From positions 1 through 38,251 of the forward strand of contig JANSXG010000010.1 in NCBI GenBank assembly GCA_024743075.1: 38,251 nt of DNA, read 5' to 3'. The position numbers were made by a program, and so were the translations under genes. The notes below the pieces were generated by a model. The model did no database searches. It had not been told where the DNA came from and was given only the letters and a program-made list of their open reading frames with translations. This document shows, piece after piece, positions 1 through 38,251 of this stretch (position 1 is the stretch's first letter; every line of letters begins with the position of its first letter). The stretch comes from a bacterium (GTDB lineage: Bacteria > Planctomycetota > Phycisphaerae > Phycisphaerales > UBA1924).

Positions 1-434
1 AGCATGAGGCCGGTGAGCGAGAAGAGGAAGAAAGCGTAGAACTCGCCGCGGTTGGAGCGGATGGCGTCGAAGGCTCGTCCGCTGGCGACGGAGGCCTCGT
101 AGTCGCGGTCGACCACTCCTGTCATGAGCATCGCGAGCAGGATGCCGACGATCGCGGTGAGCACCTTCACGAACCCGGAGAGGTTCGGGAGAAGCGAGGT
201 CTCCATCGCGGGCGAGGAGAACGCGGCGATGAGGCCCGCGACGGCCAGCGTGAGGATCGTGACCGGTCGGCACGCGTGGCGGACGCGCAGGTTCTTCGAG
301 AGCCCGAGCATCATGACCACGCACGCGCCGACGAACATGGCGAGTTCGGGCACGATGAACTTGAGCTTCTCGACGATGGCGGGTGTCTGCTCGGCGCCGG
401 TCTGGGCAAGCGTGTGCAGCAAGAGGTCGTTCAT
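1..434 (-). CDS. nuoN: NADH-quinone oxidoreductase subunit N (partial, C-terminus beyond window)
   Basis: N-terminal 144 residues of NuoN, an antiporter-like proton-pumping subunit in the membrane arm of respiratory complex I. The start ATG (complement 432-434) overlaps the nuoM stop in an ATGA junction, which fixes the start and implies translational coupling. The visible part begins MNDLLLHTLAQ, then has a hydrophobic helix around residues 28-44 (FIVPELAMFVGACVVMMLGL), a second (TILTLAVAGLIAAF) and a third (FVKVLTAIVGILLAMLMTG). This is followed by the RGEFYAFFLFSLTGLM stretch typical of NuoN. It is the last gene visible in the J-K-L-M-N operon. The identity rests on both position and the recognisable N-terminal helices; the conserved pump residues lie outside the window. 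Confidence 0.93.
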   Translation of the reverse strand, partial: MNDLLLHTLAQTGAEQTPAIVEKLKFIVPELAMFVGACVVMMLGLSKNLRVRHACRPVTILTLAVAGLIAAFSSPAMETSLLPNLSGFVKVLTAIVGILLAMLMTGVVDRDYEASVASGRAFDAIRSNRGEFYAFFLFSLTGLM

Positions 435-2101
435 CGGGTGGCCTCCTCGAACAGAACCGAGGGGGTGCGATCGACGGGCACGAGAGCGACGGTCATCGGA
501 TTGTTGGCGTCAGCGAGCGCGGGGTCCTCGCCCGTGTAGATGTCGATGGTCTGCTGGAGCGGTGCTTCGAGCGAGTCGGTGATCAGCTTCGGGTAGAGGC
601 CGAGCACGAGGCAGGGCACCGCCAATGCGACGCAGATGCCGATCTCGCGGGGCGAGAGGTCTTCGGGGAGCGGGCCGTGGTGCTCGTAGCCGTCGGGCTC
701 GCGGAAGGGGCCGAAGACGAGTTTGCCCATCATGAACAGCAGGTAGATGGCGGCGACGATCATGCCGGAACCGGCGATCGCGGCGTACCACGGTCCGAGG
801 GGGCCGAACGTGCCGCCGATGCCGTCGATGCCGTCGGCACCGGACTGGAAGGTCCCGATCAGGCAGAGGAACTCGGAGACGAAGCCGTTCAGGCCGGGCA
901 GGCCGACGGAGGCCATCGTGAAGAAGCCCATGAAGAACGCCCAGATGGGCATCTTGCGGGCGAGGCCGCCGAGGTCGTTGAACGACCGGGTGTGGTAGCG
1001 CTCGTACATCATGCCGATGCAGAAGAACAAGGCGCCGGTCGAAAGACCGTGGTTGATCATGTAGAGCACCGAGCCCTGCAGGCCGGTCATGTTCAGCGCG
1101 AACAGGCCAAGGATGCAGAAGCCGAGGTGGCTGACGGATGAGTAGGCGACGAGCTTCTTGACGTCGCGCTGCACCCAGCAGATCAGGCCCGCGTAGACGA
1201 TGCCGACGATCGCGAACACGGCGATGAGCCAGGCCCACTCGAGCACCGCGTCGGGCGCGAACGGCACGACGAAGCGAAGGATGGCGTACGTGCCGAGCTT
1301 GAGCAGGACACCCGCGAGGATGACCGAGCCGGCGGTCGGGGCTTCGGTGTGGGCCAGCGGCAGCCAGGTGTGAACAGGGAACAGCGGCACCTTCACGGCG
1401 AAGCCGGCCATCATCGCGAAGAGCACCAGCCCCTGCTGGCCGAGGGGCATCGCCTGCGCTGCCTGCTGGAGCACGGCGATGTCGAAGTTCCACTCACCGG
1501 CACCGGCGAAGGTCGCGGGGTCGAGGTTGAGATTGAACACCGCGACGTAGACCAGACCGGCGAGGGCGATGATGGAGCCGGTGAAGGTGTAGAGGAAGAA
1601 CTTGGTGGCGGCCTTCTTGCGGTTGGTCGAGCCGAAGCTGGAAATCAGCACGTACATGGGAACGAGCGTGAGCTCGAAGCACGCGTAGAAGAAGATGAGG
1701 TCGCGGGCGACGAAGACGCCGACCATGGCCGGGAAGAGGGCGGTGAGCCAGCCGTAGTACGACCGCTTGTTCTCGTTGATGGCGGTGGACGAGCCCCAGA
1801 CCATGAGCGGCTGGAGGAAGGCGGCGAGGATGATCAGCCACAGAGCGATCGCGTCAACGCCGGTGGACAGGGTCACGCCGAGGGCGGGGATGAGCGGGAT
1901 ACCCGACTCGGTGCCGAGCTGCATCGCGCCGGAGTTCGACCAGTCGAACTGTGCGGCGGCGACGAGGGCCAGCACCACGCCGATCAGCGACGAGATCATC
2001 GCGACGGTCTGCGCGGATTTCTCTGTGCGCATCGCGATGAGCACAGAGGCCGCGGCGGGGATCAGGATGAGCGACCACAGGATCACAGCGAGAACACCCA
2101 T
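431..2101 (-). CDS. nuoM: NADH-quinone oxidoreductase subunit M
   Basis: 556-residue NuoM, one of three Mrp-antiporter-like proton channels of complex I. About 14 hydrophobic helices are readable. Family landmarks include FFYACFELTLVPMYVLI (the helix with the essential Glu), FAVKVPLFPVHTWLPLAHTEAPTAGSVILAGVLLKLGTYAILR (the Lys- and His-bearing discontinuous helix region) and KKLVAYSSVSHLG. The start ATG lies inside the nuoL 3' end (19-nt overlap), with no clear Shine-Dalgarno of its own, so translation probably depends on nuoL. The stop overlaps the nuoN start. Length is slightly above the usual 490-510 residues because of a longer C-terminal tail with charged and proline-rich segments. I see no frameshift or missing landmark. 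Confidence 0.96.
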   Translation of the reverse strand: MGVLAVILWSLILIPAAASVLIAMRTEKSAQTVAMISSLIGVVLALVAAAQFDWSNSGAMQLGTESGIPLIPALGVTLSTGVDAIALWLIILAAFLQPLMVWGSSTAINENKRSYYGWLTALFPAMVGVFVARDLIFFYACFELTLVPMYVLISSFGSTNRKKAATKFFLYTFTGSIIALAGLVYVAVFNLNLDPATFAGAGEWNFDIAVLQQAAQAMPLGQQGLVLFAMMAGFAVKVPLFPVHTWLPLAHTEAPTAGSVILAGVLLKLGTYAILRFVVPFAPDAVLEWAWLIAVFAIVGIVYAGLICWVQRDVKKLVAYSSVSHLGFCILGLFALNMTGLQGSVLYMINHGLSTGALFFCIGMMYERYHTRSFNDLGGLARKMPIWAFFMGFFTMASVGLPGLNGFVSEFLCLIGTFQSGADGIDGIGGTFGPLGPWYAAIAGSGMIVAAIYLLFMMGKLVFGPFREPDGYEHHGPLPEDLSPREIGICVALAVPCLVLGLYPKLITDSLEAPLQQTIDIYTGEDPALADANNPMTVALVPVDRTPSVLFEEATR

Positions 2102-4485
2102 ACGACGAGGAGAATGATGCCGAGGCCGGCGGCCATGCCGGCGGCGTAACTATGGAGCACGCCGGACTGGAGCGGACGGATCGAGCGGGCGAACGCCTTG
2201 GGGAGCGACGAGATGCCGTCGACGAGCGCGCCGTCGATGAGCAACTTGTCGATGGCGTGGAAGATGTTTGCGAAGACCCAGAGCGGCAGGCGGATGGTCG
2301 CCTCGTAGAACTCGTCGACGTACCACTTGTTCTGCGCCCATCGCGGGAGAGGACCGAGCTTGGGAAGCAGCGCGTCGGCGCGGCTGGTCGCGGCCTGCGT
2401 GCGGTTGCCGATGAACAGGCCGGCGGGGCCCTTCGGGCCGTGGAGGTAAGCGGCGATGAGGATGCCGATGAGGCCGAAGACCGCGGAGATGTAGTACATC
2501 GCCTTGTGCGGGTCCATGCCGAGGATGGAGCCGGCTTCGACCTGATCGCGGACGGGCCACGCGTCGGCGGCGGGGACTTTGCCCTTCGCGGCACCGGCGG
2601 CTGCCGGTTCGTCGGCGAAACTGGCGGGCAGCACGACGGGATCCGCGGGCACGAGAACGGCGGTCTCGTTGCCGTGCTTGTCGGCGTGGCCGGCGGGGCT
2701 CTTGTAGAAGGCCGAAGACGAGTACAGCATGTCGCCGACCCAACCCTTGGACTTGTCGTTGCCGTCGGAGACGAAGTACGGGATGGCGGCGAGGATGGAG
2801 CCGATGGCGAGCACCGAGAGGACCAGATTGATAGCCCAGCCCGGCGGGTGCGGGTGGAAGTGGTCGGCGTGGTGGTCGCCGTGCTCTTCGACCGGGTGGT
2901 GCGACTCTTCGCCGGTTTCGTCGCTGTCGTGATCGTAGGCTTCGTCACCGGGCTCGTAGTGCTCGGGGCCGACGAAGACGCGGAAGAACACGCGGAAGGT
3001 GTAGTAGGCGGTGAGTCCGGCGGTGAAGAGCAGGATCCAGCCCATGAGGCCGGAGAAGTGGATGAGCGAGTCGGGCGTGTAGAACGCCTCGGCGAGGATC
3101 ATGTCCTTCGAGAAGTAACCGGCGGTGAGGGGCAGGCCGGCGAGGTTGATGCAGCCGACGAGCATGGCGACGGAGGTGATGCGCCAGCCGGGCTGGGACC
3201 AGAGGCCGCTGAGCTTGCGGAGGTCGAGCTGCCCGGCGAAGCCGTGCATGACGGCACCGCAGGCGAGGAACAGGGTTGCCTTGAAGAAGGCGTGGGTGAA
3301 GACGTGGTACGCGCCGCCGGTGGTGGTGAGGAAGCCGAGGCCGGCGAACATGTAACCGAGCTGCGACACCGTCGAGTACGCCATGATGCGTTTGATGTCG
3401 AACTGGGCCATGCCGATGGTGGCGGCGAGCAGCGCGGTGAAGGTGCCGATCCAGGCGACGGCGTGCAGGGCGTGCAGGTCCGGGTCCATGAGGAACAGCG
3501 GGAACATGCGCGCGATCATGTAGACGCCGGCGGTGACCATGGTGGCGGCGTGGATGAGCGCCGAGACCGGGGTCGGGCCTTCCATCGCGTCTGGGAGCCA
3601 GACGTAGAGCGGGAACTGGGCCGACTTGCCGAAGGCGCCGATCATGAGCAGGCAGGGGATGGCCCAGGACTGCCACATGGTTGCGAAGTCGAGCGGGCTG
3701 CCGGCGGCGTCGGTGCGTTCGGCGACGGCGCGGAAGAGTTCGTCGTATTGGACGGTGCCGAAGGTGGTGTAGATGAGGTAGAGGCCCAGCGCGAGGCCGA
3801 GGTCGCCGATGCGGTTGACGATGAAGGCCTTCTTGGCGGCGGCGACGGCTTCGGGCTTGGTGTAGAAGTAGCCGATCAGCATGTAGCTGCAGAGGCCGAC
3901 GCCCTCCCAGCCGAGGTAGAGCATGACGAGGTTGTCGCCGAGGACAAGGCAGGACATGGAGGCGACGAAGAGGCCGAAGGCGGCGAAGAAGCGGGCGTAG
4001 CCCTTGTCGCCGCTCATGTACTCGGAGGCGTAGAGGCAGATCATCGACCCGAGGAAGGTGACAAAGAGCATCCACAGGAACGAGAGGCCGTCGAAGTAGA
4101 AGCCGAAGTTCGCGATGAGGCTCTGCTCGCCGTCACCGGAATTCCAGGTGATGTTGATCCAGTCAAAGAGCGTGACGATCCACGCGGGCTTGCCCTGTCC
4201 GTTCCACATGAGGAAGCCGGAGAGGGTGAGGATGAACGAGAGGGCGAGGAAGCCGAGGACGAGGTAGGCGGGGCCTCGGCTCTTGCCGCTGGCCATGCCC
4301 TTTCGGGCGAGGAAGAGCAGGAGCAGGCAGATCAGCGCGGCGATGGCCGGGAGGACCGGGATCAGGCCGAGCCAGCCGGGGCCGCCCGATGATTCCTGAT
4401 ACGTGAACAGTGACTCCCCGCCGCTCGCACCGAGCAGCGTGGTGATGTTCATCAGATTCGAGGCGAGCTCCTGCACGGAGAACAC
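2083..4485 (-). CDS. nuoL: NADH-quinone oxidoreductase subunit L, long form with His-rich loop
   Basis: NuoL, the distal antiporter-like subunit of complex I with the long lateral helix. The core is classical: FFAAFGLFVASMSCLVLGDNLVMLYLGWEGVGLCSYMLIGY carries the conserved Glu region, WLPDAMEGPTPVSALIHAATMVTAGVYMIAR is the hallmark channel helix, and KRIMAYSTVSQLGYM follows. At 800 residues it is well above the usual 610-660. The extra length is a His/Asp/Glu-rich loop at about residues 512-545, then a polar Ala/Pro-rich stretch before the C-terminal helices. The start shown is GTG (complement 4483-4485); a GTG at 4476 or an ATG at 4452 are alternatives, because the GAGGAA just upstream sits very close to the first GTG. 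It overlaps nuoM by 19 nt and follows nuoK after 67 nt. Confidence 0.95.
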   Translation of the reverse strand: MFSVQELASNLMNITTLLGASGGESLFTYQESSGGPGWLGLIPVLPAIAALICLLLLFLARKGMASGKSRGPAYLVLGFLALSFILTLSGFLMWNGQGKPAWIVTLFDWINITWNSGDGEQSLIANFGFYFDGLSFLWMLFVTFLGSMICLYASEYMSGDKGYARFFAAFGLFVASMSCLVLGDNLVMLYLGWEGVGLCSYMLIGYFYTKPEAVAAAKKAFIVNRIGDLGLALGLYLIYTTFGTVQYDELFRAVAERTDAAGSPLDFATMWQSWAIPCLLMIGAFGKSAQFPLYVWLPDAMEGPTPVSALIHAATMVTAGVYMIARMFPLFLMDPDLHALHAVAWIGTFTALLAATIGMAQFDIKRIMAYSTVSQLGYMFAGLGFLTTTGGAYHVFTHAFFKATLFLACGAVMHGFAGQLDLRKLSGLWSQPGWRITSVAMLVGCINLAGLPLTAGYFSKDMILAEAFYTPDSLIHFSGLMGWILLFTAGLTAYYTFRVFFRVFVGPEHYEPGDEAYDHDSDETGEESHHPVEEHGDHHADHFHPHPPGWAINLVLSVLAIGSILAAIPYFVSDGNDKSKGWVGDMLYSSSAFYKSPAGHADKHGNETAVLVPADPVVLPASFADEPAAAGAAKGKVPAADAWPVRDQVEAGSILGMDPHKAMYYISAVFGLIGILIAAYLHGPKGPAGLFIGNRTQAATSRADALLPKLGPLPRWAQNKWYVDEFYEATIRLPLWVFANIFHAIDKLLIDGALVDGISSLPKAFARSIRPLQSGVLHSYAAGMAAGLGIILLVVWVFSL

Positions 4486-4552
4486 TTCCTCAGATCATGT
4501 CGCCTGTTTGGCGACGGGTGGTGACGGTCGGACCCGCCAGCGACGGGAGTCG

Positions 4553-4903
4553 CTAGCCCTTGAGCATGGCCCAGGCAGACGCGTCGAGCGTCTCCTTGCG
4601 CCGGAACAGAAGCACGACGAGCGCGAGCGCGAGGGCGGCCTCGGCGGCGGCAATCGTGAGCACGAAAATGACGAACACTTCCCCGTCGGGGTTGAAGTGG
4701 TACTTGCTGAACGCGATGAGTGTGATGCCGGCGGCCTGGAACATCATTTCCGTGCACAGGAACATGATGATGAGGTTGCGGCGCGCGAGGAACCCGATGA
4801 CGCCGAGGCCGAAGAGCACGCCGGCGACGAACAGGTAGTGGTACAGCTCGGCAAGCGGCATGCCCGCGGCGATGGTGTCCTGAGCCAGAGAGGCAATGGT
4901 CAT
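4553..4903 (-). CDS. nuoK: NADH-quinone oxidoreductase subunit K
   Basis: Small three-helix proton-path subunit of complex I, 116 residues (family usually about 100). Helix 1 is YHYLFVAGVLFGLGVIGFL. Helix 2 carries the conserved Glu in MFLCTEMMFQAAGITLIAF, and helix 3 carries the second conserved Glu in VFVIFVLTIAAAEAALALALVVLLFR. A polar N-terminal extension of about 16 residues (MTIASLAQDTIAAGMP) precedes helix 1. The ATG overlaps the nuoJ stop in an ATGA junction; nuoL follows after 67 nt. Membrane embedded, next to NuoJ and NuoA in known structures. Confidence 0.96.
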   Translation of the reverse strand: MTIASLAQDTIAAGMPLAELYHYLFVAGVLFGLGVIGFLARRNLIIMFLCTEMMFQAAGITLIAFSKYHFNPDGEVFVIFVLTIAAAEAALALALVVLLFRRKETLDASAWAMLKG

Positions 4904-6003
4904 GACGACGCGCCTCCCCCGGAGACCGAATCCATCTGATCGGTCGGGCCGGTATGGATACCAAGTTCGGCGGCGCGGGCGAGCTTCTCGTCTTCGCCGA
5001 TCTCGATCTGCTTGCGGGCGAGCACGACCGCGCCGAGCATCGCCATGAGCAGGATGACGCCGGCGATCTCGAGGGCGAGCGGGTGGCCAGCGATGAGCGA
5101 CCAGCCGACGGTGTCGAGGTTGGTGACGCGGACTTCGGGCGCGACGGCGAGGCGTACGGAGCCGCCCGCGCCGGATGCCGCGCGGAGGTCCGCGAGCGTG
5201 GTTCCGTCGCCGATGAGCAGTTTGGCAACCTGGCGATCCTCGGCCTCGGCGCGTTCGAGCAGGTCGCCGGCGGCTTCGGGGGTAACGGCGAGCGTCATCG
5301 TGCGAGAGGCGGCGTCGATGGTGTAGAGATCGCCGATTGCCTCCGTCTCGGGGCGTTCCATTTCCCGAAAGACGCGCTTGGCGTCGAGGTCGTCGAGCAC
5401 CTTGCCGGGGAGTTCGGCGAGGAGCATCTGCTGATCGGTCTCGTTGCCGGCGGGGCGGATCTCGGGAAGGCCCTGGGCGATCATGCCGGTGAGCACCGCG
5501 ACGATGGCGAAGCCCATTATGGTCGCCCAGAGCGGCTCGCGAGCGAGGGCGTCGTACGGACTGAGGGCACCGACCTCGGTTTCGGACGGGGCCTGGGTCG
5601 CGAGCATGATCACGAAGAGGTAGGTGATCAGGATCGCGCCGGCGTAGATGATGATGAGGGCGAAGGCCATGAATTCCGCGCCCATGAGCAGGTAGAGGGC
5701 GCTGGAGGCGAGGATGGTCAGGATGAAGTACAGCGCCGAATAGACCGGCTGTTGGTGGGTGACCACACGGATCGCTGAGAGGATCGCGATCGGGGCGAAG
5801 ATGTAGTAGTGCGGGTTGGGCAGGCCCGCGGCGTCGAGCCCACGCAAGGCGAGGGCGATGATGACGGCCCCGAAGCCGCCGGCGGCGAGGATGAGGCCGA
5901 TGAGCTGCGGATTCACCCGCTCACGCGGCAGCGCAAGCAGCACCCCGAGGGCGCCGATCGCGAGACCGACGTACAGAATGACTGGGTTAATCAGCAGGTC
6001 CAA
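4900..6003 (-). CDS. nuoJ: NADH-quinone oxidoreductase subunit J, enlarged
   Basis: First gene of the operon. A TTG start (complement 6001-6003) is chosen because GGAG lies 8 nt upstream and the encoded protein begins directly with a membrane helix; the open frame continues to 6174 but that stretch is Arg/Pro-rich and unlike protein. The 367 residues are about twice the usual 165-200. Residues 66-178 match normal NuoJ (IAILSAIRVVTHQQPVYSAL, then MAFALIIIYAGAILITYLFVIML with the flexible TM3 motif). Before this are two additional helices (residues 3-25 and 32-53). Between the fourth canonical helix and the last one (about 305-330) is a soluble insert of about 120 residues (179-298), partly acidic. 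The stop overlaps nuoK in ATGA. Confidence 0.92.
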   Translation of the reverse strand: MDLLINPVILYVGLAIGALGVLLALPRERVNPQLIGLILAAGGFGAVIIALALRGLDAAGLPNPHYYIFAPIAILSAIRVVTHQQPVYSALYFILTILASSALYLLMGAEFMAFALIIIYAGAILITYLFVIMLATQAPSETEVGALSPYDALAREPLWATIMGFAIVAVLTGMIAQGLPEIRPAGNETDQQMLLAELPGKVLDDLDAKRVFREMERPETEAIGDLYTIDAASRTMTLAVTPEAAGDLLERAEAEDRQVAKLLIGDGTTLADLRAASGAGGSVRLAVAPEVRVTNLDTVGWSLIAGHPLALEIAGVILLMAMLGAVVLARKQIEIGEDEKLARAAELGIHTGPTDQMDSVSGGGASS

Positions 6004-6317
6004 AGGGCCGACTCCGTCTGCGAAACGCGTGGAAAGACCGACGCGGACGCATCTTCTCGTGCCATTTCGCCCCTCGGTGCGGGACGCAAAACCGGGCCGG
6101 GAGGACACCCTCGCGACGCGGGTCAGGGGCGGAGGATAAGGCCCGCACTGGCTACCGGCAACCGATGCGGGCACCGGATTCGGGTCGGGGGTGAGTTTTC
6201 CCCATTGGTAATTCGACTACAAGATGTATTGCCTCTCTGCGGAGCGTCCACCACGACCAGCGTCGGGGCGCTGGGAGTCCCCTACCGCGATGGGCTCGCG
6301 CCGGGTACCCTCGTGTC
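6004..6317. other. Divergent intergenic region between nuoJ and pgsA
   Basis: About 314 bases with no convincing gene. It holds the candidate nuo promoter and, for the plus strand, two weak candidates for pgsA. One is TTGGTA (6205-6210) with TATTGC 16 nt later. The other is a TACCCT (6306-6311) that ends 6 nt before the pgsA ATG and would give a leaderless message. The A/T-rich patch at 6195-6235 stands out from the surrounding high GC. Confidence 0.4.
6133..6161 (-). promoter_or_regulatory. Candidate sigma70-type promoter for the nuoJKLMN operon
   Basis: On the minus strand TTGCCG (6161-6156) is followed after 17 nt by TATCCT (6138-6133). This would start transcription near 6126, leaving a leader of about 120 nt before the nuoJ TTG. 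Judged by eye only. Confidence 0.45.
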
Positions 6318-7001
6318 ATGGGCGCGAGGACCGAAGCAGAGACCGTCATCCCGCTGTTCGGACCGCCCGGACTGAAGGGTAAGTTCCCGAACGTGCTGAC
6401 GGCGGCGCGGCTGGTCTTCGCGACGGTGTTTTTCGTGGCGCTCGCCATGTTCGAGGCGATCGATACCGGCTCCACCCGCTGGACCCTGCCGCTGGCAATG
6501 GTGCTGTTCATCGTCGCGGCGATCACGGACTTTTTCGACGGCTACCTGGCCCGGAAATGGAACGCCGTCTCGGTGTTCGGTCGCGTGATGGATCCTTTCG
6601 CGGACAAGATCCTCGTGCTTGGGGCCTTCGTGATGCTGGCCGGTCCGAACTTCCGGTTCGACGCCGATGGGACGATGCTCAGCGGCGTCGCGCCGTGGAT
6701 GGTGGTCGTGATCATCGCGCGGGAACTGCTGATCACATCGCTGCGTGGGCTGTGCGAATCGCGGGGGATCAACTTCTCGGCGACGCAGGCGGGCAAGCTC
6801 AAGATGATCGCCCAGTCGGTGAGCGTGCCGCTGATCCTGATGCTGGCTTGGTTGGCGACGGGACGGGCGGGCGAGGCCGGATCGCTGGTCAGTGCGAACT
6901 TCTGGGTCGCGCTGGCGACGACACTGCTCACCGCGCTCTCGGCGGTGCCCTACCTCACGCGCGGCTTCGCGGCCCTGCGTCAACAGGCGGGCATCGCATG
7001 A
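6318..7001 (+). CDS. pgsA: CDP-diacylglycerol--glycerol-3-phosphate 3-phosphatidyltransferase
   Basis: Makes phosphatidylglycerophosphate from CDP-diacylglycerol and glycerol-3-phosphate in the inner membrane. The 227-residue protein carries the CDP-alcohol phosphotransferase signature DG-x2-AR-x8-G-x3-D-x3-D, read as DGYLARKWNAVSVFG then RVMDPFAD (about residues 75-100). Several hydrophobic helices surround it, and an N-terminal segment PNVLTAARLVFATVFF is typical of PgsA. It is directly followed, in an ATGA overlap, by pgpA, the next enzyme in the pathway. That pairing favours PgsA over other CDP-alcohol transferases such as PssA or cardiolipin synthase. No Shine-Dalgarno is visible upstream of the ATG. 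Confidence 0.92.
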   Translation: MGARTEAETVIPLFGPPGLKGKFPNVLTAARLVFATVFFVALAMFEAIDTGSTRWTLPLAMVLFIVAAITDFFDGYLARKWNAVSVFGRVMDPFADKILVLGAFVMLAGPNFRFDADGTMLSGVAPWMVVVIIARELLITSLRGLCESRGINFSATQAGKLKMIAQSVSVPLILMLAWLATGRAGEAGSLVSANFWVALATTLLTALSAVPYLTRGFAALRQQAGIA

Positions 7002-7555
7002 CGGATGCGCCGGGATTCAGCCACAAGAACAAGCACCGTGCGCCGGTGAAGCCCCTGAACGCGCCGACGCTCGCCCTGTCGACCTTTGGGCTCGGGTTCC
7101 TGCGCCCGGCGCCGGGGACGTGGGGATCGATGCCGCCGTGCGCGCTGGTGTTCGTGATGCTGCTGGCGGGTGCGGGGGCCGCGAGCGTGAACGGCGCGGT
7201 CGTGGGCGTGCTGCTCTTGAGTTCGATCGCGTGCGTTGTGTTCGGGCGGTACGCCGAGAAGCGCTTCGGGCTCAAGGACGCGCCGGAGGTCGTGGCCGAC
7301 GAGACGGCGGGTGTGTGCCTGGCGCTGCTCTTCTGGCCATCGTTGCCTTCGGGGTTCGTCGAGATTGCGGTCTACTGCGCCGCGGCGTTCGTGCTGTTTC
7401 GCATCAGTGACATCATAAAGCCGTGGCCTGCCGGTCGGCTGGAGAAGCTGCCGCAGGGCTGGGGCGTGCTCATGGACGACCTGATGGCGGGCGTGTACGC
7501 GATGCTCGCGATGCAGATCGGCTTGCGCGTGCTGCTCCCCGCTTTGGGCGCATGA
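6998..7555 (+). CDS. pgpA: Phosphatidylglycerophosphatase A
   Basis: Dephosphorylates phosphatidylglycerophosphate to phosphatidylglycerol, completing the step begun by pgsA. 185 residues, close to the family norm (about 160-175). All family blocks are visible: LSTFGLGFLRPAPGTWGS near residue 30, then DAPEVVADETAG (about 97-108), FRISDIIKPWPAGRLEKLPQGWG and VLMDDLMAGVYA, which supply the Asp/Glu metal ligands. Four hydrophobic helices. The start ATG overlaps the pgsA stop (ATGA), so the pair is a coupled two-gene operon. A strong inverted repeat follows 4 nt after the stop. Confidence 0.94.
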   Translation: MTDAPGFSHKNKHRAPVKPLNAPTLALSTFGLGFLRPAPGTWGSMPPCALVFVMLLAGAGAASVNGAVVGVLLLSSIACVVFGRYAEKRFGLKDAPEVVADETAGVCLALLFWPSLPSGFVEIAVYCAAAFVLFRISDIIKPWPAGRLEKLPQGWGVLMDDLMAGVYAMLAMQIGLRVLLPALGA

Positions 7556-7581
7556 AAACGCCCGGGAGCGGTGCCCGGGCG
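7556..7581. terminator. Hairpin between convergent pgpA and the dockerin protein gene
   Basis: Perfect 8-bp stem CGCCCGGG (7559-7566) / CCCGGGCG (7574-7581) with a 7-nt loop. On the minus strand it is followed by TTTT, so it best serves as the intrinsic terminator of the 7607-9256 gene. It also sits immediately after the pgpA stop and can act on that side as a stem without a U-tract. Confidence 0.7.
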
Positions 7582-7606
7582 CATCGAGGTAAACATCAGG
7601 TCGAGC

Positions 7607-9256
7607 TTACGGGCAGGTCTGCCCGAACGCGCCGAGCACGGCGTTCAGGTCGGCGAGATCGACTTGGCCGTCGCCGTTCGTGTCGCCGGAGTCGGTGGTC
7701 TGGCCGAAGTTGCCGAGCACGAGGTTGAGGTCGGCGAGGTCGACGAGGCCGTCCGCGGTTACATCGCCGATGCAGGGGCAGCTGGCGGTGAGCCGCACCC
7801 GTCGGTCTTCCTCAAGCGGGAGTTCGATCTCGCCTCCCGCGGCCGACACAAAGAACCAACTATCCATGCCTTCGATGGTTGGGTTGCCCGTGAACACGTC
7901 GCTGAAACGAACGTCCACGCTCCAGGACCCCGGAAGCGGGCCCGCGGCGAAGCCGTCGGTGTTCGGTGACACCCAGCCGTGGCGAACTTCGAGAAGCGAG
8001 GTGCCCTCGCCTCGGTATCGGTCGCCGGGGTCGTCCGTCGCGGTGACCACCGGCATGATTCCTTCAAACTCCAGCACCATTTCGGCACGTCCGCCCCCGT
8101 TTGGGCCGACCACGTCGTGGACGACCAGCAGGTTGATACCACCTGCGCCCACCGTCAGGAAGAGGTGCGATCGGTCCAGAGTCAGCGTTGGGACCGCTCC
8201 GTGGTAGTACTCCTCGCCGTTACTCCAACCGTAGTAACTCTCAATGCTGGTTGGGAGAACAAACGGCGTGACGCTGGATGAGACCTCGGTGAAATCGCCG
8301 CTGTCGGGTGCGGTCTCTATCGCGATCGACCAGGTCACCGCACGCGACGACGGCGAAACAACTTCATCGGTCGTCACCTCCCGTTCGAGTGCGTCGCGGA
8401 CGACGGCTCGGTAGCGCAGCCCGTTGACGACCGGAGCCTCAAGGCTGAACGCTCGCTCACCCTCCATATCGGCAAACTCTCCGTCCTCGCTCGCCTGTTG
8501 CCATTGCACGCTCGGGGCCAAAAGACCGCCCTCCGGCACGAGCGTGATCGGGAAGGTGTCACCGAAGCACGCGCCCGTTGGCGGCGAGGCCCCGAGCGTG
8601 ACGGACGGTGCGGGCGGCACCGAGTCGGGCCAGAAGTTGTCGAACGCGAGTCCGACATTCCCGACATTGCCCGTGTACCGCAGCACGATGTAATGAATGT
8701 CGGCCTGATCTCGGTCGAACGCGAAGCCCAACGCCGTCGCGTCTCCGGGGCCGTGGTTGTTAGTGCACACATCATCGCCAACCGGTGCGGTGAGCACGCG
8801 CGCCTCGAGCACCTGCATGGAATCGTCGAGCGCCTCGACGGTCCACTCCTCGAAGTTGCCGCCGGAGCGCCGGTCGACATCGAGGACGACGCCGGCGGCT
8901 TCGCTCACAGGGTCGACATAAGTCAGGAGCAGCGTGCCGGGCTCACCGGAGACACTCGCATCGTCGGTGAGCAATGTGTCGCCAGTTGTGGTCAGCGCGA
9001 AAGGAGTGTCCGGGCCGCAGCCGTCGAACGCTGTCCGTGGTGCACCGACCTTGGCGATCAGCGGCGAGCCAACCGGGGCGAGCGTCACCGGGTCGACAAG
9101 GTCAAACCGAACGCCGAACTCCGCAAGGAACTGATCTGAAATCGGAGCCAGGTCATCAGTCGGCAGGCCGCCGGGCAGCGACTCGAAATCAATAACCTGC
9201 GCATGAACGGTTGCACAGGCGCATGCGACGACAGCGCATAAGAGAGTTTCTTTCAT
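7607..9256 (-). CDS. Secreted GC-type dockerin domain-anchored protein
   Basis: 549 residues, unknown function, exported. The N-terminus MKETLLCAVVACACATVHA is a Sec signal peptide. The body has beta-rich sequence without a recognised catalytic motif; residues around VTLGASPPTGACFGDTFPITLVPEGG to VVRDALEREVTTDEV look Ig-like. The C-terminal 60 residues form a paired Ca-binding tail: CPCIGDVTADGLVDLADLNL, then SGDTNGDGQVDLADLNAV and a final GAFGQTCP. This is the Phycisphaerales 'GC-type dockerin' arrangement with flanking Cys residues. A GGAGGAG Shine-Dalgarno precedes the ATG. The tail is nearly identical, also at DNA level, to that of the neighbour at 9380-10204. Confidence 0.85.
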   Translation of the reverse strand: MKETLLCAVVACACATVHAQVIDFESLPGGLPTDDLAPISDQFLAEFGVRFDLVDPVTLAPVGSPLIAKVGAPRTAFDGCGPDTPFALTTTGDTLLTDDASVSGEPGTLLLTYVDPVSEAAGVVLDVDRRSGGNFEEWTVEALDDSMQVLEARVLTAPVGDDVCTNNHGPGDATALGFAFDRDQADIHYIVLRYTGNVGNVGLAFDNFWPDSVPPAPSVTLGASPPTGACFGDTFPITLVPEGGLLAPSVQWQQASEDGEFADMEGERAFSLEAPVVNGLRYRAVVRDALEREVTTDEVVSPSSRAVTWSIAIETAPDSGDFTEVSSSVTPFVLPTSIESYYGWSNGEEYYHGAVPTLTLDRSHLFLTVGAGGINLLVVHDVVGPNGGGRAEMVLEFEGIMPVVTATDDPGDRYRGEGTSLLEVRHGWVSPNTDGFAAGPLPGSWSVDVRFSDVFTGNPTIEGMDSWFFVSAAGGEIELPLEEDRRVRLTASCPCIGDVTADGLVDLADLNLVLGNFGQTTDSGDTNGDGQVDLADLNAVLGAFGQTCP

Positions 9257-9287
9257 GTCTCCTCCTCGACGCGGGCCGGCGAAAACA

Positions 9288-9327
9288 AGAAATAACCCGC
9301 TCTGCCGAATATAGCGAGAGAGCGGGT
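9288..9327 (-). terminator. Intrinsic terminator of the 9380-10204 gene
   Basis: A 9-bp perfect stem, ACCCGCTCT (9295-9303) with AGAGCGGGT (9319-9327), loop of 15 nt. On the minus strand it is followed by TTATTT. It lies about 50 nt beyond the stop of the upstream minus-strand gene. Confidence 0.6.
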
Positions 9328-9379
9328 CAGATCCGGTGTCGATTCGAGAACTTCGCCCAGAACGGCGATCTGCGCGGCC

Positions 9380-10204
9380 TTAGGGACAGGCCTGCCCGAA
9401 AGCGCCCAGGATCGCGTTCAGGTCCGCGAGATCGACGACGCCGTCGCCGTTCGTGTCGCCTGAGTCGGTGGTCTGGCCGAAGCTGCTGAGGACGAGGTTG
9501 AGGTCGGCGAGGTCGACCGTGCCCGAACCATCCACATCGGCGGGGCAGTCCGGTTCGAGCGGCGTGATGGTGATGTTGTCGACTTCGAAGTCGTAGTTGG
9601 TGAACCCGTAAAAGAAACCGGGGACGAACGTGGTGAACTGAACCTCGTCGATGCTCTGGAGCATGTCGGTCCAGGTTCGGTTCTCGGGGAGGATGGGCTC
9701 GAAGGTGTCGGGGTCTTCGTCGCCGGTGCCGCCCCAGCCCGCTGGGAGTTCGGTGTCGTTGACGTTGTCGATGATGAACTCGTAGGTGACCCAACCCTCG
9801 CCCGGTGCCGGCAGTTCACCGGCGAGGAACCAAACCGAGTTATAGGGGTACGGTCCGTCGACGTCGTAGTCTCGCAGCTCGAGCACAATGTCACGCGGGA
9901 CCTCGCTGCCGAAGAAGGTAATCGAGTTCACCTTGAAGTCGACGGTGATGCGGACCGGACCGGTCTGGGTGAAGTCGGTGACGAAGTCCGTGTTCGAGTC
10001 GGTGCGGATGTTGCAGCCGAAGGTGTCGGTCTGGACATGGCGAAGGTGGGCGCCCGGGTTGCCGCCCTCGGGGACGATGGTGGCCTGGCCATTAATGGAC
10101 CATCCTTCGGGCCCATTGTCGAAGGTGATGGCGGCCCCGCCACCGGCGATGGCGCTCGCGCTCAGGGCCAGTCCGGCCACGGTGCTGATCAGTGTCGTTT
10201 TCAT
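9380..10204 (-). CDS. Secreted GC-type dockerin domain-anchored protein, carbohydrate-binding-like body
   Basis: 274 residues. Start at ATG 10204: it has GGAGA about 8 nt upstream and gives an immediate signal peptide (MKTTLISTVAGLALSASAIAGG). The open frame upstream to 11674 is an antisense shadow of the next gene. The body (ITFDNGPEGWSINGQATIVPEGGNPGAHLRH, then VRITVDFKVNSITFFG, ELRDYD, FIIDNVNDT and YDFEVDNITITPLEP) reads like a jelly-roll/CBM-type beta sandwich of the laminin-G/'DUF' class. I recognise no catalytic motif. The tail has two Ca loops (DVDGSGTVDLADLN, DTNGDGVVDLADLN) and ends GAFGQACP. Probably a surface-attached or exported binding protein. Confidence 0.85.
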   Translation of the reverse strand: MKTTLISTVAGLALSASAIAGGGAAITFDNGPEGWSINGQATIVPEGGNPGAHLRHVQTDTFGCNIRTDSNTDFVTDFTQTGPVRITVDFKVNSITFFGSEVPRDIVLELRDYDVDGPYPYNSVWFLAGELPAPGEGWVTYEFIIDNVNDTELPAGWGGTGDEDPDTFEPILPENRTWTDMLQSIDEVQFTTFVPGFFYGFTNYDFEVDNITITPLEPDCPADVDGSGTVDLADLNLVLSSFGQTTDSGDTNGDGVVDLADLNAILGAFGQACP

Positions 10205-10317
10205 ATCTGGTCTCTCCGGTCGTCTTGGGGCCCTTGCACTTTGCGCTCGATTCGCGAGCGGGGTCGGGCCGGTCGTGAATTTGTGTGGTGTCGCACCCGG
10301 GATCCGCGGCAGGCGGG

Positions 10318-10367
10318 TTGCACGGGTGCCGATCCGTGCTACAGTGTTCGGAACACTGTTCTGAACA
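10318..10367 (+). promoter_or_regulatory. Promoter with two overlapping palindromic operators
   Basis: TTGCAC (10318-10323), 16-nt spacer, TACAGT (10340-10345): a good sigma70-type promoter. Two copies of an 11-bp palindrome of form TGTTC-N-GAACA follow at 10345-10355 and 10357-10367, spaced 12 bp, starting at the last base of the -10 box and covering the expected start site. The first is extended to CAGTGTTC-G-GAACACTG (10342-10358). The layout is that of repressor operators for the gene at 10481; the minus-strand gene starting at 10204 could also be affected. Confidence 0.65.
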
Positions 10368-10480
10368 TAGTGTAACCGGCCTTCGAGCCCGTCAAGCGCA
10401 TGCCTCGAGAAATCCGCACAATCCGCAAAACCGACCCCGATTCCGGCGTCAGCCCCCGGCGCGGCAGGGGGATCCATACC

Positions 10481-11764
10481 ATGCCAATCAGCATGGCGAT
10501 CGCAGGACCAAAGCGGAACGGACGACCCGACGGGCTGGAACCGGGAGCGTTGCAGAGCGCCGACAGGGTCGCCCGTCGGCTTCACGAGAGCATCCGGACG
10601 TTTCTCAACGCCTGCCCGGGGGAAGCACAGAACGCCAGTGGGCTGTCGCGCGTGCTCGGAATCGATCGAACCACATGCCAGCGTGCGGTGTTTGCGACGG
10701 GCTCGGCGTACGAGGGGCCCGGGATGATCGAGCGACTGCCGGGTCTCAAAGGTCTCCGCGCGATGGTGGATGCGGCGCGCGGCGTCGGCGCGATCGACTC
10801 GGACGCGGTCGATCGGCTGGGCGCCGCGGTCGATCGGTTCGCCTCGCTGATCGAGAGGGAGGGTGGCTCGGTGGCGGAACTGCTTCGGCGGATCGAGGCG
10901 ACGCCGCTCGCATCGGATTCGGTTGCGACCGGCCGCGGCGCGGATGCGCGTGAAGCGTTGTTTCGTTCGGCCGCGGAAGTGACCGGTCGGTGCTCGGAAA
11001 CTTGGGTCGCGGTGTACGCGTATCACCCGGTCGCGGGCGATACGAAGTCTCTGCACATCGACCGGGTCAATGGGTTGGTCGGGCATGTCGCACGACCGGA
11101 TGCGGTGCCGCTGACTTTCCACAATTTCACGAGCAGCACGCGGGACAAGGAAGACGGTTCGCCAGCGCACGGCCAATTCACGCCGCTGGTCGCTGATGCT
11201 GACCCGGGGTCTCCGGCGACGGTGCTCCGGGATTTTTCGTCTTCGCCGCTTCCGGTGGTTTCGACGCGTCAGCCGAACGAGTTCATGGTGCAGGCGATCG
11301 ATGCGGACCCGGAGACGATCGGGCAGCCGGTCGATTTGATGTTCGGGACGCGCGGGACCATGGTGCACCCGCGCACGCAGAAGCCGCCGCTGGAAGAGGC
11401 GTGGGCGCTGGTGAATTTTCCGACGCGCGCGATGATCTTCGACATCTATCTGCACCGGGATGTGGCCCGCGGTTGCATTCCATCGCTCGATGCGCATCTG
11501 TGGCGGCCGGATTTCGCGCAGCAGGTCGGCGACCGGTGGCAGACGCGGTTCGCCGACGGGCCGCGCCTGCAGCTGCTGGGGAGTGGGCTGAGCAACGCGG
11601 CATCCCCCTACTACGCGCGTCACCCCGATCTGACGCGGTTCCTTTTCGAGCAGATCGGCGCGGACGCTTCGCACTTCGTCGGCTACCGCTGCGAGGTCGA
11701 GTTCCCGATGTGGCGGACGGGCTACTGCGTTGGGCTGGACTTCGGCGAGCCGGACAACGACTGA
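10481..11764 (+). CDS. Conserved unknown protein with HTH-like N-terminal segment
   Basis: 427 residues, function not recognised. ATG 10481 is chosen because AGGGGG lies 9 nt upstream; an ATG at 10400 in frame lacks one. Residues about 25-75 (SADRVARRLHESIRTFLN, then SGLSRVLGIDRTTCQRAVFA) are spaced like a helix-turn-helix. The long remainder (about 120-427) is a mixed alpha/beta domain with no enzyme motif I can name; segments such as WVAVYAYHP, LVGHVARPDAVPLTFHNF, ALVNFPTRAMIFDIYLH and YCVGLDFGEPD recur in the style of a ligand-sensing domain. Together with the double operator upstream, an autoregulated transcription regulator is plausible but unproven. It converges on comM with 11 nt between the stops. 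Confidence 0.7.
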   Translation: MPISMAIAGPKRNGRPDGLEPGALQSADRVARRLHESIRTFLNACPGEAQNASGLSRVLGIDRTTCQRAVFATGSAYEGPGMIERLPGLKGLRAMVDAARGVGAIDSDAVDRLGAAVDRFASLIEREGGSVAELLRRIEATPLASDSVATGRGADAREALFRSAAEVTGRCSETWVAVYAYHPVAGDTKSLHIDRVNGLVGHVARPDAVPLTFHNFTSSTRDKEDGSPAHGQFTPLVADADPGSPATVLRDFSSSPLPVVSTRQPNEFMVQAIDADPETIGQPVDLMFGTRGTMVHPRTQKPPLEEAWALVNFPTRAMIFDIYLHRDVARGCIPSLDAHLWRPDFAQQVGDRWQTRFADGPRLQLLGSGLSNAASPYYARHPDLTRFLFEQIGADASHFVGYRCEVEFPMWRTGYCVGLDFGEPDND

Positions 11765-11775
11765 CTGCGCCGCGT

Positions 11776-13359
11776 TCAGACGCGACGGTCGAGCAGGCGG
11801 TACTGCACGGCTTCGGCGACATGGGCCTCGTGGACATCCGGTGATTCTTCAAGATCGGCGATCGTGCGGCTGACGCGACGGATCTTGTCGTAGGCGCGGG
11901 CGGAAAGGCCGAGTTCACTAATCGCGTGACCCATGAGCGACTTCGCACCTTCGGTAAAGCGTCCGAGGCGATCGAGTTCGCGTCCGGGGAGGTCGGCGTT
12001 GAGAACCGAGCCCTGGCGCTGGTGCTGAGCGTGCCGGGCGGTCTCGACGCGCTGGCGCATCTCTGCTGTGGAGGTGCCGGGAGGCATGCCGGTCGCGGAC
12101 AGCTGCTTCCAGGGGACTGCCGGAGCCTCGACGTGGATATCAACGCGATCGACGAGCGGTTTGGAGAGCCGGCCGAGGTATCGCTCCATCGCGGCGCGGC
12201 TGACGGCGTCGGTCGGCATGTCGCCCTTGGGCGTCGGGTTCATCGCGGCGACGAGCATGAAGTTTGCCGGGAAGCTCGTGGAGGAGTGGGCGCGGGAGAT
12301 CGTGACATCGCCGGATTCCAGCGGCTGGCGGAGCGTGTCGAGCACGGGACGGGGGAACTCCGGGAGCTCATCGAGGAAGAGGATGCCGCGATGAGCGAGG
12401 GAGATCTCGCCGGGCTTGGGGATCGCGCCGCCGCCGATGACCGCGGCGGCGGAGGCGGTGTGGTGTGGGGTACGCACGGGGCGCGTCGTGACGAGGCCGG
12501 CGCAGGAAGCGGTCATGGTTCCGCCCCCGGCGTGCTCGCTTCTGGGCGCGTCGGCGAGGCGACCGACGGCGGAGTAGATGCGGGTGACCTCGAGCGCCTC
12601 TTCGCAAGTCATGGGCGGGAGGATGCCGGGGAGGGCGCGCGCCATCATGGTCTTGCCGGTACCGGCGGGGCCGAGCATGAGGATGTTGTGTGAGCCGGAG
12701 GCGGCGACGGTAAGAGCTCTCTTGACGGATTCCTGCCCGCGCACGTCGGCGAAATCGACGCTGGGAACGGCGCCGCGGATGAGTTCTTCGACGTCGATGG
12801 GCGGGTGCGGCTCGGCGGGGAGCGCACCGTTGATCAGTCCGACGACTTCGGCAAGCGTGGAGACGCCGAAGGCGGCAACACCGTCGACGACCGCGGCTTC
12901 CGAGGCGTTTTCCATGGGCACGACCACGCCGTCGAGGCCGAGGGATTTGGCCAAGGTCGCCATCGCGATCGCGCCGCGAACGGGGCGGACGCGACCGTCG
13001 AGGGCGAGTTCACCGGCGAACAGGAACCGACGCGGGTCCAGACCGGCTTCATCGGGACGGCGCGGTGGCCGGATGATCCCGTCGGCCATGAGCAGACCGA
13101 TGGCGATCGGGAGGTCGTAGACCGGGCCTTCCTTGCGGACATCGGCGGGAGCGAGGTTGATCAGCAGGCGTGCGGCGGGGAACGAGTAGCCAGCGTTGTT
13201 GATGGCAGAGCGGACCCGCTCCATCGATTCCCGGACGGCGGTGTCTGGGAGGCCGACGATGGTCTCTTTGTAGATGCCGTCTTCGGTGATGTCGACTTCC
13301 ACCTCGCAGCGCTCGGCGGAGATACCCTGCAACAGGAACGTCTGGACATGTGCGATCAT
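11776..13359 (-). CDS. comM: YifB/ComM family Mg-chelatase-like AAA+ ATPase
   Basis: 527-residue AAA+ ATPase of the ComM/YifB family, a hexameric branch-migration helicase that in naturally transformable bacteria aids integration of incoming DNA. Visible parts: the N-terminal ribosomal-S5-like/Lon-like domain (EVDITEDGIYKETIVGLPDTAVRESMERVRSAI, FAGELALDGRVRPVRGA), Walker A GPAGTGKT (about residue 230), the Walker B region ILFLDELPEFPR, sensor LVAAMNPTPKGD, and the C-terminal Mg_chelatase_C helices (LGLSARAYDKIRRVSRTIADLE). The family usually has a zinc-binding Cys set in the C-terminal half; here the corresponding stretch (AAMNPTPKGDMPTDAVSRAAMERYLGRLSKPL) lacks Cys. Divergently transcribed from the hemoglobin gene. 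Confidence 0.93.
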   Translation of the reverse strand: MIAHVQTFLLQGISAERCEVEVDITEDGIYKETIVGLPDTAVRESMERVRSAINNAGYSFPAARLLINLAPADVRKEGPVYDLPIAIGLLMADGIIRPPRRPDEAGLDPRRFLFAGELALDGRVRPVRGAIAMATLAKSLGLDGVVVPMENASEAAVVDGVAAFGVSTLAEVVGLINGALPAEPHPPIDVEELIRGAVPSVDFADVRGQESVKRALTVAASGSHNILMLGPAGTGKTMMARALPGILPPMTCEEALEVTRIYSAVGRLADAPRSEHAGGGTMTASCAGLVTTRPVRTPHHTASAAAVIGGGAIPKPGEISLAHRGILFLDELPEFPRPVLDTLRQPLESGDVTISRAHSSTSFPANFMLVAAMNPTPKGDMPTDAVSRAAMERYLGRLSKPLVDRVDIHVEAPAVPWKQLSATGMPPGTSTAEMRQRVETARHAQHQRQGSVLNADLPGRELDRLGRFTEGAKSLMGHAISELGLSARAYDKIRRVSRTIADLEESPDVHEAHVAEAVQYRLLDRRV

Positions 13360-13443
13360 GCCCTGACGCTACCCGAACATCAATACCCGAACAAGAACCT
13401 TTTCTGGATTCTGAACAAAAACCTATCTTTTTGCTGGTTCTGA
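13360..13443. promoter_or_regulatory. Divergent promoter region comM / truncated hemoglobin with repeated TGTTC boxes
   Basis: 84 bp, A/T-richer than its surroundings. On the plus strand TTCTGG (13402-13407) and TATCTT (13424-13429), 16-nt spacer, is a possible promoter for the hemoglobin gene. On the minus strand TTGTTC, 17 nt, TAGCGT could serve comM. TACCCGAACA occurs twice as a direct repeat (13370-13379 and 13384-13393), and TTCTGAA twice (13409-13415 and 13438-13444). The GAACA/TGTTC core is shared with the operators at 10345-10367. Confidence 0.4.
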
Positions 13444-13860
13444 ATGGCTGACCTTCCCCGACCCCATGATCCAAGCCCTGCATATGGGCCCGATAACCTT
13501 CCTTACGACGCGATCGGCGGCGATTCCGGCGTTCGCGGCCTGGTTGAGGCGTTCTACGACCGGATCCGCGACGAATCGACGCTGCTTCGAGACATGCACC
13601 CGCCGGATGACCGCGAGTCGCGAGAGAAGCTCTACGAGTTCCTGAGCGGGTGGCTCGGCGGGCCCCAGCTCTACATTGAGAAACGCGGCCATCCCCGACT
13701 GCGGATGCGCCACATGCCGTTTGCGGTATCCCAGGAGGCGGTGGACGAATGGCTGCGCTGCATGGGGCTGGCCATGGACGACCGTGAGATTTCCGGTGGA
13801 TTGCGCCACTTTCTCGAACAGCGGTTCTCGCACACGGCGAACTTCATGCGCAACCGCTAG
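13444..13860 (+). CDS. Group 2 truncated hemoglobin
   Basis: 138-residue single-domain 2-on-2 globin, likely binding O2/NO or linked to oxidative stress. The family signature is clear: YDAIGGDSGVRGLVEAFYDRI at the N-terminal helix, LYEFLSGWLGGPQLYIEKRG, then GHPRLRMRHMPFAVSQEAVDEWLRCM. This last block contains the conserved His ligand region and the Trp of helix G that distinguishes group II (TrHbO type). A disordered Pro-rich N-terminus of about 20 residues precedes. No Shine-Dalgarno is visible before the ATG, and the candidate -10 box is only 14 nt upstream, so the message may have a very short leader. Confidence 0.92.
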   Translation: MADLPRPHDPSPAYGPDNLPYDAIGGDSGVRGLVEAFYDRIRDESTLLRDMHPPDDRESREKLYEFLSGWLGGPQLYIEKRGHPRLRMRHMPFAVSQEAVDEWLRCMGLAMDDREISGGLRHFLEQRFSHTANFMRNR

Positions 13861-13957
13861 CGGCGGGGAACTTCCGTCGAGATCGGACGACAAACCCGAG
13901 GGAGGGCACCCGGGCCTCGTAGAATGCACGGACGCACACCCTCAGGAGGGTCCTCGC

Positions 13958-15262
13958 ATGCCATGTCGCTCTTCCATGCCGCGGAACCCGCGGATTGCTC
14001 GTGCTCTCGTATTCGTCGGCCTCGGTGTTTCGACCCTCGGCGCGATCGCTCTCGCCCAGCCTTCGACCCAGACCCCCCGACCGGCGCCGGTTCAGGCCGT
14101 GCCCTACGAACCGTTGGTACTCCGGATCGACGCTGATCGCCAGCAATGGACGCTGAACGGCGAGATCCTGCTGCTCGGTCTGACCAGAGACCGCCGCGAC
14201 ATCAACGTGGACCAGCCGGTCTACCGAACGGACCCGTTCAAGATCGAAGCCGCGGTCATCGCGTACCCGCTCCCGACCGATACGGCGTTCACGGTGATGG
14301 ATGAGACACTGACGGAAACGCGTCTGCAGATCGGGAGCACCCAGATACAAGAAGCGCCGCGGACTCTTGACGGCTACCAGTCGGGGCAGCGTTTGCTTGT
14401 CTGGGATGTTAAGAACGTCGAGGCCACGAGCCTTCGGCTTAACGTGCAGACATCGATGCAGGCGTTCAAGACTGTGGTCGATGAGGAGCGTGCGTTCGCG
14501 GTGGACTGGCCGAAGCAGGAGTTGCCAGAAGACCTGAACTCGTCGCTCGGCCCGCAGTTGTATGTCGAGGCGGATGCACCGGAGATCAAGCGGCTCGTCG
14601 AAGTCTGGACGAACGGCAACGCCAAGCGAGTGAAGCCCTACTACCTCGCGAAACACCTCGCCGCACGGGTCATCGAGTGGTACCAGCCCTCGGAGGGGCC
14701 GTACCTCGCCGAGCGCGATTCGGAAAACTTCCGTGCCGGCGGCGGTGCGGCCATGACCGCGGGCTACAACGTGCGCGGCGCGGTCCGAGCGGCTCGGGAG
14801 CAGCGCGGGTCGAATCTGGACATGGCGAACCTGCTGTGCGCGGTGTACCGGGCCGCTGGCATCCCGGCTCGGGTCGTGATCGGGTACGACCACGAGGCGC
14901 AGCGACAGGACGACCGGCCGCCGGTGATCGCGTGGGTGGAGTTTTTCCTGATGGTCGATCAGGAGAACCAGCGTGGTGAGTGGATCCCGGTGGACATCAT
15001 TCGGCAGCGCGAGTTCGCGAGCCGCGCGCCGGATGTGACGCGCTCTTGGAAGTATTTCGGGAACCACGACCTGAGCCACAACTACTCGGTGATCTCCTTC
15101 CACTGGCACCCGCCGACCACGGTCGTGAATTCCGGGCCGCCGGCGTTCTGGGGCTGGCTGCCCAAGCCGTCTGCGCCGAATGTGGACCAGGGTGTGCGGT
15201 TCCACGCGTTCGCGACGCCGATGACGGCGGAGCGTCAGCGTCGGCAGCGCGAGGGGCGGTAG
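13958..15262 (+). CDS. Secreted transglutaminase-fold protein lacking catalytic Cys and His
   Basis: 434 residues with an excellent Shine-Dalgarno (AGGAGG about 8 nt before the ATG). The N-terminus (MPCRSSMPRNPRIARALVFVGLGVSTLGAIALA) is a signal peptide, so the product acts outside the cytoplasm. Residues about 280-350 show the transglutaminase core: LCAVYRAAGIPARVVIGYD, then AWVEFFL and GEWIPVDI. In the family the triad is Cys (in G-x-C), His (HAW) and Asp (VD). Here the Cys position is Asn286 (GSNLDMA), the His position is Ile324 (VIAWVE), and only Asp346 remains, so it should not be a protease or cross-linker. The N-terminal half (about 45-230) is beta-rich, like the N-domain of transglutaminase-like exported proteins. 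Possibly a structural or binding pseudoenzyme. Confidence 0.82.
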   Translation: MPCRSSMPRNPRIARALVFVGLGVSTLGAIALAQPSTQTPRPAPVQAVPYEPLVLRIDADRQQWTLNGEILLLGLTRDRRDINVDQPVYRTDPFKIEAAVIAYPLPTDTAFTVMDETLTETRLQIGSTQIQEAPRTLDGYQSGQRLLVWDVKNVEATSLRLNVQTSMQAFKTVVDEERAFAVDWPKQELPEDLNSSLGPQLYVEADAPEIKRLVEVWTNGNAKRVKPYYLAKHLAARVIEWYQPSEGPYLAERDSENFRAGGGAAMTAGYNVRGAVRAAREQRGSNLDMANLLCAVYRAAGIPARVVIGYDHEAQRQDDRPPVIAWVEFFLMVDQENQRGEWIPVDIIRQREFASRAPDVTRSWKYFGNHDLSHNYSVISFHWHPPTTVVNSGPPAFWGWLPKPSAPNVDQGVRFHAFATPMTAERQRRQREGR

Positions 15263-15329
15263 CCGCGAGTTCGGTCGGACCGGATCGAGCGTTGGCGTGG
15301 CTCGCCGCGACTTCCGAGCGGGCGGACGC

Positions 15330-15335
15330 TACAAT
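15330..15335 (+). promoter_or_regulatory. Candidate -10 box for lepA
   Basis: TACAAT, preceded by GC as at two other promoters in this window (10340 and 18127). A poor -35 (GCGACT, 15307-15312) lies 17 nt upstream. It would give a leader of about 95 nt before lepA. Confidence 0.35.
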
Positions 15336-15436
15336 TGCGGACCGGCCTCGGGTCGGTCCCTTTGCTCGTTTTGGAACAATCGACCCCGGCGATGGGACTT
15401 TCCCCCGCCGCCCACTGACGGTGAAGCACCCCCGCG

Positions 15437-17308
15437 ATGGCCGAAATCAAGCCAATCCTTGCCCTCGACCCAACCCTCGGCGAAGAGGGCTCGTGCCCCG
15501 AAAACCCGGTTATCCGGAACTTTTCGATCATCGCGCACATCGACCACGGCAAGTCCACGCTGTCGGACCGGCTGCTGCAGTCGACGAACGCGATCACGGA
15601 GCGCGAAGCGCGGGAACAGATTCTCGACTCGATGGACCTGGAGCGCGAGCGCGGGATCACGATCAAGGCCTCGGCGGTCTCGGTGCGTCACGTGCACAAC
15701 GGCAAGCACTACCTGCTGAACTTCATCGACACGCCCGGGCACGTGGACTTTTCGTACGAGGTGAGCCGGGCGCTGACGGCGTGCGAGGGAGCGGTGCTGG
15801 TCGTGGACTCGACGCAAGGAGTCGAGGCCCAGACGGTCGCCAACACATACCTAGCGGTGAACAACAATCTCGAGATCATCACGGTCATCAACAAGATCGA
15901 CCTTCCGGCGGCCGAGCCGGACGAGCGGGCCATGGAGGTCGAACAGGTCCTCGGCTTTCCGGCCGAGGAGGCCATCTTCGTCTCGGCGAAGTCCGGCCAG
16001 GGTATTCCGGAACTGCTTGAACGGATCTGCGAGGTCCTGCCCTCGCCGCGTGAACAGCAGACGAAGCGGACGCGGGCGCTGATCTTCGACTCGCACTACG
16101 ACGATTATCGCGGCGTGGTGGTTTACATCCGTATGTTCGACGGCAAGCTGAGCGTGGGCGACAAGGTCCGCATGATGGGAACCGGGCGGACCTACACGGT
16201 GACCGAATTGGGCAAGTACACGCCCAAGCCTCAGAAGGTGACTACGCTCGGCCCGGGCGAGACGGGGTACCTGATTGCGAACATCAAGGCGCTGGCGGAC
16301 GTCCGCGTCGGCGACACGATCACGCAGGAACTGGAACCCGCTGAGAAGGCGCTGCCGGGTTACGAAGAGCCGCGACAGATGGTGTTCTGCGACTTCTACC
16401 CGGCGACGACCGAGGACGGGAAGGGCCAGAACTTCGAAGACCTGCGCGAGGCGATGGAAAAGCTCGCGCTCAACGACGCGAGCTTCACGTACCACGCGGT
16501 GCACTCGGAGGCGCTCGGTTTCGGGTTCCGCTGCGGGTTCCTCGGGCTCCTGCACATGGACATCATCCAGGAGCGCCTGGAGCGCGAGGGCGGCGTGGAG
16601 GTTGTCCAGACCGCGCCCAATGTGACGTACGAGCTGCTCAAACGCGACAAGGAACTCGTCGAGATTTCGAATCCGGCCGACCTGCCGGACCCGTCGTTGT
16701 GGTTGGAACTGCGCGAGCCCATCGTCCGAGTCGAGTTGATGATCAACACGGATTCGGTCGGCGACATCATGGCGCTCTGTCTGAGCCGGCGCGGCGAGTT
16801 CAAGTCGCAGCAGGCGGTCAGCGAGATGCGTCAGTTCATGACGTGGGAGATGCCGCTGGCGGAGATCATCTATGACTTCTACGACAAGTTGAAGTCGATC
16901 ACCCGCGGCTACGCGACGATGGACTACGAGATCATCGGCTTCCGCAAGGAAAACCTTTCCAAGGTGGACATCCTGATCAACGGCGAGATCGTCGAGGCGC
17001 TGTCGTTCATCAGCCACCGCGACACCGCCGACAAGCGCGGGCGTGCGCTTCTGAACAAACTCAAGAAGCAGATCGATCGCCACCAGTTCGAGATCCCGCT
17101 GCAGGCAATCATCGGTGGCAAGATCATCGCCCGCGAGAGCATCAAGGGCGTGCGCAAGAACGTCACCGCCAAGTGCTACGGCGGTGATGTGTCACGAAAG
17201 CGCAAACTGCTGGAGAAGCAGAAGAAGGGCAAGAAGAAGATGAAGTCCATCGGGAGTGTGAACATCCCGCAGGAAGCCTTCATGGCGGTGCTCGATACCA
17301 GCGAGTGA
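15437..17308 (+). CDS. lepA: Elongation factor 4 (back-translocating GTPase LepA)
   Basis: 623-residue translational GTPase that remodels ribosomes stalled in elongation or assembly. The G motifs are complete: AHIDHGKSTLSD (G1, about residue 35), ERGITI (G2), DTPGHVDF (G3) and NKIDLP (G4). The EF4-specific C-terminal domain is present (VDILINGEIVEALSFISHRDTADKRGR, then KIIARESIKGVRKNVTAKCYGGD and a Lys-rich end QKKGKKKMKSIG). An N-terminal extension of about 25 residues precedes the G domain. The first ATG in frame is used; no strong Shine-Dalgarno. A stand-alone gene here, without the lepB neighbour found in many proteobacteria. Confidence 0.97.
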   Translation: MAEIKPILALDPTLGEEGSCPENPVIRNFSIIAHIDHGKSTLSDRLLQSTNAITEREAREQILDSMDLERERGITIKASAVSVRHVHNGKHYLLNFIDTPGHVDFSYEVSRALTACEGAVLVVDSTQGVEAQTVANTYLAVNNNLEIITVINKIDLPAAEPDERAMEVEQVLGFPAEEAIFVSAKSGQGIPELLERICEVLPSPREQQTKRTRALIFDSHYDDYRGVVVYIRMFDGKLSVGDKVRMMGTGRTYTVTELGKYTPKPQKVTTLGPGETGYLIANIKALADVRVGDTITQELEPAEKALPGYEEPRQMVFCDFYPATTEDGKGQNFEDLREAMEKLALNDASFTYHAVHSEALGFGFRCGFLGLLHMDIIQERLEREGGVEVVQTAPNVTYELLKRDKELVEISNPADLPDPSLWLELREPIVRVELMINTDSVGDIMALCLSRRGEFKSQQAVSEMRQFMTWEMPLAEIIYDFYDKLKSITRGYATMDYEIIGFRKENLSKVDILINGEIVEALSFISHRDTADKRGRALLNKLKKQIDRHQFEIPLQAIIGGKIIARESIKGVRKNVTAKCYGGDVSRKRKLLEKQKKGKKKMKSIGSVNIPQEAFMAVLDTSE

Positions 17309-17326
17309 GCCGCGTTCTCGTTCCGA

Positions 17327-17920
17327 TCAGGGAGTGACCTCCACGGCCCCCATTCCCAGTTCGATTGCCGGCCAGAGCCACGCGAAAATCGCGCCCGTCG
17401 CCAGTCCGTAGGCCACGCCGTCAACGAGCCCGGTAATGATGTTTCGCAGCGGCACGGAGAACCAGACGGTGTTGAGTATGCCGCTCGCGCAGTAAGCGAG
17501 GACGCCGACGGTCCCGGTGATCTGGAAGACTCGGAGGGAGTCGGCACCTCGCCCGAGCGACTCGAAGCCGACGTAAGCGATGAGCGTACTCACGATCAGA
17601 AAGTACACGAAGGTGATGGCGAGGTTGCGACCCATGTTGGGCTTCGCCGGCCAGAGATTCAGCACGCCCCATGGGCCCTTCGCGTAGATGCTTTGGAACT
17701 CCGGTGTGCCCATGGCCTTCTGGTCGTCGCAGTACGGGAACATGTATTGCCCGGGCTGGATGCCCTGCGCGTTGAGTGACGCGACGAATGCGTCGAAGTC
17801 AGGCAGCGCTTTGAAGTCTTTGTTGTGATGCGGAAGCACGGTCCAGGCGAGCGAACTCAATATGAAGCACGCCACGGACGCGAGAAGAATCGCCAACCAG
17901 AGTTCGGTGAGAAACGCCAT
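17327..17920 (-). CDS. Conserved integral membrane protein of unknown function
   Basis: 197 residues from ATG 17920, which has AGGA 8 nt upstream; an ATG 6 nt earlier is too close to that site. Four to five hydrophobic helices: LWLAILLASVACFILSSLAW at the N-terminus, AITFVYFLIVSTLIAYVGF, VFQITGTVGVLAYCASGIL and LVDGVAYGLATGAIFAWLW. Between helix 1 and 2 is a conserved-looking loop with PHHNKDFKALPD, GQYMFPYCDDQK and GPWGVLNLWPAKPNMGR. I have an impression of related uncharacterised proteins with the same HH-D-LP/GQYMFP spacing in other bacteria, but cannot name a function. It converges with lepA (18 nt between stops). The open frame upstream to 18394 belongs to the riboswitch region and is not coding. 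Confidence 0.75.
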   Translation of the reverse strand: MAFLTELWLAILLASVACFILSSLAWTVLPHHNKDFKALPDFDAFVASLNAQGIQPGQYMFPYCDDQKAMGTPEFQSIYAKGPWGVLNLWPAKPNMGRNLAITFVYFLIVSTLIAYVGFESLGRGADSLRVFQITGTVGVLAYCASGILNTVWFSVPLRNIITGLVDGVAYGLATGAIFAWLWPAIELGMGAVEVTP

Positions 17921-18104
17921 TGACATCTTCCTCTCGTTTGGGGCACCGGTGTCTGTTAACCAATCTTCGGCGAGGCGATCCGATCTTCGCAAGTGGCTGA
18001 CGCGAGAGCCCCCCCGTTCGAGGCGGACGATCGACCGATGTTCGAAGGCGGCGTCCCGGACAGAGTGTTCGACGAACGCGGCCGCGCAATGCTCGGGAAA
18101 TCGC

Positions 18105-18132
18105 TTGACGAGGGCCGGGAGAACGCTACATT
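18105..18132 (+). promoter_or_regulatory. Sigma70-type promoter of the cobalamin riboswitch operon
   Basis: TTGACG (18105-18110), 16-nt spacer, TACATT (18127-18132). The predicted start near 18139 is directly in front of the riboswitch P1 stem, exactly where a riboswitch promoter should be. The preceding 18 kb-side stretch 17927-18104 holds no gene or other signal that I recognise. Confidence 0.7.
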
Positions 18133-18140
18133 GCGTGTGC

Positions 18141-18322
18141 AGCAACAAGGTGCCCGGAGCGATGTCGCACCGGGTGAAAAGGGAAGTGTGGTGAAAAGCC
18201 ACCGCGGACGCGCCGCCGTAACGGGCGCTGATCGGTTCCTCCGAAAGCCACTGCTTACGTCGTGAGACGGGCGGGAAGGCCGGAACCGTGATGCCCGGAG
18301 CCGGAAGACCTGCCTGGTTGCG
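18141..18322 (+). promoter_or_regulatory. Cobalamin (B12) riboswitch
   Basis: The conserved core is readable in order: AGGTGCCC (18148-18155), GGGAA (18181-18185), GGTGAAAAGCC (18190-18200), GCGGACGCGCCGCCGTAACGG (the C-rich core with the ACTGT-like turn, 18204-18224), CCGAAAGCCACTGC (18241-18254), GGGAAGGC, and the B12 box GCCGGAAGACCTGCC (18300-18314). P1 closes as GCAAC (18142-18146) with GTTGC (18317-18321). It lies 150 nt upstream of a three-gene surface-protein operon, in the same direction. The expression platform is not certain: no U-tract terminator is visible. A small hairpin CCCTG/CAGGG (18436-18453) stands just before the ribosome-binding site AGGAAAGG (18457-18464), so translational control is more likely. 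Cobalamin would normally lower expression. Confidence 0.9.
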
Positions 18323-18472
18323 AGCTTGGTTGCCCGCGCGGAACGGGTGGCCGGCGACGCGGCGTGCGCTCCCGAGCCCCGCTTCTCCGACCACACCAAC
18401 TGAACCGCCCGGGATTCGCGAATCTCCACGGGAGTCCCTGCGCGATTTCAGGGAACAGGAAAGGTCTTCCGA

Positions 18473-19504
18473 ATGGTGCCCCTCAGTGGTCCTCGTGCGC
18501 TGTGCGCACTGGTTGTCTCATTGTCCTGCTCGGCTGGCGCGAGCGCCGGTCCGGCGTACTCGCTGGTGTCCACGTTCGAGCTCCCTGTGGGGATCGATAC
18601 GTTCACCGTCGCGCCGTCGGGCCTGCTCTACGCCGCGTCCGGGAGCGACATCCTGGTTCAGGACGCGATCAACTCCGGCTCGTTTTCGCTCGCAGGCTCA
18701 TTGCCGACCGGCCAGATCTCGAGCTTCGGCGCCTCGTTCATTTCGGTGAGCCCTGACGGTGACACCATCGCCCTCGGGGACAACAACCTCGGTGCGAGCG
18801 CGAACGTGCTGCTGCTTCCGGCTGCGGGCCTGGACCCCGGTGCGATCACGCCGACGACGGCCGTCCCGGCACCCAACTTCAACGCGGCGTGGGGCGACGC
18901 CTCGACGCTCTATGTGACCGGCGGGGACTTCGGATCGCCGAGCGTGGTGACCTCCATCGATACCGTAAACGGAACCTCCAGCGTCGTGATCGACAGCATC
19001 GACGGCGCCTCCAGTGGAATCACCGTCGCGGGCGGACGCCTCTACACCGGCAACGGCTTCGCGTACGGCGGGGGCACATCCACCGGCGACATCTTCGCCT
19101 ACGACCTCGCAGACTTCGGCAGCGGCCCGCTCGACTTCACCGACGGCACGCTCGTCGCCAATGTGCTCTCCGCAGGCTCGCTCGGGTTCGACGCGCAGGG
19201 CAACCTGCTGGTCGGAGGCGGCGACGGCGGCGGGCAGATCGGCTTTGCGTCTGTTATCGCGTCCGGCGCGGTTCAGGGCGCTCTTGCCGGCGGACCGATC
19301 GCGGGCCCGCTCGATGGACAGCAGCTCAACCCCACGGGCAACCCGAATTCCTTCTATTCGATCCGCTTCAACCCGGTGACCGAAGAGCTCTACGTCACGA
19401 CGTTCGGCAGTTCGACGGTCTTTGTGTACGCGATTCCGACACCGGGCGGCGTAGCACTGGTCGGGCTCGCCGGCTTTGCCGCTTCTCGTCGCCGCCGTGG
19501 GTGA
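18473..19504 (+). CDS. Secreted beta-propeller protein with PEP-CTERM-like tail, B12-riboswitch controlled
   Basis: 343 residues. Signal peptide at the N-terminus (LCALVVSLSCSAGASAGPA). The body is a run of short beta repeats (IDTFTVAPSGLLYAASGSDILV, FISVSPDGDTIALGDNN, SLGFDAQGNLLVGGGDGGG, SIRFNPVTEELYVTTFGSSTVFVYA) in the style of a YVTN/NHL beta-propeller. The C-terminus is a sorting signal: PTPGGVALVGLAGFAASRRRRG, i.e. a Pro-Gly motif, one hydrophobic helix and an Arg cluster, as in PEP-CTERM/exosortase substrates. First gene after the cobalamin riboswitch; AGGAAAGG is 8 nt before the ATG. By analogy to the B12-binding propeller lipoprotein BtuG of Bacteroides it could bind corrinoid at the surface; that is inference from architecture and control, not from a visible binding motif. 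Confidence 0.82.
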   Translation: MVPLSGPRALCALVVSLSCSAGASAGPAYSLVSTFELPVGIDTFTVAPSGLLYAASGSDILVQDAINSGSFSLAGSLPTGQISSFGASFISVSPDGDTIALGDNNLGASANVLLLPAAGLDPGAITPTTAVPAPNFNAAWGDASTLYVTGGDFGSPSVVTSIDTVNGTSSVVIDSIDGASSGITVAGGRLYTGNGFAYGGGTSTGDIFAYDLADFGSGPLDFTDGTLVANVLSAGSLGFDAQGNLLVGGGDGGGQIGFASVIASGAVQGALAGGPIAGPLDGQQLNPTGNPNSFYSIRFNPVTEELYVTTFGSSTVFVYAIPTPGGVALVGLAGFAASRRRRG

Positions 19505-20660
19505 TCTCGCGTCTACAGGCTGCTCGCTCGGCACCGCTGCCCTGGGTGGGTTGGCAGCGGTGTCGTTCTTCGGTGCGATCGCCGCGGCCGGTCCGTTCGC
19601 GACGGTGGTGCTGGACTACACGCCCGCGCCAGGCCAGTTCGTAAACAATCCGGCGTTCAACGATCCGAGCAATGCTCTTGGTGCGCCGTCGGGCGGCGGA
19701 ACGGGGTCTCCGAACAACGCGAGCGTGGTCACGCTGGGCGCGTTCGGCGGCTCCATCACGCTCGGGTTCGACGAACCGATCGCCGACGATCCGCTCAACC
19801 CCTACGGTCTCGACCTCATCGTCTTCGGGAACGCGCTGTGGACCGGCGGCGATCCGTCACGCCGATTCGCCGAAGCCGGCATCGTCGAGGTGTCGTGCGA
19901 CACGAACGGCAACGGCCTTCCCGATGACGAGTGGTATGTGATCCGCGGGTCGAGCATTCCGGCAACGCCGGTCGAGGCGGCGTTCACGCAGGACTGGGAC
20001 GACGACCCAAACACCGATACGCCGCCGAGCAATGCCTCCTGGTATCCCGACAGTGCGATGTTTCCGGAGATCCCGTCGAGTTACGCGACCTCGGGATTTT
20101 TGTTGCCGGCGCCGTTCCAGTCGGTGCCGCTGGTCAATCCCGGTGGACCCGGGTCGGTTGCAGAGGCGTACTTCGGGTATGCCGATCTGAGCCCGACGCT
20201 GCTTCTCGGCGATCTGAACGCCGACAACATCATCGACGAACCTGACGCTACGCCGGAGGCCTTTTATACGCGTCCGGACAACCCGTTCCTTGTCGGCGTG
20301 AGTGTCGGTTCCGGCGGCGGCGACGCGATCGATATCGCGTGGGCGGTACACCCGACGACGGGCCTGCCCGCGCGGCTACCCAGCATCGACTTCGTGCGCA
20401 TTTCGACCGGACCGAACTCATTGGTCGGCATACTCGGCGAGATGTCCACCGAGGTCGACGCGGTCGCCTCGGTCGCCCCGCGGCCGCTCTTCTACGACCT
20501 CGACGGCGATGATGCTCTGGACCTCGAAGACCTCTACGCGTGGCACGACACCCCCACCGATCTGACCGGCGAAGGCATGGCAAACGATTTGGATCGAGAG
20601 CGGATCCAGCGCGCGGTGCGTGCCTTTGAGACTCAGGACTCGATGGGAGGCACGCGATGA
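19476..20660 (+). CDS. Secreted surface protein, second gene of the B12-riboswitch operon
   Basis: 394 residues if begun at TTG 19476; GTG 19497 (8-nt overlap with the previous stop) is an equally plausible start, and neither has a clear Shine-Dalgarno. A hydrophobic segment LGTAALGGLAAVSFFGAIAAAG acts as signal peptide. The body is distinctive: VLDYTPAPGQFVNNPAFNDPSNALGAPSGGG, VTLGAFGGSITLGFDEPI, GLDLIVFGNALW, AGIVEVSCDTNGNGLPDDEWYVIRGS. From memory, the run 'surface x GS-ITL-GF ... D-NGNG-PDDEWY-I-GS' resembles cell-surface proteins encoded beside btuB/btuG in Bacteroidetes. The C-terminal part has Ca-loop-like Asp runs (DLNADNIIDEPD, DLDGDDALDLED). No anchor at the end. It overlaps both neighbours, so it is co-translated with them. 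Confidence 0.78.
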   Translation: MPLLVAAVGDLASTGCSLGTAALGGLAAVSFFGAIAAAGPFATVVLDYTPAPGQFVNNPAFNDPSNALGAPSGGGTGSPNNASVVTLGAFGGSITLGFDEPIADDPLNPYGLDLIVFGNALWTGGDPSRRFAEAGIVEVSCDTNGNGLPDDEWYVIRGSSIPATPVEAAFTQDWDDDPNTDTPPSNASWYPDSAMFPEIPSSYATSGFLLPAPFQSVPLVNPGGPGSVAEAYFGYADLSPTLLLGDLNADNIIDEPDATPEAFYTRPDNPFLVGVSVGSGGGDAIDIAWAVHPTTGLPARLPSIDFVRISTGPNSLVGILGEMSTEVDAVASVAPRPLFYDLDGDDALDLEDLYAWHDTPTDLTGEGMANDLDRERIQRAVRAFETQDSMGGTR

Positions 20661-21490
20661 AGAAGCCCACCCGCAGCGCGTTCACGCTGATTGAACTGCT
20701 GGTCGTCATCGCGATCGTGGGCATCTTGACGGGACTGCTGCTCCCGTCGCTCTCGGTCGCCCGACGCTCGACGCAGGCCGTAGTCGGCCTATCGAACCTG
20801 CGACAACTCCAAGTGGCCAACCACGCGTTTGCCAACGATCACGACGATCGTTTCCTACCCGCAGCGGAAGCCATGAGCCCGGGTCAGGGCCAGCCGGAGA
20901 ACCTCAAACGCTGGCACGGCACACGCGAGTCCCAGAGCCAGGCGTTCACGCCAGACGGTGCACCGATCACGCCCTACCTCGACTCGGCCGGATCGAGCGA
21001 AGCGGTGCGCGTGTGCCCGACGTTCGAGCCGGTCCTCGAGGAGATCTCTACACGCCCGAACGCTCAGGCAGGGTTCGAGCGGTCGTGCGGCGGCTACGGC
21101 TACAACATGGACTTCGTCGGAACCGCGACCGGCCCGATCGTGAACGGAGTTTCCACCCGGAACGATCTCACAGGCGAGCGGCGGTCGTTGCTCGGCGCTC
21201 CCACTCGGACGATCGCCTTCGCGGACGCCGCGTTCGCCGCGAGTTCGATCATCGAGTACTCGTTCGTGCACGCGCGCTTCAGGTCTGACTACCCGGACTA
21301 TCGCTGGGACCCGAGCATCCACTTCCGGCAGGTGGGAAAGCGGGCGAACGTGGTCTGGCTCGACGGGCATACCACACAGGAAGAGCGGACATACACTTGG
21401 TCCAGCGGGCTCTATGCATCCGATCCGGCCGACTTTGATATCGGCTGGTTCGGCCAGCACGACGACAACCGACTGTTCGGTGCCCGGTAA
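20657..21490 (+). CDS. Prepilin-type N-terminal cleavage/methylation domain protein (pseudopilin-like)
   Basis: 277 residues. The N-terminus is a textbook type IV prepilin/pseudopilin leader: KKPTRSAFTLIELLVVIAIVGILTGLLLP, with Phe at +1, Glu at +5 and a hydrophobic helix. The C-terminal part is the soluble globular domain common in planctomycete 'H-x9-DG' proteins: YGYNMDF, AFADAAF, and FRQVGKRANVVWLDGHTT near the end. It shares an ATGA overlap with the preceding gene, putting it in the riboswitch-controlled operon. Its partners (prepilin peptidase, assembly ATPase) are not in the window; a role in presenting or exporting the two surface proteins is possible but not shown. Confidence 0.85.
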   Translation: MKKPTRSAFTLIELLVVIAIVGILTGLLLPSLSVARRSTQAVVGLSNLRQLQVANHAFANDHDDRFLPAAEAMSPGQGQPENLKRWHGTRESQSQAFTPDGAPITPYLDSAGSSEAVRVCPTFEPVLEEISTRPNAQAGFERSCGGYGYNMDFVGTATGPIVNGVSTRNDLTGERRSLLGAPTRTIAFADAAFAASSIIEYSFVHARFRSDYPDYRWDPSIHFRQVGKRANVVWLDGHTTQEERTYTWSSGLYASDPADFDIGWFGQHDDNRLFGAR

Positions 21491-21612
21491 GTCCTTCCCG
21501 AACCGCCGCTACGCGATTCCCCTCAGCTCAACGGTTGCCGATCACGTCGGCGCCGAACGAGCCGACAAACAGTTTTGGGCAGAATATCCGCGCTTCGTTC
21601 GAAAGCAGATGT

Positions 21613-21861
21613 ATGGCCGTTGATCGATGTGTATGCCACGACGTTCCGTTCCGGGAACTCGTCCGTCTCAATCGCGAGGACGGTCTGGATCTCGAACAGC
21701 TCATGGACCGGACGGGCTGCTGCACGGGCTGCACCAGGTGCGAGCCCTACGTGAAGATCGCGCTGGCCACCGGCGAGATCGACCTGCCGGTGATGAACGG
21801 CCGAGAACTGCACGAAGCGCTTCGGGATGCGCAGTCCCGGACTGGTCCGACTGACGCCTGA
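21613..21861 (+). CDS. BFD-like [2Fe-2S]-binding protein
   Basis: 82 residues from ATG 21613 (MAVDRCVCHDVPFREL). Four-Cys pattern of the bacterioferritin-associated-ferredoxin/NifU-middle fold: C-x-C near the N-terminus (CVC) and a downstream GCCTGCTRC cluster about 33 residues later, with the intervening helix region LVRLNREDGLDLEQLMDRTG. Such proteins carry one [2Fe-2S] cluster and transfer electrons or sense iron. Upstream in frame the sequence to 21535 is unlike the family, so the shorter start is preferred. It lies 122 nt after the prepilin gene and may be separately transcribed. Confidence 0.8.
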   Translation: MAVDRCVCHDVPFRELVRLNREDGLDLEQLMDRTGCCTGCTRCEPYVKIALATGEIDLPVMNGRELHEALRDAQSRTGPTDA

Positions 21862-21879
21862 GCCGGCTTCCGCTACCCT
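21851..21879 (+). promoter_or_regulatory. Candidate promoter giving a leaderless or near-leaderless mazG-like mRNA
   Basis: CTGACG (21851-21856), 17-nt spacer, TACCCT (21874-21879), then 7 nt to the ATG at 21887. The start site would fall at or next to the initiation codon. No Shine-Dalgarno is present. It overlaps the 3' end of the [2Fe-2S] protein gene. Confidence 0.45.
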
Positions 21880-21886
21880 GTCGCGC

Positions 21887-22216
21887 ATGAGCGGCACACC
21901 CGAATCCCCATCCTCCGGCCTGACCATCGCGGATCTCCAGCGTCTGATCCGTGAGCGGTACCACGACACCGATTCCGCACGTGGCACACCGGGGACATTC
22001 ATGTGGCTCATGGAGGAGATCGGCGAACTTGCCACCTCGCTCCACGAGTGCGCCCCGGACCAGTCGCCAACCCCCGAGCAACGAGCGAATCTCGAAGAAG
22101 AGTTCGCCGATGTACTCGCCTGGCTGGTCACCCTCGCCAACATCAACGGCGTCGATCTCAACAAGGCCCTGACGAAGTACACCGAGCCGGGGCGCGTTGA
22201 AGGCGTGAAGCATTGA
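21887..22216 (+). CDS. MazG-like nucleotide pyrophosphohydrolase
   Basis: 109 residues. Single MazG-type all-alpha NTP-PPase domain: the metal-binding pattern E-E-x-x-E ... E-x-x-D is readable as LMEEIGELATSLHE followed by LEEEFADVLAWLVTLANINGVDL. The length fits the short MazG-like class that hydrolyses (d)NTPs, sometimes house-cleaning non-canonical nucleotides. ATG 21887 is chosen because it begins right behind a promoter-like element and the longer frame from 21827 starts inside the previous gene. trpA follows 10 nt after its stop and is probably co-transcribed. Confidence 0.88.
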   Translation: MSGTPESPSSGLTIADLQRLIRERYHDTDSARGTPGTFMWLMEEIGELATSLHECAPDQSPTPEQRANLEEEFADVLAWLVTLANINGVDLNKALTKYTEPGRVEGVKH

Positions 22217-22226
22217 GCGATCGCCC

Positions 22227-23033
22227 ATGAACCGCATCGAGTCCATCTTCAGTTCCGGTCGCGAATCCGGACGCAAACTCCTGATGCCATTCGTCTGCGG
22301 CGGCTCGCCGTCGCTCGACGACATGCGGGAGACGCTCCCGGCGCTCGCCGAGGCGGGCGCATCGATCATCGAGGTTGGCATCCCGTTCAGCGATCCGATC
22401 GCCGACGGTCCGGTGATCGCCGAGGCGATGCACCACGCGCTTGAGTCCGGTGTGACTCCTCGGTCAGTCATGGACGTTGTCGCCTCGGTGAGATCCTCGC
22501 TCTCGGCGGGGGTCGTCGCGATGACCAGCGTGTCGATCGTCGAACGCATGGGTCGCGACCGCTTTGTCGGCATGCTGGCCGATTCCGGGTTCGACGGCGT
22601 GATCTTCCCCGACGCCCCTCTGGAGGAAGCCGGCCCACTCGCCCACGCCGCGGCCGGACGGGGGTTGACAACGAGTCTGCTCGTCGCCCCGACCACACCG
22701 GTCGAACGGGCCAAGCAGATCTGCGACGAGTGCACAGGATTCGTCTACGTGCTCGCCCGAGCGGGTATTACCGGGGAAAGCGGCGGCGGGCCGACCCGAG
22801 CGATCCGCGAGCGGATAGAGGCACTGCGATCTGTGACCCATCTGCCCCTGGCGGTCGGGTTCGGCATCGGTTCGCCCGAGCATGTGCGAACGGTTGTGTC
22901 ACCGGAGGCGGGCGATGCGGACGCGGCGATCGTCGGCACCGCCCTCGTGCGGCGCATGAACGACGCCGGACCCGGCAACGCCGCGAACGCCGCAGCCGCG
23001 TTTTGCAGCGAACTGGCCTCGGGGCTGGTCTGA
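22227..23033 (+). CDS. trpA: Tryptophan synthase alpha chain
   Basis: 268-residue TIM-barrel enzyme that cleaves indole-3-glycerol phosphate to indole and glyceraldehyde-3-phosphate, passing indole to TrpB. The catalytic Glu and Asp sit in the signature ASIIEVGIPFSDPIADGPVI (Glu about residue 48, Asp about 59). LMPFVCGGSPSLDD is the beta1 entry, GFVYVLARAGITGE the loop-6 region, and LPLAVGFGIGSPEHV the phosphate-binding loop. trpB is not adjacent; trpA stands alone behind the MazG-like gene, so the trp pathway is split in this genome. ATG 22227 has no strong Shine-Dalgarno. Confidence 0.95.
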   Translation: MNRIESIFSSGRESGRKLLMPFVCGGSPSLDDMRETLPALAEAGASIIEVGIPFSDPIADGPVIAEAMHHALESGVTPRSVMDVVASVRSSLSAGVVAMTSVSIVERMGRDRFVGMLADSGFDGVIFPDAPLEEAGPLAHAAAGRGLTTSLLVAPTTPVERAKQICDECTGFVYVLARAGITGESGGGPTRAIRERIEALRSVTHLPLAVGFGIGSPEHVRTVVSPEAGDADAAIVGTALVRRMNDAGPGNAANAAAAFCSELASGLV

Positions 23034-23228
23034 TCCCGATTGGGAGGCCCATGCCAACGCCCGATGAACGCATCTTCATGCAAAGGTAAACCGTTTTAGT
23101 AGACTATCCCCCACTGCGGACCGGCGAGTACCCGAGACCATCTCGCCCCCGGCGGCGGCAGTCGGGGCTGGATCTCGTAAGCCATCCGCGGCCCTCCTTC
23201 TGTGGCGCCAAAGTGCGCTGAGGAAACC

Positions 23229-25427
23229 GTGAGTGATATGAGTAGCCGGATCGAAACGATCCAGGCCGTGGCGGGATTCCATGAAATCAAACCCGTTCCG
23301 GCGAAGTCCTACGACCAGATCGGCGAGGGATACGGCAGAGACGCCTTCGGCATCCGCACGATGCGCGAGCGGCTGCCCAAGGATGTGTTCAAGAGCGTGA
23401 TGCGAACCATCGAGCTCGGCGAACGCCTCGACCCGTCCATCGCCAACACCGTCGCGAACGCCATGAAAGATTGGGCGATCGAACGCGGCGCCACCCACTA
23501 CACCCACTGGTTCCACCCGCTGACCGGAGCGACCGCCGAGAAGCACGACAGCTTCCTGAGCCCCGACGGACAGGGTGGCTCGCTCGCCGAATTCAGCGGC
23601 AACCAGTTGATCCAGGGCGAACCCGACGCCTCCAGCTTCCCTTCCGGCGGCGTGCGCCAGACGTTTGAAGCACGCGGCTACACCGCCTGGGACGCGACGA
23701 GCCCGGTCTTCATCAGTCGCGGCACCGAGTCGGCGACGCTGTGCATCCCCACCGTCTTCGTCTCCTACACCGGCGAAGCGCTCGACAAAAAGACCCCTCT
23801 GCTCCGGTCGATCGACGCGGTCAGCAGCCAGGCGATGCGCATCCTGCGCCTCTTCGGCACCGACGAGGGCGTGAGCCGCGTCTTCGCGACCTGCGGCCCG
23901 GAGCAGGAGTACTTCCTGATCGACCGCCGGTACTACCTCTCCCGTCCCGACCTGCTGATGTGCGGGCGAACGCTGTTCGGAGCGGCTTCGCAGAAGCACC
24001 AGCAGCTCGACGACCACTACTTCGGATCCATCCCCGACCGTGTGCAGAGCTTCATGGTGGAGGCCGAGGCCCGGCTCCACGCGCTCGGCGTTCCCGTGAA
24101 AACGCGCCACAACGAGGTGGCGCCGGCGCAGTACGAACTGGCCCCGGAGTTCGAAACCGCCAACATCGCCGTGGATCACCAGCAGATGACCATGCAGATC
24201 CTGCAGACCAGCGCCCCGAAACTCGGCCTGCAGTGCCTGATGCACGAAAAGCCATTCGCCGGCGTCAACGGTTCCGGCAAGCATGTCAACTGGTCGCTCT
24301 CGACCAACACCGGCACAAACCTGCTCGACCCGCGTGACGACACGCACACCAATATGCAGTTCCTCGTCGTCCTCGCGGCCGTGATCCGCGCGGTGGATCT
24401 CCACGCCGACCTGCTTCGTGCGTCGATCGCCTCGGCGTCGAACGACCACCGCCTCGGGGCCAACGAAGCCCCGCCGGCGATCATCTCGATTTTCCTCGGC
24501 GACATGCTGACGGACATCGTGCACCAGATCGAAAAGGGCAGCGCGACGAGCACGAAGAAGGGATCCGACATGGATCTCGGCGCTCGCACGCTGCCACAGA
24601 TCCCGCGCCACTCCGGCGACCGCAACCGAACGAGCCCGTTTGCCTTTACCGGCAACAAGTTCGAGTTCCGCGCGGTCGGATCCAACTCGTCCATCGCCTG
24701 GCCGAACGCGGTCATCAACACGATCGTTGCCGAGTCGCTCGACCACATCGCGTCAAAACTCGAAGAGTCGGTCGGCGCAAACCCGACCGAGGCCAAACTC
24801 AAGGCCGCCGTCAAGAAGCTGCTGAAGCAGATCATCAAAGAGCACAAGCGCGTCCTCTTTGACGGCGACAACTACGCTCAGGAGTGGCACGAGGAAGCCG
24901 AGAAACGAGGTTTGCCGAACTTCAAGGACACGGTCCAAGCACTCGACGCCCTGAAGACCAAGAAGGCGAAAGACATCTTCAAAAAGTACGGCGTGCTCAA
25001 CCCGGTCGAACTCGAAGCCAGGTACGAGACTTACATCGAGCAGTACGCAACGAAGCTGCGGATCGAGGCCGACACCATGGTGTCGATCGCGTCCAACATG
25101 ATCCTGCCCGCGGCGGTCCGCTACCAGGGTCAACTCGCGACCGCCGTCGCGCAGACCTCCGCCGCGGATGTTGGCTGCGAGGAACTCCGCGCATCGTTGG
25201 AGGAGCTGTCCGACCTCGTTTGCCAGTTGCGTGCCGACTGCAGCGAGCTCCAGCGGCTTACCCACGAGCAACGAGCAATGGAGGGCCACGACGCCGCGAA
25301 GTTCCTTCGCGACAACGTGATCCCCGCGATGACCGAACTGCGGTCCGTCGCCGACACGCTGGAGAACATCGTCGCCGACGATCTCTGGCCGCTGCCGAAG
25401 TACCGCGAGATGCTGTTCATCAAGTAG
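23229..25427 (+). CDS. glnN: Glutamine synthetase, type III
   Basis: 732-residue GSIII, the large dodecameric class typical of Bacteroidetes and some planctomycetes; it makes glutamine from glutamate, ammonia and ATP. Diagnostic blocks: SEYDQ-like N-terminus, [35 protein letters not shown] (metal-binding Glu), [33 protein letters not shown] (the His/Gly-rich substrate loop), and [23 protein letters not shown] (catalytic Arg). The C-terminal helical extension unique to type III is intact. A GTG start at 23229 is used, with GAGG five nt before; ATG 23238 would shorten it by three residues. The 195-nt upstream gap (23034-23228) has an A/T-rich spot at 23085-23105 but no certain promoter. Confidence 0.95.
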
Positions 25428-25474
25428 CGGCTGCTGCCCGAACGCAGATCGCGGCCTCCGAAGCCGCGCACCAC

Positions 25475-25499
25475 AAGTGCCGCTTTCGCGGCACTTTTT
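25475..25499 (+). terminator. Intrinsic terminator of glnN
   Basis: Perfect 9-bp stem AAGTGCCGC (25475-25483) / GCGGCACTT (25488-25496), UUUC tetraloop, followed by a T-run. It begins 48 nt after the glnN stop and separates it from the tRNA gene. Confidence 0.88.
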
Positions 25500-25551
25500 C
25501 GTTCCCCCCCGACGGGCCCGATCCCCCCGCTCTCGGTACCATGACCTCGCC

Positions 25552-25624
25552 GGCCCCGTAGCTCAGCGGTTAGAGCAGACGACTCATAATCGTTTGGTCC
25601 TCGGTTCGAATCCGAGCGGGGCTA
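25552..25624 (+). tRNA. tRNA-Met (CAT), elongator type
   Basis: All arms fold: acceptor GGCCCCG/CGGGGCT (G-U at the first pair), D stem GCTC/GAGC, anticodon stem GACGA/TCGTT around loop CTCATAA with anticodon CAT, T stem CTCGG/CCGAG around TTCGAAT. 73 nt, discriminator A, no encoded CCA. The close match of the D and anticodon arms to bacterial elongator tRNA-Met argues against initiator; tRNA-Ile2 (CAT) cannot be fully excluded. Its 3' half (from 25580) is supplied by the integrated element. TACCAT (25537-25542) is a possible -10 box. Confidence 0.92.
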
Positions 25625-27081
25625 TTCCGGTTCTGGCGTGCGCCGGTGTGCGCAGAGCCGCCTAAACCGTGCGCCCTTGCCGACTTACGCTCAGCACCAG
25701 AGAGCCGCAGCGTGCTCGCCGGTTGTGCGCCCGTGTGCGCCACTTTGTGCCCGTTTGCGCCCCCGTTGTTGGCGCAGTTGTTGGCGCAGTTGTTGGCGCG
25801 CGTCGTGGCGCTTTGTGGGGGGACGGTATCGCCGGTGCCCGTTGCCATCGCCACCGCCTCAGCGGGTTTCTCGCGCTCAGCGAGAGCAGGCAGAGCATCC
25901 AGAGCGCGCCGCGAATCGTTCAACCCGAGCCGGGTGTAGGTGCCCAGCGTCAGCTTGGGATCGGAATGCCGGGCCAGTTCCTGCGCCACCTTCGCATTCG
26001 CACCACCAGCGATCAGGTGGGTGATATAGCTCACGCGCAGCGCGTGAAAGTCCACCGCGCGCCCAGCGTCATCGCTCACCCGCAGCAGACCCGAGCGATA
26101 CCGCCTCAGACGCTCCGCCAGCGGCAGCAGATTCTTCGCGCCGTCTTTCTCTCGGCACCACTGAGCGCGGGAACGCCGTATATCCCGCCGCACAGCGTCA
26201 GCAGTCCGCCCAGGCAGCCGCAGTGCCTTCGCACCGCCCCGAATGCCCTCAGCGTCAAAGTACGCCCTCAGCCAGTCCGCCAGCTCTCGCCGGATCGGTT
26301 GATAGGTTGCAGTGCGATTCTTCGCGTTTGCAGCCCCGAGCCGAACCGTGCAGCTCGCTAGGTCAAAGTCCGCGCGCGTCAGTGCCGCCAGTTCACCGGC
26401 CCGGAATCCGGTGCCCAGCGCCACCCGGTACACCGCAGCCCGCTCGCGGCCCGTAGTGCCGCCGTACACCGGCCCGGATTCCTCCACCCAATGCACCAGC
26501 AATTCGGCTTCCTCGGGGGTCAGCGCCCTACGCTCGCGCCGCTTGTCGGCTTCCTCGCGGATCGTCGGCAGGTGGGCAAGCCGATCCTCGCGGGTCAGCT
26601 TCGAACGGTATGCCCAGCGTGCAAACCCTCGCAGCGCCGTGCGCCCGTAGTTCACCGTTCGCGGGGCCAGCCCCTCGGCGATCATCGCACCCATCGCGGT
26701 CTGTACGGTTTTCACCGATAACCCCGAGATCCGCTCGATACCGCCCCGCTCCACCAGCCGCAGCGCCGCCGCGTGCATATTCCTCGGGTGTGTCGGCGTG
26801 CCGCCCTTCGCGCTCAGGTGGTCGCGCCACGCTTTCAGGTGGTCCGCAATCGGCAACAGGTCCGCATCCCGGTACGCCTCAGAGTCCGGGTCGATCAACC
26901 CTGCCGAGCGCTGCGCTTCCTCATCAACCCAGCGGTTGAGAATCCGCCGCGCGCTCGCCTTGCAGGTCGTCCGGGTGCTCTTGTATTTCCGCTTGCCATC
27001 GTGCCCGGTATACGCCCCCCACCACGGCCCAGAGCCGCCGCGTTGATAGAGCGTTCCGCTTCCGTTTGCTGTCTTAGCCAT
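25570..27081 (-). CDS. int: Tyrosine-recombinase integrase, 3' end formed by host tRNA in the integrated state
   Basis: 503 residues from ATG 27081 (AGGA 4 nt upstream); the open frame beyond to 27252 is unlikely. An AP2-like/SAM-like N-terminal region (GSGTLYQRGGSGPWWGAYTGHDGKRKYK) precedes the core-binding domain and the catalytic domain. The catalytic set is complete: Arg227 (GTGFRAGELAALT), Lys254, His346/Arg349 (HALR), His372 (ARHSD), Tyr382 (GTYTRLG). After Tyr382 comes an unusually long 120-residue tail with Asn-Asn-Cys-Ala repeats (429-439). It ends NSPARIRTEDQTIMSR encoded by the att core, then Leu-Leu-stop from host tRNA sequence. The frame stays open across the core into the other end of the element, see 32900-33127. 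Confidence 0.93.
   Translation of the reverse strand: MAKTANGSGTLYQRGGSGPWWGAYTGHDGKRKYKSTRTTCKASARRILNRWVDEEAQRSAGLIDPDSEAYRDADLLPIADHLKAWRDHLSAKGGTPTHPRNMHAAALRLVERGGIERISGLSVKTVQTAMGAMIAEGLAPRTVNYGRTALRGFARWAYRSKLTREDRLAHLPTIREEADKRRERRALTPEEAELLVHWVEESGPVYGGTTGRERAAVYRVALGTGFRAGELAALTRADFDLASCTVRLGAANAKNRTATYQPIRRELADWLRAYFDAEGIRGGAKALRLPGRTADAVRRDIRRSRAQWCREKDGAKNLLPLAERLRRYRSGLLRVSDDAGRAVDFHALRVSYITHLIAGGANAKVAQELARHSDPKLTLGTYTRLGLNDSRRALDALPALAEREKPAEAVAMATGTGDTVPPQSATTRANNCANNCANNGGANGHKVAHTGAQPASTLRLSGAERKSARAHGLGGSAHTGARQNRNSPARIRTEDQTIMSRLL
25580..25626. repeat. attL: left 47-bp att core
   Basis: Identical to 33120-33166. It begins at the anticodon stem (CGACTCATAATCG, a small inverted repeat around the anticodon loop) and runs through the tRNA 3' end plus TT. 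The tRNA stays intact on this side because the core restores its 3' half. Confidence 0.95.
25765..25800 (+). repeat. Three tandem 12-bp repeats, left arm
   Basis: GTTGTTGGCGCA at 25765, 25777 and (last base G) 25789. The same unit occurs twice at 33041-33064 on the other side of the att core in the circular form, in the same orientation. Within int it encodes the Asn-Asn-Cys-Ala repeats. Candidate arm-type integrase-binding sites. Confidence 0.7.
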
Positions 27082-27165
27082 CGTTTCCTGCCTTCCTCGC
27101 GGCCTGCCGCCGCGTCTCAACACTACAACCATTCCGGGCAGCGCGCCATTGTGGAGCCGCCCACC

Positions 27166-27182
27166 GTGTCTACGAAACCCCC
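27166..27182 (-). repeat. 17-bp inverted-repeat partner, upstream of int
   Basis: On the minus strand GGGGGTTTCGTAGACAC, identical to the plus strand at 32286-32302. It lies 85 nt upstream of the int start in the 113-nt gap between int and its neighbour, so it may be an int promoter or operator element. Confidence 0.6.
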
Positions 27183-27194
27183 AATTCGCGCTCG

Positions 27195-27521
27195 CTAGCC
27201 GGGGTTTCCATTCGCTCGGGGTACATCCGGCACCGCCCGAGCGCTCAACCACACCGCACCAGCAAGCTCGGCATCCTCAGCAGCGATCCGCTCCGCGAGC
27301 GCTCGCAGGTCCGTAGGTCCGAGCACCGGCCCGAGTCCGTCCAGGTCCGCAAGCAGCAGCACCGCCCGCAGGCACAGCCGCCGCTCAGCAGCCGCCTCAG
27401 CGACTCGCTCGGGCAGCGTGCCCTTCACCTGCACCGCGTCACCAGAGAGCCGCAGAGCCGCCCCAGCGTCCGCGAGCATCCTCAGCAGTTCAGGCAGCGC
27501 CAACATCGCGCCACCCGTCAT
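27195..27521 (-). CDS. Small TubC N-terminal docking-like protein
   Basis: 108 residues from ATG 27521; ATG 27506, with GGGTGG 4 nt upstream, is an alternative start. The first 60 residues (LPELLRMLADAGAALRLSGDAVQVKGTLPERVAEAAAERRLCLRAVLL) follow the alpha-beta-beta-alpha pattern of the TubC_N docking fold: leading helix, short G-D strand, then an 'LPERVAEAAAERR' helix. The second half is a helical region with ALAERIAAEDAELAGAVWLSARA. In phages and elements such domains are found next to or fused with primases, perhaps as an interaction tag. It overlaps the primase 3' end by 32 nt (or 17 nt), so it is probably co-translated with it. Confidence 0.6.
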   Translation of the reverse strand: MTGGAMLALPELLRMLADAGAALRLSGDAVQVKGTLPERVAEAAAERRLCLRAVLLLADLDGLGPVLGPTDLRALAERIAAEDAELAGAVWLSARAVPDVPRANGNPG

Positions 27522-29553
27522 CGTCGCCGGTGATTCGTTTCGTCCGTATAGAGTCAGCCGCGATTGAAACGCATTTTGAACGGCTGAACATATGAGCGTC
27601 GCCCTTCTTGCCAGTACCCGAACGGTTCCAGCGTCCCGCTTTCGCGCCTTCGGCAAGCAGTTCTCGGAGTCTTGTCTTTCCTACCGACTCGCGCACCTCG
27701 GCATGGATCGCGTCAAAGTCCACCTGAGCGCCATCCTCGGGTAACGCGTTGCCGATCAATCGCATCAGGTCATCGGCTTTGACCTCAGCCGGTCGGCCTG
27801 AGACTGAGTACCCGTCGCCGCTAAAGTCGAGAATGACCTCGGCTTCAGTGTCATCGAATCGCCCTTGATAGGACAGTCGCCGCCGGGTATCCGTTTCCTC
27901 TTCCGGCCTGAAGCGTGTGAGGGTGATTATCGCATCCGGGAATCCAGCGATAGCGTTGCTCCCGCGCGCGCCTTCACCGAACGCGCCACCGCCCTTTCGA
28001 TCATGATGAACCAAGATCACCGCCGCGCCCGTGCGAGTGATTCGACGGATCGGCATCAATGCTGCATTGACCTCCGCCGCCGCGTTCTCGTCTCTGACGG
28101 GCCACAAGTTGGATAGCGTGTCCAGAACCACCACAGCGGCCCCAAGTTCCTCCACACGCCCAGCGATACGCTGAATCGCATCTTCCCATTGAGCAGCGGT
28201 CGGCTTTGCCATGAACGGGGACGCGATCACCCGGATCAGATCGGGGTCGAGTCCGAACGCGTCCCGATGCCGGGACCACTGGCCAGCCGATTCTTCGGAC
28301 ACGATCAAAGTAGGGGCTTCCAGCGGCGGCCTCCCGACCATGCCTCCGCCGCCGTACAGGTCTTTCAGGATCGACCGAATCAGGGTTGTCTTTCCGGCCT
28401 TTGGAGCAGCAGAGAACAGCGTGATACAGCCCCTCGCCGCGTACCCTCGCCAGATCCAGTCCGGCGGTTCGGACGGTCCAAGTTCGCCCAGCGGTACATC
28501 GCGCAGGGCATCAGGATTCGTTTCGTTCGCGGGGGTGTCTATACGGTCGAAACGCATTTTGTCCTGATTGGACGGCTCCACCGAGTGCGCGAACAAGTCG
28601 AAGTGCGCTCTGAGCAGCGCGCCTCCGGCCTCGCCATGCTCGTGATAGAACGCGCGTAAGTCTTTCGCATTCGCGGGGGGCATACACCAGCGCACCGGCC
28701 TCCCCCACCGCTCAGCGAGCGTTCTCGCCACGCTCTCGGCACCATCGCGCCCCGGCCATTGCTCGGCACCCCTTTCGTCGGTGCGCCGATCATTCTCGCC
28801 GAGCACCAGCACGCCCCGAGCGTCGCGCAGCAGGTCGGCAAGGTCATCGGCTCCCGCTTTATTGCTCGGGCGCGCCACCGCCTGCAATCCCATCGCCACA
28901 CCGGCAGCGGCATCGCTCGCACCTTCGCAGACCACCACCAGCGGCGCGCTCAGGTCCGTTCCGCTCGGCACCGTCAGCGCTCGGCGCAGTCCGGTCTTTT
29001 CGCGGCTCGGCGCGCCCTTCCGTCCGTCCAGCGGTCGCAGGCCCAGCCCCACCATCCGCCCCGCACCGTCCCGTTCGGGGAACGCATACGCGCCATCGGG
29101 GTAGCCGCGATCCCATCCGGCACCGTACGCGCCCATCGCTCGCAGGTGCTCGGCATCGCACCAGCCGGGGCACAGCGTTCGCACCGCCTCCGCAGGAACG
29201 CCCAGAGCGTCCACCAGAGCCGCGAGCCGCTCGGAAGTGAGTCTCGCCACCGCCTCGGCATGCAACCGCTCAGCGTCGATTCTCGGGCGCTTGTGGGCGT
29301 TGCTCGGCTTGCTCGCCGGTGTCGGCTTGCGATTGCCTCGCCAGTCTGAGCCGCTCGCCTCCTCGGGGGTCCAGTCCTCGAAACCGTACATCGCGCCGCC
29401 CTCGGCATCGCTCGATATGCGCCGCATACCCTCGGGAGCATCGCCACCGCGCATGCACCGCAGGCGCTTCCGATCCGGGGACCACGCGCACCAATCCGGC
29501 TTGCCGCAGGCGGGGCAGGGATTCGCCTTGTTCACAGCGTGCCATCCGCTCAT
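27490..29553 (-). CDS. Primase-helicase: CHC2-like zinc finger, Toprim, RecA/RepA-like ATPase
   Basis: 687 residues. N-terminal zinc ribbon with Cys residues NPCPACGKPDWCAW and RLRCMRGG (residues 12-35). A Toprim domain follows at about 205-300: LVVVCEGASDAAAGVAMG supplies the acidic Glu and LVLGENDRRTDERGAEQWPGRDGAE the Asp set. Then a RepA/KaiC-like ATPase: Walker A SAAPKAGKTTLI near 380, Walker B VVVLDTLSN near 470, and VILVHHDRKGGGAFGEGARGSNAI. The C-terminus is a small helical domain. This is a self-sufficient replication initiator module of satellites and phages. The ATG overlaps the stop of the upstream gene (ATGA), so it sits in a tight replication operon. Confidence 0.9.
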   Translation of the reverse strand: MSGWHAVNKANPCPACGKPDWCAWSPDRKRLRCMRGGDAPEGMRRISSDAEGGAMYGFEDWTPEEASGSDWRGNRKPTPASKPSNAHKRPRIDAERLHAEAVARLTSERLAALVDALGVPAEAVRTLCPGWCDAEHLRAMGAYGAGWDRGYPDGAYAFPERDGAGRMVGLGLRPLDGRKGAPSREKTGLRRALTVPSGTDLSAPLVVVCEGASDAAAGVAMGLQAVARPSNKAGADDLADLLRDARGVLVLGENDRRTDERGAEQWPGRDGAESVARTLAERWGRPVRWCMPPANAKDLRAFYHEHGEAGGALLRAHFDLFAHSVEPSNQDKMRFDRIDTPANETNPDALRDVPLGELGPSEPPDWIWRGYAARGCITLFSAAPKAGKTTLIRSILKDLYGGGGMVGRPPLEAPTLIVSEESAGQWSRHRDAFGLDPDLIRVIASPFMAKPTAAQWEDAIQRIAGRVEELGAAVVVLDTLSNLWPVRDENAAAEVNAALMPIRRITRTGAAVILVHHDRKGGGAFGEGARGSNAIAGFPDAIITLTRFRPEEETDTRRRLSYQGRFDDTEAEVILDFSGDGYSVSGRPAEVKADDLMRLIGNALPEDGAQVDFDAIHAEVRESVGKTRLRELLAEGAKAGRWNRSGTGKKGDAHMFSRSKCVSIAADSIRTKRITGDDDGWRDVGAA

Positions 29554-29894
29554 GCCGCACCGCCTTCCTCGGCGTAGCACGCAAGCACGAACACCCGAGC
29601 CGGGCAGCCCGTCCGCGTCGGTCGTGTTTCTCCGTTCGGCCTCAGCAGTCCGGCGCGTTCCAGGTCCAATCGGCGCGGGCCTACACACTGCACCGGCAGC
29701 CCGAGCAGGTCAGCGCATTCCTCAGCGGTCAGCCCTCGCGGGCCTGCCTCGGCGTAAGCATCAAACACCTGCCGCCGCCGCTTGCCCGCGCTCTTGCCCG
29801 CCACGCTTGCCGCTCGCCAGCTTGTTCCCGGCGCGCTCGCTCTGGTCGGTGGAGTGTTGAAGTTGATTCCGTCCAAGGGGTGTTGCTCGCTCAT
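29550..29894 (-). CDS. Small winged-helix protein
   Basis: 114 residues. An N-terminal disordered basic stretch (APGTSWRAASVAGKSAGKRRRQ) leads into a wHTH: RQVFDAYAEAGPRGLTAEECADLLGLPVQCVGPRRLDLERAGLLRPNGETRPTRTGCPARVFVLA. The 'GLT-EE-A-LLG-P ... RR-L---GLL ... R-T-TG-PA-V' layout recurs in phage wHTH proteins beside primases. Both ends share ATGA overlaps with neighbours. Presumably DNA-binding, in replication or control. Confidence 0.75.
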   Translation of the reverse strand: MSEQHPLDGINFNTPPTRASAPGTSWRAASVAGKSAGKRRRQVFDAYAEAGPRGLTAEECADLLGLPVQCVGPRRLDLERAGLLRPNGETRPTRTGCPARVFVLACYAEEGGAA

Positions 29895-30178
29895 CGCGTA
29901 CCCCCTTCCCGGTCAGGGCAACCGGCAGCAACCCATGCTCGGATCGACTCAACGGAATAGAGCGTGCGGCTCCCGATCTTCACCGTGCGGATCAGCTTGC
30001 GGTTTCCAAGTTCCCACGCCTTCCGCCCACCCACGCCGAGCATCGCCGCAGCTTGCTTTCGGTCTATGAGCAGCGGCTCAGGTGGGGTACAATCAGCGTG
30101 TGTAGTATTCGTCCCCGTTCCGCCTGCCAGCTTGCGGGGGCTTTGCTTGGGGGTCAGGGGGGGTACGCGCTCAGGCAT
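29891..30178 (-). CDS. AlpA/excisionase-type HTH protein 1
   Basis: 95 residues. After a Pro/Thr-rich N-terminus, residues about 37-90 form a MerR-like/HTH_17 domain: LLIDRKQAAAMLGVGGRKAWELGNRKLIRTVKIGSRTLYSVESIRAWVAAGCP. This is the classic AlpA/Xis layout (helix-turn-helix then a beta wing with R-LYSVESIRAW). In integrative elements such proteins are excisionases or activators. The ATG (30178) overlaps the previous stop by 8 nt; the longer frame to 30226 would overlap more and is not preferred. Confidence 0.8.
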   Translation of the reverse strand: MPERVPPLTPKQSPRKLAGGTGTNTTHADCTPPEPLLIDRKQAAAMLGVGGRKAWELGNRKLIRTVKIGSRTLYSVESIRAWVAAGCPDREGGTR

Positions 30179-30371
30179 CGCGGCCCCCTTCCTCGGCGTT
30201 GCGGGTGCGAATCGCATCCACAACATCGGGCAGCCGAAACCTGCGCACCTTCCGAGAGAGTCGCAGCACCGGGATACGCCCAGCCCGCGTCCACCGATTG
30301 ACAGTTCCCACGCTCACGCCCAGCTTTGCAGCCAGCCCGCGAGCGTCCAGTAGTTCAGCGTGTGGTTCCAT
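30171..30371 (-). CDS. AlpA/excisionase-type HTH protein 2
   Basis: 66 residues, nearly all one HTH_17 domain: LLDARGLAAKLGVSVGTVNRWTRAGRIPVLRLSRKVRRFRLPDVVDAI. The N-terminal segment RGLAAKLGVSVGTVNRW is the recognition helix-turn-helix, and the basic wing RKVRRFR follows. A good GGAGG is 4 nt before ATG 30371. First gene of the replication operon and a natural candidate for recombination directionality factor or operon regulator. The repeats at 30424-30488 lie directly upstream. Confidence 0.82.
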   Translation of the reverse strand: MEPHAELLDARGLAAKLGVSVGTVNRWTRAGRIPVLRLSRKVRRFRLPDVVDAIRTRNAEEGGRDA

Positions 30372-30423
30372 TGAACCTCCGAGAGAAAGTTGCGGGGGTT
30401 TCCGCCCCTTATCTCCCGGCAGG

Positions 30424-30488
30424 TATGCGCATCGGGCAGCGCATATCAGCGCATACCCCCCATAAACACTACGAATCCGCCGCGCATA
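30424..30488. repeat. Iteron-like GCGCATA repeats upstream of the replication operon
   Basis: On the plus strand AGCGCATA at 30438-30445 and 30448-30455 (10-bp period), CGCGCATA at 30481-30488, and the inverted TATGCGCAT at 30424-30432. They lie in the 120-nt gap in front of the HTH-primase operon. Either operators of the HTH proteins or iterons of an origin used by the primase-helicase. Confidence 0.55.
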
Positions 30489-30491
30489 CCG

Positions 30492-31691
30492 TCATTCGTC
30501 ATCGCTCGCATTTTGCCGCTCTTTCGCGCGCTGAGCGTATCCGGTCGCCTCCACACGCCGCCCCATTTCCAGCGTGTGCGGGTCCATCGTTGAGATTTTC
30601 GCTGGGGTGTTGGGCAAGGTTTTTTCCACAATGGCTTGCGAACCGCTCGCCTCGGTGTGCTCCCTAGCTTGCTTCAGGAATCGGGATATTTTCCACTGCT
30701 TATAGTCTGTGCCGTACTGGCTGTTCAGCATCTCAGCGACTCGCTCTTGTGAGTATCCAGAGACTTGATATAGCCGCCATGCCTCCATCGCGTGCGGGTG
30801 CAACTCGGGCAGCTTCTTAGCGGGATGCTTGCCCTTCCGCTCGGGTTCACTGGCTCCACCCCCCGCCACCGCATCCCCAGCCCTGATTCGATTCTGTACC
30901 CCCTGCATCGCTTCCATCGGCTTCTCTAGCTGCTTTACGATTGCCACCGGGTCTGAGGGAGTCATCGTGCAGGCGAGCCGTACAACCGTCCACGCTCGCC
31001 GCAAGTTCTCGGAAGCTTCGAATAGGTCCGCACGCTGTTTCGTTTTTGCGTGCTCTGCAATCCATTCCACACGCTTCAGCGCTTTCTCGGAAGCTTCAGC
31101 ACAAACAGCCGCGTTCTCTTGCCAGACCGCCAGCCCCTGCTCTGCGATCCTCGCAACCTTGCTGAAGTAAACCCACAGCCCCCCGGCCATCTGATCCAGT
31201 TCTGTCATTTTCGCCACTGCTTCCGCATTCATGGTTTCGACCGCATCCCGCGCCGCGTCAGTTGCTCTCCGAATCCGCTCAGCGTCCAGAGTGAGCACTA
31301 TGCCGGGCGTGCTACCTCGCAAGGCATGATCGAATGACATCCAAGCTTGGGTTAGCTCGGGCGCAGCTTTCGCAATATCTACCCGCCCGAAACCCACCAC
31401 CGCCTCAGAGAGCCGCTCACACCACTCCCTCGCCTCTTTCAGTGTTCGATCACCGACGGTGCTCAACTCCCGTTCCCGCACCTCGATGCGTCCCCGAGCG
31501 TCTAAGTCCGCTATGCCCCTTGTCCAGGCCCGTTTCTCGGAAGAAGTTCCCGGCGGGGCGGGTGCTTTCATCCTTTGCGATCTGGCCTCGTAATCAGCAA
31601 CTCGCTCAGCGATTCGCTCGGCATTGAAAGCAAGCGCTTTTAGAGCCGATACAGCGTCCAACACCGCGCGCAGCTTCGAATCCGGTTCCAT
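30492..31691 (-). CDS. Element-encoded protein with C-terminal HTH, function unknown
   Basis: 399 residues. The first 250 residues are mostly helical and charged, with coiled-coil character (LKALAFNAERIAERVADYEARSQRMK, DAERIRRATDAARDAVETMNAEAVAKMTE, EKALKRVEWIAEHAKTKQRADLFEASENL). Residues about 300-350 look like an HTH of the resolvase/Sigma4 style: HPHAMEAWRLYQVSGYSQERVAEMLNSQYGTDYKQWKISRFLKQARE. The basic C-terminus (MGRRVEATGYAQRAKERQNASDDE) is also seen, in my recollection, in other planctomycete element proteins. It may be a regulator or origin-binding protein; no enzyme motif is visible. A divergent 260-nt gap (31692-31951) separates it from the next gene. Confidence 0.65.
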   Translation of the reverse strand: MEPDSKLRAVLDAVSALKALAFNAERIAERVADYEARSQRMKAPAPPGTSSEKRAWTRGIADLDARGRIEVRERELSTVGDRTLKEAREWCERLSEAVVGFGRVDIAKAAPELTQAWMSFDHALRGSTPGIVLTLDAERIRRATDAARDAVETMNAEAVAKMTELDQMAGGLWVYFSKVARIAEQGLAVWQENAAVCAEASEKALKRVEWIAEHAKTKQRADLFEASENLRRAWTVVRLACTMTPSDPVAIVKQLEKPMEAMQGVQNRIRAGDAVAGGGASEPERKGKHPAKKLPELHPHAMEAWRLYQVSGYSQERVAEMLNSQYGTDYKQWKISRFLKQAREHTEASGSQAIVEKTLPNTPAKISTMDPHTLEMGRRVEATGYAQRAKERQNASDDE

Positions 31692-31951
31692 CTGGCCTGC
31701 CTTTCAGTGCGGCAGCCGCAGCCCGGACAAGGCAGGTAGTCCGGGCCACGGCTCACCGCGTCGCCGGGGATCAACCGGCGCGAACAGTGTACCCCCCCTA
31801 TTCGAAAACTCGCACCAGATTCCGTGCAGTTACGCCGCCGGTCCCGCGAGAGCATCGGACCAGATATTCAACCCCCCCTCCCCTGTTCGGCTGTAGACTT
31901 GCTCACAGTGTCTGCGGATAAGACAACCCGCAGGCATGAAAGGCAGCGAGC

Positions 31952-32263
31952 ATGGCACACTACCTCGTCACCGTAGTTCACAAGGCATCGGGCAAACGCT
32001 CGGAAGTCCCGATTGAAGCGCGAAACCGCGCCGCAGCATTTGAACTAGCAGACCAGAACCCGGAAATTATGGCAGGCGCTGTTAGGGATATGCCGGACGG
32101 ATGGGGTGAGCAACAGCCAAAAACAGATAACCCGGACCCAGCAGTAGCGGCACTCATGGAATCAAATCGGCGGCTCCGCCAGATTCTGATTCTTCTGGTG
32201 GTTGTGCTTGTCGCAATTCCGATCCTGTTCGGAATCATCTTCACAATCGCCGCAGCCACATAA
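31952..32263 (+). CDS. Small tail-anchored membrane protein (element cargo)
   Basis: 103 residues, function unknown. The N-terminal 50 residues make a small alpha/beta unit (YLVTVVHKASGKRSEVPIEARNRAAAFELADQNPEIM). A Pro/Asp-rich linker follows and then one C-terminal membrane helix (ILILLVVVLVAIPILFGIIFTIAA, about 78-101). AAAGG precedes the ATG by 8 nt. It is the only plus-strand gene of the element and has a lower GC content than the replication block, so it may be a separately acquired cargo gene. Confidence 0.6.
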   Translation: MAHYLVTVVHKASGKRSEVPIEARNRAAAFELADQNPEIMAGAVRDMPDGWGEQQPKTDNPDPAVAALMESNRRLRQILILLVVVLVAIPILFGIIFTIAAAT

Positions 32264-32285
32264 CCGCAGCTCAGAGCGTCCGGCG

Positions 32286-32302
32286 GGGGGTTTCGTAGAC
32301 AC
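32286..32302 (+). repeat. 17-bp inverted-repeat partner, between two convergent cargo genes
   Basis: GGGGGTTTCGTAGACAC, the same 17 bases as at 27166-27182 in opposite orientation, again in an intergenic spot. Function unknown. Confidence 0.6.
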
Positions 32303-32339
32303 TAGGCAGTGGGAGAGTCAGGATCGGAAGTCCTGCCTT

Positions 32340-32765
32340 TCAGTCCTGCTTCTTCGAATGCTCCATGTCATCTAGCGACCAGAGATCAGCAATGAGAACA
32401 TGGTCAGCATCAAACAGTTGGATTGTTGGCACACCATCCACAAACCTGAAGTGCAGATACTGGGCTTCTTCGCCGTCAGCAAATATCAATCCGCGCAACG
32501 AAAGTTCCGATGGAACCCCAGACGCCGATTGACGCGCTTCCACGATGGTGCGATAGAGCGACTGTCGGCGAGCTGGAGACAGTTTCGTTTCTGGCGAAAC
32601 GGCCCCAGACTCCGCTTGAGGCGGTACCGTCTCCGATTGCTCCGTCGCGCTGTTATCTGGTGCTATCTTGCCCGCCTGCAGCATGAAGCGAAGCTGAACG
32701 CCAAGCACGATCACTTGGAGTATGCCGACAGCGATGAGAATTGCGGGAATCTTCTTAGTCGCCAT
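32340..32765 (-). CDS. Small N-anchored protein (element cargo)
   Basis: 141 residues from ATG 32765 (GGGGT 7 nt upstream). One N-terminal membrane helix (IPAILIAVGILQVIVLGVQLRFML) is followed by a polar linker and a compact C-terminal domain: SELSLRGLIFADGEEAQYLHFRFVDGVPTIQLFDADHVLIADLWSLDD. Function unknown. It converges with the 31952 gene; GC content is low compared with the chromosome. Confidence 0.58.
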   Translation of the reverse strand: MATKKIPAILIAVGILQVIVLGVQLRFMLQAGKIAPDNSATEQSETVPPQAESGAVSPETKLSPARRQSLYRTIVEARQSASGVPSELSLRGLIFADGEEAQYLHFRFVDGVPTIQLFDADHVLIADLWSLDDMEHSKKQD

Positions 32766-32899
32766 CAATTGACCCCGTAGCACCGGTAATGCTGCAATCT
32801 GGGCACCATCTGCTCAAGTCGTTTACTGCGGGCAATTCTCACTGAATTGCGTAGCGCAGCGTAGCCCATCGTTGGAGAGCCCCGCAAGGCAGAGAACCC

Positions 32900-33127
32900 C
32901 TACGCTCCGGCGGCCTGAACCAGCGTCACCACAGCAGCGCGGATCGGCTCGGGCAGGTCCGCCCAGCGCTCCACCACCTGTCGCAGGTCAGCGGGCATCG
33001 GCTCCGCGTGCGGCGCTACAGTCGGCGGTTTTTCGTGTCCGTTGTTGGCGCAGTTGTTGGCGCGCGAATCCGCACCCTCAGAAGTGTCGGTATTATCGCC
33101 ACTTACAGAGTCGGGCAATCGACTCAT
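32900..33127 (-). other. Detached 3' coding segment of the integrase (used only in the circular form)
   Basis: 75 codons open in the same frame that int uses through the att core: MSR from the core, then 72 residues not present in the integrated int. It contains SRANNCANNG (matching the int Asn-Asn-Cys-Ala repeats) and ends ADLRQVVERWADLPEPIRAAVVTLVQAAGA-stop. This helix (W-LPEPIR-A-V-LV) is, in my recollection, a frequent C-terminal element of planctomycete integrases. In the chromosome it lacks a promoter or upstream partner. On excision the joined attP would fuse it to int, giving 573 residues. Confidence 0.8.
33041..33064 (+). repeat. Two tandem 12-bp repeats, right arm
   Basis: GTTGTTGGCGCA at 33041-33052 and GTTGTTGGCGCG at 33053-33064, the same unit as at 25765-25800. 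About 56 bp from the attR core. They encode the Asn-Asn-Cys-Ala motif of the detached integrase tail. Confidence 0.7.
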
Positions 33128-33166
33128 AATCGTTTGGTCCTCGGTTCGAATCCGAGCGGGGCTATT
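33120..33166. repeat. attR: right 47-bp att core
   Basis: Second perfect copy of the core. It is the original chromosomal tRNA 3' half, now displaced 7.5 kb from its 5' half. It is preceded by element DNA (TCGGGCAAT) and followed by chromosomal DNA. Confidence 0.95.
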
Positions 33167-33249
33167 TGCCTGGAAGGTCCGTGCAGACGGTTCCGAACCC
33201 CTTCCTGTGCCGAATCTCGAAGCATCTTCTCCGGGCTTCCAGCATCTGT

Positions 33250-33277
33250 TTGCCCCATAATTCTGTGGATGTAGACT
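33250..33277 (+). promoter_or_regulatory. Candidate promoter of the FG-GAP protein gene
   Basis: TTGCCC (33250-33255), 16-nt spacer, TAGACT (33272-33277). This leaves a leader of about 40 nt before ATG 33325. Confidence 0.45.
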
Positions 33278-33324
33278 GCTCGAAGGAGCCCGACGCGAGA
33301 GTCCCGCTTCCAGGAGGAGATCCC

Positions 33325-35667
33325 ATGCGCCACTTGACCTGCTTCTTCGTGGCCGGAGTGCTCAGCGGGCCGCTCGCCGCCCGCGCTTCGGACTGTATCG
33401 GCTTTCTGCCACCGACCGCGGCCTATCCGGTTGGAGCGGTCCCGACAGAGGTCCGGTTCGCCGATCTCGACAACGATGGCGATCCGGACGCGATCACGAC
33501 GAACGTCGGCGCCGATTCCGTCTCGGTCCTGCTGAACTGCGGATTCGGTCTGTTCGAACCCGCGGTTGACTATCCGACGGGTCCGCAGGTCGCCGGTTTG
33601 GCGACCGCTGATATGGACGGCGACGGTTTCCAGGACATCCTCGTTGTCAGCGCCGACAAGTTTCAGGACCTGATCATCTTCTTCAACAACGGTGACGCGA
33701 CCTTCGGTGCGCCGACCACTACCGGAGTGCTCGACGATCTCGCTGCGCTCGCCACGGCCGACGTTGACGGAGACGGAGACATCGACGTCGTGGCCGCGAA
33801 CCGCGGCGGAACGCTGGACATCTACCGCAACAACGGGACGGGCGGCTTCTCCGGGCAGACCAACATCAATGTCGGAGGCCAGCCCGAAGATGTCCTCATC
33901 GCCGACTTCAACAACGATTCTCGCCTCGACCTCGCGTGCATCGATGTCGGTAATTCCACCATCATCCTCCGGATCCAGAGCTTCAGCGGCGGGTTCTTGC
34001 AGTCCGTCACTCTCAATGTCGGCAACACCCCGACCCGCTTGCACGCCGACGATCTGGACGGGGACGGCAGTCTGGACCTGATCGCATCTCAGTTCGGCGC
34101 GGGCGAGATCAGCATCTTTTACAACGAAGGCGGGCTGAACTTCTCGCTGGAAGACGTTATCGGCGTTGCCGACGGACCCGTCGGCATCACTAGCGCGGAC
34201 TTCGATGCCGATGGCGATACGGATCTAGCGGTCGCCAATGAGCAGTCAGCACAGATCGCTGTGCTCAACAACGAAGGCGCCCGAACATTCAGCGCGCAGT
34301 ACATCGACCTGGGAACATCTCCGTCGGGCGTTGCGGCGGGCGACATCACGCAGGACGGGCTTGCCGAACTCGCGGTGACCGACCCGACCGATGGATCGCT
34401 CACGTTTCTGTTCAACCGAGGCGGCGATCTCCATGAGCAACTGCAAGGCAATCGCCCCTTCAAGGTCGCCTCTGGTGATTTCGACAACGATGGTGACCTC
34501 GATGTGGTTGCTACAGCGGTCGCCGACCCCGTAGTCCACATCTATGAAAACAGCGGTGGATGGCTCCTCGCGGCCAACCCCCTCGCTTCGCCGGCGCCTT
34601 CTCTCGATGTCAAAGTCGCGGACCTCGATCACGATGGCAACGAAGACCTCGTTCTCGTTCATCCCACGGATCCGCCGCTGGTCAGCATCCATATGGGCAA
34701 CGGCGATCTCACCTTTCAGTCTCCCCAGTCCAGCGAGTTCGGCGCATCCTCAGGTCAAGCCGCTGTCATCGCCGACTTTGACGGCGACGGAGATCCTGAC
34801 ATCGTCGCCGTTTGTCTGTTCCCGGGCGGGAAAGGATTTGGTGCACAGTTGTTTCTCAACGACGGATTCGGTGCGTTCTCGCTGTCTGGAGGCGTACAGG
34901 ACGCTTTGTTTCGAGACCTTGACGCCGGGGACCTGGACGGCGACGGCGACATCGATCTGGCCATCGCCCGACAACGCGGTGGCGCAATCAACGAACCTCC
35001 GGGAGGTGTCGATGTGTATCTCAATGACGGCGCTGGAAACTTCAGCTTCAGCGCGACGTATCTGATGGGATCCCTCGGCCGGGGCGTGCGTGACGTGGTT
35101 CTCTCGGACTTGGACGACGACAGGATTTTTGACATGGTCGCATTGAACCGCGAATCGGGTTTCGAGACGGTGGAGGCGTGGATCGGGCTCGGGGATGGCA
35201 CGTTTTCAAGTTCGATCACACTCGTCGCGGGAGGCAGCCCGTTTGCCGTCGAATCCGGAGATTTTGACGGAGACAACGACCCCGATGTGGCGTTCACATG
35301 CCTCGACGAAGGCACAGCAACGGTCCTCCTCAACGATGGCGAAGCATTCTTCAGTTTGCTCGACCAGTACGAGGTCGGGACGGACCTCCGCGGCTTGCAC
35401 CCAGCCGACATCAACGGTGACGGCGCTGCAGACCTCGTCGTGGCGAACGAAAACAGCGCCGAATCCGCCATCACCGTCCTCTACAACGCCAGGCCCGGCT
35501 GCCCGAGCGATCTCGACGGATCCGGCTCAACCGACCTCGCGGACCTGAACGCCGTGCTCGCGAGCTTCGGCTCCGCTGACGAGACCGCGGACACCAACGG
35601 CGACGGCATTGTCGATCTGCAGGATCTGAACCTGGTGCTCGGCGCCTTTGGGACCGCCTGCCCGTAG
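33325..35667 (+). CDS. Secreted FG-GAP/VCBS repeat protein with GC-type dockerin tail
   Basis: 780 residues, AGGAGG 7 nt before the ATG, signal peptide MRHLTCFFVAGVLSGPLAARAS. The body holds about 13 repeats of a Ca-binding blade of form D-x-D-x-D-G-x-x-D (for instance DLDNDGDPDAI, DMDGDGFQDIL, DFDGDGDPDIV, DLDGDGDIDLA), each spaced about 50-60 residues. This matches FG-GAP/VCBS-type beta-propellers of exported proteins. The C-terminus is the paired dockerin tail (GCPSDLDGSGSTDLADLN ... DTNGDGIVDLQDLN ... FGTACP). Probably a surface adhesion or binding protein. It is the first chromosomal gene right of the element. Confidence 0.88.
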   Translation: MRHLTCFFVAGVLSGPLAARASDCIGFLPPTAAYPVGAVPTEVRFADLDNDGDPDAITTNVGADSVSVLLNCGFGLFEPAVDYPTGPQVAGLATADMDGDGFQDILVVSADKFQDLIIFFNNGDATFGAPTTTGVLDDLAALATADVDGDGDIDVVAANRGGTLDIYRNNGTGGFSGQTNINVGGQPEDVLIADFNNDSRLDLACIDVGNSTIILRIQSFSGGFLQSVTLNVGNTPTRLHADDLDGDGSLDLIASQFGAGEISIFYNEGGLNFSLEDVIGVADGPVGITSADFDADGDTDLAVANEQSAQIAVLNNEGARTFSAQYIDLGTSPSGVAAGDITQDGLAELAVTDPTDGSLTFLFNRGGDLHEQLQGNRPFKVASGDFDNDGDLDVVATAVADPVVHIYENSGGWLLAANPLASPAPSLDVKVADLDHDGNEDLVLVHPTDPPLVSIHMGNGDLTFQSPQSSEFGASSGQAAVIADFDGDGDPDIVAVCLFPGGKGFGAQLFLNDGFGAFSLSGGVQDALFRDLDAGDLDGDGDIDLAIARQRGGAINEPPGGVDVYLNDGAGNFSFSATYLMGSLGRGVRDVVLSDLDDDRIFDMVALNRESGFETVEAWIGLGDGTFSSSITLVAGGSPFAVESGDFDGDNDPDVAFTCLDEGTATVLLNDGEAFFSLLDQYEVGTDLRGLHPADINGDGAADLVVANENSAESAITVLYNARPGCPSDLDGSGSTDLADLNAVLASFGSADETADTNGDGIVDLQDLNLVLGAFGTACP

Positions 35668-35731
35668 TTTCTCGTCACCCACCATCACACCGGAGACAGC
35701 TAGGGATCGACTTCCCAACGCACGGAGCACC

Positions 35732-36322
35732 ATGAACCCCCAACCGAGCGGACAGTCCGGCCCCGGAGCGTTCACAGCGCTGTTGAGCCGCGCTTCCGAC
35801 GGTGACTCTCAGGCGATCGAGTTTCTGCTGCCCATCGTCTACGACGAACTCCGCTCGCTCGCGTCGGCGTACTTCGCCGAAGAGCGTCGCAACCACACCC
35901 TTCAGCCGACCGCGATCGTCCACGAAGCATTCATCCGGCTCGCGGGAGCCGGCGATTTCTCATGGAACGACCGCAGCCACTTCTTCCGCGCCGCAGCGCT
36001 CGCGATGCGTCGAGTGCTGGTGAACCACGCCCGAGACCGAGGGCGGCTCAAACGCGGAGGCGGGCGGCGGGCTCATCCCCTCGGCGACGAACCGCAGTCT
36101 TTCGAAGCGTTGTCCAGCCTCGACCTGCTGGCCCTCGATGACGCCCTCACGGAACTCGGCCGCGTTGACCCGCGCAAAGAGCAGGTAGTGCAGTTGCGGT
36201 TCTTCGGCGGTTGCTCCATCGAAGACACGGCCAGACTGCTGGAAGTTTCTGAAGCCCAGGTCAAGAGAGACTGGGTCGCCGCGAGAGCATTCCTGATCAC
36301 TCAACTCAAAGAGTCCGAATGA
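35732..36322 (+). CDS. ECF-type sigma factor, TIGR02999-like
   Basis: 196 residues. Region 2 is recognisable (FLLPIVYDELRSLASAYFAEE, HTLQPTAIVHEAFIRLAG, SHFFRAAALAMRRVLVNHAR) and region 4 holds the HTH (VVQLRFFGGCSIEDTARLLEVSEAQVKRDWVAARAFL). 'HTLQPTAIVHEA-IRL' is the mark of the planctomycete/acidobacterial family. GGAG stands 4 nt before the ATG. The stop overlaps the kinase start in ATGA; this sigma-kinase pairing is common in planctomycetes and suggests phosphorylation-linked control instead of an anti-sigma factor. Confidence 0.92.
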   Translation: MNPQPSGQSGPGAFTALLSRASDGDSQAIEFLLPIVYDELRSLASAYFAEERRNHTLQPTAIVHEAFIRLAGAGDFSWNDRSHFFRAAALAMRRVLVNHARDRGRLKRGGGRRAHPLGDEPQSFEALSSLDLLALDDALTELGRVDPRKEQVVQLRFFGGCSIEDTARLLEVSEAQVKRDWVAARAFLITQLKESE

Positions 36323-38251
36323 TGCATCCCGAGCGTTGGAACGAGATCAACACGCTCTTCGACCGAGCGCTCGATCTACCCGCCAACGCGCGAGCTCAGT
36401 TCGTCGCCGAAGCAGCCGCGGATAAGGAGATTCGCGATCAAGTGCTCGCGATGCTCCGCGCCGAGGCTGAGAGCTTCGAGGTCTTCGACGAGGGACTCCC
36501 GCTCGCGAATCTGGTCGAGACGCTGAAGGCGGACACGGACGATCAGTTCCTCCAACAGGGCGACATCGTCGGCAGCTTCCGCATCGAACGCCTGATCGCG
36601 ACGGGCGGCATGGGTGCCGTGTATCTGGCTCACCGGTGCGACGGAGAGATTGATCAGCGAGTCGCGATCAAGCTGATCCGCCGGAGCCGCGTTCGAAAAC
36701 GAGACCGCGCCTCGGATGCCATCCGCCGGTTCCGCATCGAAAAACAGGTCCTCGCCTCGCTGGAGCATCCCTGCATAACCCGCCTCATCGATGTCGGCGT
36801 CACCGCCGATGAACAGCCGTTCCTCGTCATGGAATACGTCGAAGGAAAGCCGATCGACGAGTTCTGCCGCGATCGAGCCTTTCCGCCTCGCGAGATCGCC
36901 GCGTTGATGGCTCGCGTCTGCGACGCGATCCAGCACGCCCACCAGGCGTTGATCCAGCACCGCGACCTGAAGCCGCAGAACATACTCGTTACCGATAGCG
37001 GCACGCCGAAGGTGCTTGACTTTGGAATCGCTCGCCTTCTCGAGCCGAAGAACCCGTGGGAGGAGATGAACACGAGATCGGGCGAGTTTGTTGGCACGCT
37101 GTCGTACGCGTCCCCCGAGCAGCTCCGTGGCAGTGGCGGTGCGGACACGCGAAGCGACGTCTACGCGCTCGGCTCGATCCTCTACCACCTGCTCACCGGC
37201 AGACTCCCCCACGGCGATTCCACGAGCCTTCCCGCGTTCCTTGATCGGCTCGAGCACGGAGGCATCACGCCTCCTTCTGAGCTTGATACACGGGTCTCCG
37301 CTGATCTGAGCGCCGTCGTGATGCGAGCGATCGCGACCGATCCAAACCGTCGGTTCCAGACCGCCGCCGAACTCGCCGCCGACCTGCGCCGCGTCGCAGC
37401 GGGAGAGCCCGTTCTCGCCAGGGCCGACAGCAAGTGGTACGTACTGCGGAGCGAGGTCTGGCGCCGACGCGTGCCGATCTCGGCAGCGCTGACCGTGATC
37501 GTGGCGAGCCTCGCGTTCGGATCCGTCGCCGCGTGGCAGGCGGATCGCCTCCAACTCCGCACCGCCGAGCTGGAGCGCTCGCTGCACCTGAACAGCATCA
37601 GGGAAGGCAGACTACTCTCTCGAGCGGGCAACGTCTCGGCGACCGAGTCAGTGCTCTGGCAGCGCCTCGAAGCCGAAACACAGGACGAGAACCTGCCAAA
37701 GCTCGCCGAGTGGGGCCTTCGAGAACTGTACTCCCGGTACCCGATCGCTCGGACCGCGCGGTTCGACCCGAAGCGCTTCCGCGCTGTCAGCGCGACCAGC
37801 GCCGGCGAGATCATCCTGCACGACATAGCAAAGGCAACGCTGCTACGCACCGGCGGACCGGGGCAGCACACCGAGACACTTCAGACCGGGATCGACGCCG
37901 TCACCATCGCGGGCTGCAAAGCGGGAAACCGCTTCGCGTGGATCGACGGCAGCGGGCTGCTCTGGCACTGGTCGGTGAACTCAAACTCGCCGCCGGTCAC
38001 TCTCGGACCCATCGATCCGGGTGCAAAGTTGGTCGTGCCAGCCGACGGCGCGGCCGTCTTCGCGTCCGTCGGCGATCGGATCGTTCGCCATCAGGACTCC
38101 TCCCCGCCCCTTGTCATCGATGTTGGATCGCCGGTCGAGGGTTTGGCGATGAGCGCGTCCAACAGACTGTTTTCGCGAAGCGCGGACCACACGGTTCGGG
38201 AGTGGAGCCCGCACGACGGTCGCGAACTCGATCGGTGGGAAGTCGTGCTCC
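36319..38251 (+). CDS. Transmembrane Ser/Thr protein kinase with WD40-like sensor (partial, runs off right edge)
   Basis: 644 residues visible. An N-terminal helical region (WNEINTLFDRALDLPANARAQFVAEAA) precedes the kinase domain at about 85-365. The kinase has glycine loop ATGGMGAVYLA, VAIK lysine, LIQHRDLKPQNILV catalytic loop, DFGIARLL metal site, and GTLSYASPEQLRG activation segment. A membrane helix follows (ISAALTVIVASLAFGSVAAW, about 398-417), then a coiled linker and a beta-repeat region (AEIILHDIAK, RFAWIDGSGLLWHWSV, LFSRSADHTVREWSPHDG) like WD40 blades. The ATG overlaps the sigma factor stop, so the pair is co-translated. The 3' end lies outside the window. Confidence 0.92.
   Translation, partial: MMHPERWNEINTLFDRALDLPANARAQFVAEAAADKEIRDQVLAMLRAEAESFEVFDEGLPLANLVETLKADTDDQFLQQGDIVGSFRIERLIATGGMGAVYLAHRCDGEIDQRVAIKLIRRSRVRKRDRASDAIRRFRIEKQVLASLEHPCITRLIDVGVTADEQPFLVMEYVEGKPIDEFCRDRAFPPREIAALMARVCDAIQHAHQALIQHRDLKPQNILVTDSGTPKVLDFGIARLLEPKNPWEEMNTRSGEFVGTLSYASPEQLRGSGGADTRSDVYALGSILYHLLTGRLPHGDSTSLPAFLDRLEHGGITPPSELDTRVSADLSAVVMRAIATDPNRRFQTAAELAADLRRVAAGEPVLARADSKWYVLRSEVWRRRVPISAALTVIVASLAFGSVAAWQADRLQLRTAELERSLHLNSIREGRLLSRAGNVSATESVLWQRLEAETQDENLPKLAEWGLRELYSRYPIARTARFDPKRFRAVSATSAGEIILHDIAKATLLRTGGPGQHTETLQTGIDAVTIAGCKAGNRFAWIDGSGLLWHWSVNSNSPPVTLGPIDPGAKLVVPADGAAVFASVGDRIVRHQDSSPPLVIDVGSPVEGLAMSASNRLFSRSADHTVREWSPHDGRELDRWEVVL

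Follow-up and report, generated by a model that had tools for sequence, protein, structure and literature searches.

A small integrative element of a planctomycete almost certainly carries its attachment site (attP) inside its own integrase gene (int), in an arrangement that, read from sequence, would exchange a conserved C-terminal tail of the enzyme on integration. The element lies in a 38,251-nucleotide stretch of DNA, here called the window. As a whole, the best explanation is an intragenic attP with a tail that aids integration and a short, integrated form of the enzyme that is less active or biased towards excision, and we regard this explanation as probable.

The element is an integrative, small mobile DNA of a member of the Phycisphaerales. 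It is 7.5 kb long and is bounded by two identical 47-bp cores, to which no strand is assigned: attL at 25580-25626 and attR at 33120-33166. The integration target is a tRNA-Met(CAU) gene on the forward strand (25552-25624; ARAGORN, Rfam 70.6 bits), which is intact, its 3' part being supplied by the element at attL. A tRNA-like remnant (33089-33164, 25.9 bits) lies over attR. On the reverse strand, the element also encodes a primase/helicase-like replication protein (27493-29556; AAA_25, phrog_239) and two HTH_17 proteins resembling excisionases or regulators (29894-30226 and 30174-30371, both phrog_66), the second of which is a candidate directionality factor. The glnA-tRNA-Met site is empty in some relatives (L326, L329, L330 and L331) and occupied in others (L327 and L328), and is therefore a real integration site. 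The tmRNA gene of the window's own genome holds a second such element, of 8.2 kb with a 24-bp core, which is likewise in frame.

The window integrase is a tyrosine recombinase (PF00589, E 3.4e-15), and its catalytic R-K-H-R-H-Y residues (R227, K254, H346/R349, H372 and Y382) form invariant alignment columns. In the integrated state, int occupies 25570-27081 on the reverse strand, from an ATG at 27081 to a stop at 25570 inside the tRNA gene, and encodes a short form of 503 aa with a Phage_integrase domain at residues 187-385. The catalytic domain ends near residue 385 and the residues encoded by the core start near 485. The gene reads antisense into tRNA-Met through the core, which in this reading is NSPARIRTEDQTIMSR, and the protein ends in QTIMSRLL; the Arg codon lies across the edge of the core, and the host tRNA sequence supplies Leu-Leu-stop. 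On the attR side, the same frame runs for 72 codons past the Arg (32903-33118, reverse strand) to a terminal LVQAAGA, and this detached 3' end comprises a linker and a conserved hairpin motif, DLRQVVERWADLPEPIRAAVVTLVQAAGA. When the element ends are rejoined, a reconstruction from the two att halves that was also used for the other split elements, the int frame is uninterrupted and encodes 573 aa. The initial annotation had described a frame open through the 47-bp core, which proved correct to the base. Its integrated end of Ser-Arg-Leu-Leu-stop made with host codons agrees with the stop found, and its further 72 codons ending Gln-Ala-Ala-Gly-Ala, giving 573 residues after circularization, were recovered on rejoining the att halves.

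The single case in the window is unremarkable alone, since at least 72 open codons lie downstream of 32% of the positions inside the element. This figure favours reading the open frame as chance read-through in G+C-rich DNA, as does the frequent antisense openness of tRNA 3' parts. These parts had also been considered as unusually stop-free, which would have favoured this design; the idea was dropped, since 59-76% of tRNAs have open antisense frames, as against about 60% of shuffled sequences. Relatives of the integrase give chance read-through a negligible probability. They were sought in 397 genomes of the class, many of the genomes compared being draft metagenome-assembled genomes, and were present in 108. 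Up to 20 kb was fetched around each relative, the second core was located and the junction was rebuilt. Many of the related integrases terminate within a tRNA gene read in antisense, and a few within one read in sense. In 23 elements a repeat overlaps a tRNA, and the integrase crosses it in 22; in L057 the repeat lies outside the int ORF, and this element is hence not among the crossing ones. Past the core, a motif of approximate form AW..LP..IRA.I.AMV.A is encoded in the integrase frame in 21 of the 22 crossing elements and in either of the other two frames in none, which argues against chance. The sole crossing element in which it was not detected, L050, has unread bases adjoining the core (X in the translation).

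Of the 21 elements tested, 16 had also gone into the motif model, and the later elements and the window provide the independent test; against a model built without it, the window tail scored 39.7 bits (E 2.4e-10 over 1.03 Mb). The targets of the 21 elements are tRNA genes for Arg, Ser, Lys, Cys, Thr, Met, Gly and Ala, 19 entered in antisense and two in sense. Antisense cores are read in differing frames among these elements; conservation thus extends to the openness of the core and not to the peptide that it encodes. Motif mismatches by codon position (0.43/0.30/0.60) follow a pattern that fits a conserved protein. As judged from the relatives, the open frame through the core is non-accidental.

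The tail motif was also used as the sole query, with no information on integrases or tRNAs. Of 121 genomes of the order, 69 contained tails, as did 67 of 294 genomes of a phylum sample. Upstream of 46 of 58 tails examined, within 350 nt, lies a tRNA or tmRNA fragment (controls: 2 downstream, 0 shuffled), again contrary to chance read-through, and the tail frame is open into the fragment in 41 of the 58. Of 125 distinct related integrases at genome loci, 94 extend into an RNA gene by at least 10 nt. The initial annotation had considered that homologous integrases might all end before the core; given these 94, that applies to a minority only, namely relatives with a short C-terminus soon after the catalytic domain, which lack a tail and end before any core. 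The tail is therefore not needed by every relative. In L121, L123 and L140, int and tail lie side by side in different frames. The closest relative (L236; about 50% identity, same order, tRNA-Met site) has a long form of 546 aa that includes the motif.

Tails are scattered over the integrase family in a FastTree tree, which has long branches and was used only for this scatter and for the remoteness of the phage Mx8 integrase discussed below. With the window integrase as query, relatives were not found in viral contigs, and collections of phage and plasmid records gave weak matches only, to the catalytic part. Pfam, PHROGs, NCBIfam and PDB sequences offered nothing convincingly similar to the hairpin tail. 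The detached tail is, as had been suggested, a conserved integrase C-terminus, but one that belongs to this planctomycete family rather than to integrases at large.

Natural homologues in which the gene is unsplit also speak against chance. In three viral contigs (L180, L181 and L215) and one planctomycete genome (L297), the catalytic domain, a tRNA-like core and the tail are encoded in one frame. Terminase genes are present on the L180 and L215 contigs, and terminase and major head genes on the L181 contig. The L180 contig, of 43 kb, has a 127-bp direct terminal repeat and is therefore probably a complete circular phage; in the portions examined, the core occurs once and a tRNA gene is absent. 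L297 and L299 are 83% identical in DNA through most of int; L297 is long, tailed and without a tRNA gene, and L299 ends inside tRNA-Arg(ACG). Their cores derive from different tRNAs, and thus these are relatives in two states, not one element seen twice. Another candidate, L161, was left uncounted as an N-truncated remnant, although a single frame encodes its catalytic domain, core and tail. A frame break at the core, which would have spoken against the initial annotation, is absent from the natural long homologues. These unsplit forms, together with the reconstructions in relatives, uphold its claims that the long form is real and that the C-terminus is swapped by integration.

The anatomy of the protein was modelled on the long form of L180. 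An N-terminal fold and the core-binding and catalytic parts extend to about residue 420, and in Foldseek this integrase body falls among the tyrosine recombinases, lambda Int included. Residues 424-531, including those encoded by the core, are disordered (linker pLDDT about 30), and residues 538-569 form a two-helix hairpin with a pLDDT of 92-94. In both alignment and model, the linker is disordered and unconserved, and according to the model it could be the place where the protein tolerates being written in attP DNA. In the window, the linker sequence ANNCANN is present on both sides of the core and is encoded by a 26-bp direct repeat, CGCGCGCCAACAACTGCGCCAACAAC, with one copy 176 bp from the core on the left (25777-25802, reverse strand, -176) and the second 53 bp from it on the right (33041-33066, reverse strand, +53). 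Asn-Asn-Cys-Ala had been taken for a repeat shared by the two halves of the protein; it is better read as a putative DNA arm-type site of 26 bp. At about these positions, typically 130-190 bp before the core and 45-75 bp beyond it, most relatives carry a direct repeat of unrelated sequence, and its two copies often fall in different reading frames. Unrelated repeats at the same positions and in differing frames are as expected of arm-type sites for Int. The repeat shared by the flanks averages 14.2 bp for matched and 8.3 bp for mismatched flanks, and inverted repeats between the core flanks showed no excess. Repeats on both sides of the core, as in heterobivalent (lambda-like) systems, thus look like the arm-type sites of a lambda-like integrase.

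In the mechanism proposed, attP, made up of the core and the putative arm sites, would sit in the 3' part of int on the circular element. The circle would encode the long enzyme, with a lambda-Int-like body, a disordered linker that doubles as attP and a folded hairpin at the end, and this form would carry out integration. On integration into tRNA-Met, the codons for the hairpin would come to lie at the opposite end of the element, and the enzyme would terminate within the host tRNA gene. The tail may help integration, for instance through contacts between Int molecules or between Int and an accessory protein; Int without it may be less active or biased towards excision, which would stabilize the integrated state. 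Excision, probably with one of the two phrog_66-type HTH proteins, would restore the long form. A directional role for the exchange of the C-terminus, which leans on analogy, is about evenly balanced between true and false, and the notion of the initial annotation that the swap may act as a sensor of integration state leans on analogy with Mx8.

Several readings would account for the same arrangement with other roles for the tail. The exchange may have no regulatory role at all, int and attP forming a compact module that travels and evolves as a unit, in which the tail would serve the activity of Int in the circle and its loss after integration would be tolerated; we consider this possible, though somewhat doubtful. 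Suicidal integrases of archaea have been described as just such compact all-in-one modules (PMC8371274). Similarly, all of attP, including the putative arm sites, lies within the int coding region here, in keeping with a single module, and a disordered, unconserved linker is what this reading would favour. The integrated form of the Mx8 integrase, reported in reviews to be less active or altered, argues the other way, as does conservation of a tail that only the circular state fuses to Int; selection for its loss is not thereby implied. A hairpin that is fused to Int only in the circle and yet is conserved must matter there, unless it is also made as a separate peptide. It is very unlikely that the integrated element expresses the detached tail at attR as a small peptide with a regulatory function. 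An in-frame ATG does lie in the core just before the tail (ORF 32900-33127), but it derives from the Met anticodon region and most elements use other RNA genes; the conserved unit is, moreover, also fused to Int in the natural long forms.

Even less credence is due to the long C-terminus as a degradation tag, with only the integrated form being stable, which we consider highly improbable. The window tail does end in AAGA, and phage repressors whose genes contain attP are known to follow this logic. The tails, however, share no common end residues (KRDR, GGAQ, NPEK, RSGG, ESTE, EGRP, ASKA, SAIR, GGQQ, KVEL and others), the tmRNA tag of the host, AEPQFAMAA, is unlike them, and in the model the conserved part is a folded hairpin ahead of the end. 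A degron on the long Int was rejected because the tail ends are not conserved. An intragenic attP with a tail that aids integration is thus still the reading that we prefer.

A survey of 2016 stated that very few elements have att inside their own integrase gene (PMC4701971), and a review of 2021 described suicidal integrases as exclusively archaeal (PMC8371274). In the literature searched, a limited collection, no description of the planctomycete case was found. The intragenic attP is nevertheless the arrangement of most of the 125 planctomycete integrases sampled. The conserved hairpin was previously unnamed and, by the reconstructed junctions, is attached only in the unintegrated state. If the proposal is true, the recombinase alters its own regulatory end through the reaction that it catalyses, and does so at many different RNA genes. 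Dozens of natural variants make such control of integration direction by self-editing directly testable, and the split tails explain a class of small orphan ORFs adjoining tRNA fragments in planctomycete genomes. We tentatively suggest, at a little under an even chance, that the hairpin tail is common to planctomycete phages and small elements, is ancient and sets the direction of recombination, as a bacterial counterpart of the archaeal suicidal integrases.

The best-known precedent is Mx8 (AF396866; Tojo 1996; Magrini 1999), and the planctomycete variant is real, widespread and new. According to reviews, integration of Mx8 replaces 112 C-terminal residues by 13 (PMC4701971), and the prophage form of the integrase is altered and less active (PMC6070905; PMC4701971). 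Like the window element, Mx8 encodes a tyrosine integrase with attP in its coding sequence and acquires a new, shorter C-terminus on integration. The C-terminal part of Mx8 Int holds an antisense-tRNA-like peptide, STGLEPVLLGSF, at the place equivalent to the window core, and both systems have a core from a tRNA 3' part inside int and a long in-frame C-terminus that becomes short. However, the hairpin motif finds no match in the Mx8 Int tail (0.6 bits), and the catalytic part of Mx8 Int is only distantly related to the planctomycete family (highest identity 26%). In planctomycetes, unlike Mx8, the trait occurs at many RNA targets, in both orientations and across a whole phylum. The window system is thus the Mx8 principle with an unrelated tail.

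The mycobacteriophages BPs and Brujita carry attP inside the repressor gene, and integration changes the C-terminus of the repressor (integration-dependent immunity). The gene concerned here is the integrase, and the likeness to such phages drawn in the initial annotation is fair as logic, without extending to a C-terminal degron, no sign of which was seen among the tail ends. In archaeal suicidal integrases of the SSV1 type, att also lies inside an integrase gene that is altered by integration, which separates the N-terminal and catalytic parts, disrupting the gene (PMC8371274); in the window, by contrast, the catalytic domain stays whole and only the C-terminal tail is swapped. Streptococcal ICEs at rumA likewise exchange the 3' end of the integrase gene on integration, and the C-terminus changes (PMC4701971). 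Their enzymes are serine recombinases with a protein-gene target, whereas those described here are tyrosine recombinases that target RNA genes.

Between 27493 and 32783, the gene content of the window's element comprises one primase/helicase-like gene, a pair of HTH_17 genes and others of unknown kind. No capsid gene was recognised among the element genes of this interval, and the element looks satellite- or plasmid-like. Directly beyond attR lies the gene for a large protein rich in repeats, many of them of the D-x-D-x-D-G type (33166-35667), followed by a sigma-factor-like open reading frame (35648-36322), both named by eye. The glnA-adjacent tRNA-Met site is empty in relatives L326, L329, L330 and L331, whereas L327 and L328 have other integrases there.

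The window's genome (G000) contains a second element whose integrase gene crosses its core, inserted in the tmRNA gene (locus L173, contig C27, 5000-24999). The integrase gene (15400-16836) and the detached C-terminal tail (near 8488-8937) have matching frames, the core is 24 bp, and the occupied tmRNA gene encodes the tag AEPQFAMAA.

Other arrangements were also observed. In four sense-orientation cases (L090, L111, L126 and L139), the core or the fragment preceding the tail corresponds to a tRNA 5' half, and the element would accordingly replace the target gene's 5' part. In L121, L123 and L140, the tail adjoins the integrase gene in a different frame; these are perhaps stacked or decayed elements.

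The integrases of two related loci, L297 and L299, are 83% identical in DNA. Their att cores come from two distinct tRNAs, tRNA-Arg(ACG) in L299 and apparently tRNA-Arg(CCT) in L297, which suggests retargeting through a swap of the att-bearing 3' end.
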